This document shows, piece after piece, positions 1 to 50,141 of a stretch of 50,141 nucleotides of DNA. The notes under the pieces were generated by a model. That model was not told where the DNA came from. It did not search any database and worked only from the letters and a program-made list of their open reading frames with translations. Within the stretch, counting starts at the first letter, position 1. Every line of letters begins with the position of its first letter. The translations under genes were made by a program, and so were the position numbers. This DNA is from a virus: the IMG/VR virus record IMGVR_UViG_3300017991_000021, positions 1 through 50,141 of that record, one strand, 5' to 3'.

Positions 1-22
1 CACAGGGTATGGTTAGGTTGAC
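1..22. repeat. Terminal overlap, left copy
   Basis: These 22 bases are identical to the last 22 of the window (50120-50141). This is what a circular or circularly permuted genome looks like after assembly, so the sequence probably closes with one copy removed. A true short terminal repeat is less likely because the length fits an assembler word size. Coverage and read-pair data would decide. Confidence 0.9.
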
Positions 23-99
23 GGCAGGGGCGCAGATGAGGTGTGGATGGGGCGTGGGAGCTAGTTCAGGTCGGCATCAGCATGGCTGCGCGACTGTCT

Positions 100-169
100 C
101 TTGCTGACCACAGCCCCCCCCCTTGTACAACCCCACGGTTGTACAAGGAGGGGGGCTGTGGTCAGCAAG
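100..169. repeat. 33-bp inverted repeat (long hairpin)
   Basis: The arms 100-132 and 137-169 are complementary with a single mismatch (C120 against A149) and a 4-base loop CCAC at 133-136. The arm ends carry the palindrome TTGTACAA on each side of the loop, and a run of nine C faces a mostly G run. There is no T tract on either strand, so a simple rho-independent terminator is unlikely. Possible roles are an origin or initiator hairpin, a protein-binding cruciform, or a block between divergent units. Confidence 0.85.
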
Positions 170-343
170 CGTAAGCGCAATAAGGACTTACGTGGGCATC
201 GGTATGCTTATGCTAAATAAGATGGGGTACATCAGGGACAAGCCCGGATAGTCCGTTCGGGGGGCCCCAGCCGTCAAAATCGTTACCATCCCCCCGGGTT
301 GCTTGCTCGGCCCGGTAATACTTACCCCTACCCTCTCCACATA

Positions 344-389
344 CCCACTGTGCAAAGAGCAGCGTGCCCACTGTGCAAAGAGCAGCGTG
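344..389. repeat. 23-bp tandem repeat, two copies
   Basis: The unit that begins CCCACTGTGCAAAGAGC occurs at 344-366 and again directly at 367-389, with a CCCAC remnant after it. It lies in the non-coding control region. It resembles iterons or a doubled regulator site, but two copies are too few to be sure. Confidence 0.7.
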
Positions 390-790
390 CCCACCGACCA
401 AGAGCGAGTATCGGCTTTCCCAGTTACATACCCCTCAGGGACCTCAGAGGCCTCGCACACGGCCTTTAGCGCCCAGGGGCCCAATCACACCAGGGGCCCC
501 ACAGGAGGCCACAGGGCGCAAAGTTAGGGGCCTCTGAGAGGGCCGGCCACTGGCTAGCCGACCAGTCAGCGGGCCACAGCAGCCAGGCCGAGCGCAATCA
601 GGAGGATGGCCCAGATGGCGCACGACGAAATCAGATTGTCGAGCAAAGGGCGATCCACTAGATCGGCCCCCCATCGCAGGGGCGTCAACTGTCACTAAGT
701 GTCCGATGGACACCGGATTCTGCAAAACGAGATCAGGGGGCCTTATACCCCCCGTTGCTCTAAATATAAGGGAAATAAGAAGTTAATTAC

Positions 791-830
791 TCTCTCTATA
801 TATCTCTCTCTATCTCTCTCTATCCCTCCC
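791..830. repeat. Pyrimidine/AT low-complexity tract
   Basis: TCTCTCTATATATCTCTC-type sequence with almost no G, preceded by an AT-rich stretch from about 755. Such tracts melt easily and are common in origins. It could equally be a simple microsatellite. Confidence 0.6.
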
Positions 831-858
831 TTTACTCCGTCCGTCAAGGTGTCAAGTC

Positions 859-886
859 CCCCTATTTCTTAGATCGTAAATAGGGG
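859..886. promoter_or_regulatory. Small inverted repeat, operator-like
   Basis: CCCCTATTT (859-867) and AAATAGGGG (878-886) are perfectly complementary around a 10-base spacer. A TGTCAA motif lies just upstream at 850-855. This could be a regulator-binding site or a weak RNA hairpin in the rightward leader. Confidence 0.4.
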
Positions 887-1005
887 AACTTCCACCCTTC
901 CGTTTTCTTTCTTCTAAAGCGCTGACATGACACCGCGCGTCAAACCGTAAAGTGATACATTGAAAGTCCTTGCCGTTCATGGACTTAGGACGATAAAAAT
1001 GCCAT

Positions 1006-1024
1006 TTGACACCGCCTTGACACC
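1006..1024. repeat. Doubled TTGACACC motif
   Basis: TTGACACC occurs at 1006-1013 and 1017-1024, an 11-bp period that puts both copies on the same DNA face. Related sites are TGACACCG at 928-935 and TGTCAA at 850-855 and 1043-1048. TTGACA also equals a sigma70 -35 box, but no well-placed -10 hexamer follows, so a regulator or initiator site is more likely. Confidence 0.45.
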
Positions 1025-1041
1025 AGCCTAACCGTCACGAT

Positions 1042-1072
1042 CTGTCAAAGTCTCAGAGAGAGATTTTGACAG
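1042..1072. promoter_or_regulatory. Hairpin flanked by CTGTCAA/TTGACAG
   Basis: The arms 1042-1054 and 1060-1072 form a 13-bp stem, with one G-T wobble when read as RNA and a 5-base AGAGA loop. The outer part uses the TGTCAA/TTGACA motif that recurs in this region. It may be a dyad binding site or a leader hairpin ahead of the first rightward gene. Confidence 0.45.
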
Positions 1073-1339
1073 CCCCACCTGCGACATCGTTATGCCCCCT
1101 GTGCGCAGGGTGGGGGGGGTATATTCACACTAATCTGCCTCCGTGACATCCACCACGAGTCTTTGGCCGGCAACCAAAGGCAACGCACGTAAGGAGCCCC
1201 ATCGGCGCTGTGGGTCACTGTCCCTTTGTGTAATTGCACTGGTGTCGCGTTCCCTACAGACTCGCCAATCATAATAGAGTCTGAAACGATGAATGTTCAG
1301 CTATCCTTAGCCACATAAGAACAGGAGATTGCAGCTTCC

Positions 1340-1723
1340 ATGATATGTATGATCGAAGGATGCCAGGGCGAGGCAGTAGGTAGGGGGTTGTGTCCGACGT
1401 GCTATCAAGCAGCGCATCGGCGCGTCAAGAGAAAAGTAGTCACTTGGGATCAGCTAGTCAAGGCTGGACTAGCGAGGCAGGCAACGCATAGTGGCCGTGG
1501 GGCTCTCTCGCCGTTTGCCCTGGCGCTGGAGAAGAAGCTTGGCGCCAAGGCGCCAGGGTCGCCGCACGAGCAGCCGGTGGCCCGGCAAACGCCCGTGCCC
1601 GTCGAATCACTGTCTGCCGAGCCTCTGCCCCTAGTGCCCCCTGAGCCTCCGGCGCCCATCCCCTCCGAGGAGCCCTATCGACGATGGGCTCCGCCGAAGC
1701 CCGGTGACGAGGAGGCGTTTTGA
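1340..1723 (+). CDS. Small zinc-finger-like protein
   Basis: 127 aa. The N-terminal 25 residues carry Cys6, Cys16 and Cys19 followed by a His (residues 24-26 region), the pattern of short phage proteins with a CxxC zinc knuckle next to a basic stretch (RRVKRK). The last 60 residues are proline- and acid-rich and probably disordered. AGGAG lies 12 bases before the ATG, and a second in-frame Met at residue 4 is possible. The stop overlaps the start of the next gene as TTGA, so the two are co-translated. First gene of the rightward unit. Function unknown; nucleic-acid binding is a guess from the basic zinc module. Confidence 0.75.
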   Translation: MICMIEGCQGEAVGRGLCPTCYQAAHRRVKRKVVTWDQLVKAGLARQATHSGRGALSPFALALEKKLGAKAPGSPHEQPVARQTPVPVESLSAEPLPLVPPEPPAPIPSEEPYRRWAPPKPGDEEAF

Positions 1724-2508
1724 GCGAAAGGAAACTAACAAATGAACAGCGGGATGAACTACTCCAGCGGTATCACGCAGGCGATTCGCTGGAGGAGATC
1801 GCTGCCGATTATGGGATTACTGCGAAGTATGCCGGCAAGTATGCGCGGAGTTTCGGAGTAAAGCGTGCGAAGCCAATAAAACAAACCGGCAGCGGTATCA
1901 ATGCGTTCGCAAAGCGGGCGCGCTCCATCCTGTGGCGCCAGGATCACTCCAGGGAAAAGCCGACCTACGATAAGTGGGAGGCGCGTGTCCGGGAACTCCA
2001 GGAGCAGTCGGAGTGCTCGAAATCCCAGGCTATCGTGCGCGCCTCCAAGGAGTTTCCGTGCCTGACCCGGCTTTTTAAGGAATACGACGTGCGTGACTTC
2101 GACCCTAATCCCGAGAGCCATCCAGAGATCAAGCATTACGGCGATAAGCCAACACTCCAACAGGGCGTGTTCTGCGAAGGGATCGAGCAAAGCTACAAGG
2201 ACTCGTTACGCTGGGCGATCCAGGCAGCCGGTGCCTATCTGCGTACCGGCAAGTCCCCTAAGACCTGCCCATGTGACGCGGCGTGGTATCTCTACCGCCA
2301 GGCCATCGAGGAGCCGCGGGATTTCATGGGGCGCATCAGCCAGATCGAAGCAAAGGGCGATCCAGAAGAGGCAGACCGGCGGAGCATGCGCAAGAAAAGC
2401 GCGCGCTCCATTTCCGAAATCGACGCCTATTTAGATGAGATCGACAAGGAGACTGGCTATGGCAATCAGGCGGACGAACTTCTGGAACAAGAGACCAAAG
2501 AGCCGTAA
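1720..2508 (+). CDS. HTH protein, candidate small terminase
   Basis: 262 aa starting at TTG, overlapping the previous stop, with GGAGG 5-9 bases upstream. Residues about 5-45 form a helix-turn-helix of the recombinase/transposase-like kind (QRYHAGDSLEEIAADYGI). The rest is charged and helical with no motif I recognise. It sits a few genes before the large terminase, the usual place for the DNA-recognition subunit, and its size and N-terminal HTH are compatible. That assignment is by position only; a transcription regulator is the alternative. Confidence 0.7.
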   Translation: MSERKLTNEQRDELLQRYHAGDSLEEIAADYGITAKYAGKYARSFGVKRAKPIKQTGSGINAFAKRARSILWRQDHSREKPTYDKWEARVRELQEQSECSKSQAIVRASKEFPCLTRLFKEYDVRDFDPNPESHPEIKHYGDKPTLQQGVFCEGIEQSYKDSLRWAIQAAGAYLRTGKSPKTCPCDAAWYLYRQAIEEPRDFMGRISQIEAKGDPEEADRRSMRKKSARSISEIDAYLDEIDKETGYGNQADELLEQETKEP

Positions 2509-2731
2509 GGAGACAGGCAAGAAACCCAGGCTCGTTTCCGTATGCGACTATTGCGGCAAGAAGCTCGTAGTGTCGCACGAACGCACTTACATATCTGCGA
2601 TTGCTTCAATGATCGATGACAACCCGGCGCGAAAGATCAACAGCGAGTGGCGGTTTTTCTGTAGCAAGAAATGCCTAGAGAGGTATGCGCATGGTGAAGT
2701 GGCTCCTGCGAAAGATCAGCGCGATACTTGA
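2459..2731 (+). CDS. Small Cys4 zinc protein
   Basis: About 90 aa from the ATG at 2459, preferred over an in-frame ATG at 2435 because AAGGAG stands 7 bases before it. Two CxxC-type pairs (VCDYCGKKL near residue 28 and FFCSKKCLERY near residue 66) resemble TRASH/MYM-like treble-clef zinc fingers. The gene overlaps the end of the preceding gene by 50 bp and the start of the next by 41 bp, which is tight phage packing. Probably a nucleic-acid or protein adaptor. Function unknown. Confidence 0.7.
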   Translation: MAIRRTNFWNKRPKSRKETGKKPRLVSVCDYCGKKLVVSHERTYISAIASMIDDNPARKINSEWRFFCSKKCLERYAHGEVAPAKDQRDT

Positions 2732-2810
2732 AGTATTCGAGGGCTTCGTGTTTGTTGTGTTCTTCCTGGCAATCCTGTGGGCCGTGCTCAACGGTCTGGT
2801 TCATTTCTGA
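2691..2810 (+). CDS. 39-aa single-span membrane protein
   Basis: A short gene starting at ATG 2691 with GAGAGG 7 bases upstream and ending TGA 2808-2810. The product begins with a basic amphipathic segment (MVKWLLRKIS) followed by one very hydrophobic helix (residues about 18-33, FVFVVFFLAILWAV). It directly precedes a membrane-anchored protease gene, so it may partner with it. A pinholin-like role is possible, but nothing specific supports it. Confidence 0.6.
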   Translation: MVKWLLRKISAILEVFEGFVFVVFFLAILWAVLNGLVHF

Positions 2811-2833
2811 TTCAACACCCGAGGAAAATTGGA

Positions 2834-3841
2834 ATGAAAGTCAAGCAACGAATCCTACGGCTGGAACGAAGGCTCAACGTGTACCGCAAGGATGCGCGCG
2901 AAGATTCCTGCGCGGTCTTTTGGTCGCTCCGGGTACTGATTGGTATTACGCTCGTCATTGCGATTCTGTTTGGTGGTATTGCTTCTGGTGCTGAGATTGA
3001 TCCGTGGGAGTTACAACAAAACACCGTAGTTCTTACTGACGGCAGCGGCCACGGGTCCGGTGTTCTTTGGACACGAGAAGACGACGGTAAGCGAACCACG
3101 TTCATCTGGACGGCCGCTCATGTCGCTGACATGTGGATGCGCCCCGATGGCTCGTTCCGTGAAGTCGATGTCTTGCAAGGCGGGAAGCACGCACGGGCCA
3201 GGGTTCTTCGCTGTGGCGATTATGAAGTGGACACGGATTGCGCCGTCTTGGAAATCATCGCAGGGAACATGGAGGGAACGGCGCACTTTTATCGTGCGTT
3301 CAAGCATGTAAAGCCAGGTCAGCGCATTGTACATTGCGGAACCCCGCTGAACATTGGATGGAATGAGCGCCTCGTGTCCTACGGCCGCTTCTCGTACATC
3401 GACCGACTGTGCGAAGGTCGCCCTCTAACGAAACCGCGAAAGCTCGATCAGGTTGACTTGACGGCATACCCTGGATGCTCCGGCGGCCCTGTGGTCGATC
3501 TTGAGGACGGCGGGATCGTGGGTCTGGTGATTCTCGGCTCGCGGCCCGGTATCCATTGCATCGAGCCGACGCGGTATATCTACGAATGGTGCAAGACTCA
3601 CGATTGCCTCTGGGCCTTCGATCCTGAGGTATCTATACCACGGGATCGTTTTGCGTGGCCCGGTGACGTGATGCGCCGCCCGGATGCGTGGCAGTACCGC
3701 GATGCCGACCAGCGATGGGGCGACCCGGCTCCTGAACCTGAACCGGAACCTGCGCCCGAACCAAAACCAAGGTTGGTGCCGCCTACCGACGCTGCTACCG
3801 AGCCCGAGTTGCCATGCGTGGTGAGAGGTCAGGCCGCGTGA
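2834..3841 (+). CDS. Membrane-anchored trypsin-like serine protease
   Basis: 335 aa from the ATG at 2834 (GAGGA 8 bases upstream; an in-frame ATG at 2777 lacks a site). Residues 32-52 form a single membrane span or signal anchor. The protease domain follows, with GHGSG at 72-76, the His of TAAHV (His96), Asp135 in TDCAVL and Ser216 in GCSGGPV: a complete trypsin/HtrA-type triad. No PDZ domain follows; the C terminus is a Pro-Glu repeat and then disordered. It is predicted to act outside the cytoplasmic membrane. It lies between the candidate small and large terminase genes, an odd place for such an enzyme. Virion maturation, envelope processing or anti-host roles are all possible. Confidence 0.88.
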   Translation: MKVKQRILRLERRLNVYRKDAREDSCAVFWSLRVLIGITLVIAILFGGIASGAEIDPWELQQNTVVLTDGSGHGSGVLWTREDDGKRTTFIWTAAHVADMWMRPDGSFREVDVLQGGKHARARVLRCGDYEVDTDCAVLEIIAGNMEGTAHFYRAFKHVKPGQRIVHCGTPLNIGWNERLVSYGRFSYIDRLCEGRPLTKPRKLDQVDLTAYPGCSGGPVVDLEDGGIVGLVILGSRPGIHCIEPTRYIYEWCKTHDCLWAFDPEVSIPRDRFAWPGDVMRRPDAWQYRDADQRWGDPAPEPEPEPAPEPKPRLVPPTDAATEPELPCVVRGQAA

Positions 3842-5637
3842 AGGTCTCTGCGCGATTCAATGAGCGTATCCCCAAAGACCTGCGAGCCAATCTGGCGTGG
3901 CGTCGCAAGGTCCATGAGCGCGTGGCCGAAGACCCGGATTACGCTCAAGTCATGGTGGACGCTTGCGCGCAAGACCCACTCTTCTTCTTGAACGGCTTTG
4001 GCTACACCTACGACCCGCGGCGAAAGCCATTCTCGAAATTACCGTTCATCCTCTACCCGTTTCAGGAAGAGGCGCTCCTTGAAATCATATCCGCTATCGG
4101 GGACCACGATTTATACATAGAGAAGAGCCGCGACACTGGCGCATCCTGGCTGAATATCTCGGCAATGACATGGGCCTGGCAATTCAAGCGAGGCATGTCA
4201 TTCCTTTGGGGTTCTCGTGTAGAGGACTACGTTGACAAGCCAGGGAACTCTAAGGCGCTATTCTGGAAGTTCGATTTCCTCTTCAATAATCTGCCGACGT
4301 GGTTAAGGCCCGTCGGGTGGCAGCCGTCCAAGCACCGCCTGCGGATGCACGTCGAGAATCCCGAGACGGGTTCTCTGATCGACGGCGAGAGCACGACGGA
4401 AAACTTCGCTCGCGGCGACCGTCGTACCGCGATCTTGCTCGACGAGTTTGCGGCTGTCGAGATCGGCCACTGCATCCTCTCGGCCACTCGTGACGTAACT
4501 GATTGCCGGTTGTTCAACTCCACGCCGCGCGGGACGAACAACGCTTTCTACGATATACGGCAAACCCGGATCAAGAAGCTCCGCCTTCACTGGTCGGACC
4601 ATCCGATTAAGGCCAGTGGTCTTTATACTACAGGTGAAGACGGCACTCTCAAGGTGCTCGATAAGTACGGCTACCCAGATGGTTACGAGCCTATCTTAGA
4701 CGGCAAGCTCCGGTCTCCTTGGTACGACCTGCAATGCGAGCGCGCAGCCGGATTACAGGAGATAGCGCAAGAACTTGATATTGATTACCTGGGGTCAGGC
4801 TACCAATATTTCAAGCCTGATGCTGTTCAGGAGGCCATTCGCAAGTACGCCCGTCCACCTGTGCTCGTGGGCGATCTCGATTACGACTCAAAGACAGGCG
4901 AGCCGACGACCTTCCGCGAGAATCCGAATGGTAAGCTGCGGCTCTGGTTCTTCTTGGACAAGGACGGCAAGCCGCCGCTTGGGCATAAGTATTCCCTGGG
5001 CAACGATGTATCCGCCGGCACCGGCGCCTCGAACTCCTGTAGCGCTGGGTGGGACAACACGACGCACGAGAAGGTTCTGGAATACGTCGATCCATACATT
5101 CGCCCCGAGGAGTACGCCCGGCAGGCTGTCGCGCTCGGGCGATGGCTTGGCGGTGCGTTCATGCTGTGGGAATCCGGTGGACCGGGGCGGCAGTTCGGTT
5201 CCAGGGTTACGGAACTTGGCTACACGAATATCTACTATCGTCGTCTGACGGAAAAGATTTCCAAGAAAGTAACAGACATCCCAGGTTACGCTACAACCCG
5301 TGAATCGAAGCTCGCGCTGGTCGGGGCCTACCGCGCCCAGATCGAAAATGGCGTGGCCGTGAATCGTTCGCGGGAGGCATTGGAGGAGTGCTTGGAATAC
5401 ATTTTCCTGCCGGATGGCAGCGTAGCGCACAGTCGCTCGACAAGCAAGACCGATCCTTCGGGTGCGCGATCCAATCACGGCGATAGAGTGATAGCAGACG
5501 CATTGGCCTGCCTGGGGATTGCGGAGCGGGCGCGGCGCCCGGTGCGCGACAGGCCAGAGGTTCCATACGGCTCGCTGGCATGGCGTAACCAGGCGCGGGA
5601 TGCGGCGAAGCGAGACAGTGAACGTGACGGTTGGTAA
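3838..5637 (+). CDS. terL: Terminase large subunit
   Basis: 599 aa if it starts at GTG 3838, which overlaps the preceding stop as GTGA and has GAGAGG upstream; an ATG at 3814 would add 8 residues. It is the DNA-packaging motor. The ATPase half has a Walker A-like SRDTGASW (97-104), Walker B AILLDEF (198-204) and the coupling motif STPRG (228-232). The nuclease half carries acidic residues of an RNase H fold: Asp390 (LGNDVSAG), Glu445 (LWESGG), and Asp549 and Asp554 (HGDRVIADAL). It should bind the portal encoded next door and cut and translocate the genome into proheads. Confidence 0.95.
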   Translation: MKVSARFNERIPKDLRANLAWRRKVHERVAEDPDYAQVMVDACAQDPLFFLNGFGYTYDPRRKPFSKLPFILYPFQEEALLEIISAIGDHDLYIEKSRDTGASWLNISAMTWAWQFKRGMSFLWGSRVEDYVDKPGNSKALFWKFDFLFNNLPTWLRPVGWQPSKHRLRMHVENPETGSLIDGESTTENFARGDRRTAILLDEFAAVEIGHCILSATRDVTDCRLFNSTPRGTNNAFYDIRQTRIKKLRLHWSDHPIKASGLYTTGEDGTLKVLDKYGYPDGYEPILDGKLRSPWYDLQCERAAGLQEIAQELDIDYLGSGYQYFKPDAVQEAIRKYARPPVLVGDLDYDSKTGEPTTFRENPNGKLRLWFFLDKDGKPPLGHKYSLGNDVSAGTGASNSCSAGWDNTTHEKVLEYVDPYIRPEEYARQAVALGRWLGGAFMLWESGGPGRQFGSRVTELGYTNIYYRRLTEKISKKVTDIPGYATTRESKLALVGAYRAQIENGVAVNRSREALEECLEYIFLPDGSVAHSRSTSKTDPSGARSNHGDRVIADALACLGIAERARRPVRDRPEVPYGSLAWRNQARDAAKRDSERDGW

Positions 5638-5662
5638 ACACTAATACACCAGGAGTGGCAAC

Positions 5663-7366
5663 GTGGCGCATCCCTTGAATGACACGCAATTCGAGCAACT
5701 TATCACCGCAATTAACTGGTCGCAGCGGCAGCTTGAGTATCCGAGGCGCAAGCGCGTCGAGGCCGTGCGTCAGTTTGTCGGTTATCACTATTTTGAGAAT
5801 GGCGCTGTAAAGCGTGTGCCGGTTCCCTTTCTCGCGCTAGCTGTACAGATTTACGTGCGGCAGCTTGCGGCGCGTGCGCCTCGGGCGCTCATTACTACTG
5901 CTCGGCAGGACTTGTGGCACGTTGCTGCGAATCTGGAACTTGCGATCAATCAGGTTCCCCCGGAAATTGGCCTCACGCAGACCCTCCGCAAGCTCGTTAC
6001 CGAGGCGCTGTTTTCGTTTGGGATTGTGAAGTGCGGCCTTCATACCGTAGGGCAAATACTGGGGCACGAGTACGGTGAGTCCTTCGTTGATCTAGTGACG
6101 ATTGACGATTATTTCTGCGATATGAGCGCTAAGTCGTTTAGGGAGATCGACTACGAAGGGAATGACTACTGGCTCGATTACGAGGAGGTCATGGACTCGA
6201 AGTGGCCCGACAAGAGTGCGAGGCCATTCTTAAAGGCTGACGACTACACGATAGTCGGCCCGTCCGGCGCAGAGCGAGCCGAGGGGGTGTCCGTCAACGA
6301 GACTGCCGAGCAGTACAAGAAGAAGATACACCTGCGCGATGTTTGGCTGCCTGCCGACAATATCGTGGTCACGTATGGTGTCACGAGCCAGAAGCGAATC
6401 AAGGTAACCGAGCGCGATGCACCGCATGGCCCGTACTACAAGCTGGGCTTTACTGACGTTCCAGGCAATCTCTTGCCTTTGCCCCCGGTGTCGCTATGGC
6501 GCGATCTGCACGAACTCTCTAACTCCTTGTATCGCAAGCTTGGCAATGAGGCCGATTCCTTCAAGCGAGTTCTGGGATTCCCCGGGGGTAACAATGACGA
6601 GGCTGAGAACTTCAAGAAAGCGCATGACGGGGACGGCATTACGTACACAGGTCAAGAACCAAAGACACTAGAGGCAGGCGGCGTGGATGCCAGGACGCTC
6701 GCCTTCTATTTGCAGACCCGTGACCTGCAATCGTACTTCGCGGGCAACGTGGACACCCTCGGCGGGCTTTCGCCACAAACCGAGACAGTGGGCCAAGATC
6801 GCTTGTTGAGCGAAGCGGCTGGTGCGCAATTACGCGATATGGCCGATACCACAGTTGGCGTGGTGAAAGAAATCTTCCAGGCTCTTGCGTACTACGAGTG
6901 GAGCGATCCAATCAAGCGCCGGATGCTAGAGAAGCCCATTCCTGGCACTGACTTGTCGATCACGTCTGAGTTCGGCCCCGAGCACAAGCAGGGACGCTTC
7001 GACGAGTACGACTTGAACATCGACGTTTACTCCATGCAAGATGACTCGCCGAACTTGAAGCTGCAAAAGCTCGGGCTGGTCATGCAGACTTACGTGCTAC
7101 CGCTCGCGCCTCTGATTCAACAGGAAGGCGGCTCGATTGACGTTCAGAAAATCATGCAACTGGTCGCCAAGTATTCTGATCTTCCTGAACTTAGTCAGAT
7201 CGTCACCTTCATGGAGCCCGCAGGGTCGCAAGGCCAGGGTGAGGGACCATCGGCGCCAGCGCAAACCGAGCGCCGCTATGTGCGCGAAGGGCGGCCTGGC
7301 ATGACTCGTGAAGGCGCCTCTCGGGAGTTGCAGAGTCGCCTCCTGTCGGGGGAGTTTGAGAGCTAA
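5663..7366 (+). CDS. Portal protein
   Basis: 567 aa with a GTG start and AGGAG 7 bases upstream. It follows the terminase and precedes scaffold and capsid genes, the canonical portal position. The length matches podovirus portals. The N-terminal half (RRKRVEAVRQFVGYHY, then VQIYVRQLAARAPRA) is typical of the family, and the middle (about residues 370-400) has the conserved helical region DTLGGLSPQTETVGQDRLL seen in portal wing and stem parts. It forms the dodecameric ring through which DNA enters and leaves the head. The C terminus is disordered and Gly/Pro-rich. Confidence 0.92.
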   Translation: MAHPLNDTQFEQLITAINWSQRQLEYPRRKRVEAVRQFVGYHYFENGAVKRVPVPFLALAVQIYVRQLAARAPRALITTARQDLWHVAANLELAINQVPPEIGLTQTLRKLVTEALFSFGIVKCGLHTVGQILGHEYGESFVDLVTIDDYFCDMSAKSFREIDYEGNDYWLDYEEVMDSKWPDKSARPFLKADDYTIVGPSGAERAEGVSVNETAEQYKKKIHLRDVWLPADNIVVTYGVTSQKRIKVTERDAPHGPYYKLGFTDVPGNLLPLPPVSLWRDLHELSNSLYRKLGNEADSFKRVLGFPGGNNDEAENFKKAHDGDGITYTGQEPKTLEAGGVDARTLAFYLQTRDLQSYFAGNVDTLGGLSPQTETVGQDRLLSEAAGAQLRDMADTTVGVVKEIFQALAYYEWSDPIKRRMLEKPIPGTDLSITSEFGPEHKQGRFDEYDLNIDVYSMQDDSPNLKLQKLGLVMQTYVLPLAPLIQQEGGSIDVQKIMQLVAKYSDLPELSQIVTFMEPAGSQGQGEGPSAPAQTERRYVREGRPGMTREGASRELQSRLLSGEFES

Positions 7367-7381
7367 GGTCGGCTCTTAACC

Positions 7382-7418
7382 TGCGGTCGCGTTCCTGGGA
7401 AGGGTCCTGGACTAAACT
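7382..7418 (+). promoter_or_regulatory. Repeated promoter-like element, copy 1
   Basis: The 17-mer TGCGGTCGCGTTCCTGG (7382-7398) is identical to 25458-25474. In both places a TANACT hexamer (TAAACT 7413-7418 here) lies 31 bases after its start. It sits between the portal gene and the head genes. The exact repeat in two gene gaps suggests a promoter with an activator site. The hexamer is a fair sigma70 -10; no good -35 is present, so an activator or an alternative sigma factor may be needed. Confidence 0.6.
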
Positions 7419-7429
7419 AGAGGGATACT

Positions 7430-7768
7430 ATGCCCACGTACTGCTTTCGGACGGATGATGGGGAAATCGTCGAGCGGCCATTCCGAATGGGGGAGTCGCC
7501 GCGGCGTATCCGGCTCGATGATGGCCGCGTTGCCACTCGTGACATTCAGGCCGAGCATCTACCTCGGCGCGCGGGTGGTGGTTGGCCGATTGTGTGTTAC
7601 GCATCGGGAGTACACCCCGATCAGGCGCAGGATTTAAGGGATCATTTTCGTAAACATGGCCTCAATGTCACCGTGACCGACGGTGGCGATCCTGTCTATG
7701 AAAATGCTCAGCAGCGCAAGAGAGCGTTGCGCTGCCGGGGGTTGCACGATAGAGCGGGGTACGACTGA
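7430..7768 (+). CDS. Hypothetical protein, FmdB-like N terminus
   Basis: 112 aa. The start MPTYCFRTDDGEIVERPF resembles the beginning of small FmdB-type zinc proteins often found near phage capsid genes, but the usual Cys pairs are missing. The middle (HPDQAQDLRDHFRKHGLNVTVTDGG) looks like a compact alpha/beta unit. It lies between the portal and scaffold genes, downstream of the repeated promoter-like element, and its TGA overlaps the next ATG. Probably a head-assembly accessory protein. No function is assigned. Confidence 0.7.
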   Translation: MPTYCFRTDDGEIVERPFRMGESPRRIRLDDGRVATRDIQAEHLPRRAGGGWPIVCYASGVHPDQAQDLRDHFRKHGLNVTVTDGGDPVYENAQQRKRALRCRGLHDRAGYD

Positions 7769-7902
7769 TGCCGGCTGGAACTCGTGTTAGCGATTGCGTG
7801 AAGAAGCTAACGCCGAAGTACGGCAAAGTTCGCGCAATTAAAATCTGCCAGAAGTCCACCGGCCAGTCGTACCAGACTGGCAAGCCGCCGAAGAAGAAGT
7901 AG
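7768..7902 (+). CDS. 44-aa basic protein
   Basis: ATG 7768 overlaps the previous stop (TGATG), which implies translational coupling; stop TAG 7900-7902. The peptide is rich in lysine and ends in PPKKK, with two Cys (residues 10 and 27). It lies just before the scaffold gene. Small basic proteins of this kind are frequent in phage head clusters. Function unknown. Confidence 0.6.
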   Translation: MPAGTRVSDCVKKLTPKYGKVRAIKICQKSTGQSYQTGKPPKKK

Positions 7903-7929
7903 TCCGTTTACACGCACAGGAGAGAGCTA

Positions 7930-8916
7930 ATGTCCTTTGATCGTGAGTCGTTTGAGAAAGAAGTGGACGCGGCCATTGAGGAAGTAGCCGCCGAGACACA
8001 AGAGACGCAAGGGGCAGAAGGGGCAGAAGGGGCCAAGGAGACGGAGGAGACGAAGGGGGCCGAAAACACTGCCGAGACACAAGAGACCAGTGGAGTTTCT
8101 GAGACTGATACCAGCGAGACCAGCGATACCAGCGAGACCAGCGATACCAGCGAGACCAGCGATACCAGCGAGACCAGCGAGATCGAGACGGTCACGATCA
8201 GCGATGACGCGCTGACTGAGGCTGTCCGCGCTGGTATCCCGCTTGAGCAGGCTCGTCAGTTTTCCTCGGAGGCGGCCCTTCGTGGCGTGACGCAAGCAAT
8301 CAATGAGGCGCTGGACTTCGGGCGCCAAGAGGACGGCGGGGAAGAGGAATCCAAAGAGGACGACCCATTCGCCACCTTCCCGGCGCTTGATCCTGATAGC
8401 GTTGATCCCGAAGTCGCCAAGATACTTGACGCAATAAAGGCGGTTGCGCAAAAGCAGCACGAGGAAATCAAGCAACTCCGTGGCGCACAGGAGGCTGCCA
8501 CGAAGGCCAGCGGGGATGCCGCGGCGAAAGAGGTAGAAGCGCAGTTCGACAAGCAAGTTGAATCGCTTGGGGATGATTTCTCCGAAGTCCTTGGAGTTGG
8601 GTCGTATGCCAGCCTGGCTCCTGGAAGTTCGCAGTTGGCGAATCGTGATAAGATCGCGCAGCAAATGGCTGTAATGTTGGCTGGCTATCAGGCAATGGGC
8701 CAAGAGCCGCCTGCTTTCGAGCAGGTCTTTGATACCGCGGCGAAGGTTGTGTTGCACGACCAGTTTGCTTCGTTGCGTGAGCGGCAGTTGTCCAAGAAGC
8801 TCGCCGATCGTGCCGGTACGCACGTCAGTCGTGCCAGTGGAAAGAACCAGAAGAGTACCAAAGACCCGTTCGATGAAGCGGCTGCTGCCTTGGATTCCAA
8901 GTATTTCGGGAAGTAG
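7930..8916 (+). CDS. Scaffolding / capsid assembly protein
   Basis: 328 aa, very acidic and helical, placed between portal and major capsid as in T7-like phages. The first 90 residues are Glu/Thr/Ser-rich low complexity with four perfect DTSETS repeats coded by an 18-bp DNA repeat. Residues about 150-250 are a predicted coiled coil (DAIKAVAQKQHEEIKQLRG). The C-terminal tail is basic (RASGKNQKSTKD), the typical capsid-binding helix region of scaffolds. AGGAGAG precedes the ATG. A long open frame on the opposite strand is an artefact of the repeats. Confidence 0.85.
   Translation: MSFDRESFEKEVDAAIEEVAAETQETQGAEGAEGAKETEETKGAENTAETQETSGVSETDTSETSDTSETSDTSETSDTSETSEIETVTISDDALTEAVRAGIPLEQARQFSSEAALRGVTQAINEALDFGRQEDGGEEESKEDDPFATFPALDPDSVDPEVAKILDAIKAVAQKQHEEIKQLRGAQEAATKASGDAAAKEVEAQFDKQVESLGDDFSEVLGVGSYASLAPGSSQLANRDKIAQQMAVMLAGYQAMGQEPPAFEQVFDTAAKVVLHDQFASLRERQLSKKLADRAGTHVSRASGKNQKSTKDPFDEAAAALDSKYFGK
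8107..8178 (+). repeat. 18-bp tandem repeat, four perfect copies
   Basis: GATACCAGCGAGACCAGC is repeated exactly four times in frame inside the scaffold gene and codes for DTSETS. Perfect identity at DNA level suggests recent expansion, so copy number may vary between related phages or be mis-assembled. Confidence 0.95.
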
Positions 8917-8961
8917 TAGCGGTCATTCGGTCAGGACGGGCGCAACAAGAGGATACGCAAC

Positions 8962-9999
8962 ATGGCAGGAATCCCGTTTTCTGACATTGACGATGCTGTT
9001 CTACTGACGCAGGAAAACCTCGTCAAGAAGGGCGCATTTCTCGATCTCCAAACCGACCTGACCGATCATGTCGCTGTGCGCGAGATGTGGAAGGACCGCA
9101 AGAAGGTTTTTTCCGGTGGTCATCCGTGGGAGTTTGAGGCGCAGATCGACCACAATCATTCCGCGCGTACCGTGGGGATGTTCGAGACGGACGGTTCGGC
9201 GCTCACGGATACGATGATCCAGATGACCGTTCAGCCGCGCCACGTCAACGCGCACTACATCTACGATCAGCGCGAGCCTTCGTTCCAGCGTGGTGGCGCT
9301 GCAATCGTTGACCTGGTGAAGACCCGGTACGTGGGCATGATGGTTTCGCTGTACGAGCTTCTTGAGGGCATCTTGTGGAACAAGCCCGACGATGACTCGG
9401 ATGAGAAGACGCCTTATGGCCTGAAATACTGGGTGACGCGCAATGCCGCCGAGGGTTTCAATGGTGGCGATCCCGATGGCTTTGCTAGTGGTCGCGCCGG
9501 CAAGAAGACCGCCGACTATCCGCGATGGGCTAACTGGACTGCCCAGTATGCCGAGATCACCAAGGAGGATTTGGTACGCAAGATGCGGCGCGCGCATCGC
9601 AAGACCAAGTTTCGCTCTCCGGTTTCCCACGCCCAGCCCGAGCTTGGCAAGATGCGTAATGGCATCTACACCAATGATTCGGTCCTTGGGATCATGGAGG
9701 AGATTCTTGAAGCGCAGAACATGAATCTCGGGAATGATCTTGCCAGCAAGGATGGCAAGACCCTGTTCAAGTCCACGCCGGTTCTGTATGCGCCTTACCT
9801 CGATGACGACGCGCAGAATCCGATCTACATGCTGGATTGGAAGTGGCTCGCCATCGGCGTCCTGGCTGGCTGGGAGAACAACCTGACCAAGCCGTACATG
9901 GTGCCCAACAAGCACCTGGTTCGGCGGGTCGATCTTGACGCCACGCTACAGATGGTCTGCACGAATCTTCGGAGGCAGGCCGTTATCGCCACTGCGTAA
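8962..9999 (+). CDS. Major capsid protein
   Basis: 345 aa, right after the scaffold gene. Composition and layout fit a HK97-fold major capsid protein of podoviruses: an N-terminal helical arm (residues about 10-55), an extended E-loop-like region, then the P domain, with a C-terminal segment (RRVDLDATLQMVCTNLRRQAV) closing the A domain. The aromatic WEFEAQIDHN and the region near YGLKYWVTRN, typical of coat proteins that bind hexamers of mixed contacts, are present. It forms the icosahedral shell. The next gene is a likely decoration protein, and a hairpin follows that. Confidence 0.88.
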   Translation: MAGIPFSDIDDAVLLTQENLVKKGAFLDLQTDLTDHVAVREMWKDRKKVFSGGHPWEFEAQIDHNHSARTVGMFETDGSALTDTMIQMTVQPRHVNAHYIYDQREPSFQRGGAAIVDLVKTRYVGMMVSLYELLEGILWNKPDDDSDEKTPYGLKYWVTRNAAEGFNGGDPDGFASGRAGKKTADYPRWANWTAQYAEITKEDLVRKMRRAHRKTKFRSPVSHAQPELGKMRNGIYTNDSVLGIMEEILEAQNMNLGNDLASKDGKTLFKSTPVLYAPYLDDDAQNPIYMLDWKWLAIGVLAGWENNLTKPYMVPNKHLVRRVDLDATLQMVCTNLRRQAVIATA

Positions 10000-10047
10000 G
10001 CGCGGCGCTGACATACGAATCGGTCACTTTCACAAACGAGGATAGAC

Positions 10048-10839
10048 ATGAACTTTTCGATTGACGGTCACTTGAAGCAGGCCCCGGTGCGTGTCGCGTG
10101 GGTCTGGTTTGAGGGCGCAACGGCCCTAAGCGAGGGCCAGGGCGTGTGCTACAATTACGACTACGGCACGGACTCTGTTGCGGATGGTCGTCGTGGCACT
10201 CGTGTCGAGCTTCCGTCCACGACCAATGCGCGGTACTTTGCCGGCGTGGCTGCGCGCGATTACTCGGCGGTGTCCACTGGGCAGATGATTGAGATTTATC
10301 TACCCGGCTCGATCTGTAACGTGCTGGCGAAGGCGAACTGCGACTTCGACGCCGGCCTCATTACCTGCGAGGCGGGCGGCACCTACGCCGGCTACTTCCG
10401 CTACGCGGGCTTCGAGGGCGAAGGCTCGGCCGTTCCGCTGCAAGACGTGGACCGCTCTGGGACGGCCGGCAAGGTGCTCGCCAAGCTCCAAGAGGGCTTG
10501 CCGAGCGGCCTGGTCGAGAACGTCACGGTTGTGGACGATGACGCCATTACGCCGATGGTCGGCGGCGTGACGTACCTCACCGGCGCTGACATTACCACCG
10601 GCCATTGCACGGCAGCGCTTGCTGACGCGGTGTACGAGGGACTTCGCAAGAAGTTCTATGTTCTCACTGAGATCGGGACGAACGATTTGGTTGTCACGCC
10701 AGACACGGCCGGCATCCAGTTGGATGGCTCATCCGCATTGGCGTCGTTTTCTCTCGATTCCGCGGACGAGGAAATCACCCTAGAGTCGTGTAGCGGCATT
10801 TGGGTGACTCGCGGATTGACTGGCGCGACCGAGGCGTAA
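10048..10839 (+). CDS. Putative head decoration / structural protein
   Basis: 263 aa, mostly beta-rich with many Gly, Ala, Thr and Asp residues. It is placed directly after the major capsid gene and before a strong hairpin, the usual position of a capsid-stabilising or decoration protein. An N-terminal part (VCYNYDYGTDSVADGRRGTRVE) looks like the small beta-barrel seen in such proteins; the remainder is unique to me. Assignment is by position and composition only. A second coat-like protein is the alternative. Confidence 0.65.
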   Translation: MNFSIDGHLKQAPVRVAWVWFEGATALSEGQGVCYNYDYGTDSVADGRRGTRVELPSTTNARYFAGVAARDYSAVSTGQMIEIYLPGSICNVLAKANCDFDAGLITCEAGGTYAGYFRYAGFEGEGSAVPLQDVDRSGTAGKVLAKLQEGLPSGLVENVTVVDDDAITPMVGGVTYLTGADITTGHCTAALADAVYEGLRKKFYVLTEIGTNDLVVTPDTAGIQLDGSSALASFSLDSADEEITLESCSGIWVTRGLTGATEA

Positions 10840-10860
10840 TTAACGCCCGGCCCGGGTCTA

Positions 10861-10902
10861 GCCGCCGGTAGGGTGCCTCGCGCTCTCTCCCCTACCGGCG
10901 GC
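10861..10902 (+). terminator. 13-bp GC hairpin after head genes
   Basis: GCCGCCGGTAGGG (10861-10873) pairs perfectly with 10890-10902 around a 16-base loop. The following ACACTCTTTCC has only a weak T run. It separates head from tail genes, the place where many phages carry a partial terminator that keeps capsid mRNA high. Confidence 0.6.
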
Positions 10903-10928
10903 ACACTCTTTCCTGAAAGCTCAGCGCT

Positions 10929-11720
10929 ATGGCCGAGTCGAGCCTATCCATTGGGGTTGCTGATCTCCGGGAGGAGGTCGGTTTTTTCCTCGGATACGGC
11001 AGTGCGTCCGGAAGCTGGTCGGCCGCGCAGCTTGCGGAGATCAACAAAGTCGTCAAGAGTGGGGTGCGTCGCGTCTACTATCCGCCGGCCGTGTCGCCGG
11101 AGACGACTGGCTATGAGTGGTCGTTCCTCCGTCCGTGGACGACCCTTGCGCTCGTGGCCGACGATTACGACTATGATCTCCCCGACGACTTCGGGCGGCT
11201 ACTGGGGCAATTCCACTATGATAAGGAAATCTACCTTCACTCCATAGCGGAAATCTCCACTGCGCAACTCTTGGAATTGCGCGCTAACTCTTACGTAAGT
11301 GGCGATCCTGAGTTTTGTTCAGTGCGCTACAAAAGCTCCGATGGCTCCGAGGGGCAGCGCCACGAGGTACTGTTCTTCCCGGTCCCGAGCACTGACCGCA
11401 CGCTGCACTATCAATACGAGGCATATCAGGGTGAATTGACGGATGATTACCCTTATCCCCTCGGCGGGATGCAGCTTGCGGAATTGTATATCGAAAGTTG
11501 CCTGGCCGTCGCCGAACAGCGGCCAGATGATGCGCCTGGATTGCATAGCCAGATGTTCGAGCGCCTGCTGATTGATGCCGTGATGCGCGATCGGAAACGT
11601 GGTGGTGCCTATTTCGGCCAGATGGGCGATGCCTACGTGACCGAGGATGCAACGTGGCGCCGGGGGCAGAAACTCCGTGACGGCACGTATGAGATTACTT
11701 ACGGCGGGGGCTATTTGTAA
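10929..11720 (+). CDS. Tail tubular protein A-like head-tail connector
   Basis: 263 aa. Located after the capsid genes and before the tail-nozzle gene, as T7 gp11 is. The motif YDYDLPDDFGRLLGQFHYD near residue 80 is typical of this adaptor family, and the middle holds a beta region (HEVLFFPVPSTDRTLHYQYEAY) followed by a helical C-terminal half. It would form the ring below the portal to which the nozzle attaches. The stop overlaps the next start (TAATG), so the genes are coupled. Confidence 0.8.
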   Translation: MAESSLSIGVADLREEVGFFLGYGSASGSWSAAQLAEINKVVKSGVRRVYYPPAVSPETTGYEWSFLRPWTTLALVADDYDYDLPDDFGRLLGQFHYDKEIYLHSIAEISTAQLLELRANSYVSGDPEFCSVRYKSSDGSEGQRHEVLFFPVPSTDRTLHYQYEAYQGELTDDYPYPLGGMQLAELYIESCLAVAEQRPDDAPGLHSQMFERLLIDAVMRDRKRGGAYFGQMGDAYVTEDATWRRGQKLRDGTYEITYGGGYL

Positions 11721-11950
11721 TGCCGAAGCAAGCAGAGGCCGAGCGCCTAGCTGAGCGGCGGCGCGTCGATGAGTACATGCGGCGGAAACAGGCTGGTCGT
11801 GCGACCTACGCCAAGAAGACGGCGCCGCCGCCCAAGAAGCCTACGCATAGTGACGTTGCGAGAAAACGCCGTGAAGCGATTGTTAAGAAAACCGCGCCCT
11901 CGGGTTTCCGGGCTTTGCTCGCGGCCTTGGGGATGGACATAGAGGAGTAA
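11720..11950 (+). CDS. Small highly basic protein
   Basis: 76 aa, helical and rich in Arg, Lys and Ala (RLAERRRVDEYMRRKQAG), with a Pro-Lys linker and a short hydrophobic C-terminal helix. Its ATG overlaps the stop of the connector gene. No family recognised. It may help tail assembly or condense DNA near the portal, but only its location supports that. Confidence 0.6.
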   Translation: MPKQAEAERLAERRRVDEYMRRKQAGRATYAKKTAPPPKKPTHSDVARKRREAIVKKTAPSGFRALLAALGMDIEE

Positions 11951-11952
11951 CC

Positions 11953-12258
11953 ATGTCTGCTAGTGCTTTTACGCATACCGGGGATTCCTCGTCGGAGCAA
12001 GTGCTTGCTGCTGACGAGCACCGTGATTTCGTCACGTTGCAACTCCAGAACGCCAATGCTGCTTTTCTGGCGTTCGGCGAAGCGGCAGCAAATAACACGG
12101 GAATCAAGCTCTTCAATGCGCAGGATTCTGTTCGTGTCAAGGGTGCCAAGGCTCGCGGCGTGATTAACGCCTTCTCGGCTGGCGCAGCGGTAATCGGGAT
12201 CGAGACAACCGAGGATGTTGAGTATCGCCCCGGCCCGGATACTTACGGCAAGCAGTAG
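11953..12258 (+). CDS. Small virion structural protein
   Basis: 101 aa, beta-rich, three bases after the previous gene. It has the pattern of small phage proteins that begin with a Ser/Thr-rich strand, a charged turn (VLAADEHRDFVTLQLQNAN), a Phe-rich strand (AFLAFGEAAANNTGIKL) and a final YRPGP. I recall such proteins between connector and tail genes in several podovirus-like genomes. It is probably a tail or decoration subunit. No biochemical role is known to me. Confidence 0.65.
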   Translation: MSASAFTHTGDSSSEQVLAADEHRDFVTLQLQNANAAFLAFGEAAANNTGIKLFNAQDSVRVKGAKARGVINAFSAGAAVIGIETTEDVEYRPGPDTYGKQ

Positions 12259-12302
12259 CGCTACTACACACTTTCGATTTCTACTTCCACCGGAGACAAG
12301 AA

Positions 12303-13220
12303 ATGCTGTCAAGAATTGCCTCGTTGCTGCGTATGTCGCCTGCTGCCCCGGAGAATCCGGGCTTGCTGTTTGCCCACGGGGACACGGTGCCCACGAATGG
12401 CACGTCCGGCTATTTGCCCGGCTGCATCTTTCAGCATATCGACGGCGGCGCCGGTGCTGTGCTGTACGTCAACGAGGGTACGTACTCTTCGTGCGACTTC
12501 AACCTACTGGAAAGCACGTCAGGTAACATGTCAGTGGATGGCAATCTAACTGTCAGTGGCGCTTCTGGGGTTGAGGTTGATAACGCCACGCCCACCAAGG
12601 TCTTGAAAGGCGGTAGCTACTCTTCGATGCTTACGCATCAGGGGAGCACGCTGGTGGATATTGCTGCTGAAGGCGCCAGCGATGGTTGGTACATCGCATA
12701 CGCGGCCTACATTCGAGCCACGGCCGAAGACGCCAAGCCGTTTGGCTACACCGTGACGATGGAGACCACTGACACGACTGGCATCGATCGGATGCAGGCG
12801 GGCCAGTTTATCTCCCTCCTCGGCACTTCTGGAGGTTCGGAGTCCGCGAATCTAAAGACTCGCGGCGGCGACCCGACCGCTGGTATGTTCGCAACGTGGC
12901 ATAAGGTTGGTGGTAACGCCAATGCGAGCGCTGCTGCGGGCTCGCTGATTGCCGCTGCGTGGATTGACAACCAGTGCTCATTCACTCCGGGTGGTGAGGA
13001 GTACGGCATTTTCGCCACGACTGGCGGTAGCGTGCCCGATGCCTTTATTGGCTTCGAGACTAGTTCATCTGGTTACGCTCAGCTTTTCTATTTCGACGAG
13101 ACGTTCGATAGCGGCGCTGGTACGTGCGTCGAGACTTCCGCCGTGCCTGCTACCCAGGATGCGCGGATCAAGGTTTGGTACGACGGCAAGCAGTATTACC
13201 TGCCGCTTTACTCCGAATAG
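12303..13220 (+). CDS. Putative virion structural protein
   Basis: 305 aa. The first 60 residues contain NGTSGYLPGCIFQHIDGG and VLYVNEGTYSSCDFN, a pattern I recall from phage structural proteins where a Gly-Cys strand precedes a Tyr-Val-Asn-Glu-Gly turn. The remainder is Gly/Ser/Ala-rich and beta-like. Located between tail connector and nozzle genes, so it is probably a tail or capsid surface protein. It may be related to the 263-aa protein encoded after the capsid gene in general make-up, but not clearly in sequence. Confidence 0.65.
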   Translation: MLSRIASLLRMSPAAPENPGLLFAHGDTVPTNGTSGYLPGCIFQHIDGGAGAVLYVNEGTYSSCDFNLLESTSGNMSVDGNLTVSGASGVEVDNATPTKVLKGGSYSSMLTHQGSTLVDIAAEGASDGWYIAYAAYIRATAEDAKPFGYTVTMETTDTTGIDRMQAGQFISLLGTSGGSESANLKTRGGDPTAGMFATWHKVGGNANASAAAGSLIAAAWIDNQCSFTPGGEEYGIFATTGGSVPDAFIGFETSSSGYAQLFYFDETFDSGAGTCVETSAVPATQDARIKVWYDGKQYYLPLYSE

Positions 13221-13229
13221 GAAGACGCC

Positions 13230-15563
13230 GTGGCGAAGAAGCGCCAAATAGCCATTCAATTCCCGCTCGCGGGATTGAATCGGCAGGCGGCGTACAGGCA
13301 GCAACGGCCATTCTCAAGCCAGGATTTGCTCAATGTGCGCCCCGAGTCCACTGCGGAGGGCCGCGAGCGTGGAGGGTCTAGGCCCGGCTTGGTGGAGTCT
13401 CACCGCGATGATCTTGGCGATGAAGTACGTCTCCTTGCGCCAATGACTTTGGCGCTCGGGGATAACTTCACAGCTTGGTCCGACACTTTCTCCGGCTCCT
13501 CTATGGCCGAAGCGTGGACTCAGGCTTCTTGGTCTGACGATGTACCGTCCATTCTTCCGTCAGCACTAGCTAGCATCGACGATAGTGTCAGCGATGCCGC
13601 GGTGGTACTCGACGCGCTAAACATTGACACGACCGAGAACTACGTCGTGGAAATGTTCTTGGTGCCGTGGGATGGTGCCTGGCATGGCACATACCGGCTC
13701 TATCTGCGCCTCGATGACACCACGCCAGATATTACCACAGATGGCGTGCTGATCGAGTTGACTATGACGGGCACGGATGGCGCGTATAGCGCATCGTTGC
13801 TGTCATACGATGGCGCAGTCGAGACAGAAGTTGACACAGCGGATGACACGCTCGGTTCGGCTAAGCCAGGCTGGCTTAGCGTAACTGTTAGCGGTGATGA
13901 CGTTACGGTGTACTGGGGCGGCAGTGCAATCCTGTCAGGCACGGTGGATGCGCATACGGGCACCCGTGTAGGATTCGGGTTGGAGTGCTCCGTAGATGGT
14001 GGCTTGTGCCTTGCCAATGTCTTTCGGGTCCAATACTATTCGGCCAGCGAAATCTCCGGTTCCCGGTCAATGTTGGTTGCATCCGCGGACGGCAACTTGT
14101 ACCGGGAGACGTACTATGGCCGCATGGAGGCCGTCACTACGGACCTGTCGCTCAGTAGTGACCATGCGCTCTCGGCGGCTCAGAGCGGGCAGCAACTCTA
14201 CATCGCAGACTACGGCGCCGCCAAGGCCACTGGCACGGATGGTGTTGTCTCTGGGGCGGAGTTAGACTCCGCAACGTATGACGATTGGACTGCATTAGGG
14301 ATCAGCGCTCACGATGATGTAGTAGTCATCTCGAATGTAACTGGCGACACCGTAGCTGGTACTTACGCAATTGACTCTATTGCTGCCGGGGCCATTACCT
14401 TGACGGCCGCGCCCGGCGACGGAACATGCTCATTCCGCATCGAGCGCGGGCCAAAGGTGTACGACCCTTCGGCAGGTACGCTCTCGCCCTGGACGGCCAC
14501 TGCTGGGCAAGTCCCCACTGGATGTCCGCTGATTGCGAGGCACCTTGATAGGCTCTTCGTAGGTGGTGCGGACATTGCTCCGCATGTTTGGTATGCCTCG
14601 CGGCAAGGCACGGAGACGGATTTTGATTACGCGCAGACGGATTCGCAGCGCGCCGTTGCCGGGACCGCCAGTGAGGCTGGGGTGCCCGGCGAGCCGTTGA
14701 CGGCTCTGGTGCCGCATAGCGATGATTATCTTATCATGGCTTGCCACAACTCCCTGTGGATATTGCGCGGCGATCCGGCTTACGGCGGGTCGCTAGATGC
14801 CGTCAGCCGCACGGTCGGAATGATTGGAAAAGACGCCTGGTGCTTGGGGCCATCGGGCGAGTTGATCTTCTTGTCGCTAGATGGACTCTATATCCTGCCG
14901 GCTGGCGGTAGCTCGTTCCCGATCTCGATTTCTCGCGAGATTTTGCCGCGAGAGTTCTTGAATCTCGATCCGAACGCCGTTACGGCATCCCTGGAATATG
15001 ACACGCAAGGGCGCGGCGTGCATATTTTCCTGACGCCGGATTCGAGCAACGCGAGAATCCATTGGTGGTTAGACTGGGATACAAAGACATTCTGGCCGGT
15101 GTCGCTATCCGCCACGCACGAACCAACTGTCACTTGCGCTTATCAGGCCGTGGCAATAGAAGATAGCGCTGTGATTCTTGGGTGCCGCGACGGGATGCTG
15201 CGGCGATTCTCTGATCTGGCCGCTAATGATTGCGGTACGGCCTATTCGTCCTATGCTGTCTTGGGGCCAATCGCGCTGGCGCCAGATGCGTATGTTGGTC
15301 GTGTGGTGTCGATGGATGCTGTCATGGCTGAGGATTGCGGCCCTGTTACCTGGACGCTGCATCCGGCCTTGACATTCGAGGGGGCGCACGCTGCGGGTGC
15401 CTCGGATACCGGCTCCTGGGCCGAAGGACTGAACGCCACGGTTCGGCCGGCATGTCGTGGGCAAGCGTTCACGTTGAAATTAACCGGAGCGGATCATCGC
15501 TGGTGGGCGGTCGAACAGATCGTGGCAACGATTGAGGCCGTGGGCGTGAGGAGGATAGCGTAG
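13230..15563 (+). CDS. Tail tubular protein B-like nozzle
   Basis: 777 aa with a GTG start ten bases after the previous stop. The opening (QIAIQFPLAGLNRQAAYRQQ) and the later region with VPHSDDYLIMACHNSLWILR, GMIGKDAWCLGPSGELIFLS and VHIFLTPDS match the beta-propeller-like nozzle protein (T7 gp12 family) that forms the tail tube end. Residues about 85-280 look like an inserted beta-sandwich (MVEMFLVPWDGAW-type region), perhaps a carbohydrate-binding or lectin-like module. The gene is followed by the fibre gene with a TAGTG overlap. Confidence 0.85.
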   Translation: MAKKRQIAIQFPLAGLNRQAAYRQQRPFSSQDLLNVRPESTAEGRERGGSRPGLVESHRDDLGDEVRLLAPMTLALGDNFTAWSDTFSGSSMAEAWTQASWSDDVPSILPSALASIDDSVSDAAVVLDALNIDTTENYVVEMFLVPWDGAWHGTYRLYLRLDDTTPDITTDGVLIELTMTGTDGAYSASLLSYDGAVETEVDTADDTLGSAKPGWLSVTVSGDDVTVYWGGSAILSGTVDAHTGTRVGFGLECSVDGGLCLANVFRVQYYSASEISGSRSMLVASADGNLYRETYYGRMEAVTTDLSLSSDHALSAAQSGQQLYIADYGAAKATGTDGVVSGAELDSATYDDWTALGISAHDDVVVISNVTGDTVAGTYAIDSIAAGAITLTAAPGDGTCSFRIERGPKVYDPSAGTLSPWTATAGQVPTGCPLIARHLDRLFVGGADIAPHVWYASRQGTETDFDYAQTDSQRAVAGTASEAGVPGEPLTALVPHSDDYLIMACHNSLWILRGDPAYGGSLDAVSRTVGMIGKDAWCLGPSGELIFLSLDGLYILPAGGSSFPISISREILPREFLNLDPNAVTASLEYDTQGRGVHIFLTPDSSNARIHWWLDWDTKTFWPVSLSATHEPTVTCAYQAVAIEDSAVILGCRDGMLRRFSDLAANDCGTAYSSYAVLGPIALAPDAYVGRVVSMDAVMAEDCGPVTWTLHPALTFEGAHAAGASDTGSWAEGLNATVRPACRGQAFTLKLTGADHRWWAVEQIVATIEAVGVRRIA

Positions 15564-18133
15564 TGCCTGCACGAATACCCAATACGCATAGTGAGACGGA
15601 AATCCGGCAAGCGTTTCAGCGCTTGGCGTTTCGCTCTAGTGCATTGGAGGATGAAGCGGTGGGCGCAGGTCAGGTGCTCGTTACGCAGGTGGACGGATTA
15701 CCGCCGACATGGACGACGGCATTGACTGCGCTGACGTTGTTGACGGTGGACAACATTACAATCAACGGCGCGACAATCACAAGCGACACAGGCGCAATTT
15801 CATTTAGTAACGAGAACCTTTCAACAACCGGCATTATCTCTGGCGTTAATGTCACGAGCGGCGCCGATCCTGGGCATACGCACACGGCCTATATTCCGTA
15901 TGCTGGCGCCACTGGCAATGTCGATCTAGGCGCGCACGATCTGACGACCACTGGCACTATCTCTGGCGTTAATGTCACGAGCGGTGCCGACCCTGGTCAC
16001 ACGCACGCAGCGGGTAGTATCGCTGAGGCTGACCCGATTGTGGGCGCCATTACTGGCCTCGTGAAAGCAGACGGCGCGGGGAACATTTCGGCTGCGGTGG
16101 CAGGGATCGACTATCTGACGCCGGATGGTGACGGGAGCGCGCTTACGGACTTGACGTGGGGCCAGATTGGCGGCACTCCTACTACGCTTGCCGGCTATGG
16201 CATTAGTGACACGAAGGCCAATTTCGACGTAGCCTGTTCTGACGGTGCTTTTCAGTTTGTCGGCGATGCGCCCACTGCCCACACGATAGCTTCACACTCT
16301 GACACCACTGCCACTGGCGCTGAACTTGACACGCTAACGGATGGTAGTAACGCGGACTTGCTGCATGAGCACGCCTGGTCTGTTCTTACGGGCACTCCTA
16401 CAACTCTCGCTGGGTATGGAATCACTGACGTGCAACCGCTCGACGCAGACCTAACGGCGATTGCGGCGCTGGCGGCAACTGGCGGCTGGGCCAAGCGCAC
16501 GGCGGCTGATACCTGGGAGATCAGTACGCCTAGCGCAGCCGACGTGGGTGCTGATCCGGCGGGGACGGCTGCTACTGCTGTCTCCGATCACGAGACAACC
16601 TACGACCACGATCATTACGACACAGCCTACGGCTGGGGGGATCATAGCACCGAGGGTTACTTGACGGCCGAGACTGACCCCATTGTTGGCGCGATCAATG
16701 GCCTGGTGAAGGCAGATGGTGGTGGCAACATTTCCGCTGCGGCCGCGGATACTGACTATCTCACGCCAGGTACAGCAAGTTCGACTTATGTACCATACAC
16801 AGGCGCAACGAGTAATGTTGACCTGGGTACAAAAACTTTCACGACGACTGGGCAGTGCGATCTAGGGGAGACGAGACTTGCCGCCGATTCGCGGAAGTTG
16901 TATTTCGGTGCTGGAAATGATGCCGCGATCTATTACGACGGATCGCACATGGTCTTCGACTCGCGGGTTGTCGGGGGTGGTGACTTCATGTTCCAAGGCG
17001 GTCACATTACGCTGCCGGCGAACTATAAGCAATTGCGCTGCGGGCCAGGCAACGAGTATAGCGTGTATTGGAGCGGCAATGATGCTGTTCATACGGTGAC
17101 TTCTGGGGATATTGTGTTTCTTGGGGGTAATATCGGGGTTAGGACGGATGTGCCGGCCTGGGATATACACGTCAAGCGCAGCCAGGCATATACCACGGCG
17201 ATTTATGTCGAGAATCCCAGTGGTGCGAACCTTGCATACGCAGGGTATTACGCAAAGGCGGACCTGGCGCGACTGGAGTTCCAAGTGCGAAGCTCTGGGA
17301 CGCCCGGTCTTTTTGATGGCGTCCCGAACGCTAATATGGCGCTTTTTCGGTCGGGGCCTCAGACCGATGCGTTCATTATGACTACAGGGAAAGATGCGCC
17401 TTTGTACCTGGCGACAAATGATCTCATGCGCCTAAGGATTACGGGTAGCGGGAGCGTTGAAATCTTGACGGATAACCTGAACATTGTCAATGATAATAAG
17501 TCTTTGGTGCTGGGTGCCGGTGGGGATGCGAGTCTATCCTATGACGGCACTAACTTAGTCATTGACCCAAAGGTTGTCGGGTCAGGGCACGTCGATGTGC
17601 AGGGCGAAGTTCACGCCACGTCGTTCACCGGCGCCAATGTCACCAGCGGCTCCGATCCCGGGCACACGCACACTGGGTACGTCTCTGCTATATCCAGGGG
17701 CGAGGTTTACTACTTCAATACTACTGGCCAATTCCTGTCTATCAGCGCTCAGTCAGATGGCTCGACTAACATGGTACATGCCGGGCCGGCATCAACGCTA
17801 GCCAATGCCCAGGACTTTGACAATGGCGGCTCGAATGACGGCACTCTGAGATACACCGGGTCAACGACGCGGTACTTCGCGGTGTCGGCCACTGTCTCAT
17901 ACCGCCAGGCCACAGGCGGCTCTCAGTTTGTGTGGGGCCTTGCTAAGAACGGATCGGTAATCACTAATTCCAAGGTTCTGAATTACACTGATGGCACGAA
18001 CAAAGATGCCATTGCGCTTCAGTGTATTGTCGAATTGGCGCAGTACGATCATGTCAGGGTCTACGCAGGGAATATGTCGGACACCGATAATTTCTACATG
18101 ACGAGCCTGAACTTACGAGCGGTGGGGATGTAG
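15563..18133 (+). CDS. Tail fibre protein with C1q/TNF-like tip
   Basis: 856 aa, GTG start overlapping the previous stop. The shaft is made of imperfect repeats: TSGADPGHTHT near residues 97-111 and 138-152 and a variant near 690-705, plus AGATGNVDLG and LAGYGITD copies, typical of trimeric fibres. The segment from about residue 430 has SRKLYFGAGNDAAIYYDG, found in many fibres. The last 130 residues (YFAVSATVSYRQA, FVWGLAKNGSVI, VRVYAGNMSDTDNFYM) fit a TNF/C1q-like jelly roll, the likely receptor-binding tip. It probably determines host range. Confidence 0.85.
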   Translation: MPARIPNTHSETEIRQAFQRLAFRSSALEDEAVGAGQVLVTQVDGLPPTWTTALTALTLLTVDNITINGATITSDTGAISFSNENLSTTGIISGVNVTSGADPGHTHTAYIPYAGATGNVDLGAHDLTTTGTISGVNVTSGADPGHTHAAGSIAEADPIVGAITGLVKADGAGNISAAVAGIDYLTPDGDGSALTDLTWGQIGGTPTTLAGYGISDTKANFDVACSDGAFQFVGDAPTAHTIASHSDTTATGAELDTLTDGSNADLLHEHAWSVLTGTPTTLAGYGITDVQPLDADLTAIAALAATGGWAKRTAADTWEISTPSAADVGADPAGTAATAVSDHETTYDHDHYDTAYGWGDHSTEGYLTAETDPIVGAINGLVKADGGGNISAAAADTDYLTPGTASSTYVPYTGATSNVDLGTKTFTTTGQCDLGETRLAADSRKLYFGAGNDAAIYYDGSHMVFDSRVVGGGDFMFQGGHITLPANYKQLRCGPGNEYSVYWSGNDAVHTVTSGDIVFLGGNIGVRTDVPAWDIHVKRSQAYTTAIYVENPSGANLAYAGYYAKADLARLEFQVRSSGTPGLFDGVPNANMALFRSGPQTDAFIMTTGKDAPLYLATNDLMRLRITGSGSVEILTDNLNIVNDNKSLVLGAGGDASLSYDGTNLVIDPKVVGSGHVDVQGEVHATSFTGANVTSGSDPGHTHTGYVSAISRGEVYYFNTTGQFLSISAQSDGSTNMVHAGPASTLANAQDFDNGGSNDGTLRYTGSTTRYFAVSATVSYRQATGGSQFVWGLAKNGSVITNSKVLNYTDGTNKDAIALQCIVELAQYDHVRVYAGNMSDTDNFYMTSLNLRAVGM
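15837..16007 (+). repeat. Direct repeat in fibre gene
   Basis: About 49 bases starting ATCTCTGGCGTTAATGTCAC at 15837 recur at 15959 with few changes. They code for the repeated Gly-Val-Asn-Val-Thr-Ser-Gly-Ala-Asp-Pro-Gly-His-Thr-His unit. A more diverged third copy lies near 17630. Near identity suggests recent duplication or gene conversion within the fibre shaft. Confidence 0.8.
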
Positions 18134-19059
18134 TGATGGGCGGCGCTTACGTTGCAAAACCCGCTCCTCCACCACCGGACCCGCCGGGCGCGGATGGCCC
18201 GCCGGGCTGGGATGAGGATTGGGTGTTTCCTGGGCCGTTGCCGCCTGGGTACACGCCGGCTTATTCACTCGCCATTTCAGCGCCGTCTGGCGTGGCGGTC
18301 AACGGCGCCGTGGCTGTGTCTGCTTGGCTTCGGGATCATGGAACGTACACGACAGTTGAGCCAACTGGCAGTACGATAGTCTGGACGGCGACCATCGACG
18401 GCACGGCCGTTCAACTTCGATTCGAGGGCGGTGGGTCGTACGTGCCCAGTATTGCATCGAATTACAGCGACATTGGCGATTACTGGGGGGCGGAGCCGTC
18501 TATTGAGCTTGAGCTTACGGAGGAACAGCAAGGCGAAACTCTGGTGTTGCGAGCGAGTAGCACGGTGGACGGGCAGAGTGTCGTCAAGACTGCTAATATC
18601 ACCGTCGGAATTATTGCGACGCTCACGATTACCCATAACCATCCAGAGATATTGGGCGTGCCGTGGCAGTACACGATTGGTGGTTACTTGAACGCAATCA
18701 ATCCAGCAGAGAGTATCGTAGATTTCGGTCTCGTTGTGTCTAATCTCACTGGGCCGGACTATGACGCCATTACTTGCCACCCCGAAGATGATGGTGAAGT
18801 TGGCGATCCGATCTTGTATTCCGTGGAGAGTATATGCAGAACTGGGGTTGCTAGTGAGATTCATTGCCACAATCTCAGTGAAGGGCAATATGTCAGGATT
18901 CGCTTGAAGGCGCTCGGCGATCTCCATACGAATCCCTATTACGAAATGACGGCTGCACTTTCGGTGCTGGGCGAAGAGTACACTATTGTTGTCCCAAGGA
19001 CAACGAGTCTTTTTTCGTGGTTGAAGCTTCATGCTGACGGTAGTATTGAGTATTACTAA
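18133..19059 (+). CDS. Ig-like structural protein, fibre partner
   Basis: 308 aa if it starts at GTG 18133, which overlaps the fibre stop; the next codon, ATG 18136, is equally possible. A proline-rich N terminus (PAPPPPDPPGADGPPGW) is followed by two beta-sandwich-like regions: about 45-150 (YSLAISAPSGVAVNGAVAV, Ig/Big-like) and 150-290. No enzyme motif is visible. Placement between the fibre and internal virion genes suggests a fibre-associated or tail-spike adaptor protein. The proline tail may dock onto the virion. Confidence 0.65.
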   Translation: MMGGAYVAKPAPPPPDPPGADGPPGWDEDWVFPGPLPPGYTPAYSLAISAPSGVAVNGAVAVSAWLRDHGTYTTVEPTGSTIVWTATIDGTAVQLRFEGGGSYVPSIASNYSDIGDYWGAEPSIELELTEEQQGETLVLRASSTVDGQSVVKTANITVGIIATLTITHNHPEILGVPWQYTIGGYLNAINPAESIVDFGLVVSNLTGPDYDAITCHPEDDGEVGDPILYSVESICRTGVASEIHCHNLSEGQYVRIRLKALGDLHTNPYYEMTAALSVLGEEYTIVVPRTTSLFSWLKLHADGSIEYY

Positions 19060-19073
19060 TAGGAGCTAACGAA

Positions 19074-19610
19074 ATGGCACTTCGAGGATGGCAAAGCGCT
19101 ACGGCGCAGAACGCGGCCGAGCAAATGCGCTTGGCTAATCAACGTCGATACGAGCTTCTGAATCCGCAGCTACCGCAGCTACCGCAACAAGCAGCGAGTG
19201 GTTTATCGTCGCTCGTGAGTTCTTACAATCAAGCCTACGAGCAGGCTAAGGCGGCCAATGAGCAGCGATACCAGCAGCTTCTCGGTATCGCTGACCAGAC
19301 GACGCAGCAACGTGCCGCGGATGTGCGCAGCGCATACGGTCAGCAATCCGCGGATGTCATGCAGCAACTTGCGCGCACTGGAATGGCGAACACAACTGTT
19401 GCGCCTACAATGCAGATGGGTATTCAGCGCGAGCAACAGTCTGCGCTAGATCGGCTTGCGGATCAGATGCAACAGACAAAGATGGGTGTTATTGAGCGCA
19501 GAACTGACGCCTATCCCGACCAAGGTGCGCTGATGCAAACCTTGCAATCTCTCGGCCAGGGCTACGACCCCGGCTCGGTCTTTCAGGCCCTTGGGCGGCT
19601 CCGATTCTAG
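19074..19610 (+). CDS. Gln/Ala-rich internal virion protein
   Basis: 178 aa, almost entirely helical and rich in Gln and Ala (NEQRYQQLLGIADQTTQQRAA). It follows the fibre genes and precedes two more virion proteins, like the T7 gp14-gp15-gp16 set of internal or ejection proteins. The amphipathic Gln-rich helices resemble proteins that leave the head with DNA and build a channel across the envelope. Assignment rests on composition and order; no direct homology is recognised. Confidence 0.65.
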   Translation: MALRGWQSATAQNAAEQMRLANQRRYELLNPQLPQLPQQAASGLSSLVSSYNQAYEQAKAANEQRYQQLLGIADQTTQQRAADVRSAYGQQSADVMQQLARTGMANTTVAPTMQMGIQREQQSALDRLADQMQQTKMGVIERRTDAYPDQGALMQTLQSLGQGYDPGSVFQALGRLRF

Positions 19611-19621
19611 GAAGGCGAATC

Positions 19622-20761
19622 ATGGCAATAGAAGTCAGACATGACGTGCCGGCTGGCGCCGCGGCTGCCGGAGCTGCGCTTGCGGGGGCAGGGCTTGGCG
19701 CGCTTCGGCAATGGGAGGCACGTCGCCGCGCGGGTGAGATCATCGTCCAGAATGACGCTGCCCAAATGCGCCAACTACAAGCGCTGAATGCGCAGTCGCA
19801 GATACAGCAGCAGTCAATCCAAGCTCGTGCGCAACTCCAGCAGCAAGCCGCGCAGCAGGCAATGGAGCAAACTGCGCTGCGTGCTGGGCTTGGCGAGAAG
19901 TTGCAGGAGCAGCGCTTCGGCCAAGAATTGCAGCAGATGCACGAAGCGGCTCGCATCCAGGCCAGTCAGGTTGAGTACCAATATACAGCCCAGCAAAAGC
20001 GTGAGTTTGCGAAGCTTAACCAGGCTCGCCAAGCTATCATGCAGAGCCGCGAGTTCTCGCCTGTGGAAAAGCGCGAGGCCCTGCGTCAGTTGGATTTACA
20101 GCAAGCAGGTATCGAGCCGTCCATGATGCCGCGTGACCCTCAGGCTGCGGCTGAGGAGCAATTCGCGCAGGCTTTCGTGGACGAGAACACCGGTGCGCTA
20201 ATGGGCTTTGATCGTAGCAACCGCCCACGTATGCTCGTTGCGCCTGACAAGATGCCGGAAGCCGTCGAGGCGCAACGCAAGCATGAGCTTGCGTTAGAGG
20301 ATGCGAGGGCGCGAGTTAAGATCGAGGAACAGAAGCAATCCCTTCGCACGAAGCTGGCGAGCGAGCCTGTTATCACCACGGACAAGGATGGTAATAAGTC
20401 GATTTCGTACCGGAGTGCAGATGAGATAGAGCAGATCATGGAGCGCGCCTTCCCGTCACCGCCACTGCCGGAGCTAGGGGAACCTCAACCGCAACTCTGG
20501 TACAAGGAAGCGGAGCGGCAGGGGCTAAACGTGACGCCTAAAGACAAGACGTTGCCGCCGCATGTCGGCTACGCGCAGGCTATGGTGCGAACGGTCAAGC
20601 AGAAGTACGGGAGTTACCAGAATATCCCGGAGGCACTACGCCCAGCCTTCGATCAGGCACTGGAGATTCTGGAGCAAGCCCAGGCAGCGAGCCAGGAAGG
20701 CCAGAGAGAGTGGCTTGAACAATCGCTGGGGCCGACCACACTGCCGGTACGCGAGGGTTAG
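19622..20761 (+). CDS. Coiled-coil internal virion protein
   Basis: 379 aa. A short Ala/Gly hydrophobic stretch (residues 11-27) is followed by about 130 residues of Gln-rich coiled coil (QQSIQARAQLQQQAAQQAM), then mixed helical regions. It resembles ejection proteins of T7-like phages (gp15 position). The stop abuts the next start (TAGATG) with GAGGG a few bases earlier, so it is translated with the giant protein that follows. Likely part of the conduit that crosses the periplasm. Confidence 0.7.
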   Translation: MAIEVRHDVPAGAAAAGAALAGAGLGALRQWEARRRAGEIIVQNDAAQMRQLQALNAQSQIQQQSIQARAQLQQQAAQQAMEQTALRAGLGEKLQEQRFGQELQQMHEAARIQASQVEYQYTAQQKREFAKLNQARQAIMQSREFSPVEKREALRQLDLQQAGIEPSMMPRDPQAAAEEQFAQAFVDENTGALMGFDRSNRPRMLVAPDKMPEAVEAQRKHELALEDARARVKIEEQKQSLRTKLASEPVITTDKDGNKSISYRSADEIEQIMERAFPSPPLPELGEPQPQLWYKEAERQGLNVTPKDKTLPPHVGYAQAMVRTVKQKYGSYQNIPEALRPAFDQALEILEQAQAASQEGQREWLEQSLGPTTLPVREG

Positions 20762-23700
20762 ATGCAACTAGACCCCGAAGTTCTGGATTTTCTAAAAACC
20801 GTCCCGCAAAACGTGCGCGCCGGCATGGTAATGCGGCGCGAGACACTTGATCGCTTTCGTGCGAGGCCGATTAACAGGCCACCGATGCTTGACCCGGCGG
20901 TTCTGCGCACGGCCCGCGAGTTTAGGCAGTCCCGTGACGAGCAGGCGGCCAAGCTCCAGAAGGAGCGCATGGCAGCGCAGCGCGAGCGGAATATCACAAA
21001 GCAGTACATTCGCGAGCGATCTGTCACTCCGCCGTGGTTGATTGGGATAGGGTCTACTGTTCTCCCGCCCGTTGCCCGGATGGTCGGTGCGGAGGAGTAC
21101 GCCGATAAGCTCTATCGTTTCGCCGACGCCTACGAGGAGGTTGCGCGCGAGCGCGATGTCAAGGCTACCGGCCCCGCATTTCTACGTCGTAGCGTGCGCG
21201 GGGCAGTGCGGACTATACCCTCAATGGTGCTCGCCGGGGCTGCTGCCGGCCCCTATGGTGCAATTGGCGTGGCGGCTATGCAGGAAGCTGACCGTGCAAT
21301 CACTGAGGGAAAAGACGCCGGCTTGCGCGGAAGGAAACTATCGGAGTATGCAATTAAGCAAGGTGTGATTGAAGGTGGCGTGGCCTCGCTCTTCCAGCGA
21401 GTCGGCCTCGGTGGCGTTGAGACGATGGCGGGTGGCAAGCAGGCGGTATCCGCGGGCGTGACCCAAGCACTCAAGCGTCTGGGTATCAGCACCCTACAAG
21501 AAGTGCCCGAGGAGATCATCACGGAACTTGGGCATAATGTTGTAGCGGCAACTTCCGGTGTTGAGCCGGAGGCCATGACTACCGAGAATCTCATGCAGAC
21601 GGCGGCTGATACCACTGCGCAAACCCTGATTACGATGGGCGTCGTGGGTGGGCCGTCTGTTCTCCGGGCCCGCACGCAGGCCCAGGCAAGCAAGCATCGC
21701 AAAGAGATCATGGACTATGCTAGCCAGGGCAAGGTGCCATCGCGCCGGCAATGGCGCGCCTGGGGCCTGCCGCTTGAGGAAGGAGAGTCGCGGAAGCAGC
21801 GCCGAGAGGCCGTGCAGCAGCTTGCGGACCATTACCAAGCAGTGGAGATTGCGAATGCTGTAGCGTCAAGCAGGGCGCCGACGGAGGCCGCCTGGAAGCA
21901 GCTAGGGTTGCCCTTGCGCGAAGGTCAAGCGGCGGCAGTCGAGCCCGCCGCACAGGTCGAGCTTGCAACGTCTCCTGTGCAGCCAGCGGCGACAATGCCG
22001 GACGTGCAGGGGCTCGGTGAAAGTGCCGCCCTGCCAACAGTGGCCGAGCCGCAAGGCGATCCAATGCAAGCCCTGGGCATCGAGCAGCCCTCCGAGGCTC
22101 GCGGCATGGCGCCAATGCGCCAGGACTTCCCCGTGAAGATGGAGGGCACTGGCGAGCGTGTGAGTGCCCGGGCGGCTGTGAAGAACATCGAGCAGATTTG
22201 GGGAGCGCCGATCTTCCGCGGTCGTTTGCGCGCCAAAGGTGTGCGTGGCATCTACAAGCCCAAGCGACATACAAGTCGCCTAGCTGCCGGCGAAGAGGCG
22301 TCGGTTGCGGTGGGCGCCCACGAGGTTGTTGGGCACCACTTTGACAACACGACCGACGTTCTGAAATCTGCGCCTGCTGACGTTAAGCGGGAAGTCGGCA
22401 AGCTGGACTACGACATAAAGAAGCAGCGGCCGAGTGAAGGTTTTGCCGAGTTCATGCGCGCATATCTCACTGGCGGGACGGAGACTGCGAAGGGCGGCAT
22501 CGACCTGGTCCGAGAGACTCCGAAGTTCCTGGCGCACTTCGAAAAGTGGCTCGACGCGCACCCAGAGTATCGCCAGAAGGTTGAGGCCACGAAGGCTCCG
22601 ATTACCGCGCTGAAGGAAGCGGGATCGGTTGGCCGAGTGCTGGGGCAGATTAGCGAGACGGGCATAGACCCGGCGCAAAGTGATCCATTGCATAAGCGAG
22701 CCGTAGAATGGGTTAAGTTTTTGTATTGGCGTCTCAAGGAGGAAGGGCGGCCAATTTCGCGCTTCACGAAAGAAGCGATAGGCAAGGAGTATGAGCCGGG
22801 CGGTGACACAACACCATTTGAGGATTTCAATGCGCTGCGCCAGATCGGCCCGCACTTTGCGCGGACTGCGATTGAGAATGGTGTATTCCTCATCAATCCC
22901 GAAGGGGCTATGAGGAAGATTGGGCCGTCTATGGTGGAGGCGCTTGCGGACATTGAGCCCGGCGAAGACTACACGAACTTCCTGGCCTGGGCCTATGCTC
23001 GTCATGCAATCGAGTCATGGCATCGGGGTAAGAACCCTGGCATTACGATGGAGGACGCGCAGGACGCGATGCGTCGATTGCAAGACGCGCGATACGAGCG
23101 CGCTGCGAACATGCTGACTGAGTTCAACAACGCGCTGATCGCAGTGCTAATTGACGTGGGTGCGATTGATGCAAAGACGGGGGATAAGATTCTCGGTGAA
23201 TATGAATACTACATTCCCTTAGAACGCGCCGTAGGTAAGCGCCGGCCCGGCGGCGGGGGGCGTCGGCTAGTTGATCTCGGCAAGGCAATCAAGGGCCGGC
23301 GCGGCTCGGGCTTCCAGATCATCGACCCTGTTGAAGCAACGCTCTCGCGGGCAATACGGTTATACGAGCGCGCGGCCAAGCAAGTTGTTATGAATAAGCT
23401 GATCGCCGTAGCTAAATCCACGCGCGGAATGGGGGGGTGGATTGACGAGGTATCGCCCAAGATTACGCCTACGCACTTTAAGTTCGATGAGATCAAGCCA
23501 CAACTCTTAGGGTATATCGTAGAGTCGTCCAATATGAGCCCGGAGGCTGCCGGGGAATTACTGGACGCCATAGATCCGATTGACGCGCTGACGGTCTGGC
23601 GGCCGGACCTAATGAAAGTTCACGGCGAGCCAATTGTTCGCGTAATCGTGGATGGCAAACCCCAGCTTTTCCAGGTCCATCCAGAGCTTATTGATGCGCT

Positions 23701-25477
23701 TGGTGGCCTAGATACCCTAACGGCCCTTGATCCCGTGACGAAAGTTGCGCGCGCTTGTACGGGGTTCCTAAAGATCGGTGCGACTCGTGCAAATGTTGAT
23801 TTCGTTGTGTCCAATGCGGCCCGCGATCTCCAGACTTTCTTGATGCAGGGCGAAAAGGGACTGGCTGGTGTGTTCGATCCTGCTCGATACGCCATTGCCT
23901 ACGTGGCTGCTGAATTGAACCACGCTGCCGGCAAGAAGGGCAGTCCGTTGATTGAACTTTTCTTGCGAATGGGAGGCGAACTTTCGACGTATGCCGGATT
24001 GGATCGGGCTCGCTTGCGTAAAGGCGTCAGTCGCGCTCTTGCTGGCAGACAGGGGAAACTTGAGACGGCCGCGAGTATTGTGGGCGTCTCTGAAATGGGG
24101 CCGCGAATTGCTGAGTTCGCGGCGATCTTGGATAACGAGGGATGGCTTCAGCGCGCGCAGGAGGGCGAGATGCCTCCGATGCCAGTTCTCATTCGCGCGA
24201 TCAATGCAGCGCATGACGTGACTGTGGACTTTCGGCGCATGGGTAAATGGGGCCGTTACCTGAATTACTACATCCCGTTTTTCAATGCACGTCTTGAAGG
24301 TCTTGATAAGTTCGTGCGTACCTTCAAGGACCACCCCGGCCGGTCTACCATGCGCGCCGCTATGAACATCGTGCCGCTGGCGATGATGTACTGGTGGTAT
24401 CGCCACGACGATGATGATTACAAAGAACGGCCTGAATGGCAGGATGGTTTTTTCGTGCTTAAGGATGAGCAGGGCCGCCCACGGTGGCGAGTGCCTAAGT
24501 CGCAAGAGTGGGGGCTGATTGAAACTGGTGTCGAGCGCATAATGGACCTAATGTACGACAAAGACCCCGAGGCTGTATCTCGCTGGTTCGGCCAGGCTTG
24601 GGATGTCTCGGACCCAATGAGTTTGCCGGCTGGTGCTACCCCCTTCTTCGAGACGTGGTTCAATTACGACGCTTTTCGTGAGCGACCGATTGTATCCGAT
24701 CAGCTTCGGAAATTAGAGGGCCCCGATCAGTATTATGACTACACAAGTAGTGTCGCCAAACGGGTCTCTCGTGTTTTGCATAATGTAAGTGGGGGTAAGG
24801 TGAGCCTAAGTCCTGCGAAGCTCGATCATTTAGCGAACGGGCTCTCGGGTGGTCTGTATGGCAAGATCAATGCGCCAATGGAGAAAATTGCATCAGGAGA
24901 ACTGCCGTTCGGTTCTGATTGGCGCGTGAGTGACACGCCGGGCCTAAAGAGCATCACGCTTCGCAAGGAATACTTCAAGAGCGTGGATGATTTCTACCAT
25001 GTCAAGGAATTACTCGATAAGGCGCACGAATCGGCTAAATTACGAGGCAAGGAAAGCGCGGAGCCGGAGAAGCGTCGCCGTATGAGCTACGCTGAATCGC
25101 TCATGGCCGACATCCGCAAGGCTGCGCGCAACTTACCGGCCGAAGAGCAGGAGGCCGCCGGACGGGCTCTGGCCGGGCTGGCACGCGCAGCCCTTGGCCG
25201 CGAGCCGCTTGACTCGTATCCGAACCCTATGGCGAATCCAGATGATCTTCCGGCCGCCATAGCGGAGGTGGTTCGCAAGCACGTTGCACAGAAGGCCGTC
25301 ACTGCATCGGGGCGGCCGGACTCGCCGACAACGCAGCACGCACAGCAGTACCTCAGTGACATGGGTATACATCCCCAGGTAGCGGGGGAACTGGCGTTCA
25401 TGCGCCTGTTGTCGCAGGGGGTGAGCAGCGCAACTGCCTCTCGGCGCGCTGGTAACTTGCGGTCGCGTTCCTGGTAG
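20762..25477 (+). CDS. Giant polyvalent internal virion protein
   Basis: 1571 aa, the largest gene. It occupies the T7 gp16 position (DNA-ejection/internal core protein). Visible parts: a helical N terminus; an Ala/Gly hydrophobic stretch about 145-175; a zincin-like HEVVGHH motif at 520-526 followed by a Glu in EGFAEFMRAYLTG about 40 residues on, as in metallopeptidases of polyvalent phage proteins; and near 1166-1190 YIPFFNARLEGLDKF, typical of a large-polyvalent-protein domain (LPD38-like, from memory), with a hydrophobic MMYWWYR after it. It is probably packaged and injected, and may cut cell-wall or host proteins during entry. Confidence 0.8.
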   Translation: MQLDPEVLDFLKTVPQNVRAGMVMRRETLDRFRARPINRPPMLDPAVLRTAREFRQSRDEQAAKLQKERMAAQRERNITKQYIRERSVTPPWLIGIGSTVLPPVARMVGAEEYADKLYRFADAYEEVARERDVKATGPAFLRRSVRGAVRTIPSMVLAGAAAGPYGAIGVAAMQEADRAITEGKDAGLRGRKLSEYAIKQGVIEGGVASLFQRVGLGGVETMAGGKQAVSAGVTQALKRLGISTLQEVPEEIITELGHNVVAATSGVEPEAMTTENLMQTAADTTAQTLITMGVVGGPSVLRARTQAQASKHRKEIMDYASQGKVPSRRQWRAWGLPLEEGESRKQRREAVQQLADHYQAVEIANAVASSRAPTEAAWKQLGLPLREGQAAAVEPAAQVELATSPVQPAATMPDVQGLGESAALPTVAEPQGDPMQALGIEQPSEARGMAPMRQDFPVKMEGTGERVSARAAVKNIEQIWGAPIFRGRLRAKGVRGIYKPKRHTSRLAAGEEASVAVGAHEVVGHHFDNTTDVLKSAPADVKREVGKLDYDIKKQRPSEGFAEFMRAYLTGGTETAKGGIDLVRETPKFLAHFEKWLDAHPEYRQKVEATKAPITALKEAGSVGRVLGQISETGIDPAQSDPLHKRAVEWVKFLYWRLKEEGRPISRFTKEAIGKEYEPGGDTTPFEDFNALRQIGPHFARTAIENGVFLINPEGAMRKIGPSMVEALADIEPGEDYTNFLAWAYARHAIESWHRGKNPGITMEDAQDAMRRLQDARYERAANMLTEFNNALIAVLIDVGAIDAKTGDKILGEYEYYIPLERAVGKRRPGGGGRRLVDLGKAIKGRRGSGFQIIDPVEATLSRAIRLYERAAKQVVMNKLIAVAKSTRGMGGWIDEVSPKITPTHFKFDEIKPQLLGYIVESSNMSPEAAGELLDAIDPIDALTVWRPDLMKVHGEPIVRVIVDGKPQLFQVHPELIDALGGLDTLTALDPVTKVARACTGFLKIGATRANVDFVVSNAARDLQTFLMQGEKGLAGVFDPARYAIAYVAAELNHAAGKKGSPLIELFLRMGGELSTYAGLDRARLRKGVSRALAGRQGKLETAASIVGVSEMGPRIAEFAAILDNEGWLQRAQEGEMPPMPVLIRAINAAHDVTVDFRRMGKWGRYLNYYIPFFNARLEGLDKFVRTFKDHPGRSTMRAAMNIVPLAMMYWWYRHDDDDYKERPEWQDGFFVLKDEQGRPRWRVPKSQEWGLIETGVERIMDLMYDKDPEAVSRWFGQAWDVSDPMSLPAGATPFFETWFNYDAFRERPIVSDQLRKLEGPDQYYDYTSSVAKRVSRVLHNVSGGKVSLSPAKLDHLANGLSGGLYGKINAPMEKIASGELPFGSDWRVSDTPGLKSITLRKEYFKSVDDFYHVKELLDKAHESAKLRGKESAEPEKRRRMSYAESLMADIRKAARNLPAEEQEAAGRALAGLARAALGREPLDSYPNPMANPDDLPAAIAEVVRKHVAQKAVTASGRPDSPTTQHAQQYLSDMGIHPQVAGELAFMRLLSQGVSSATASRRAGNLRSRSW

Positions 25478-25494
25478 GGGGCTTCTGGTAGACT
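25458..25494 (+). promoter_or_regulatory. Repeated promoter-like element, copy 2
   Basis: Identical 17-mer (25458-25474) to the one before the head genes, with TAGACT (25489-25494) at the same 31-base offset. The first part overlaps the end of the giant virion gene. It stands before the envelope cassette that begins at 25531, suggesting that this cassette and the head genes are activated together. Confidence 0.6.
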
Positions 25495-25530
25495 GGAAGG
25501 GTAGTGGGATTCTAGCGACAGAGACGAGGC

Positions 25531-26103
25531 ATGGGTAACATTCAGCCGGGGAGTATTATCGGGTTTAGTGGTAGCGCTGCCCACAATGCCCTGATTAACT
25601 TGGGGACTTACGGGATTCCTGGGTGGAGTCTGAGTCACGTCGGTATCATCGCTTGCGGTCCATGCCGGAAGCCGCTTCTGTTTGAGTCCTTGTTCTCGTG
25701 CGAAGAGCCCTGCGAAATCCTCGGTCGGCAGGTCAGCGGCACTCAAGCTCACACACTGCAAAGCGCGATAGAGCGAAGCTCTGGGCCCGTCTGGCATTAC
25801 CCGCTGTATCGAGAGCTTTATGACCACGAGGACAAACGACTAAGCGACTTCCTGGTGGACACCATTGGGACGCCCTACGATTACATGGGCGCGTTCCGGT
25901 CGGCCGGGATTGGCTTATCGTGGATTGAGTCGCTCTTTCGCCGACAAGACATGACTAAGATTTTCTGTTCTGAGTGGGTCATGGCCGCTTATGCCTTCAT
26001 TGGCCTTCATGCAAATGGGAACGTTAGCCGATGGAATCCAAACCGACTCACGCGCCGCTTGCGGCGATATGGTGTACTTCTCAAACCGGAGAGGCTGCAA
26101 TGA
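25531..26103 (+). CDS. Permuted papain-like (NlpC/P60-YiiX type) peptidase
   Basis: 190 aa. The order His36 (SLSHVGII), Glu52 (LFES) and late Cys146 (FCSEWVMAAY) is that of circularly permuted NlpC/P60-like enzymes (YiiX/LRAT-like), where His precedes Cys. Such enzymes cut peptidoglycan stem peptides or acyl bonds. No signal peptide is seen. It is the first gene after the virion set and the repeated promoter-like element, and could be the endolysin or a virion muralytic enzyme. The stop overlaps the next start. The ribosome site is poor: GAGG is only one base from ATG. Confidence 0.75.
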   Translation: MGNIQPGSIIGFSGSAAHNALINLGTYGIPGWSLSHVGIIACGPCRKPLLFESLFSCEEPCEILGRQVSGTQAHTLQSAIERSSGPVWHYPLYRELYDHEDKRLSDFLVDTIGTPYDYMGAFRSAGIGLSWIESLFRRQDMTKIFCSEWVMAAYAFIGLHANGNVSRWNPNRLTRRLRRYGVLLKPERLQ

Positions 26104-26666
26104 AGAGACTCTGCCTGGTCCTTGCGGTGCTTGTGGCGTTCATCGGATGCGAAAGGCAATCGGTAAAGCGTGTCACTCTGCAATCGCAGGTCGTGAACCC
26201 AGAGCGGCCAGTAGTGAACTTGCCGGTAAGCTTGCGTCAAGAGAATTGGTTGCGTAGCGGATCGTGCGTACACGCGACATTTGTTTCGCTATTGCGCTGG
26301 CAGAATCGACCTAATACAGCGAATTGGTGGCGCAGGACTCATGGCGGGGGCGAGTACCCAGACCACTTTGCTCGCCAGTTGGATGTTGCGAATATCCGCT
26401 ACGCGCAGATTACGAATGGCGATGTGTCGTTTCTCGAATGGGCCTGTCGCACTAGACGTGGCTGCGGTATCACCGTTAAGGGCGGGCGGCACATGGTAGC
26501 GCTCGTTCACCTGGATTCCAAGTGGGCCTGCCTTCTCGATAACAACAGCGTCGAGAAATACATTTGGCTTCCCAGAGCAACCCTGATCGCTGAATGGAAA
26601 GCCAGCTACGGATGGGCAGTCACCCCGATCTACACGCCTGCGGCGCCGTTGCCGTTGGTTTCGTAA
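26100..26666 (+). CDS. Lipoprotein with papain-like cysteine peptidase domain
   Basis: 188 aa from ATG 26100, which overlaps the previous TGA and has GGAGAGG 5 bases upstream; a longer in-frame start is not supported. Residues 1-17 are a lipoprotein signal ending in the lipobox VAFIGC with Cys17. A papain or C39-like triad follows: Cys56 (SGSCVHAT), His131 (GGRHMVAL) and Asp147/Asn148 (LLDNNS). It should be lipid-anchored on the outer face of the cytoplasmic membrane or on the outer membrane. Such an enzyme could degrade host envelope proteins, act in lysis, or block superinfection. Unusual for a phage. Confidence 0.8.
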   Translation: MKRLCLVLAVLVAFIGCERQSVKRVTLQSQVVNPERPVVNLPVSLRQENWLRSGSCVHATFVSLLRWQNRPNTANWWRRTHGGGEYPDHFARQLDVANIRYAQITNGDVSFLEWACRTRRGCGITVKGGRHMVALVHLDSKWACLLDNNSVEKYIWLPRATLIAEWKASYGWAVTPIYTPAAPLPLVS

Positions 26667-26688
26667 CCCTCTTCACAGGAGAGAGAGT

Positions 26689-27402
26689 ATGGTTCGGTTC
26701 CTTCTTTGCGCAGTGGCGATTCTCGCCATTGCGGCCCCGTGCTTGACGCTCGCCGCCGATGGTGTGCTAGTCAAAGAGCGGGTTGTGAACTTGCCTCAGG
26801 ACGGCAGTAAGTGGTACGTGAGCCTCTACGGTGACAAGGACGACCCCACGCTCGGTGAATTGGAGCGATGGTTTGATTCGCACGTTGGCTTGATTGACCT
26901 AGCGAGGCAGACGCATTACCGCACGTATCACAGCGACACAACTCTGTTCAAGGAACGGTACGCCAAGGATACGCCAGTCTTGCCAGCGGTGAAAATCCAG
27001 CAGGCGAACGGCGTGGTCGTGTACAAAGCCGCCGGCGATCACATCCCGTATTCGCCTGACGCGCTCTATACCGCTATGGCGAACGCTACACAGAACGTCA
27101 TTGAAACTGGTGGTGTCTTCCGTCGCCCGAAGCGGCCGGTACTGCCGTGGCGCAGGAAGATCGAAGACGAGCTTCGTAACTGCAATCCACAGCCGATTGA
27201 CGATGAACCGCCCCAATTGGACCCGCCGCCTGCGCCCATTGACGACGGTGGGCCGCCTAAACTGGAAATCGAGCCTGAGCCTGAGCCTGAATCGGCTGGG
27301 CTGCCGGCGTGGGCTATTGTGCTCATGGGCGTTGGCTCTGGCCTTGGGGGCATTGCAGTGGGAGGCGTTCGTATCCTCCGCGAAGTTCTCTCGGGCGACT
27401 AG
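26689..27402 (+). CDS. Secreted thioredoxin-fold-like protein with C-terminal anchor
   Basis: 237 aa. Residues 1-22 are a signal peptide. Residues about 35-130 look like a thioredoxin fold (KWYVSLYGDKDD strand, helix, then VLPAVKIQQANGVVVYKAAG with the characteristic Pro before a strand), but no CxxC is present, so it is unlikely to be a redox enzyme. A Pro/Asp/Glu-rich linker (about 165-200) leads to a membrane span (residues about 203-225) with a short cytoplasmic tail. It may scaffold other envelope proteins of this cassette. The fold call is by eye. Confidence 0.65.
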   Translation: MVRFLLCAVAILAIAAPCLTLAADGVLVKERVVNLPQDGSKWYVSLYGDKDDPTLGELERWFDSHVGLIDLARQTHYRTYHSDTTLFKERYAKDTPVLPAVKIQQANGVVVYKAAGDHIPYSPDALYTAMANATQNVIETGGVFRRPKRPVLPWRRKIEDELRNCNPQPIDDEPPQLDPPPAPIDDGGPPKLEIEPEPEPESAGLPAWAIVLMGVGSGLGGIAVGGVRILREVLSGD

Positions 27403-27474
27403 TCGCTAACACTTTCCTGAATCACGTCATTTTCTCACGTAAGAAACACGAATCTTTCACCCAGGAGTTGCAAC

Positions 27475-27885
27475 ATGAGTCCTTTGGAAGTCACCCTTGT
27501 TTGTGTCCTTTCTGCCCTTGCTGGCTTCGGTTTGATCCGCGCGTACTATAAGCTCGACGAGAAGCGAGAGGACCGCCGGCGCGCCGCTGCGCAACTGGCG
27601 AACGCCCTGTCGAAGATGGGCCTGAAGCGCATCCCCGAAATCCTGATCGCCTATTCGGTCGGTGACTACTCGGGCATGGTACAGCAGATCGCCGAGTGTG
27701 TCAGGCTGTTCCTGGCCGGCGAGGAAGCCGTACTAGCTGAGTTCAACGAGGTTTTCGAGCGCGTGCTAACTGCGAAGCTCAAGACGGAATCCGGCCGTGT
27801 CTTCCTCGCTGCGAAGCTGGCCGACGCCGTGAAGCCCGATGATCCCGAGGTCGTCAAGAACGCGCCGAAGGCCAAGGCCGCCTAG
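27475..27885 (+). CDS. Membrane-anchored helical protein
   Basis: 136 aa. One N-terminal membrane span (residues 5-23), then a charged helix (DEKREDRRRAAAQLANAL) and several amphipathic helices, ending in a basic Lys/Ala tail. AGGAG stands 8 bases before ATG. The topology (short outside or inside end, one span, coiled region) would suit a spanin or holin partner, but no lysis motif is visible. It belongs to the cassette between the papain-like peptidases and the terminator. Confidence 0.65.
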   Translation: MSPLEVTLVCVLSALAGFGLIRAYYKLDEKREDRRRAAAQLANALSKMGLKRIPEILIAYSVGDYSGMVQQIAECVRLFLAGEEAVLAEFNEVFERVLTAKLKTESGRVFLAAKLADAVKPDDPEVVKNAPKAKAA

Positions 27886-27889
27886 CGAA

Positions 27890-27907
27890 TCACTGGCCGG
27901 TCAGTGA
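27890..27907. promoter_or_regulatory. Imperfect palindrome upstream of thioredoxin gene
   Basis: TCACTGGCC and GGTCAGTGA are inverted copies with one mismatch, directly after the preceding stop codon. A small operator or a leader hairpin is possible. No promoter hexamers stand out next to it. Confidence 0.3.
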
Positions 27908-27993
27908 GCCAGGTCCGACCACAGATGCGGCGTGCTCGTGGCATTATTGCGGCGGGCTCGTCGCCAGGTCGGGCCCCTTCTTGGAGCCAAGCT

Positions 27994-28392
27994 ATGTTCA
28001 AGGACTGGATTGCCATGTTCCTAATGACGATCGCAGCCACAGTGCTCGTGTGGTCGCTGATCGTCATGTTAGTGGCAAGCCTAGGTTGCGAAAAGCAAGC
28101 TCCAGCACGGCCCCCGCAGCCCGAGCCACCTACGCCAGCCGTCGAAGTCGTGGCCTTCACGGCGGCGTGGTGTGAGCCGTGTAAACGCGCCAAGCCCATC
28201 CTCGATCAGATCGAGAGGGCTGGCGCTCTGGTCTGGCAATTCGACGTGGACGAGTACCCCGAGCGCGCTAAGAACTGGGGTGTCAAGGCCGTGCCGACAT
28301 TCTTCCTGTTCCGGCCAGACTGTGCGGTGCTCCAGCTGCACAATGCAGCCGAATTACTAAGGCTGGTTCAACAGGCACTCGGCAAGGGGTGA
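27994..28392 (+). CDS. Thioredoxin-like lipoprotein
   Basis: 132 aa from ATG 27994 (TTGGAG 7 bases upstream), preferred over an earlier in-frame start that would put 30 basic residues before the signal. Residues 1-32 are a lipoprotein signal ending in VASLGC with Cys32. After a Pro-rich linker the thioredoxin domain has the active site WCEPC (Cys60, Cys63) and the cis-proline in AVPTFFLF. The protein is short but complete. Anchored outside the membrane, it could reduce or shuffle disulfides in host envelope or phage proteins, possibly with the neighbouring Cys-rich peptidase lipoprotein. Confidence 0.85.
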   Translation: MFKDWIAMFLMTIAATVLVWSLIVMLVASLGCEKQAPARPPQPEPPTPAVEVVAFTAAWCEPCKRAKPILDQIERAGALVWQFDVDEYPERAKNWGVKAVPTFFLFRPDCAVLQLHNAAELLRLVQQALGKG

Positions 28393-28396
28393 GTTC

Positions 28397-28660
28397 ATGG
28401 ATTGGGCAGCACTGGGTATCGTCCTTGGCGCGGCTGGTTTGGTGTGCCCGTGGGTATTTAAGGTTCATGGCAAGCTGGCCGTTCTCACCGAGCAGATGGG
28501 GGAGGATGGGAAGTTTGCCGTGTTGGCCGCGCAGATCGAGCGCATTGAAACTCTCCTCACGCAGGGTAATGGATACCCTACTAGATGCGCCGTCCATGAA
28601 GAGCAGATTATGACACTGCGGCGCGATGTGGACGGTCTGTGGAGTGCCAGGGCAGGGTAG
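28397..28660 (+). CDS. Small membrane protein with helical tail
   Basis: 87 aa, starting four bases after the thioredoxin stop. One N-terminal membrane span (residues 3-22) is followed by a predicted coiled coil (AVLAAQIERIETLLTQ) and a C-terminal helix (EEQIMTLRRDVDGLW). The layout resembles small XhlA-like or holin-associated proteins that sit next to lysins. It is the last gene before the terminator, so a lysis role (holin accessory or spanin-like) is plausible but unproven. Confidence 0.65.
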   Translation: MDWAALGIVLGAAGLVCPWVFKVHGKLAVLTEQMGEDGKFAVLAAQIERIETLLTQGNGYPTRCAVHEEQIMTLRRDVDGLWSARAG

Positions 28661-28700
28661 GCCAGGAACCGGCCGAAATCGTGCGAGGCTTGCTGGTATA

Positions 28701-28730
28701 AGGCCACCGGACTTCCGGTGGCCTTTCTTT
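28701..28730 (+). terminator. Rho-independent terminator of the rightward unit
   Basis: AGGCCACCGG (28701-28710), loop ACTT and CCGGTGGCCT (28715-28724) form a perfect 10-bp stem followed by TTCTTT. It lies 40 bases after the last envelope-cassette gene and ends the late transcript before the separately promoted recombinase. Confidence 0.9.
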
Positions 28731-28784
28731 ATGGCCCGTGGTAAGATGGCCTGCATGGGCCTCCTGGGGCTTCTGGCGATAGGT

Positions 28785-28798
28785 GTTGTGCGCACAAC
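28785..28798. promoter_or_regulatory. Palindromic operator candidate
   Basis: GTTGTGCGCACAAC is a perfect 14-bp palindrome. The same half-sites GTTGTG and CACAAC appear in the dyad next to the recombinase promoter, so one dimeric regulator could bind both. Confidence 0.55.
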
Positions 28799-29008
28799 CG
28801 CATGGCGCGAAATTGCAACTAAAACGACACCATTCCCCGCTTGCGGGTGGGGCGGCGGAAGCTCTGTAAGTCATTGCACGGCCAGAGGTTACGCCGTTCA
28901 GTATCCGGGGAGCGCCTGGTGAGTAACGTAGACTGGATAAGCACCGCAAGACAAGCCGTGGTAGGTGTAACGTGCATAACCGCAACGACTTATGCGTCTC
29001 TGAGAAAA

Positions 29009-29030
29009 GTTGTGTGGACACGGACACAAC
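29009..29030. promoter_or_regulatory. Dyad operator candidate next to promoter
   Basis: GTTGTGT (29009-29015) and ACACAAC (29024-29030) flank an 8-base spacer and end 3 bases before the -35 box at 29034. A further CACAAC half-site at 29037-29042 overlaps that promoter. Binding here would block the recombinase promoter. Confidence 0.55.
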
Positions 29031-29033
29031 CAC

Positions 29034-29062
29034 TTGCACAACTGCCGGGCTTGAAGTATACT
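29034..29062 (+). promoter_or_regulatory. Sigma70-type promoter for the recombinase
   Basis: TTGCAC (29034-29039), 17-base spacer, TATACT (29057-29062). Both hexamers match the consensus at four or five positions with ideal spacing, and the recombinase ATG is 54 bases downstream. Confidence 0.7.
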
Positions 29063-29115
29063 GGAAAGGAGCGTAGTGAAATCCATCTGTGCCGTACCCT
29101 GCCGAGAGAGACACC

Positions 29116-30264
29116 ATGCAGCCAGCCAAAGTACAGAAATGGCGCGAGTGGAAAGCCAGTCGCCCAGACTTCCCATTGACTGTCCACCCGCGGGGGCAGT
29201 GGGCCAAGCGGGTACGCGGGAAGCTCCGGTACTTCGGCCCCCTGGGCGACCCCGAGGGGGCTGTGGCGCTATGGGCTCACGAAAAGGATCACCTACTGGC
29301 CGGCATGACTCCTCCGGGGTGCGCCCACGGCCTCTCGGTCAAAGAGCTACTGGCGGCTCACTTGGCAGACGTTGAGGATCGTATCGCCGCCGGCAAGCTC
29401 TCCCCGCGTACCCGTGGTGAGTATGCGGTGCTACCGCGATTCTTCCGTAAGGCGTCCCTGATGTCGCTGCCGGCTAATCGGCTCGGCCCCCAGCAGTTTG
29501 CGGTCCTACAGCGCGCCATTGAGCAATCGGGACGCCGACTGAGTTCGCAGAAGGCGGTCATTGTGTCCATTCGTACCGTCTTCAATTGGGGTCAGCGCAT
29601 GGGTCTAGTTAAGGGCGTGGACTTCGGGCCGCGGTTCACCGCGCCGTCGATCAATGCGATTGAAGCCGAGAGAGACGCCAGGGCGCCATCGCGTTTTATA
29701 GACCGCGACCTGATTCAAGCCGCCCTTGACGCTGCCTCGCCGCGGCTTACGGTGGTGATTTTGTTAGGCATTAACTGCGGATTCTATCCAAGCGATTCTG
29801 CCACGATCCCCCGAACGCGGATTCATCTGGATTGCCCGATTCCATTCCATGACTTTCGGCGCGTGAAGAATGGTAGCCGCCGCATGGCTGCCCTGTGGCC
29901 TGAGACCGTGACGGCCATTCGGGATTACAGCGATTGGCACAGGCACGGCAGAAATACACAAGAACACTGCCTCTTATTGACGAAAGACGGTAGAGCCATG
30001 ACTGCGCAGAACGGCTCCGCGCAGTTATCCGAGGATTTTAAGCAGGTCGTGGCTCTACCAGCGGGCGTAGGCTTAGGCTCGCTGAGGCATACCTACGCCA
30101 CGGTCATTGACACCGTCCCCGATCAGGCCATGATTGACTTGACGATGGGGCACGCTAGTAAATCGCTCCAAAAGCGCGTCTACCGCCAGTTAAACATGCG
30201 CGAACTCCCGCGACTGAAAGTGCTCGCGGACACGGTGAGATCATGGCTTTACGATCTTCCTTGA
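29116..30264 (+). CDS. Tyrosine recombinase (integrase family)
   Basis: 382 aa from ATG 29116 (GAGAGAG just upstream); an in-frame GTG at 29089 is possible. The N terminus (DFPLTVHPRGQWAKRVRGK, then YFGPLGDPEGA) and LLGINCGFYPSDSATIPR match an integrase family I recall as abundant in Planctomycetota. Catalytic residues seen: Lys251, Arg324 and His325 (SLRHTY), His346 (TMGHAS) and Tyr356 (KRVYRQL). The first Arg of the usual set is replaced by the NCGFYPSD segment, and the HxxR histidine is Gly, as I remember for this family. It could integrate the phage, resolve dimers, or act like an inert relic. Own promoter and operators. Confidence 0.85.
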   Translation: MQPAKVQKWREWKASRPDFPLTVHPRGQWAKRVRGKLRYFGPLGDPEGAVALWAHEKDHLLAGMTPPGCAHGLSVKELLAAHLADVEDRIAAGKLSPRTRGEYAVLPRFFRKASLMSLPANRLGPQQFAVLQRAIEQSGRRLSSQKAVIVSIRTVFNWGQRMGLVKGVDFGPRFTAPSINAIEAERDARAPSRFIDRDLIQAALDAASPRLTVVILLGINCGFYPSDSATIPRTRIHLDCPIPFHDFRRVKNGSRRMAALWPETVTAIRDYSDWHRHGRNTQEHCLLLTKDGRAMTAQNGSAQLSEDFKQVVALPAGVGLGSLRHTYATVIDTVPDQAMIDLTMGHASKSLQKRVYRQLNMRELPRLKVLADTVRSWLYDLP

Positions 30265-30289
30265 CAGGGACCGGGGCTGTGGGTATCCT
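30261..30289 (+). promoter_or_regulatory. Sigma70-type promoter for the XRE regulator
   Basis: TTGACA (30261-30266), 17-base spacer, TATCCT (30284-30289). The -35 overlaps the recombinase stop codon. The regulator ATG at 30345 is 56 bases beyond the -10. Confidence 0.65.
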
Positions 30290-30344
30290 GGAGTGTACTG
30301 TGGATGCCAGAATACCGATTATTGCCCAGGATGGGGGGGGCACC

Positions 30345-30674
30345 ATGCACAAACAGAAATCCGAGGCGTTTATCCAGTTGAGTGAAGCGATCAGGCGCGA
30401 AATCCTTGTTCGCATGAACCACTGCAATCTCGATCAGAAAACCGTTGCTCGACGCGCGGATATTACTGAGACAACGGCAACGCGAATCCTTAGCCTTCAC
30501 AAGCCGCCTGCTGACCTAAAGCTCTCGACGCTCTTTGCGATCGCGGACGCTGTTGACCTGGAGGTTAAGGTCAATTTCTTCGGCAAGATAGCCGACACCA
30601 GCGGTGGCAAGAATCGCAGGAAGCGCACGGCGCGCCCGCACCGCTGCACTCGTGACACTAAGAGGCGACTCTGA
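30345..30674 (+). CDS. XRE-like HTH transcription regulator
   Basis: 109 aa from ATG 30345, with a G-rich site before it; a longer in-frame start would run into the promoter. Residues about 13-65 form a Cro/CI-like helix-turn-helix (NLDQKTVARRADITETTATR) with the last helix LSTLFAIADAVDLEVKVNFF. The C terminus is very basic and probably disordered. Located right after the recombinase with its own promoter, it is a good candidate for the repressor that binds the GTTGTG/CACAAC sites. No Xis or second Cro gene is beside it. Confidence 0.8.
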   Translation: MHKQKSEAFIQLSEAIRREILVRMNHCNLDQKTVARRADITETTATRILSLHKPPADLKLSTLFAIADAVDLEVKVNFFGKIADTSGGKNRRKRTARPHRCTRDTKRRL

Positions 30675-30802
30675 TGCGAAGTGATTGGAGGGTCATCCTA
30701 GACAGGGTATTACTCCTGGCTATGGGGATTCTGATTCTCGTGGCCGCTGGCGCCCTAGCGCTAATTGTCGAAATGCTGCGCTGCGCCAGTGTGCTGCCGT
30801 AA
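30674..30802 (+). CDS. 42-aa membrane protein
   Basis: ATG 30674 overlaps the regulator's TGA; stop TAA 30800-30802, one base before the end of the leftward methyltransferase gene. The product has a charged start (MRSDWRVILDR), one hydrophobic helix (residues 13-33, VLLLAMGILILVAAG) and a short Cys-containing tail. Coupled to a repressor gene, it may serve in superinfection exclusion or lysogeny. That is speculation. Confidence 0.6.
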   Translation: MRSDWRVILDRVLLLAMGILILVAAGALALIVEMLRCASVLP

Positions 30803-30803
30803 C

Positions 30804-31649
30804 TTATCGCGGCTGTAGTCGCCCGTGCCCCCTGGGGCAAGCGTAATAGTCCTTACTGGTGGGTATCATCGGCAGTCCGCACTCTAGGCATTTCATGGCG
30901 GCCGTCCAGGTTGGCGCGGAAAAGGACTTCCTACGCTCCATGCCGTGCTCCCCTGCGATTTTCTCGCAATACTCCCTCTCGCGCTCAATCAGGGTACACT
31001 GGAAGCCGAGCCGGTGACATACGCGCAGCGTGGTCCCGGTGCCAGCGAACGGGTCTAGTACCGCGCCGCCCTCGGGTGTCGTGAGGCGCAGGCAACGCTC
31101 GACTAGGCCCTCATTGAGTTGGGTGGGGTGCCACGAGCGGCGCTGCTTAGAGTTGCCCGTCACCTTCGGGAAGTCGAATACATCGCTCGGAACTCGGCCG
31201 CGAGGATCAGCACGCTTGTCGCCATTTTTCTGCCGCCAAGACGGTACGCGAATGGCATCGGGAAAGAGCGGTGCATCCGCGTGTTGCAATCGCAGTAATG
31301 GTCTGTGGTTATTCCCCAGGTCGTGGTGATTGTGCTGGCCGAAGGTGAAGGTCTGAACGCAATTACGAGCGCGCAGCCAGCCAAGATCGCGCAGCATGTC
31401 ATGTACGATCATTCCGACTGCGAAGCTCCACTTGGCGTTATACGAGAGCCAGACTGTCTTTGCGTGGTGTGCAAAGCATCGTAGCCAGATATTAAGCATA
31501 TTGGTGTACTGACCGTCTGGAATACTGTCATTGCTTGTGGCATACTTCTTGCCAATGTTATCCGGAGGGTCAGCAAAAATGGTATCCCAGGACTGGTTGC
31601 TCGTGCGAATCCAGTCCTTGCAATCGGCGTTAATCAGTGTGTGGTGCAT
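30804..31649 (-). CDS. Beta-class DNA methyltransferase with zinc-ribbon tail
   Basis: 281 aa from ATG 31649; upstream in-frame starts would overlap the neighbouring gene more. It has the DPPDN catalytic motif (residues 27-31, a DPPY variant) before the SAM-binding DPFAGTGTT (199-207), the beta order of N4-cytosine or N6-adenine enzymes. The region between is the target-recognition part. The C terminus adds a Cys254-Cys257-Cys271-His275 zinc ribbon, which may help DNA binding. It probably protects phage DNA from host restriction. No partner restriction enzyme is present. Last gene of the leftward unit. Confidence 0.87.
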   Translation of the reverse strand: MHHTLINADCKDWIRTSNQSWDTIFADPPDNIGKKYATSNDSIPDGQYTNMLNIWLRCFAHHAKTVWLSYNAKWSFAVGMIVHDMLRDLGWLRARNCVQTFTFGQHNHHDLGNNHRPLLRLQHADAPLFPDAIRVPSWRQKNGDKRADPRGRVPSDVFDFPKVTGNSKQRRSWHPTQLNEGLVERCLRLTTPEGGAVLDPFAGTGTTLRVCHRLGFQCTLIEREREYCEKIAGEHGMERRKSFSAPTWTAAMKCLECGLPMIPTSKDYYACPRGHGRLQPR

Positions 31650-31938
31650 TGAAGTTACTGGCCCAGAGAGTGTAGATTGCCGCAAAGTTGACAGACCATT
31701 GCGGGCCGTGTGCGTAGGCTTGTGAGATTGCCAGCGCGTGAGCCCATTCATGCAAGAGTGTGTCTACCTGGCCCGTTTTGTCTTGATCGGAGTTGACGTA
31801 GATACGAAAGGTCCGCCCGTCAAAAGTGGTGATACCGTGGTTCCGCTTTGCTGGTCGGCGATGCACGCGCACGGGCGCATCGAGCGGAAAGTGCTTACGA
31901 AGATTGCGCACGAGTGCGCGCCATTTCTGAGTAGTCAT
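31630..31938 (-). CDS. SprT/zincin-like metallopeptidase
   Basis: 102 aa from ATG 31938. The motif LLHEWAHAL (HExxH) followed by HGPQWSVNFA is the zinc site of SprT/WLM-like proteases, which release protein from DNA. The upstream part (VRVHRRPAKRNHGITTFDGRTFRIYVN) is the usual beta-hairpin before the helix. It overlaps the methyltransferase start by 20 bases and its own start lies just inside the end of the previous gene. A second, larger protein of this type is encoded at 43808-44386. It may act on DNA-protein crosslinks during replication. Confidence 0.78.
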   Translation of the reverse strand: MTTQKWRALVRNLRKHFPLDAPVRVHRRPAKRNHGITTFDGRTFRIYVNSDQDKTGQVDTLLHEWAHALAISQAYAHGPQWSVNFAAIYTLWASNFNAPHTD

Positions 31939-32483
31939 GTTGTACTCGCACGCGGGAAGTTGAAGAAATACCACCGATTGAGGCGGTCGATCACGGGGTC
32001 GTGGGCGATATGCCGCAAGTAGCGGTAAACCTCCTCCCAAGTCGAGAAGATCAACTGATGGGGCAGCATGGCGAGAAGCCACAGCGGCGTGCGCTCCTTG
32101 CCGCCGATAAGATGCACGATGATAGGCTTCTTTTGCCGGTTGGCATTGGCTATCTCTTCGTGCGTTCCGAAGGTGGGTACATCAGGGTCAAGATTCACGA
32201 TTAGGAAATCACTAATGTCGGTCATGCGTAGATCAATACAGCGAATCGTTCTCATAATGTTGCGTACCGCGTCGTAGTCACATGCGGATCGCGCCTGGAT
32301 CAACTCCCGCTTGGTCTCTGGTGTCTCGTGACCTATAATAGTAGGCTTGTTGGTTGGATCGAGCCAGCAGATATGCAGGTCAGCTAGATCGGCTTGGAGC
32401 GCTTGACGCCACTCCACGCCGTTGTCGGCGTCTTTTTCCATCGCACCAGCTAGGTAGCAGCGATTGCCTCGTAGTCGGTTCAT
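31935..32483 (-). CDS. Nucleoside 2-deoxyribosyltransferase-like protein
   Basis: 182 aa with GAAAGGG before the ATG. YLAGAM (10-15), DPT (42-44) and the GTHEEI segment (106-111, with the likely catalytic Glu) fit the Rossmann-like deoxyribosyltransferase family, whose members exchange bases on deoxynucleosides or hydrolyse nucleotides. It follows a MazZ-like diphosphohydrolase with a 4-base overlap, so both may shape the nucleotide pool. The C-terminal 60 residues are less typical. Substrate unknown. Confidence 0.78.
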   Translation of the reverse strand: MNRLRGNRCYLAGAMEKDADNGVEWRQALQADLADLHICWLDPTNKPTIIGHETPETKRELIQARSACDYDAVRNIMRTIRCIDLRMTDISDFLIVNLDPDVPTFGTHEEIANANRQKKPIIVHLIGGKERTPLWLLAMLPHQLIFSTWEEVYRYLRHIAHDPVIDRLNRWYFFNFPRASTT

Positions 32484-32914
32484 GCTAGCCCTTTCATTGA
32501 GTCACCGCAAATATCCGGGGATAAGCCGAGATCGCACCCAGAATCACGGTACTGACAATGGCTGCACGGGTCTTTGCTTTTCAAGTGCTCGTGCAGTAGA
32601 CCAGAGGCATTGAACAGTACGCCGCACAGCGCCTCGGTCAGCGTGATTTCATGGCCGTCCTTTGGATCAAACGCCCGCCATCCCCGATGGATAGTCCATA
32701 CATCGACCCAATGACGCCACCCTGATTTGCGATACTGGTCTTGCGGGATTCCTTTCTGCCAGTTGTCGCTTGCTCGCATCGCGCCGTCAGCCTGCACGCG
32801 ATGCGCGTGCATGTACTCCGCGTAGCGCTTGAGCACGAGCGGGCTCAGAAAGCCGTCGTAGTCGAGCTTCCCGTCGTCGGAATCGCGTGTGGCTCCGCTA
32901 TCGAATGTCCGCAC
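32480..32914 (-). CDS. dATP/dGTP diphosphohydrolase-like (MazZ-related) protein
   Basis: 144 aa from GTG 32914, preferred because AAAGGA stands 8 bases upstream; an in-frame GTG at 32971 would lengthen it into the next gene. MRTFDSGATRDSDDGKLDYD, LSPLVLKRYAEYM and NWQKGIP with SGWRHWVDVW are hallmarks of the all-helical MazG-like family linked to dATP/dGTP hydrolysis in phages that replace adenine by 2-aminoadenine. A Cys-rich tail (117, 120, 127, 136) may bind zinc. No PurZ or DpoZ relative is seen, so the role here is likely general nucleotide-pool control. Confidence 0.82.
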   Translation of the reverse strand: MRTFDSGATRDSDDGKLDYDGFLSPLVLKRYAEYMHAHRVQADGAMRASDNWQKGIPQDQYRKSGWRHWVDVWTIHRGWRAFDPKDGHEITLTEALCGVLFNASGLLHEHLKSKDPCSHCQYRDSGCDLGLSPDICGDSMKGLA

Positions 32915-33624
32915 GATGCTTTCCTTTGGTGTGTGAATCGGGACTTGTGATACTTTTCGCCGCGACCGCACGGCATGATCTCGTGATAGGGTACGCCGTC
33001 CAGTATGACGGCAGCAGAGAGGATGGGCCGCTCCTTGATGTGCTTACCGTAGGCAAACTGGTAGGCATCAACGTCAATCCCACATCCGACATCGACTGAA
33101 AAGACGCGCTGCATGGGGTTGGCGCGCCACTTCACGCCGGCGCGCGAATGGCAATGTCCCATGACGACGGGCATAAGCATCTTGCCGGCTGTGTTCCAGG
33201 CAGGGTGAACTCCCCCTTGCCCCGTGCCGTGAAAGTAGTACACGCCGTCGATGATATGCTCGTGCCGCCAGTCCCAGCCGGGTGTGCTCCACGTCTCGCG
33301 ATAGTCTCGAATGAATCGCGAGGGGATGTTGACGGATTCAGCGAGCCTAATCACGCGCTCATCGTGGTTGCCGATGCACACCTTGGCTTTTGGGAACGCA
33401 CGATACCAGAGCTTGATCTGCTGCCGAGCTAGTATGTACTCATCATCTGCGCCGGGGCAATTCGGATTGTTGGCGTGGAATGAGATTGCTTGAAAGTCAA
33501 TCACGTCACCCATGAAGATTATCTGATTGCACTTCCACTCCGCGCGCAAGTCCTTGCAGAACTGCAAGTAGCCTGGATGCGTTGCGGGGGCGTGAATGTC
33601 TCCAATGGCTAGGACTCGTGACAT
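32845..33624 (-). CDS. Calcineurin-like metallophosphoesterase
   Basis: 259 aa. The metal-binding motifs are complete: GDIH (residues 8-11), GDVID (about 39-43), GNHDE (about 85-89) and GHCHS (about 155-159). Phage members of this superfamily cleave phosphodiesters or nucleotides and may repair or recycle DNA ends. The last 40 residues are low complexity and overlap the start of the next gene by 70 bases, so the functional domain ends near residue 220. AAGAGG precedes the ATG. Substrate cannot be read from the sequence. Confidence 0.9.
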   Translation of the reverse strand: MSRVLAIGDIHAPATHPGYLQFCKDLRAEWKCNQIIFMGDVIDFQAISFHANNPNCPGADDEYILARQQIKLWYRAFPKAKVCIGNHDERVIRLAESVNIPSRFIRDYRETWSTPGWDWRHEHIIDGVYYFHGTGQGGVHPAWNTAGKMLMPVVMGHCHSRAGVKWRANPMQRVFSVDVGCGIDVDAYQFAYGKHIKERPILSAAVILDGVPYHEIMPCGRGEKYHKSRFTHQRKASCGHSIAEPHAIPTTGSSTTTAF

Positions 33625-34139
33625 GATGGCCTCTTGGGGTTCATTTCTCTCAGTAACTTCCGGGCACGATGCGCTAAACTATGAAACAGCGGACCCTCAA
33701 CGACGCGCAGGTTAGTCATTTCGACGATTTCACGGATCATGCGGTACATAGCCAATGCTTCATCGCGTCCAACGCGCGATGGCACCGCAGGAATGTCGCG
33801 GCAGCGGGCCTGATCTTGGTCGATAGACGCGCCAGGGTCAGGCTGCCCCCTCGGCGTTCCGCGGTCATTCCTGTAGAGATACGCAAACCGGCTTATGGCC
33901 TTAATATCGCGTTGACTCACGGCCATTCGTACTTCGATGGCCGGGATCGGCAGTTTGCATGTGAGGAGGTACTTGATTTCCGCCACGACCTTTGGATCAA
34001 GTGCTTCAACTCGCCGTAACATGCGCTTGATGCGCTGTACCGTGTCTGGCGATACGCCGCACTCCTGAGCGATGGCGCGGTCGGTCTGCCCAGCACGAAT
34101 AGCCTCTCGCACCTTTTCTTCGATGGCATACGAAATCAT
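33609..34139 (-). CDS. HTH DNA-binding protein
   Basis: 176 aa. Residues 5-45 form a resolvase/Hin-like helix-turn-helix (AIRAGQTDRAIAQECGVSPD, then TVQRIKRMLRR). The remainder is helical and basic with no enzyme motif. It overlaps the RusA gene by 4 bases upstream and the phosphoesterase gene by 16 downstream, so it is made as part of the replication-recombination group. It may be a late-gene activator or replication accessory. Middle and late phage regulators often sit here. Confidence 0.72.
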   Translation of the reverse strand: MISYAIEEKVREAIRAGQTDRAIAQECGVSPDTVQRIKRMLRRVEALDPKVVAEIKYLLTCKLPIPAIEVRMAVSQRDIKAISRFAYLYRNDRGTPRGQPDPGASIDQDQARCRDIPAVPSRVGRDEALAMYRMIREIVEMTNLRVVEGPLFHSLAHRARKLLREMNPKRPSCHES

Positions 34140-34525
34140 TGGACCACTCTCGTAATCGTCAGTACGACCCGCGGATACTCTCGATCAATTCCCGTTGATG
34201 GGGGGAGACGTTGAAGGTGATCGTAGTCATCGTCGGGAATTAAACCCGCATCAACAATGCCGTCGTAAGCAGACTTGAGCGATGCGTTATCGTTGTCGGG
34301 ATCGCGGCGTCGCTTGGTCTTGCGATAGAAGGCAGCTTGGACGGTCGCCCTCTCCCACGGCGCACTCTCAATCTGCTCTGCTAGGATTGCTTCCTTGGCT
34401 AACCGTCGGTACTTCTTGGCGGCTGCTGCTTTCTTGAAGCGACCGCCCAGCGATGCGATCATACTGTTGGGCGAAAGCACCCTTGGGGGTGGCGGAAGGA
34501 CAATCACCAGTATTTCCGATTGCAT
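34136..34525 (-). CDS. rusA: RusA-like Holliday junction resolvase
   Basis: 129 aa from ATG 34525. LPPPPRVLSPNSM at the start and the acidic core RRRDPDNDNASLKSAYDG followed by GLIPDDDYDHL are typical of RusA; the three Asp and the Lys of the active site are all present. It cuts four-way junctions formed in recombination or replication. Its first 158 bases overlap the end of the prim-pol gene in another frame, which is unusually long. It fits with the Sak4-like and DUF669 proteins as a recombination pathway. Confidence 0.9.
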   Translation of the reverse strand: MQSEILVIVLPPPPRVLSPNSMIASLGGRFKKAAAAKKYRRLAKEAILAEQIESAPWERATVQAAFYRKTKRRRDPDNDNASLKSAYDGIVDAGLIPDDDYDHLQRLPPSTGIDREYPRVVLTITRVVQ

Positions 34526-36749
34526 GGTTCTGTGGAGCATATTGCGGTACCCAGAACTTCGCCGTGTGGCCGGATGGTATGCAAATTAGTTCACCGGCTT
34601 CTAGGAGATCGGCTACCATCTGGTCACGGAGGCGCTGATTCAGGAATTGACTTTTCCTGGTAATGTCTCGCTTGACGCAACCAGCCTTACCAAATTGCCG
34701 AACGATGGCAACGAGTTTACGCTTAGCCGCTTCCGTGATTGAAGCTGTGATTTCCGGCTCGACTGTCATTACAAAATCAGCTAGGAGGAACTTCATTAAC
34801 CGGCAGGCATATTGTGCATCCTGCTGCGAAATCACGGGTTGCTCAAAGGCTTGTCCAGCGGCGACAATGAGAGCAACCCGACGCGCATTTTCCTCGGCCT
34901 TGAGCCAAATACTCCCACTGTCGCTATTGTGCCTGGCTTGGTGCTCTGCATAGGCATCGAACGCCACAAACTCACGCTCAGCCTCAACCTGCGTGGGAAT
35001 TACGATCTGCTGCCCAATGGCCGGTGTGTGACTCGGCGTAGCAAGCGTCTTAACATCGCCGCCACTAAAATCCAGCGGCACTTGGCGCGTAGCCCATGCC
35101 TGTACGTCCTGGATGAGATCATCTGGTATCCCTCCTAGCTTCAAGCCGCGTGCCTTACTGGGCATGTCGTGGGAATAGAATGTCAGGACGCGACTAATCC
35201 ACCCATCTTGTAAGTTCTGCGGTGTCAGGCCCTCGGTGAAACGCTCGGGAGTTGAGGCACCGTACAGGCAAAGGCAAGGCTGTATGATGGTTCGCTGCTT
35301 ATCACTCAGGGCATACTCACGGCCGAGATAGACACTCCCGGCAGCCGAGTAGAGCTTCATTAGCATCGACACCACTTGCGCATGATGTGAACTGCCGCCA
35401 GAGCGCATGAATGACAGTAAGTGCCCAATTTCATCCCACAGGAACAGTGTTGCCGGTTGCGCAGCAAGCCTCTCTTCTATGGCGGCGTCAGACGTAACGG
35501 TATCGCCACCTAATAGCTCAGCCGCTCCAGCCTCAGTGAACAACCGGCGTATTTGATTCATGGCGTGCGCTTTGCCGGCACTTGATGGTGCAATGCCAAC
35601 ACAGTAGAGATTGGTGTAGTTTCCAAGCTCGTCACGAATCTTCCGGCCGAATAGAGCGCCAAGTGCCGCTAGTGAGCATCCAAGCGCCAGGAGTGGCTGC
35701 GGCTTAATGGCAGTGGCATTGATCCAGGAGCAAATACGGCCAAGTAATCCAGTGGGCGAACACAGGAAGGCAAGTTCCTCACGGTAAAGCGCGGATTTCT
35801 TGTCCGCGTGCTCTCGTTGCGCCTCGGCAATGAGTGCCGCAATATCTCCTGGGCTCGGCAAGATTACTGGGGTGCTGTATCCCGCGTCTTCCAGTAGCCA
35901 TCCGTGCGGCTTCCCCCTTGGCGGGTTCTTGCGCGCTTCGGTAATCTTGCGCATGAAGTCTTTGTAGTCGCGCTGATTCGTTAAGTCCCACGGCGGAACG
36001 CATCGCGGATTATATTCGCTGGCTAATAGCTCAAAGGCCACCGTGTCAGAAAGCGCAAAGCCACCAACTAGACATTGCGCAGCCCAGAGGAGCTTGTCGT
36101 GGCCTGCTTGTCCCTGCACCGCCGCATCACATGCTGCGAGGTAGCCCCTGGCCCGCTCGACAACAGCGGTATCTGGCAATACACTGGTACGCATCGGTAC
36201 TCGAACTTGCGTCTCCTGCGACCAGGGAGCGCGTGTGGCGGGCCGGAGGAAATCAGGATAGTCCGCAGGCGTTCGTTGCCAGGGAGCGCAGCCAGGAGAC
36301 CACTTGTATTGACCGCCATTCGGATGAATAGACGGCGCAACCACTACATAGTAACCGTTGCCGCGAATGTCGATGCCAGGCCGAAAGCTGTTGCGGTTAG
36401 CGGGCGGATTGCTCGCCTGAAAGAACGCATGGAATCCCCCACGTGGCGTGTCTTGGCGTACTGTCTCTGGTAACGACGGAAACTCTTTGAGCGACTCGTG
36501 ACCGTCGATACCCCTACCGCTATCTGTATCTACATCGACGACATACACACTGCTAATCTCACCACACGCGACGGCGATGTTGGCACTCGGCCACTTCGAC
36601 CACCATTCACGAATCTGCGCCTCGTCGGTGGTAGCGTCCTTTACGCCATGCGCAGTAATGGGGCGCTTCTCGCCTGGCGCAAGCGGAAAGACCGCCCAGC
36701 CAAGTGAGGCGTAATGTAGCGCGGGTCCGAGGAAGGGGGTAGTTACCAA
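34368..36749 (-). CDS. Primase-polymerase with DUF3987 helicase-like domain
   Basis: 793 aa if it starts at TTG 36749 (GAAGGGAAG before it, overlapping the previous stop region); an in-frame TTG at 36794 is less likely. The prim-pol domain (residues about 8-180) has YASLGWAVFPLAPGEKRP, catalytic Asp72 and Asp74 (VVDVDTD) and His107 (PRGGFHAFF). The second half is DUF3987-like, with a P-loop-like APSSAGKA and LFLWDEIGHLL Walker B. It primes and probably unwinds DNA and replaces the DnaB/DnaG pair. With no other polymerase in the genome it may also extend primers. The last 50 residues overlap RusA in another frame. Confidence 0.88.
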   Translation of the reverse strand: MVTTPFLGPALHYASLGWAVFPLAPGEKRPITAHGVKDATTDEAQIREWWSKWPSANIAVACGEISSVYVVDVDTDSGRGIDGHESLKEFPSLPETVRQDTPRGGFHAFFQASNPPANRNSFRPGIDIRGNGYYVVVAPSIHPNGGQYKWSPGCAPWQRTPADYPDFLRPATRAPWSQETQVRVPMRTSVLPDTAVVERARGYLAACDAAVQGQAGHDKLLWAAQCLVGGFALSDTVAFELLASEYNPRCVPPWDLTNQRDYKDFMRKITEARKNPPRGKPHGWLLEDAGYSTPVILPSPGDIAALIAEAQREHADKKSALYREELAFLCSPTGLLGRICSWINATAIKPQPLLALGCSLAALGALFGRKIRDELGNYTNLYCVGIAPSSAGKAHAMNQIRRLFTEAGAAELLGGDTVTSDAAIEERLAAQPATLFLWDEIGHLLSFMRSGGSSHHAQVVSMLMKLYSAAGSVYLGREYALSDKQRTIIQPCLCLYGASTPERFTEGLTPQNLQDGWISRVLTFYSHDMPSKARGLKLGGIPDDLIQDVQAWATRQVPLDFSGGDVKTLATPSHTPAIGQQIVIPTQVEAEREFVAFDAYAEHQARHNSDSGSIWLKAEENARRVALIVAAGQAFEQPVISQQDAQYACRLMKFLLADFVMTVEPEITASITEAAKRKLVAIVRQFGKAGCVKRDITRKSQFLNQRLRDQMVADLLEAGELICIPSGHTAKFWVPQYAPQNHAIGNTGDCPSATPKGAFAQQYDRIAGRSLQESSSRQEVPTVSQGSNPSRAD

Positions 36750-36985
36750 GGCTTCCCTTCGGCAAGTAAGTGATGGCCCTTGGCAGTTAGCCAACCACTG
36801 CGCAAAGACACGCCGTATTCGATCAGCCCTCGCTTAGCTGCGCGTTCCATCGCGCGGTAGCAAACCTTTTCGCACGCGCCTGTATGGTCTGCCAGGATTT
36901 CGTAGGGCCAGCGGCAATCGGCGTATGTACGGGCTTGTCTCACCGCCCAGCACACATGGTAATCACTAATAGCCTTCGCTTGCAT
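36743..36985 (-). CDS. Small winged-helix-like protein
   Basis: 80 aa. The sequence WPYEILADHTGACEKVCYRAMERAAKRGLIEYGVSLRSGWLTAKG, read in parts, is a winged-helix: helix, recognition helix (VCYRAMERA) and a beta wing. The ATG overlaps the helicase stop (TAATG), and its own stop overlaps the prim-pol start. It probably loads or regulates the replication proteins or acts as a transcription factor. Small proteins like this are frequent between phage helicase and primase genes. Confidence 0.7.
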   Translation of the reverse strand: MQAKAISDYHVCWAVRQARTYADCRWPYEILADHTGACEKVCYRAMERAAKRGLIEYGVSLRSGWLTAKGHHLLAEGKPW

Positions 36986-38601
36986 TACGTATCACCAGTT
37001 GCGAGTTCTTGATTCCAGTCCACTACCTCGTAGTACTTTCCGTTGCGGCGCACAGTAATTGTCTTAGTCCACTCCAGGAGCGCTTGTGATAAGAACAGGT
37101 CTTCAAGCGCGTGATTCACACTTACCTTCCCCTTGCCGCCAAATCGCCGCTTCCACCATTGCTGTGCCTTGAGTCCGGCTGGGCCGTCGTGGTCAAGGCA
37201 TACCCACTCTCGAAACATCGACAGTCCACAGCGGTATTGCACTTTGAGCGAGTCTGGCTTCTCGGGCTTGACGTGCCGAGACACGTAGATAGTATCGACC
37301 TTATAGGTCTCGGGCTCGCTGGATAGAATCGAGCGATCAGATGCCTTGTCGCGGTGCATCCTGCGCTCGTGCTCGACTTGATCGAGCCGCTTCATTTCTT
37401 GCTTAGGAATCTCCCAGCCGCATTGCGGGCACACGCGCACAGCGCGGCTGAACGACTCTCGGCAGCGCTGGCAGGTCGCCATTGCAACGTGATAGCCGCC
37501 GAGTAGGTCAATTGGGCCATGCTCCTCGATACAGCCTGCGAAATCGAGCACAAGACAGAAGTGCTTTCCGTCACAAAGCCGCAAGCCGCGACCGACCATC
37601 TGAGAGAATAGGCCAGCCGAGAGCGTCGGGCGCAATAGAACGATGCAGTCGATATGCGGCGAATCGAATCCCTCGGTTAGCACATTGACATTGCAAACTG
37701 CCCGTACTCTACCGGCCTTGAAGTCACGAATCAGCCGGTCACGTTCGCATTGTCTGGTCTTGCCCGTGAGATACGGGGCGTGAATGCCGTGCCGGGAAAG
37801 TTCTTGCGACACGCGCTTGCAGTGCTCAATATCGACTGTGAAAAACACGACAGCGCGGCGATTTTCGGCACAAATGATCCGCACGGCTTCGGCAACAGCC
37901 GCCGATACAACCTCATCCCGGTTCGTGGCCTTCGCTAAAGACTTAATAATGTAATCACCGCCCGAGTTGCGCCGAACGCCCTGCAATGTCGGTTGTGTCA
38001 CGCCCACTTTCGAGCGCAGGTTACACAAGTAGCCTTGCTCAATCAGGTCCGTGACCTTAGCTTCGTAAACTATTTCGTTGAGGATATGGTCACGGTGGCA
38101 GATGTCACCGCAGCCCATGCGAAACGGGGTGGCCGTCCAGCCGACTACGCGAAGGTCTTGATTGAACCGCTGACAACCATGAATGAAAGTGCGGTATTTG
38201 CCTTCACCAGCGGGCGGAATCCTATGCGCCTCGTCCACGAAAATGAAATCGAAGGGCTGAAACTCCCCAGAACGCTTGAAGATAGAGTCAATCGACGCAA
38301 ATAGAATCTGCGCATCATAGTCCTTCTGCTTCAAGCCGGCGGAGAAAATGCCAATATGCCCCTCTGGATATGCACGTTGTAGCTTCTCGGCATTTTGTTG
38401 CACGAGTTCCTTTCTATGCGCTAGGATACACCCGCGCACCCACGGCGATTGCTCGGCCCATTGACGAATCTGCGCAGCCATAACCACCGACTTCCCGGCG
38501 CCCGTCGGCAAGACGACACAGGGATTGGTGCGCTTTTCGCATACATGCGCGTGGAGCGCGTCGATAGTCTCCTGCTGGTATTGGCGAAGTGTGAAAGTCA
38601 T
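36985..38601 (-). CDS. SF2 DEAH-box helicase with zinc ribbon
   Basis: 538 aa from ATG 38601 (GGTGGA upstream). It has all core motifs: LPTGAGKS (31-38), DEAH (123-126), TATP (156-159), LTEGFD (308-313) and QMVGRGLR (334-341). Cys377, Cys380, Cys391 and Cys394 form a zinc ribbon after the second RecA-like domain, and the last 100 residues are a family-specific tail. This type of phage helicase unwinds or remodels DNA, RNA or branched structures, often beside a RecB-like nuclease as here. It is distinct from a replicative ring helicase. Confidence 0.92.
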   Translation of the reverse strand: MTFTLRQYQQETIDALHAHVCEKRTNPCVVLPTGAGKSVVMAAQIRQWAEQSPWVRGCILAHRKELVQQNAEKLQRAYPEGHIGIFSAGLKQKDYDAQILFASIDSIFKRSGEFQPFDFIFVDEAHRIPPAGEGKYRTFIHGCQRFNQDLRVVGWTATPFRMGCGDICHRDHILNEIVYEAKVTDLIEQGYLCNLRSKVGVTQPTLQGVRRNSGGDYIIKSLAKATNRDEVVSAAVAEAVRIICAENRRAVVFFTVDIEHCKRVSQELSRHGIHAPYLTGKTRQCERDRLIRDFKAGRVRAVCNVNVLTEGFDSPHIDCIVLLRPTLSAGLFSQMVGRGLRLCDGKHFCLVLDFAGCIEEHGPIDLLGGYHVAMATCQRCRESFSRAVRVCPQCGWEIPKQEMKRLDQVEHERRMHRDKASDRSILSSEPETYKVDTIYVSRHVKPEKPDSLKVQYRCGLSMFREWVCLDHDGPAGLKAQQWWKRRFGGKGKVSVNHALEDLFLSQALLEWTKTITVRRNGKYYEVVDWNQELATGDT

Positions 38602-38834
38602 TCGTTCCACCAATCGGCACGACTACGATTCCCTACGGGCATAGTTCCGCCATTCCTCTTAATACGAATACCGCGACTCGCCATGAGTTCACGGCGAAAT
38701 CTTGCCTCTGGACCATTGAGAGTCTTTGTTTTTCTACCCATCCCCCGACTAACCTTGGCGGCAGAGGGGTATTCGCTCAGGGCGACCAGGACATTGAACG
38801 CAATTAGCATCCTACGCTTCTTATTGACAGTCAT
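38598..38834 (-). CDS. Small basic protein between nuclease and helicase
   Basis: 78 aa. Its ATG overlaps the nuclease gene's stop and its stop overlaps the helicase ATG (ATGA), so the three are strictly coupled. Composition is basic with a hydrophobic helix near the start (MLIAFNVLVALSEYP) and a Lys/Arg-rich remainder. The fold may be a small DNA-binding helix bundle. No known family. A nuclease-helicase adaptor is a reasonable guess from coupling alone. Confidence 0.65.
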   Translation of the reverse strand: MTVNKKRRMLIAFNVLVALSEYPSAAKVSRGMGRKTKTLNGPEARFRRELMASRGIRIKRNGGTMPVGNRSRADWWNE

Positions 38835-40147
38835 TCCTTCCCCTCCCGTATCTCTGCTTTGCCAGTCGGCGGAAACACCAGCGCGACGCGCCCGCCGTCG
38901 TACTCGGCGCCGCGGCAGTCGGGTGCTTGCGTTGTGGCAATTGGCGTCAACTCGTCAAGCCTCTCGTGGTATGCGTCTTGCCACGCATCGCAAAGCGCAG
39001 TGACGCGACCCTCCCACACGATCCGCGAGTCTTCGCGCGGATAGCGGGCCTGCAAGTCCGTCGATACACTCACGGCTGTTGCGCCAAACAAGTCTTTAGC
39101 GCCAGTAATCATCTGGTTACGAAGGTCGGAGCGCGCGAGTTTCATAAGCTCCTCGGTGGAATATGCGCCCTCCTGTTGGCCGTGCTTCCACCGATAGCCA
39201 TCCTCTTCCTGAAACTCAATGAACTCCCCTCCGCCGCCTGGCCGGCTATAATCCACGGGCTCGGCGAACGTTACGAGCCCCGGTAAGAGAAGGTGGTCGC
39301 CACACGCTCGCTCCTGGTCGGTAGGCGCGAGGCTTCTCCTGTGCTTCTCGCACACCCACCGGGCCTGGCCGTCCATCTTCGGCGTTGCGTGACAGCACTG
39401 GCGGCAAGAGATCATCGGGAGCGGTACGGCCTGGCCTTCGACGCCCCAACAAGTATCGTGCGCATCGCACCATCGGCACTCATAGTAGTTGGGGCGATTG
39501 GCGATTCTTTCAGGTGGCTCCGTCGCGTTAATTATTCGTTCGGCGCGTTGCATTAGCGCCTCGGCGGCTTCTTTGTCATATCGCACGCGCTCTGAATACA
39601 GGTCGTCGTTGTCTTTGTTGCGGGCCAAGTACACGCATCTAGTCAAGCCTGTCAGTAACATGTAGACTTGTGCCTGGGCCCAATGCTGCGGCTTCGATCT
39701 CTGCATACCTTCCTTGGTTAGCTCCCCAAACGACTTGGAGTTGTGGGTCTTGAACTCAAGGACATGCCAGGTCTTCGGGGCCTCGGGAACACCAATCGCG
39801 CAGCCGTCCATGTGGCCCGAGAAATGGCCGCCAAGCGCCGTAACCTCGAATTGCTCGTCGGTGCCGGGGTCTACTTCGTGGACGGTACAGCCTATCGCGC
39901 GAAGCTCTTTGACAAAGCGAGCTTCCTCCAAGTCACCCGTCTCAAAGAGACGGTACATGCGACCGGAGAAGTTGCGCTTCACGCATTGCCGAAAGGTGTA
40001 CCAGAGGTAACGCTCGCACGAGTGGCCTATGATTGAGGCACCTAAGTAGCCCCGGGCAGGCTCGGCGTCGCCGCGCTTCTTGTGGTAATCGAAAATCGCG
40101 GCAACGGTCTTGGATTGCGTCGGCAAATGCTGTGCTATGTCGCTCAT
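38831..40147 (-). CDS. RecB/Cas4-like PD-(D/E)XK nuclease
   Basis: 438 aa from ATG 40147. The nuclease core shows Glu75/76, Asp114 (SGHMDG) and the EFK motif (131-133, WHVLEFKTHN). Cys44 (GHSCERYLWY) together with the CRWCDAHDTC cluster is the arrangement that holds an iron-sulfur cluster in Cas4/AddB-type nucleases. About 190 further residues with more Cys pairs follow. Such enzymes resect DNA ends for recombination. The neighbouring helicase and Sak4-like protein suggest a common exonuclease-annealing or invasion route. No cas genes or CRISPR array are present. Confidence 0.88.
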   Translation of the reverse strand: MSDIAQHLPTQSKTVAAIFDYHKKRGDAEPARGYLGASIIGHSCERYLWYTFRQCVKRNFSGRMYRLFETGDLEEARFVKELRAIGCTVHEVDPGTDEQFEVTALGGHFSGHMDGCAIGVPEAPKTWHVLEFKTHNSKSFGELTKEGMQRSKPQHWAQAQVYMLLTGLTRCVYLARNKDNDDLYSERVRYDKEAAEALMQRAERIINATEPPERIANRPNYYECRWCDAHDTCWGVEGQAVPLPMISCRQCCHATPKMDGQARWVCEKHRRSLAPTDQERACGDHLLLPGLVTFAEPVDYSRPGGGGEFIEFQEEDGYRWKHGQQEGAYSTEELMKLARSDLRNQMITGAKDLFGATAVSVSTDLQARYPREDSRIVWEGRVTALCDAWQDAYHERLDELTPIATTQAPDCRGAEYDGGRVALVFPPTGKAEIREGKE

Positions 40148-40770
40148 TGGGCCGACTCTTTGCGGATTTTCATGCCTGGCCTGAGTCTGATACACGACCG
40201 ACACACAAGGCCAGTGGAGGGATTGGTGTAGAGCGCCGACGCGCAGAGTTTAGATCGCTGTCGGCCGCAGATGTAGCAGCGGCCTTGCTGGCGCTGAAGC
40301 ATCAGGTTATAGGCGTCTAAGGTAATACCAGCTTGCGCGCGCAACTTCCGGTCACGCTGCTTGCGAAGTGTCTGTGGCGTGGCATTGCTGCGTCGGGATT
40401 GCAGGCTCGCCTTACAGATGCACGAGTGACAAGCCAAGCCACCGAGTTGACCCATGAATCGTGAAGCTCGTAGCTTAGCGGGTTCGCCGTAACGCTCGTC
40501 GCGCGGCTTGGCCTCCCGCCCGCAACAAGCGCAGCGTCCATGCTGCGCTTGTTGCAAAGCATCGCGTTCCGTCGCGCTTAATCCGTAAGTCGTGCGCAAA
40601 CGCCAGTCCTCGATGAGTGCCCGCTTCTTGATGCGCCGACGAATGGCCCCCTCGGCTTTCTTGAGAGCCTCAGCGCGGCGCCGTTCAATTTCGCGCTGGT
40701 TTGCGAGATGCGCAGCCTTATTGGGGCACGAATAATTCTTGGGCTTGAGTATAATGCGATTCGCTCTCAC
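40144..40770 (-). CDS. Endonuclease VII-like zinc protein, doubled and degenerate
   Basis: 208 aa from GTG 40770, which overlaps the previous stop (GTGA). Two copies of an endonuclease VII-type unit are visible: YGLSATERDALQQAQHGRC with CxxC and a later CHSC, and AGITLDAYNLMLQRQQGRC with CYIC and CRSC. The usual Asp-His-Asp-His stretch between the Cys pairs, needed for cutting, is absent in both, so the protein may bind DNA or junctions without cleaving them. Helical basic linker (ERRRAEALKKAEGAIRRR) near the N terminus. Confidence 0.7.
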   Translation of the reverse strand: MRANRIILKPKNYSCPNKAAHLANQREIERRRAEALKKAEGAIRRRIKKRALIEDWRLRTTYGLSATERDALQQAQHGRCACCGREAKPRDERYGEPAKLRASRFMGQLGGLACHSCICKASLQSRRSNATPQTLRKQRDRKLRAQAGITLDAYNLMLQRQQGRCYICGRQRSKLCASALYTNPSTGLVCRSCIRLRPGMKIRKESAQ

Positions 40771-41186
40771 TTGGGCACTTTCACAGTGATCGCAACTTTT
40801 TTCGGTTTGACTTCGACGTGCTGAGCGAGCAACGAGAATACGTCGGGATACCGCTCTCGATACCATTCGTACCCTGCAACGTCTAGCTCATGCGTAGTCT
40901 TCGACTTGATTGGCGGTGGGTATTCGCAGCACTTGGCCGCACATGCGCAAATAGCCTCCACGTCGGCCTTGTAAGACAGGTCGCGCTTAACGGTGAGTTT
41001 ATAGCCACCCGAGAGAGAAACTGTTTGTTGCCCCCGCTCTTCGGTTGGAACGAGATCAGCAATCTGTTCCTCTATTGCAATACGGCGCTTGCGCGCAATA
41101 TCCTCCTCGGCTTTGGCGTCTAGCAAGTCGCCCGCGAGGCTATCTAGCCGGCGCAGCGCGAGATCGGTCAAAACGAATTGGGACAT
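40767..41186 (-). CDS. Conserved phage protein of recombination cluster
   Basis: 139 aa from ATG 41186 (GAGAGGATGTT before it). An N-terminal coiled helix (LDAKAEEDIARKRRIAIEEQI) is followed by a short beta region with GYKLTVKRDLSYKAD and a C-terminal part ending in basic beta strands. I recall similar proteins beside DUF669/Sak-type recombination genes and RecB-like nucleases in many siphoviruses and podoviruses. It probably belongs to that pathway, perhaps as an inhibitor of host nucleases or a ssDNA-binding helper. No enzymatic motif is seen. Confidence 0.68.
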   Translation of the reverse strand: MSQFVLTDLALRRLDSLAGDLLDAKAEEDIARKRRIAIEEQIADLVPTEERGQQTVSLSGGYKLTVKRDLSYKADVEAICACAAKCCEYPPPIKSKTTHELDVAGYEWYRERYPDVFSLLAQHVEVKPKKVAITVKVPK

Positions 41187-41211
41187 AACATCCTCTCGTG
41201 TAAAGAACCCC

Positions 41212-41255
41212 AGCGGCGGCGCGGGCACCCCCATTAGAAAGCCCGCGCCGCCGCT
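41212..41255 (-). terminator. 15-bp GC hairpin between DUF669 and next gene
   Basis: The arms 41212-41226 and 41241-41255 are perfectly complementary (AGCGGCGGCGCGGGC type) with a 14-base loop. Read leftward the stem is followed by GGGGTTCTTT, a weak T run. It may act as an attenuator that raises the ssDNA-binding protein level over downstream genes. Confidence 0.55.
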
Positions 41256-41276
41256 TCGGACAACCCCACCCCTACC

Positions 41277-41849
41277 CTAGCGCGCCCAGGGAGGCTTCGA
41301 TGCGCCGGCCGGCGGCGCCTGCTGCGCGGGCATGGCTTGTTGCATGGGATACTGTGGCGCGGCTTGCTGCGGCGGTTGCGCGACTGGAGGCTGAACTGAC
41401 GGCGCTTGCGCAGTGGCATACGGCGGTTGAAATGACTGCTGAACCGACGGCGCATCCTCAAAAGGCGTGTACGTGCGTATCTCGTTCTGGTCGTCCTTGA
41501 CCTTAACCGAGGCCACGCAAGCCTTGTTGAGAAGCTGACTACTATCGGCAATTGCCGCCAGGCCGACAGCCTGCCCGAGCGCCGCAAGTTGTCGTAGCCC
41601 GATTTCCACGCATTGCGTACTCGGATTCTGGATGTTGATTCGATCCCAGAGCTTGCGATTCTTGGCAGGGCCGTCCAGGACCACCATTTGTGTTTCCAGG
41701 TAGTGGCCGGTCCCGGCCTTGGTCTGCTTGACTTCGGCTTTCTCGATCAACACAGGGTATTTGCCCGGAGGCAGTACGTCGAAGTCCGATTGCGGCTCAA
41801 CACTGTGGGTATCAAAGCCTTGACCGAAGAGACTAGCGAGATCATTCAT
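41277..41849 (-). CDS. DUF669-like ssDNA-binding protein
   Basis: 190 aa from ATG 41849 with AGGAG 8 bases before it. The upstream in-frame extension is rejected because it covers a tRNA-like structure. DVLPPGKYPVLIEKAEVKQT, GTGHYLETQMVVLDGP and RKLWDRINIQNPS match DUF669 proteins, which accompany Sak4-type recombinases and behave like single-strand-binding proteins. The last 60 residues are Pro/Gln/Ala-rich and disordered, like SSB tails. It lies directly after the Sak4-like gene in the same unit. Confidence 0.85.
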   Translation of the reverse strand: MNDLASLFGQGFDTHSVEPQSDFDVLPPGKYPVLIEKAEVKQTKAGTGHYLETQMVVLDGPAKNRKLWDRINIQNPSTQCVEIGLRQLAALGQAVGLAAIADSSQLLNKACVASVKVKDDQNEIRTYTPFEDAPSVQQSFQPPYATAQAPSVQPPVAQPPQQAAPQYPMQQAMPAQQAPPAGASKPPWAR

Positions 41850-41904
41850 GTTTCGTTCTCCTGGGTGAAGTTGCGAAGTTACGGTCGGCGGTATCCGTTC
41901 ATAA

Positions 41905-41988
41905 GGGCCCTGGCGGGGAATCGAACCCCGTTTTTCTATCCAGGCAGCGTGATCTTGCATTGCAGCAAGAAAATTGCCTTCCAGGGCC
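41905..41988 (-). ncRNA. tRNA-like element with non-canonical body
   Basis: Read leftward it starts GGCCCTGG and ends with CCAGGGCC plus one C, giving an 8-bp acceptor-like stem (41981-41988 with 41906-41913). Next to it is a textbook T arm, CGGGGTTCGATTCCCCG (41914-41930). The remaining 50 bases do not form normal D and anticodon arms. Instead AGGCA pairs with TGCCT around a hairpin TCTTGC-TGCAAT-GCAAGA whose loop contains GCA, the Cys anticodon. CCA is not encoded. It may be a degenerate tRNA-Cys, a tRNA mimic, or a processing signal between the Sak4-like and DUF669 genes. Confidence 0.55.
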
Positions 41989-41992
41989 ATGA

Positions 41993-42781
41993 CTAAACAG
42001 AGGCCGCCGCGACGGCATCCATTGCGGCTTCCCACGACAACGGAAGCTCGTAGGGCAAGCGGCCATAGACTCCGCGACCCCCGCCGGGATGCGACGCTCG
42101 CTTCTGTGTGTAAAGGAATCGCTCGCCAGCCGCCACGTCAACAGCGCGCTTGGATTCCTTGCCAAAGCCGGCGTCCTCTTTGCGTACAACGGCCTTTGAT
42201 TTTGCAAACCAGATCACGTCAGCCCAGCGGAATAGCAGTGCTGATACCTTGTCGTGAACGTCAAACTGGTAAGTGTCGTAGCTCCCGTCAATCGGGTCGT
42301 CGTGGCGCTTGACTTTTACATGTCCGATTAGGATAGAAGCCATTCCGCGATCGTTGCGCAGCGCATCGAGCGCTTGCGTGATTGTGCGCCAGACATTTGC
42401 GGATTCCGTATACCCCTTAGCGTACCCGCCGCCGACCTTCTCGATGCTATCGACCTTGGCTGCCTGGCATACATGCTGCCAAATGACCGGCTCCAGGGCC
42501 GAGGCGGAATCGAGAACCACCGTGCGGTGCTCGTGCTGCTGCGAATACAAGGCGTAGAGCCAGCCAGTCACGTCCTCTAGTGTGTTGCACACCGGGGCGA
42601 CGGTGGCTCGGGCCTGGATACCGGGGTCGTCGCAACCCTCTTCGCCCTTGATGGGCAGTATAATCGGCGCATCGGAGCAGGCGGCGAAGGTGGTTTTGCC
42701 GATTTTCTCGACACCGAGAAGCACGATACGTGGTGGGCGAAGCTGGTTGCTTGGCTGAATGGCAGATAGATCAAAGGCCAT
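41993..42781 (-). CDS. Sak4-like RecA-fold ATPase
   Basis: 262 aa. Walker A GVEKIGKT (23-30) and Walker B TVVLDSASAL (Asp91) with a RecA-like arrangement and a conserved GHVKVKRHDDP segment near residue 155 are typical of the short Sak4/phage recombinase ATPases. The partner gene is the DUF669 protein next to it. Together they would anneal or exchange strands during phage recombination. GGAG lies 5-8 bases before the ATG. Confidence 0.88.
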   Translation of the reverse strand: MAFDLSAIQPSNQLRPPRIVLLGVEKIGKTTFAACSDAPIILPIKGEEGCDDPGIQARATVAPVCNTLEDVTGWLYALYSQQHEHRTVVLDSASALEPVIWQHVCQAAKVDSIEKVGGGYAKGYTESANVWRTITQALDALRNDRGMASILIGHVKVKRHDDPIDGSYDTYQFDVHDKVSALLFRWADVIWFAKSKAVVRKEDAGFGKESKRAVDVAAGERFLYTQKRASHPGGGRGVYGRLPYELPLSWEAAMDAVAAASV

Positions 42782-42816
42782 AGCTGATCTCCTGTTGAGG
42801 TGTGTAAACGCGCCGG

Positions 42817-43035
42817 CTACGGCACAAGTCTGATGGTCAGCTTGACTTCGTTGTCGTCATCCTCGTAGTAATTGCCGAACGCGAGTTCCTCAATAATGTC
42901 TGCGAGAAAGTTCGCGGCGTCATACCGAGCTTCGTTCATCATGCCGTCTACCCACATCGGCGAAAGTAGCTCGCCGACAGTCCCGATTGCGGCCTCTTCG
43001 CCTGCTGCGGTTTCCATAAATACCTTACGATTCAT
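42817..43035 (-). CDS. Small acidic protein
   Basis: 72 aa from ATG 43035 (TGGAG 8 bases before it), within the last bases of the preceding HTH gene. It is helical and acidic (YDAANFLADIIEELAFGNYYEDDDNEVKLTIRL in parts). No family recognised. Small acidic early proteins of phages often bind host enzymes or mimic DNA, but nothing here supports a specific target. Confidence 0.6.
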   Translation of the reverse strand: MNRKVFMETAAGEEAAIGTVGELLSPMWVDGMMNEARYDAANFLADIIEELAFGNYYEDDDNEVKLTIRLVP

Positions 43036-43291
43036 TGCGCTTGCTCCATTTAAGATGTGCCTTTCGGCGCGCCATTCTCTCGCGGCCGGGAAGATGGTGA
43101 ACAACTGTCTTCGTTCGAGATTCAATGAGTGCAACCAAGTCACTCTCGCGGATGCGCCGCCGAGGTCTAGTGGCCGGTTGGGTCAGCGTCATGTCCACGT
43201 ATGGCAGTACGCCATACTGAATGAGCCGCTGTATGGCCCGAGGCTTGACTGCCAATCGCTCGGCTGCTTCGGGGATGGTGAGTAACTGCAT
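43025..43291 (-). CDS. Excisionase/MerR-type HTH protein
   Basis: 88 aa from ATG 43291 (GAGG upstream). LTIPEAAERLAVKPRAIQRL followed by IQYGVLPYVDM and RRRIRESDLVALIES is a complete helix-turn-helix-17 winged domain, typical of excisionases and small phage regulators. A basic tail (RMARRKAHLKWSKR) follows. It could be the directionality factor for the tyrosine recombinase, encoded far away on the opposite strand, or a regulator of the early genes. Confidence 0.8.
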   Translation of the reverse strand: MQLLTIPEAAERLAVKPRAIQRLIQYGVLPYVDMTLTQPATRPRRRIRESDLVALIESRTKTVVHHLPGRERMARRKAHLKWSKRNES

Positions 43292-43360
43292 TGCTTGCCT
43301 CGACTGTATACCCCTAGTGTAATTGAGTATGCGGCCCGGAGCGGGCCGAAATTGGCCCAT

Positions 43361-43804
43361 TTAGTCATCCCACTCAAAAGAAACTCGGCTTCTGTGTGAC
43401 ACTAGCTCGCATGGCAGGCCACACTCTAAGAGGCGCATGTTCGCTTTGGAACATGCGCGCCGAATGGCGTCATCGCTAGTACGCTCGCCCCAGACCTGAT
43501 CCTGCAATGCCTCGTAGCTCACGCGCCCATGCGTGTAAACGTACTGGAGTAGTCGGTACTGAGTGGGCGAGAGGCGTGCGCTGCGATCTTGGCAATGCAC
43601 CGTGGCGGTATCATCGCAAAACCGCACGCTTGCCTTTCGGCGTTGCCGAGCCTCACACAGACACCCCGCAGGCAAGTCAAGTTCTAGGAGCCCATCTTCG
43701 CGGCGTACCGCCTTTTGGATGGCGACGACTAGCTCCTGGTCTGTCAGCGCAAATAGCATCAGCACGCAATGGGAGAAGAGACGGGAAAGAGGGGAGAATG
43801 ACAC
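43361..43804 (-). CDS. Winged-helix regulator (OmpR-type DNA-binding domain)
   Basis: 147 aa if it starts at GTG 43804, three bases after the previous stop; an in-frame ATG at 43759 would give 132 aa. Neither has a strong ribosome site. Residues about 78-147 (RLSPTQYRLLQYVYTHG, SYEALQDQVWG, DDAIRRACSKANMRL) form an OmpR/PhoB-type winged helix without a receiver domain. The N-terminal part is small and Cys-containing. Probably a transcription factor for middle or late genes. Confidence 0.78.
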   Translation of the reverse strand: MSFSPLSRLFSHCVLMLFALTDQELVVAIQKAVRREDGLLELDLPAGCLCEARQRRKASVRFCDDTATVHCQDRSARLSPTQYRLLQYVYTHGRVSYEALQDQVWGERTSDDAIRRACSKANMRLLECGLPCELVSHRSRVSFEWDD

Positions 43805-43807
43805 TGA

Positions 43808-44386
43808 TTACTTAGCGTCAGCGCAGGCCATTTCGCCACCGCAAGCACAGGTGGGCGGCCCCACGTCCTCTAGCCACTTCCTTGTCATGCGCACGATACA
43901 CCCGCAGTCCTGGCACTCGACCTTTAACATACGAGTGCCCTGTTTCTTCGGTGCGTTGCTGCCAGTGAGTTCAGCATGAGGGTAGGGGCCGAGGGCGCTG
44001 GCTATTTGTTGCAGCCGTTCCGTCAACTCTTCGCCGGCATTAGTTGCCGTCATCTTGCCTTCTGGGCCAATATCCAAAGCCAGTGCCCGAAAGGCTCCGC
44101 GGTGCTTGCACTCCAAGCCCACGACACAATGCACAAGCTCATGCACGAGTGTTGCAGCAACTTCGATAGGGTCGCGTAGCGCGGGCGAAATGAAAATCTC
44201 GAAAGTATCGTCTGCGCTGCACTTACTTGACCACGCTTCGCCAATGCGCCTCTTCTTGGTTGCTAAGGCTCCTTTAGACGGCCATGAGCACGATACGCGC
44301 ACCCTTTCTGGTACTGACCTTCCTAGCATTGCGAAATTGTGGCACAGGTGCCGCATACATTCTGTCAACCATGCTTCTCTGTTCAC
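43808..44386 (-). CDS. SprT-like metallopeptidase with zinc ribbon
   Basis: 192 aa, GTG start with AGGAG 8 bases before it. LVHELVHCVVG (HExxH) followed by CKHRGAFRALALDIG is the SprT/Spartan zinc site, and a C-terminal CQDCGC...CACGG zinc ribbon completes the family architecture. Such proteases cleave proteins bound to DNA. With the shorter protein at 31630-31938 this phage carries two different SprT-like enzymes. It could remove host DNA-bound proteins or crosslinks at phage forks. Confidence 0.85.
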   Translation of the reverse strand: MNREAWLTECMRHLCHNFAMLGRSVPERVRVSCSWPSKGALATKKRRIGEAWSSKCSADDTFEIFISPALRDPIEVAATLVHELVHCVVGLECKHRGAFRALALDIGPEGKMTATNAGEELTERLQQIASALGPYPHAELTGSNAPKKQGTRMLKVECQDCGCIVRMTRKWLEDVGPPTCACGGEMACADAK

Positions 44387-44403
44387 TGGTGCTACTCCTG
44401 GGG

Positions 44404-44619
44404 TTATTCCACAAACATAAGGTCGCCAAACTCTACCGGGCCAAGTTGGCGCACTTGCTTAGCGGACAAGCCGAGCTTGACAGCGCCACGATAGGCAAGT
44501 TCTGGATTGACGGCATGGACTGCGCAGAGGGTGTAGATTGTCATGGCAAGCCACGGCTTACCTTTCGCGTTTGCTGCGCCAACCTGGCGCGCACGATCAA
44601 GAGCCTGTTGGTACGTCAC
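44404..44619 (-). CDS. Small helical protein
   Basis: 71 aa, GTG start with GGAGTAACACCA before it, one of several genes here with that leader. It begins MTYQQALDRARQV and ends in an acidic segment (QLGPVEFGDLMFVE). The N-terminal MTYQQ is shared with the 141-aa protein at 47136-47561, perhaps by common descent of the start region. No function assigned. Confidence 0.6.
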   Translation of the reverse strand: MTYQQALDRARQVGAANAKGKPWLAMTIYTLCAVHAVNPELAYRGAVKLGLSAKQVRQLGPVEFGDLMFVE

Positions 44620-44624
44620 TGGTG

Positions 44625-44819
44625 TTACTCCGGGGTGAAAGGCTGACCTTCATTCTCGCACGTCATCCATAGTTTGCCTTTAGCAAGCCGGCGAAAGAAA
44701 TTAGCCAAGCCGCGCATGTCACCGGCGGCCTCGGCCTTCGTGTCATAGGGTCCGTACTCCATTACGGTGTCTGGCACGCCGGTAATCCACCATGCGCCGT
44801 TGCGTTGCTCTAGGTCCAC
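44625..44819 (-). CDS. Small conserved phage protein
   Basis: 64 aa, GTG start with GGAGTAATCGCC leader. RNGAWWITGVPDTVMEYGPY and TKAEAAGDMRGLANFFRR follow a pattern I recall from many phage genomes (Trp-Trp-Ile-Thr, Gly-Pro-Tyr, Lys-Ala-Glu-Ala, Arg-Gly-Leu), where it appears as a small early protein of unknown role. Fold probably beta-alpha. It is packed tightly between neighbours. Confidence 0.7.
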   Translation of the reverse strand: MDLEQRNGAWWITGVPDTVMEYGPYDTKAEAAGDMRGLANFFRRLAKGKLWMTCENEGQPFTPE

Positions 44820-44824
44820 GGCGA

Positions 44825-45019
44825 TTACTCCAGTTCGCGAATCACAAGATAGACAATCCCGAGGTCGCCTGGGTCGCTTGGGTCGCAGGAGTCGCGTTCA
44901 ACGCGCAGCACTGGCGCTCCGGCGTTGTCACCATCTGTACCGGGGTCATCGAGAATTACCACTACCGGCGCGTTGGCAGGGAGGCAACCCAGTAGTCTCC
45001 ATAATTCCTTAACGGTCAC
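44825..45019 (-). CDS. Small acidic protein
   Basis: 64 aa, GTG start with GAGGTAAGC just before it. Pattern: a helix (ELWRLLGCLPANAP), a strand (VVVILDD), an acidic loop and a last strand (LGIVYLVIRELE). This looks like a compact single-domain acidic protein, a common format for phage anti-host factors, but no family is recognised. The first hairpin leader element of this region lies directly upstream (45062-45110). Confidence 0.6.
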   Translation of the reverse strand: MTVKELWRLLGCLPANAPVVVILDDPGTDGDNAGAPVLRVERDSCDPSDPGDLGIVYLVIRELE

Positions 45020-45061
45020 GCTTACCTCACGTTGCTAGAGTGCTTGCCTTTCGGCGTTACT

Positions 45062-45110
45062 GGACGATCCGGCGCGACCCCGTGCGCGACGGGGCCGGGC
45101 CGGGCCGTCC
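45062..45110 (-). promoter_or_regulatory. Hairpin leader element 1
   Basis: Between the stop at 45125 and the start at 45019. GGACG (45062-45066) pairs with CGTCC (45106-45110), and an inner stem CCCCGT/ACGGGG (45078-45083, 45089-45094) closes a 5-base loop. Read leftward it is followed by AACGCCGAAAGGCAAG and a CTAG, as in the other elements. A weak T context argues against simple termination. Confidence 0.6.
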
Positions 45111-45124
45111 TTGGCCGGCGGGTG

Positions 45125-45823
45125 TTACCCTTTCGTCGTCAGATAGCCACGGATTGCGGCACTGGCGTCCCGAATGACCTTGGCGTAGGTCTTGGACTCG
45201 CGGCCGGTCAGTTCCGCAAGCCGCTTTTCCGGGTCGCCGGTGGTCATTTCGGCGAGTGCTTGCCCGGCAAGCTCATACACCGGCCGGCGGGTCGCTTGCT
45301 TTGCGGCGCGGCGGGCGGCCTTGAGCTTGTCCTTAGCAGCTTGGACGGCCGCCTCCGCGTCCGCGACGGCCCGCTCTTCTACCGTCAACTCGCGTTCCGT
45401 CTCTGCGGTCTGGGGTTTCTTCGGTGGCATAGTTGCCTCCTCTGGGGTTGGTGATTGGCCTTTAGGTAGGCCGGCCTCATACGCTTCCCTGATACTGACT
45501 AAGCGCTCCCTCCATGCTGCGCGATGACACTCATAGGGTGTGCCGATAAATAACGCATCGGTAGCTTCGGCTTCCCAATTCAGTTCGCGCGCCATTAGCT
45601 GTGCAAGCCGTTCGGCCTGATTCAGCGACGGGCAGGACGCAATACCCGGCGGGAGCACGCTTAGGCCGCTGCCAATATGAGTCAGTCCCCATTCGCGTTT
45701 GTTCGGTTTGCCGGTGCGCGGGTCCAGCATGTTGTGTATAGCGAGCCCGGGCGTGACCAGATACGCGGGCATGGTGTACTTGCGCCCGCACGTAGTTTTA
45801 AGCGAAATAGTTACGCGCTTCAC
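45125..45823 (-). CDS. Early protein with coiled-coil C terminus
   Basis: 232 aa, GTG start with GGGAGTAAATC before it. The N-terminal 110 residues form one mixed domain (MPAYLVTPGLAIHNM, LTHIGSGLSVLPPG) that I do not recognise. A Pro/Glu linker leads to a helical Ala/Arg/Lys-rich coiled coil (about 145-180) and a helical basic C terminus. It could dimerise and bind nucleic acid. Function unknown. Confidence 0.65.
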   Translation of the reverse strand: MKRVTISLKTTCGRKYTMPAYLVTPGLAIHNMLDPRTGKPNKREWGLTHIGSGLSVLPPGIASCPSLNQAERLAQLMARELNWEAEATDALFIGTPYECHRAAWRERLVSIREAYEAGLPKGQSPTPEEATMPPKKPQTAETERELTVEERAVADAEAAVQAAKDKLKAARRAAKQATRRPVYELAGQALAEMTTGDPEKRLAELTGRESKTYAKVIRDASAAIRGYLTTKG

Positions 45824-45826
45824 GAT

Positions 45827-46195
45827 TTACTCCCTGTTTAAGTCCCACAACTCGCGGTAATTATCCAAGACAAGTCGCTGGCAACCCGGCGGCAGGTCGC
45901 CGAACGGAATCCGCATACCTAAGTGACACTTGCGGCCGTAGGCCGGGGGCCACTTGCCCTTCGGCGAATCAACTTGCTCTCGGCTTGAGCCGTGCTGCCC
46001 AAAGCCCTGCGGATGGAACGGCGCAGCGTTCATTGCCAGATACGCAAACTCTCCGCCGGTTTTGTGGCGGTAGTTACCGGTGTAGACCACGGTGTAGCGG
46101 TCAATAGTTTCCCCGCCATTGTCGTAACAGCGAATCCAGTGGGGCACGCCGTTCGGCATAAGCCGTTCGCGGCGCTCTTGCTCACGTTTCGTCAT
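45827..46195 (-). CDS. Conserved phage early protein
   Basis: 122 aa with GGAGTTAGCAAC before the ATG. PHWIRCYDNGGETIDRYTVVYTGNYR, read in parts, with GFGQHG and GRKCHLGMRIPFGDLP is a pattern I recall from a widely shared phage family of unknown function, found in phages of many Proteobacteria and others. A compact beta-rich domain is likely. It lies in a string of similar small early genes. Confidence 0.75.
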   Translation of the reverse strand: MTKREQERRERLMPNGVPHWIRCYDNGGETIDRYTVVYTGNYRHKTGGEFAYLAMNAAPFHPQGFGQHGSSREQVDSPKGKWPPAYGRKCHLGMRIPFGDLPPGCQRLVLDNYRELWDLNRE

Positions 46196-46220
46196 GTTGC
46201 TAACTCCAAGGTGCTAGGGT

Positions 46221-46270
46221 GGACAAGCCGCCGGGCGACCGTCTTGCGACAGAAGCCGGGCGGGCCGTCC
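46221..46270 (-). promoter_or_regulatory. Hairpin leader element 2
   Basis: Between the stop at 46285 and the start at 46195. GGAC/GTCC (46221-46224, 46267-46270) encloses a CUGUC-GCAA-GACGG hairpin (46239-46252) with a GNRA loop when read leftward, and a CCGG-CCGG pair between them. CCGGGCAATGG precedes it and CTAGCACC follows, as in its siblings. Confidence 0.6.
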
Positions 46271-46284
46271 ATTGCCCGGCGCGT

Positions 46285-46998
46285 TTACACGCGCCAGTTC
46301 TGGCTTGCCATGTTCCGGCGCCACTCGTCGCGCCACTGGTCGCGGGTCAAGATTCGCCGATACCACGTTTCGCGCACCCCTTCGCTAGATACCACGGTTC
46401 CGAAGTGCTGCGCGGATACACCGGGTTCGGTATCCTCCGGCTTGCCGGTCACTGTGTAGCCGGCGGCTTCAAGTTGTGCCGTCACGTCGCGTGCCATTTC
46501 TTCGCGAACGTACTTCTCGGCGTATTCGGAGTCGTCGATTCCCCATACTGAGGCGCTGTATTCTTCGCCACCGATAGCGAAGTTGCACCGCACGCCGTAC
46601 CATTCCCAGCCGTTCTCATACCAGTTGCATAGGGTTCGCAAAGTGCGGCGGCGTTCTGCCGCGACGGCTTCCATTGCCACTTGCTTTGTGGCACCGCTGT
46701 TGCGTAGGTACTGGTAAATGCCGTAATCCTCGTCGGTGGGGAGCGTGATAATGATGCGCTCGCGGTCCCAATCGCACCATACGCAACCTTGCATCTTGCG
46801 GGTGTCGGGGCAAGTATCAGGCCGATAGCGGTGCTCTTCGATTGTCTCGTGCTCGAATCCGTCGCACGATTCCCACGGTGGCTCGCCGTGGTCATCGGGC
46901 ACAACCGTTGTGGCGGCAAGTATGTCGTCGAAATTGACGACGGCGGGGTGTGTTTCGACGACAATCATCGTGTCGTCATGTCTGACTGTACTTTGCAT
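46285..46998 (-). CDS. Conserved phage early protein with Cys cluster
   Basis: 237 aa with GGAGCAATCACC before the ATG. PPWESCDGFEHE and the CPDTRKMQGCVWCDWD cluster (likely zinc-binding), followed by IIITLPTDEDYGIYQYLRN and a helical region with ATKQVAMEAVAAERRR, fit a phage protein family I recall as common but uncharacterised. No enzymatic residues stand out. Confidence 0.7.
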   Translation of the reverse strand: MQSTVRHDDTMIVVETHPAVVNFDDILAATTVVPDDHGEPPWESCDGFEHETIEEHRYRPDTCPDTRKMQGCVWCDWDRERIIITLPTDEDYGIYQYLRNSGATKQVAMEAVAAERRRTLRTLCNWYENGWEWYGVRCNFAIGGEEYSASVWGIDDSEYAEKYVREEMARDVTAQLEAAGYTVTGKPEDTEPGVSAQHFGTVVSSEGVRETWYRRILTRDQWRDEWRRNMASQNWRV

Positions 46999-47068
46999 GG
47001 TGATTGCTCCGAGGTGGTGGTTCTTAGACAGTACGGGTTACTTACCTTTTGGCGTTACTAGGGGTTGC

Positions 47069-47121
47069 GGGATAGGCCGTCGGGCGCCACTCGCGACAAG
47101 AGGCGCCGGGCGGGCTATCCC
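47069..47121 (-). promoter_or_regulatory. Hairpin leader element 3
   Basis: GGGATAG (47069-47075) pairs with CTATCCC (47115-47121) and GGCGCC with GGCGCC inside, about 17 paired positions of 20 per arm around a 13-base apical region. It lies between the stop at 47136 and the start at 46998. Downstream, read leftward: GCAACCCCTAGTAACGCCAAAAGGTAAG, shown in parts in the other entries. Confidence 0.7.
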
Positions 47122-47135
47122 TGCCCGGGGCGTTG

Positions 47136-47561
47136 CTATTCCAAGTACAATTGGCCGTCGTCGCCCACGTACACGTAGCACTCTCCGAAGTGCTTAGCAG
47201 CTTCGGTCAATCGGTCGCCCACGTCGCCTAGCTCGCGGTCCCAAAAGCCGGCGCCGTGCCCGTTGCGCGTAAGCCAAAAGCCATGTCCGGCCATTGCCAT
47301 ATCGGTATAATGCGGGTGCGAATAATCCGCTTCGCCAAGCGCTTCCCCATTGTCCTCTTGGAAGCGCCGGCAATCGTCGATTGCCTTTTCCAGCGCTTCC
47401 GGGGCGAAGTCTGTCAAGTCGAAATTGCGGTCAAGGGGTTCGCCCCCTTGCGGGGTGGAGTTGTCTGTTTCCGCCCACAACGCACACTCCAAGTACGCGC
47501 GGGTAAAGTCGTCTAGCTTACGCGCCACGGCGTTAAGCGCTTTCACTTGCTGGTACGTCAT
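47136..47561 (-). CDS. Conserved phage protein (FWLTRNGHGAGFWDR type)
   Basis: 141 aa with GGAGTAACACCCT before the ATG. The C-terminal half (GHGFWLTRNGHGAGFWDRE, GDRLTEAAK and VYVGDDGQLYLE) is a conserved phage family signature I know from many unrelated phages, with no known function. The N-terminal half is helical with an acidic run. Flanked by hairpin elements on both sides. Confidence 0.8.
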   Translation of the reverse strand: MTYQQVKALNAVARKLDDFTRAYLECALWAETDNSTPQGGEPLDRNFDLTDFAPEALEKAIDDCRRFQEDNGEALGEADYSHPHYTDMAMAGHGFWLTRNGHGAGFWDRELGDVGDRLTEAAKHFGECYVYVGDDGQLYLE

Positions 47562-47614
47562 AGGGTGTTACTCCAAGGGGCGTTACTTACCTTTTGGCGT
47601 TACTAGGGGTTGCG

Positions 47615-47664
47615 GGATAAGCCACCCGGCGCCCGTTGCGGAACGGGCGCCGGGTGGGCAATCC
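47615..47664 (-). promoter_or_regulatory. Hairpin leader element 4
   Basis: A perfect 16-bp stem (47622-47637 with 47642-47657, loop GCGG) is enclosed by GGAT/ATCC (47615-47618, 47661-47664) with a 3-by-3 internal loop. It lies between the stop at 47681 and the start at 47561. Read leftward it is followed by CCCGCAACCCCTAGTAACG and then CCAAAAGGTAAG and the GGAG leader. The clearest member of the set. Confidence 0.75.
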
Positions 47665-47680
47665 ATGCCCGGCGCGGGTG

Positions 47681-47968
47681 CTAGATCGGTTGCGGTTCGC
47701 CCCGTAACGCGGGGTGATCGGGGAATCGGCTTGCGATATGATCGGTAAGGCAAGCGCTAAACTCATTAGAGCAGCACTCTTGATCCCAGCGCCCTCCGTC
47801 GATGCACAGGTCAATCAAGTCGCCATTGCCGTCGAATTGCGCGAACATGCGCCGGCCCCGTAATTCCGAACACGGCCAAGCGGCGCCGGGCCGGGTGGCC
47901 CAAGCGTGGGTGTCTTCGGCAGATAGCCGCACGTTTAGCACGTCGCCGGGGAGTTGCTTGATTTGCAT
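47681..47968 (-). CDS. Conserved small phage protein
   Basis: 95 aa with GGAGCACACCCT before the ATG. The run LRVRLSAEDTHAWA-like start (VLNVRLSAEDTHAWATRPG), AAWPCSELRGRR and FAQFDGNGDLIDLCIDGG recall a phage protein family seen in many genomes. Small beta-rich domain, no known role. The Cys pair CC near residue 66 is not conserved in what I recall. Confidence 0.75.
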   Translation of the reverse strand: MQIKQLPGDVLNVRLSAEDTHAWATRPGAAWPCSELRGRRMFAQFDGNGDLIDLCIDGGRWDQECCSNEFSACLTDHIASRFPDHPALRGEPQPI

Positions 47969-48025
47969 AGGGTGTGCTCCGTGGTATTGCGTTCCAGGTT
48001 GTGGGGCACTTGCCTTTCGGCGCTG

Positions 48026-48205
48026 TTATGCTCGATAGGCTTGCTGGCAATCGTCCGAGCAACACTTTTGCCAGGGTGATTCTGGGGTGAATAACGCGCC
48101 ACACCATCGGCACTGACGGCCCTCAGTGCGCCACTTGGTAGGGCAACCTAATTCGTGGCACACCACGCCATTGATAACCAGCGCGTCACAAGATTCGCAG
48201 AGCAT
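48026..48205 (-). CDS. Small double zinc-motif protein
   Basis: 59 aa from ATG 48205; AAAGG 7 bases before it decides the start. Two zinc-type sites: LCESCDALV with a later CHELGC, and CRWCGALF with CCSDDC. Such proteins bind zinc and usually nucleic acid. The gene lies after a doubled CTAG-CAA leader without a large hairpin. Confidence 0.7.
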   Translation of the reverse strand: MLCESCDALVINGVVCHELGCPTKWRTEGRQCRWCGALFTPESPWQKCCSDDCQQAYRA

Positions 48206-48253
48206 GGACTTACCTTTCAATGTTGCTAGGGGATTGCCTGCCTTTTGGCATTG
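48206..48253 (-). promoter_or_regulatory. Doubled short leader without hairpin
   Basis: Read leftward, CTAGCAATGCCAAAAGGCAG is followed by CTAGCAACATTGAAAGG. It is a tandem copy of the leader that accompanies the hairpin elements elsewhere. The second copy supplies the ribosome site for the 59-aa gene, which shows that AAAGG in this motif works as Shine-Dalgarno sequence. Confidence 0.55.
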
Positions 48254-48415
48254 CTAGTCGCGCACTCCGCAAGCACGAAGAAAGCGCTCGCGGTCAAATC
48301 GGGAGTTGAATTGCCGGCACACGTTAGCAACGAGGCTCGCAACTCGCTCACGTTCTGTGCGATCGTCGATGTTTGCGATTGCATCGGCAAAAGCGCGGAA
48401 ATGTTTTTTCGTCAT
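48254..48415 (-). CDS. 53-aa conserved phage protein
   Basis: ATG 48415 with GGAGCAACACCCT before it; stop TAG 48254-48256. MTKKHFRAFADAIANI, then RVASLVANVCRQFN and FDRERFLRACGV form a helical pattern I recall from a small phage family of unknown role. It was too short for usual length cut-offs, but the leader, family-like ends and spacing between elements support it strongly. Confidence 0.75.
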   Translation of the reverse strand: MTKKHFRAFADAIANIDDRTERERVASLVANVCRQFNSRFDRERFLRACGVRD

Positions 48416-48446
48416 AGGGTGTTGCTCCAAGGGGTTACAGAGTTAG

Positions 48447-48498
48447 TGGATAGGCCGCTAGGCGCCACTCGCGAAAGTGAAGCCTAGCGGGCTATCCA
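48447..48498 (-). promoter_or_regulatory. Hairpin leader element 5
   Basis: TGGATAG/CTATCCA (48447-48453, 48492-48498) encloses CCGCTAGGC/GCCTAGCGG (9 bp) and a small apical ACT/AGT. It lies between the stop at 48576 and the start at 48415. TGCCCGGGG lies on its right side, as in elements 3, 4 and 6. Confidence 0.7.
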
Positions 48499-48575
48499 TG
48501 CCCGGGGGGTGTTGCGATGGGCAATGCTCCGTTCTAGGGGGTGGGGGTGGGGATTGGTGGTTATTGCGTTGCGGG

Positions 48576-48872
48576 TTAGAATCGGTTGCGACTCCAACCG
48601 CGAATAATGAGGGGCAAGCGCCGCGCGGTCGCGCTAATCAGCGCTTCGGTTTCGGGAGTAACCCGGTAGCTTTCCAATTGCGCGGCGCAGCGCGCTTGAT
48701 CGGTTGCCCCTTCTTCGGATTCTGCAATAACGTGATAGGTTTCCGTACCCCACGGGGTTGTTAGCACAACCCCGTAAAGCGCTAGCGCTTGCTGCGCCCC
48801 TTCCCAGTCGCGCGACAGCGCGGTTTGGTAATCGTCGTTTTCGACGATATTCAGTGTTGCCAGTGTTCGCAT
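48576..48872 (-). CDS. Small early protein
   Basis: 98 aa from ATG 48872; GAAAGGTAAGCTA directly before it sets the start. The longer in-frame version would translate the leader. MRTLATLNIVENDDYQTAL, a helical middle (DWEGAQQALALYGVVLTTP), a beta strand (WGTETYHVIAES) and an Arg-rich C-terminal region. It may be related to other alpha/beta phage early proteins. No function recognised. Confidence 0.65.
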   Translation of the reverse strand: MRTLATLNIVENDDYQTALSRDWEGAQQALALYGVVLTTPWGTETYHVIAESEEGATDQARCAAQLESYRVTPETEALISATARRLPLIIRGWSRNRF

Positions 48873-48910
48873 TAGCTTACCTTTCGGCGTTGCGGGCTGG
48901 GTAGGGTAAA

Positions 48911-48949
48911 CCACTCTTGACCACTCGCTAGGGAAGTGGGCAAGGGTGG
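48911..48949 (-). promoter_or_regulatory. Hairpin leader element 6
   Basis: CCACTCTTG (48911-48919) with CAAGGGTGG (48941-48949, one wobble) and inner CCACT/AGTGG (48921-48925, 48935-48939). It is shorter and less GC-rich than its siblings but in the same place, between the stop at 48971 and the start at 48872, with GCCCGGGGTG on its right side and CGCAACGCCGAAAGG on its left. Confidence 0.6.
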
Positions 48950-48970
48950 GCAATCGTGCCCGGGGTGGGG

Positions 48971-49297
48971 TTAATCGACGGTGTTGTATCGAATTGAAAC
49001 GTGGTAATACAATTCGCGGTCAGAGTCCGATTCCGGTTGCGGGCAGAGCGCGTAGACACTTGGAGTTGTCGGGAAAGCTTCCCAACCCTCATCAGCCAAA
49101 ATGCGCTTCTCCAAAACTTCAGCATCAACACAATCCATTGCAATCTGATCTAGGCAATCGTCGATTGCTTCCGCGGGATTGTCGCCAATCCCGGTCACGA
49201 CATGGCGGTATGACGTGTAAGCCGTACCACACCCTTGAAAGTACTGGGGATGCTCGATACCGTGGTCAATCAATTCGTAATCGGTTACGCGCTGCAT
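48971..49297 (-). CDS. Conserved phage early protein (IDHGIEHPQYFQGCG type)
   Basis: 108 aa. LIDHGIEHPQYFQGCGTAYT, HVVTGIGDNPAEAIDDCLDQ and a C-terminal YYHVSIRYN are a pattern I know from a phage family present in very different phages, with unknown function. The conserved Asp-His-Gly-Ile-Glu-His and Cys suggest a metal or nucleotide site. The ATG has no strong GGAG; TAAGGCA stands 13-19 bases before it. Confidence 0.78.
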   Translation of the reverse strand: MQRVTDYELIDHGIEHPQYFQGCGTAYTSYRHVVTGIGDNPAEAIDDCLDQIAMDCVDAEVLEKRILADEGWEAFPTTPSVYALCPQPESDSDRELYYHVSIRYNTVD

Positions 49298-49320
49298 TGT
49301 GTGTGCCTTATGTTAGGGGT

Positions 49321-49342
49321 GTTGCGGGTTGCTAGGTCACTT
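49321..49342 (-). repeat. 22-bp leader repeat, copy 1
   Basis: These 22 bases (beginning GTTGCGGGTTGCTAGGTCAC) are identical to 49981-50002. Copy 1 lies after the stop of the 66-aa gene. The motif CTAGCAACCCGCAAC on the leftward strand is a shortened form of the leaders further along the unit. Confidence 0.8.
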
Positions 49343-49537
49343 GCCGATGTTCGCGAAGAAACGGATAGCGCTTTCCGTATCCTCATAAGTTGCGGGCCGA
49401 AGTTGGCAAGCGCGTGGGGCGCAGATAGTCCCATCGACTCGGCGCACCCATGACCACTTCCCTGTTATACGCTCTAGCTGCCCTGCCATTGTGTGGCCGT
49501 CCTGCATTGTCCAAGCTACGTTGTCGCCGATCTGCAT
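49337..49537 (-). CDS. Small early protein
   Basis: 66 aa with AAGAGGAC before the ATG. MQIGDNVAWTMQDGHTMAGQ and ERITGKWSWVRRVDGTICAP form an SH3-like small beta barrel pattern, often seen in phage proteins with a Gly-Asp-Asn-Val-Ala-Trp start. The C terminus is helical. Role unknown. Confidence 0.62.
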   Translation of the reverse strand: MQIGDNVAWTMQDGHTMAGQLERITGKWSWVRRVDGTICAPRACQLRPATYEDTESAIRFFANIGK

Positions 49538-49567
49538 TGCGTGTCCTCTTGTGTTGCGAGTTGCGGG

Positions 49568-49738
49568 TCAAAGGTACACGATACGGGCAGTCTGACCGCT
49601 TGCGGTAATCATGGCCGGTCGATGACCGGCTTTCGTAAGCGCGTTCCACAATTCGCCGATGGTTGCTGGGCGGGGAAGGCGGTAGGCGCCTTCTTGGTGC
49701 TCGCGGTTCTCGATCACTATCCGGGTTACGTGGTTCAT
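49568..49738 (-). CDS. Small early protein
   Basis: 56 aa from ATG 49738 (TAGGAGGAAC before it, a strong site); an earlier in-frame ATG would include the leader. A beta-helix-beta layout (RIVIENREHQEGAYRLPRPA, then TIGELWNALTKAGHRP) ends in TARIVYL. No family recognised. Confidence 0.6.
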   Translation of the reverse strand: MNHVTRIVIENREHQEGAYRLPRPATIGELWNALTKAGHRPAMITASGQTARIVYL

Positions 49739-49773
49739 TGTTCCTCCTAGGTCAGGGTTGCGGGTTGCCTGTG

Positions 49774-49965
49774 TTAGCATCTGACAGGTGCCCGGAAGTA
49801 AACTTGCGTACCGGACACCCCGATATACTCTGCGCCACGTTGCGCAATTTCGCGCCGCGCTTCGTCAAGTGTTGTGTATCGGCCGCAATGTGTGCCGATA
49901 CTCGCGACATTGATGAGTACATAGGGATTGGCGCGCTGCCATTCTGTTGTATCTTGCGTGTTCAC
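49774..49965 (-). CDS. First gene of the leftward unit
   Basis: 63 aa from GTG 49965 with AAAGGGG six bases before it; an upstream in-frame ATG would read through the leader. YVLINVASIGTHCGRYTTLDEARREIAQ and EYIGVSGTQVYFRAP, in parts, look like a small beta-alpha-beta domain. Being nearest to the early promoter it should be among the first proteins made. Function unknown. Confidence 0.62.
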   Translation of the reverse strand: MNTQDTTEWQRANPYVLINVASIGTHCGRYTTLDEARREIAQRGAEYIGVSGTQVYFRAPVRC

Positions 49966-49980
49966 TATTGTCCCCTTTGT

Positions 49981-50002
49981 GTTGCGGGTTGCTAGGTCAC
50001 TT
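49981..50002 (-). repeat. 22-bp leader repeat, copy 2
   Basis: Identical to 49321-49342. Here it lies in the leader of the first leftward gene, between the promoter (50032-50060) and GTG 49965. It may be a translation or termination-control site shared by the two genes. Confidence 0.8.
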
Positions 50003-50031
50003 ATCAAGGTGTAGGAACGTGATTCTATCTA

Positions 50032-50060
50032 AGTATGCACTATGATTCAATGATAGTCAA
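50032..50060 (-). promoter_or_regulatory. Sigma70-type early promoter, leftward
   Basis: Read leftward: TTGACT (50060-50055), 17-base spacer, CATACT (50037-50032). The early unit starts 67 bases further at 49965. The surrounding AT-rich sequence and the repeats TCCGATAA/TCCGATGA nearby hint at regulation. Confidence 0.7.
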
Positions 50061-50080
50061 GTATGATCCGATAATTTTTT

Positions 50081-50108
50081 TTGTAGTCCGATGATACAGT
50101 AGTATAAT
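50081..50108 (+). promoter_or_regulatory. Candidate rightward promoter
   Basis: TATAAT (50103-50108) is a perfect -10. TTGTAG (50081-50086) 16 bases upstream is a fair -35. It points across the join into the control region, so it would give a transcript with a leader of more than 1 kb before the gene at 1340. It may serve a regulatory or origin RNA rather than the structural genes. Confidence 0.5.
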
Positions 50109-50119
50109 GTCAGGACAGT

Positions 50120-50141
50120 CACAGGGTATGGTTAGGTTGAC
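50120..50141. repeat. Terminal overlap, right copy
   Basis: Second copy of the 22-base terminal overlap at 1-22. It places 49965 and 1340, the starts of the leftward and rightward gene sets, on opposite sides of one continuous non-coding region. Confidence 0.9.

Follow-up and report, generated by a model that had tools for sequence, protein, structure and literature searches.

A gene block for an exported peptidase and thioredoxin as a probable late lysis module in phages with apparent Planctomycetota hosts

The stretch of DNA analysed here, referred to as the window, is an IMG/VR virus record of 50,141 bases which encodes a terminase, a major head protein, a giant LPD38 protein, an integrase, and a replication module. 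A first-pass annotation had proposed six adjacent genes at 25531–28660, and all six open reading frames could be confirmed there on the + strand. They lie after the last structural gene, the order being LPD38 gene, six genes, terminator, and integrase. The block is closed by a strong predicted intrinsic terminator at 28700–28725 (+ strand) with a stem of 11 pairs, 8 of them G-C, followed by TCTTT; terminator-like sites in the window were as many as in shuffled sequences, the stem at this position being by far the longest. Every product except that of gene 1 looks membrane-bound or exported, export signals having been scored by a crude hydropathy and motif count rather than by SignalP.

Gene 2 (26100–26666, + strand) starts inside the ATGA with which gene 1 terminates, and 50 of 69 relatives show the same overlap. 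It encodes a predicted exported cysteine peptidase with a lipobox at Cys17. Sequence profiles of genes 1, 2, and 3 found no helpful match among PDB sequences, and a fold search was needed. An AlphaFold model of the gene 2 product, built from 25 relatives and with a pLDDT above 90 in its core, was closest to C39 peptidases (ComA, PCAT1, 3erv) when compared to the PDB by Foldseek (probability 1.00), further papain-fold enzymes being also matched, and among viral models the better matches included phage lysozymes, endolysins, and Lysin A; the E-values of both comparisons are modest (best 2.7e-3 for the PDB, 2.3e-3 for the viral models), with TM-scores of about 0.5. Lysins of Synechococcus, Gordonia, and Mycobacterium phages were found among the viral neighbours, as well as virion-borne peptidases and a wall hydrolase of the phi29 gp13 type. 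By its modelled structure the protein is thus assigned a papain fold with C39 peptidases as nearest relatives. No match to the Pfam C39 model was obtained at E-values up to 1 and none at cut-off to any Pfam family, a match to JSRP (0.012) was set aside as hydrophobic or low-complexity, and searches of annotated phages with genes 1 and 2 gave no relatives.

The cysteine motif of gene 2 is present in 77 of 77 homologues, and Cys56, His131, Asp147, and Asn148 are all invariant in an alignment of 25 sequences. The third catalytic residue had been given as Asn148; Asp147 is the more likely candidate, because its spacing of 16 residues from His131 is that of C39 peptidases and because an equivalent aspartate occurs in 66 of 68 homologues. 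The remaining parts of the earlier description as a papain-like lipoprotein, namely the fold, Cys56, His131, and the lipobox, agree with the predictions made here. Of 77 homologues, 72 have an N-terminal hydrophobic stretch and 61 a lipobox-like motif, the latter being found also in 62 of 68 homologues of gene 5, so that lipidation is predicted to be usual and not universal.

Gene 5 (27994–28392, + strand) encodes a membrane- or lipid-anchored protein with a WCEPC motif which matches the Pfam thioredoxin family with 3.4e-12. The reading frame is open from a GTG at 27904, and the ATG at 27994, which stands behind a GGAG, is the more likely start. As CxxC is present in 68 of 68 homologues and a motif resembling the cis-proline of thioredoxins in 58 of 68, the protein is, judged from its sequence, a thioredoxin. 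Gene 3 (26689–27402, + strand) consists of a signal peptide, a thioredoxin fold, a proline-rich linker, and a C-terminal transmembrane helix. Its model arranges strands and helices in the order of thioredoxins with a core pLDDT above 90, Foldseek returned thioredoxins with a probability of 1.00 (best E 6.2e-4), and CxxC was found in 0 of 82 homologues, 80 of which carry an N-terminal hydrophobic stretch and 81 the C-terminal transmembrane helix. The model thus identifies gene 3 as an exported thioredoxin fold devoid of CxxC. Both proteins had been described in these terms before, and fold prediction by AlphaFold and Foldseek, fixed beforehand as a check, supports the peptidase and thioredoxin domains of genes 2 and 3.

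Gene 1 (25531–26103, + strand) resembles permuted papain-like amidases of the C92 type (YaeF/YiiX) and looks cytosolic, 62 of 63 homologues being free of an N-terminal hydrophobic stretch. The expected permutation was found, His36 (in SHVG) and Cys146 (in FCSE) being invariant with the histidine preceding the cysteine, but the family assignment is only suggestive: the match to PF05708 (C92) is 0.082 for the window, below the curated cut-off, and sub-threshold matches were obtained for 4 of 22 members, the best relative reaching 7e-4. Gene 1 also matched PHROG 1128, whose name, enoyl-CoA hydratase, was judged to be a misnomer. Gene 4 (27475–27885, + strand) combines a single transmembrane helix at the N-terminus with a helical domain, in agreement with its earlier description as a helical membrane protein; the N-terminal hydrophobic stretch recurs in 79 of 80 homologues, and no Pfam or PHROG family matched. 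Gene 6 (28397–28660, + strand) encodes 87 amino acids with, by sequence and hydropathy, one N-terminal transmembrane helix and a likely coiled coil. It is thus a small membrane protein as annotated, but its conservation does not extend to the main lineage; it may be a holin-like or accessory part. Elsewhere in the window, a membrane-anchored trypsin-like peptidase is encoded at 2777–3838 (+ strand; Pfam Trypsin_2, 2e-13). Its homologue lies directly 3' of the block in one of the relatives (L079) and between genes 1 and 2 in two others (L094, L096), and in the lineage of the window it is likely to serve the block as an accessory. Its retention with the block by the kin of the window adds to the proteolytic theme.

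Searching with gene 2 yielded 33 loci from the single sequence and 90 by profile, 80 of which were kept, and the block genes were mapped by hidden Markov models in 82 loci, which include the window and one genome contig and some of which are truncated. In these, gene 3 occurs in 82, gene 4 in 80, and genes 1–5 are collinear in 61, a linkage far beyond chance; that the genes might be dispersed in relatives was thus not what was found. A recognisable gene 5 is missing in two of the loci (L086, L087), and homing endonucleases are inserted within the block in several relatives. In most relatives a GpA-type terminase (phrog_675) and a portal gene lie directly 3' of the block. The LPD38-bearing kin of the window are four (L074, L079, L082, L094). 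Other terminases are found in L100, L103, and the G410 prophage, which contain core genes 2–4 only, placed between a small coiled-coil membrane protein and the terminase, gene 4 of L103 being assigned by position. In the gene 2 tree the window and its kin do not form one clade, LPD38 phages are scattered, and the closest relative of the window is a GpA phage. As well-supported branches force at least four changes, the tree shows that the block was exchanged repeatedly between unrelated phage lineages.

A second sample was picked by the terminase alone, at least 5 kb of upstream sequence being required, and comprised 30 loci. Genes 1–5 were present in 24 and genes 1–4 only in one more, giving 25 of 30. 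In four of the remaining five (L131, L144, L181, L197), the position of the block is taken by another peptidase, secreted and with papain motifs, together with a secreted CxxC thioredoxin, a protein resembling PKD domains which is also secreted, and small membrane proteins. The alternative peptidase shows QD[IL]GDC, a histidine, and NSWG in most cases, mostly behind a twin-arginine-like signal; in L181 it is interrupted by an intein at the catalytic cysteine. This peptidase–thioredoxin set recurs, and the peptidase is also seen without the thioredoxin in other phages. The last locus, L141, has the same terminase and a thioredoxin only. A papain-type peptidase is thus found in 29 of 30 loci and a thioredoxin likewise in 29 of 30, counts which are not independent trials because the loci are related.

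To find hosts, 84,980 bacterial and archaeal species were scanned by a method which reaches close relatives only. One match was obtained, a contig of a Pirellulales metagenome-assembled genome, and 5 of 392 Planctomycetota genomes had a match, one of them weak. Two copies sit within Planctomycetota contigs of 7.7 and 7.0 Mb. The L100 record, with genes for an integrase, head, portal, and tail sheath, is in part 78% identical to the G410 prophage, and integrases mark both L100 and the window as temperate. The hosts of phages bearing the block appear to be Planctomycetota. The C-terminus of the LPD38 protein of the window had no relatives in IMG/VR and the LPD38 profile gave only weak matches, in one Planctomycetota genome, so that for the window itself the host assignment depends on the block and on G402.

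The block had been set apart from a usual holin-endolysin-spanin set. Amidase_2 was found in 0 of 18 phage records, NLPC_P60 and SLT in 0 of 21, and phage lysozyme, M23, and M15_4 in 0 of 24, all positive controls being detected and the records being possibly incomplete. This absence refers to these six families, and a lysin of GH19, CHAP, Amidase_3, GH25, GH108, or an unrecognised family may occur in these phages. No lysis family occurs among the matches listed in the Pfam scan of the window, nor among the listed 25 of 26 Pfam families of L100's 35-kb integrase-bearing prophage. Candidates for a holin are gene 6 and a 90-amino-acid coiled-coil transmembrane protein of L100. A conserved gene of about 69 amino acids 5' of gene 1 was rejected for this role, being zinc-ribbon-like and having no transmembrane helix, and so were, on the same grounds, the short reading frames which in the main lineage lie 3' of gene 5. 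As the main lineage has no gene 6, and as a two-helix holin next to its block was looked for and not found, the release step is left with no clear membrane-opening part. Pfam and PHROG scans of the window disclosed no spanin, and no spanin pair was recognised; gene 3 has a stalk and a transmembrane helix, yet a thioredoxin fold.

In its position the block corresponds to the lysis genes of other phages: it is late, compact, and in most relatives situated before the terminase. Lysis genes lie beside the terminase also in genomes of the T7 type. These observations argue that the block is probably a late lysis module of Planctomycetota phages with a composition not described before. Like canonical holin-endolysin-spanin cassettes it is a small late block which combines an envelope-cutting enzyme with membrane proteins and is exchanged as a unit. 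Unlike them, its enzyme is an exported and usually lipidated peptidase, it contains an active and an inactive thioredoxin fold, and no holin or spanin pair can be recognised. A further parallel is found in papain-fold phage lysins such as the N5 domain of mycobacteriophage Lysin A, which matches a C39-like peptidase of B. anthracis (PMC3314691). Gene 2 is likewise C39-like and has the C39-like B. anthracis structure 3erv among its fold matches, but it is a single exported domain, whereas N5 and its like are parts of larger endolysins with wall-binding parts. With SAR and signal-peptide endolysins gene 2 would share export by the Sec pathway of the host instead of passage through a holin, and the SAR endolysin Lyz of phage P1 is under the control of thiol chemistry; gene 2 differs by its lipobox in most relatives, by the phage-encoded thioredoxin alongside, and by its enzyme family. 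Cellular exported CxxC thioredoxins held at the membrane are known as the TlpA/ResA type, which gene 5 resembles in being exported, anchored, and equipped with CxxC, invariably so in its homologues, and from which it differs in being phage-borne and adjoining a peptidase. As part of a lysis module, gene 2 would to our knowledge be the first phage lysin to have a lipid anchor and a redox enzyme as its partner.

The first-pass annotation had considered an undescribed lysis or envelope-remodelling system, or else a block to superinfection. In the latter case the anchored peptidase and thioredoxin would bring about superinfection exclusion or a lysogenic conversion by altering envelope proteins in such a way that other phages cannot attach or inject. 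Superinfection is excluded by lipoproteins such as Cor, all products of the block but that of gene 1 look exported or membrane-bound, and both the window and L100 represent temperate phages. The Cor PHROG is matched by gene 2 very weakly (0.36) and over the signal peptide only. Moreover, morons are patchy, whereas the block is near-universal in one phage lineage and resides in the late region beside the terminase, and no other lysis genes from the families searched were found in these phages. Exclusion is therefore considered unlikely: the place before the terminase, the missing usual lysins, and the replacement by an analogous peptidase–thioredoxin set together favour lysis, even though the family of gene 1 is no more than suggested and neither a holin nor a spanin was recognised in the main lineage.

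A release without killing, in which the wall is loosened and virions leave slowly or by vesicles, or another form of envelope remodelling, would agree with the lack of a clear holin in the main lineage and has a precedent in a planctomycete phage reported to leave its host without lysis (PMC10945688). That precedent is a phage of 21.9 kb, however, which may be unrelated to those considered here; tailed phages usually lyse their hosts, and the lysin-like folds matched by gene 2 favour lysis, which makes this explanation rather improbable. A function in entry, with the peptidase and the thioredoxin-like proteins being particle-borne or injected to open the wall during infection, is most doubtful: such a role could be read from the virion-borne and phi29 gp13-type enzymes among the fold matches of gene 2 and from the position of the window's block 3' of the giant LPD38 protein, but the conserved signal peptides and lipoboxes fit export from the infected cell and not virion parts, and in other lineages the block lies away from the tail genes.

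If the block is a lysis module, we infer lysis of cells, a substrate, and partner roles along the following lines. The gene 2 product would cross the inner membrane, become lipid-anchored, and cut the envelope, either at peptidoglycan cross-bridges or in a wall protein. Papain-type enzymes need their cysteine in the reduced state, which a thioredoxin located at the same membrane could ensure; the anchored gene 5 product may keep the peptidase cysteine reduced, break disulfides of envelope proteins, or do both. At a guess, the redox-dead thioredoxin fold of gene 3, tethered by its proline-rich stalk, would serve the product of gene 2 or that of gene 5 as an adaptor, and gene 4, with gene 6 or the small coiled-coil membrane proteins of other lineages, would provide membrane partners which set the timing or open the membrane. 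In most lineages gene 1 would be a second hydrolase freed from the cytosol.

The walls of planctomycetes have been reported to consist of cysteine- and proline-rich protein stabilised by disulfides (PMC3035269), and lysozyme-sensitive peptidoglycan sacculi have now been shown (PMC4432640). The substrate of gene 2 could be either the peptide of peptidoglycan or a wall protein. That the thioredoxin aids by reducing the peptidase or a disulfide-rich wall protein is conjecture. A redox-assisted proteolytic lysis, in which an anchored thioredoxin reduces and an anchored peptidase cuts a disulfide-rich envelope, with a target wholly or partly of protein and with C39-like and C1-like families both recruited beside a thioredoxin, is put forward as a speculative and rather unlikely proposal.

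No paper was retrieved by a full-text literature search for 'planctomycete phage', and the route by which phages exit from planctomycetes seems not to have been described. As a lysis module, the block would be a natural probe of what holds planctomycete cells together and may offer tools for opening them.

A membrane-anchored trypsin-like peptidase is encoded 5' of the terminase at positions 2777-3838 of the window, and its homologues are found immediately 3' of the block in one related phage locus (L079), whereas two others (L094 and L096) have them between gene 1 and gene 2. In the L100 prophage, which keeps only the core block of genes 2-4, a TIR-domain-like gene on the opposite strand (L111:8693-9565) adjoins this core, and the prophage of the Planctomycetota genome G410 carries a different inserted gene at the matching position. 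The 90,714-base record containing locus L017 encodes a phage Ro60/TROVE protein with a vWA domain (L112:2823-4415).

Block and terminase are each present twice on one 103,138-base contig (L036 and L065), which is either chimeric through assembly or made up of phage genomes in tandem. The start codon of gene 1 is the exact end or beginning of three large contigs (L005, L010, and L024), which are possibly rotated circular genomes.

The alternative papain-type peptidase of L181 (4150-5649) carries an intein at its catalytic cysteine motif. Within the block itself, inserted HNH and endonuclease VII genes lie between genes 1 and 2 and between genes 2 and 3 (L012:7516-8004 and L031:8201-8971), a pattern of homing elements, the targets of which are conserved genes.
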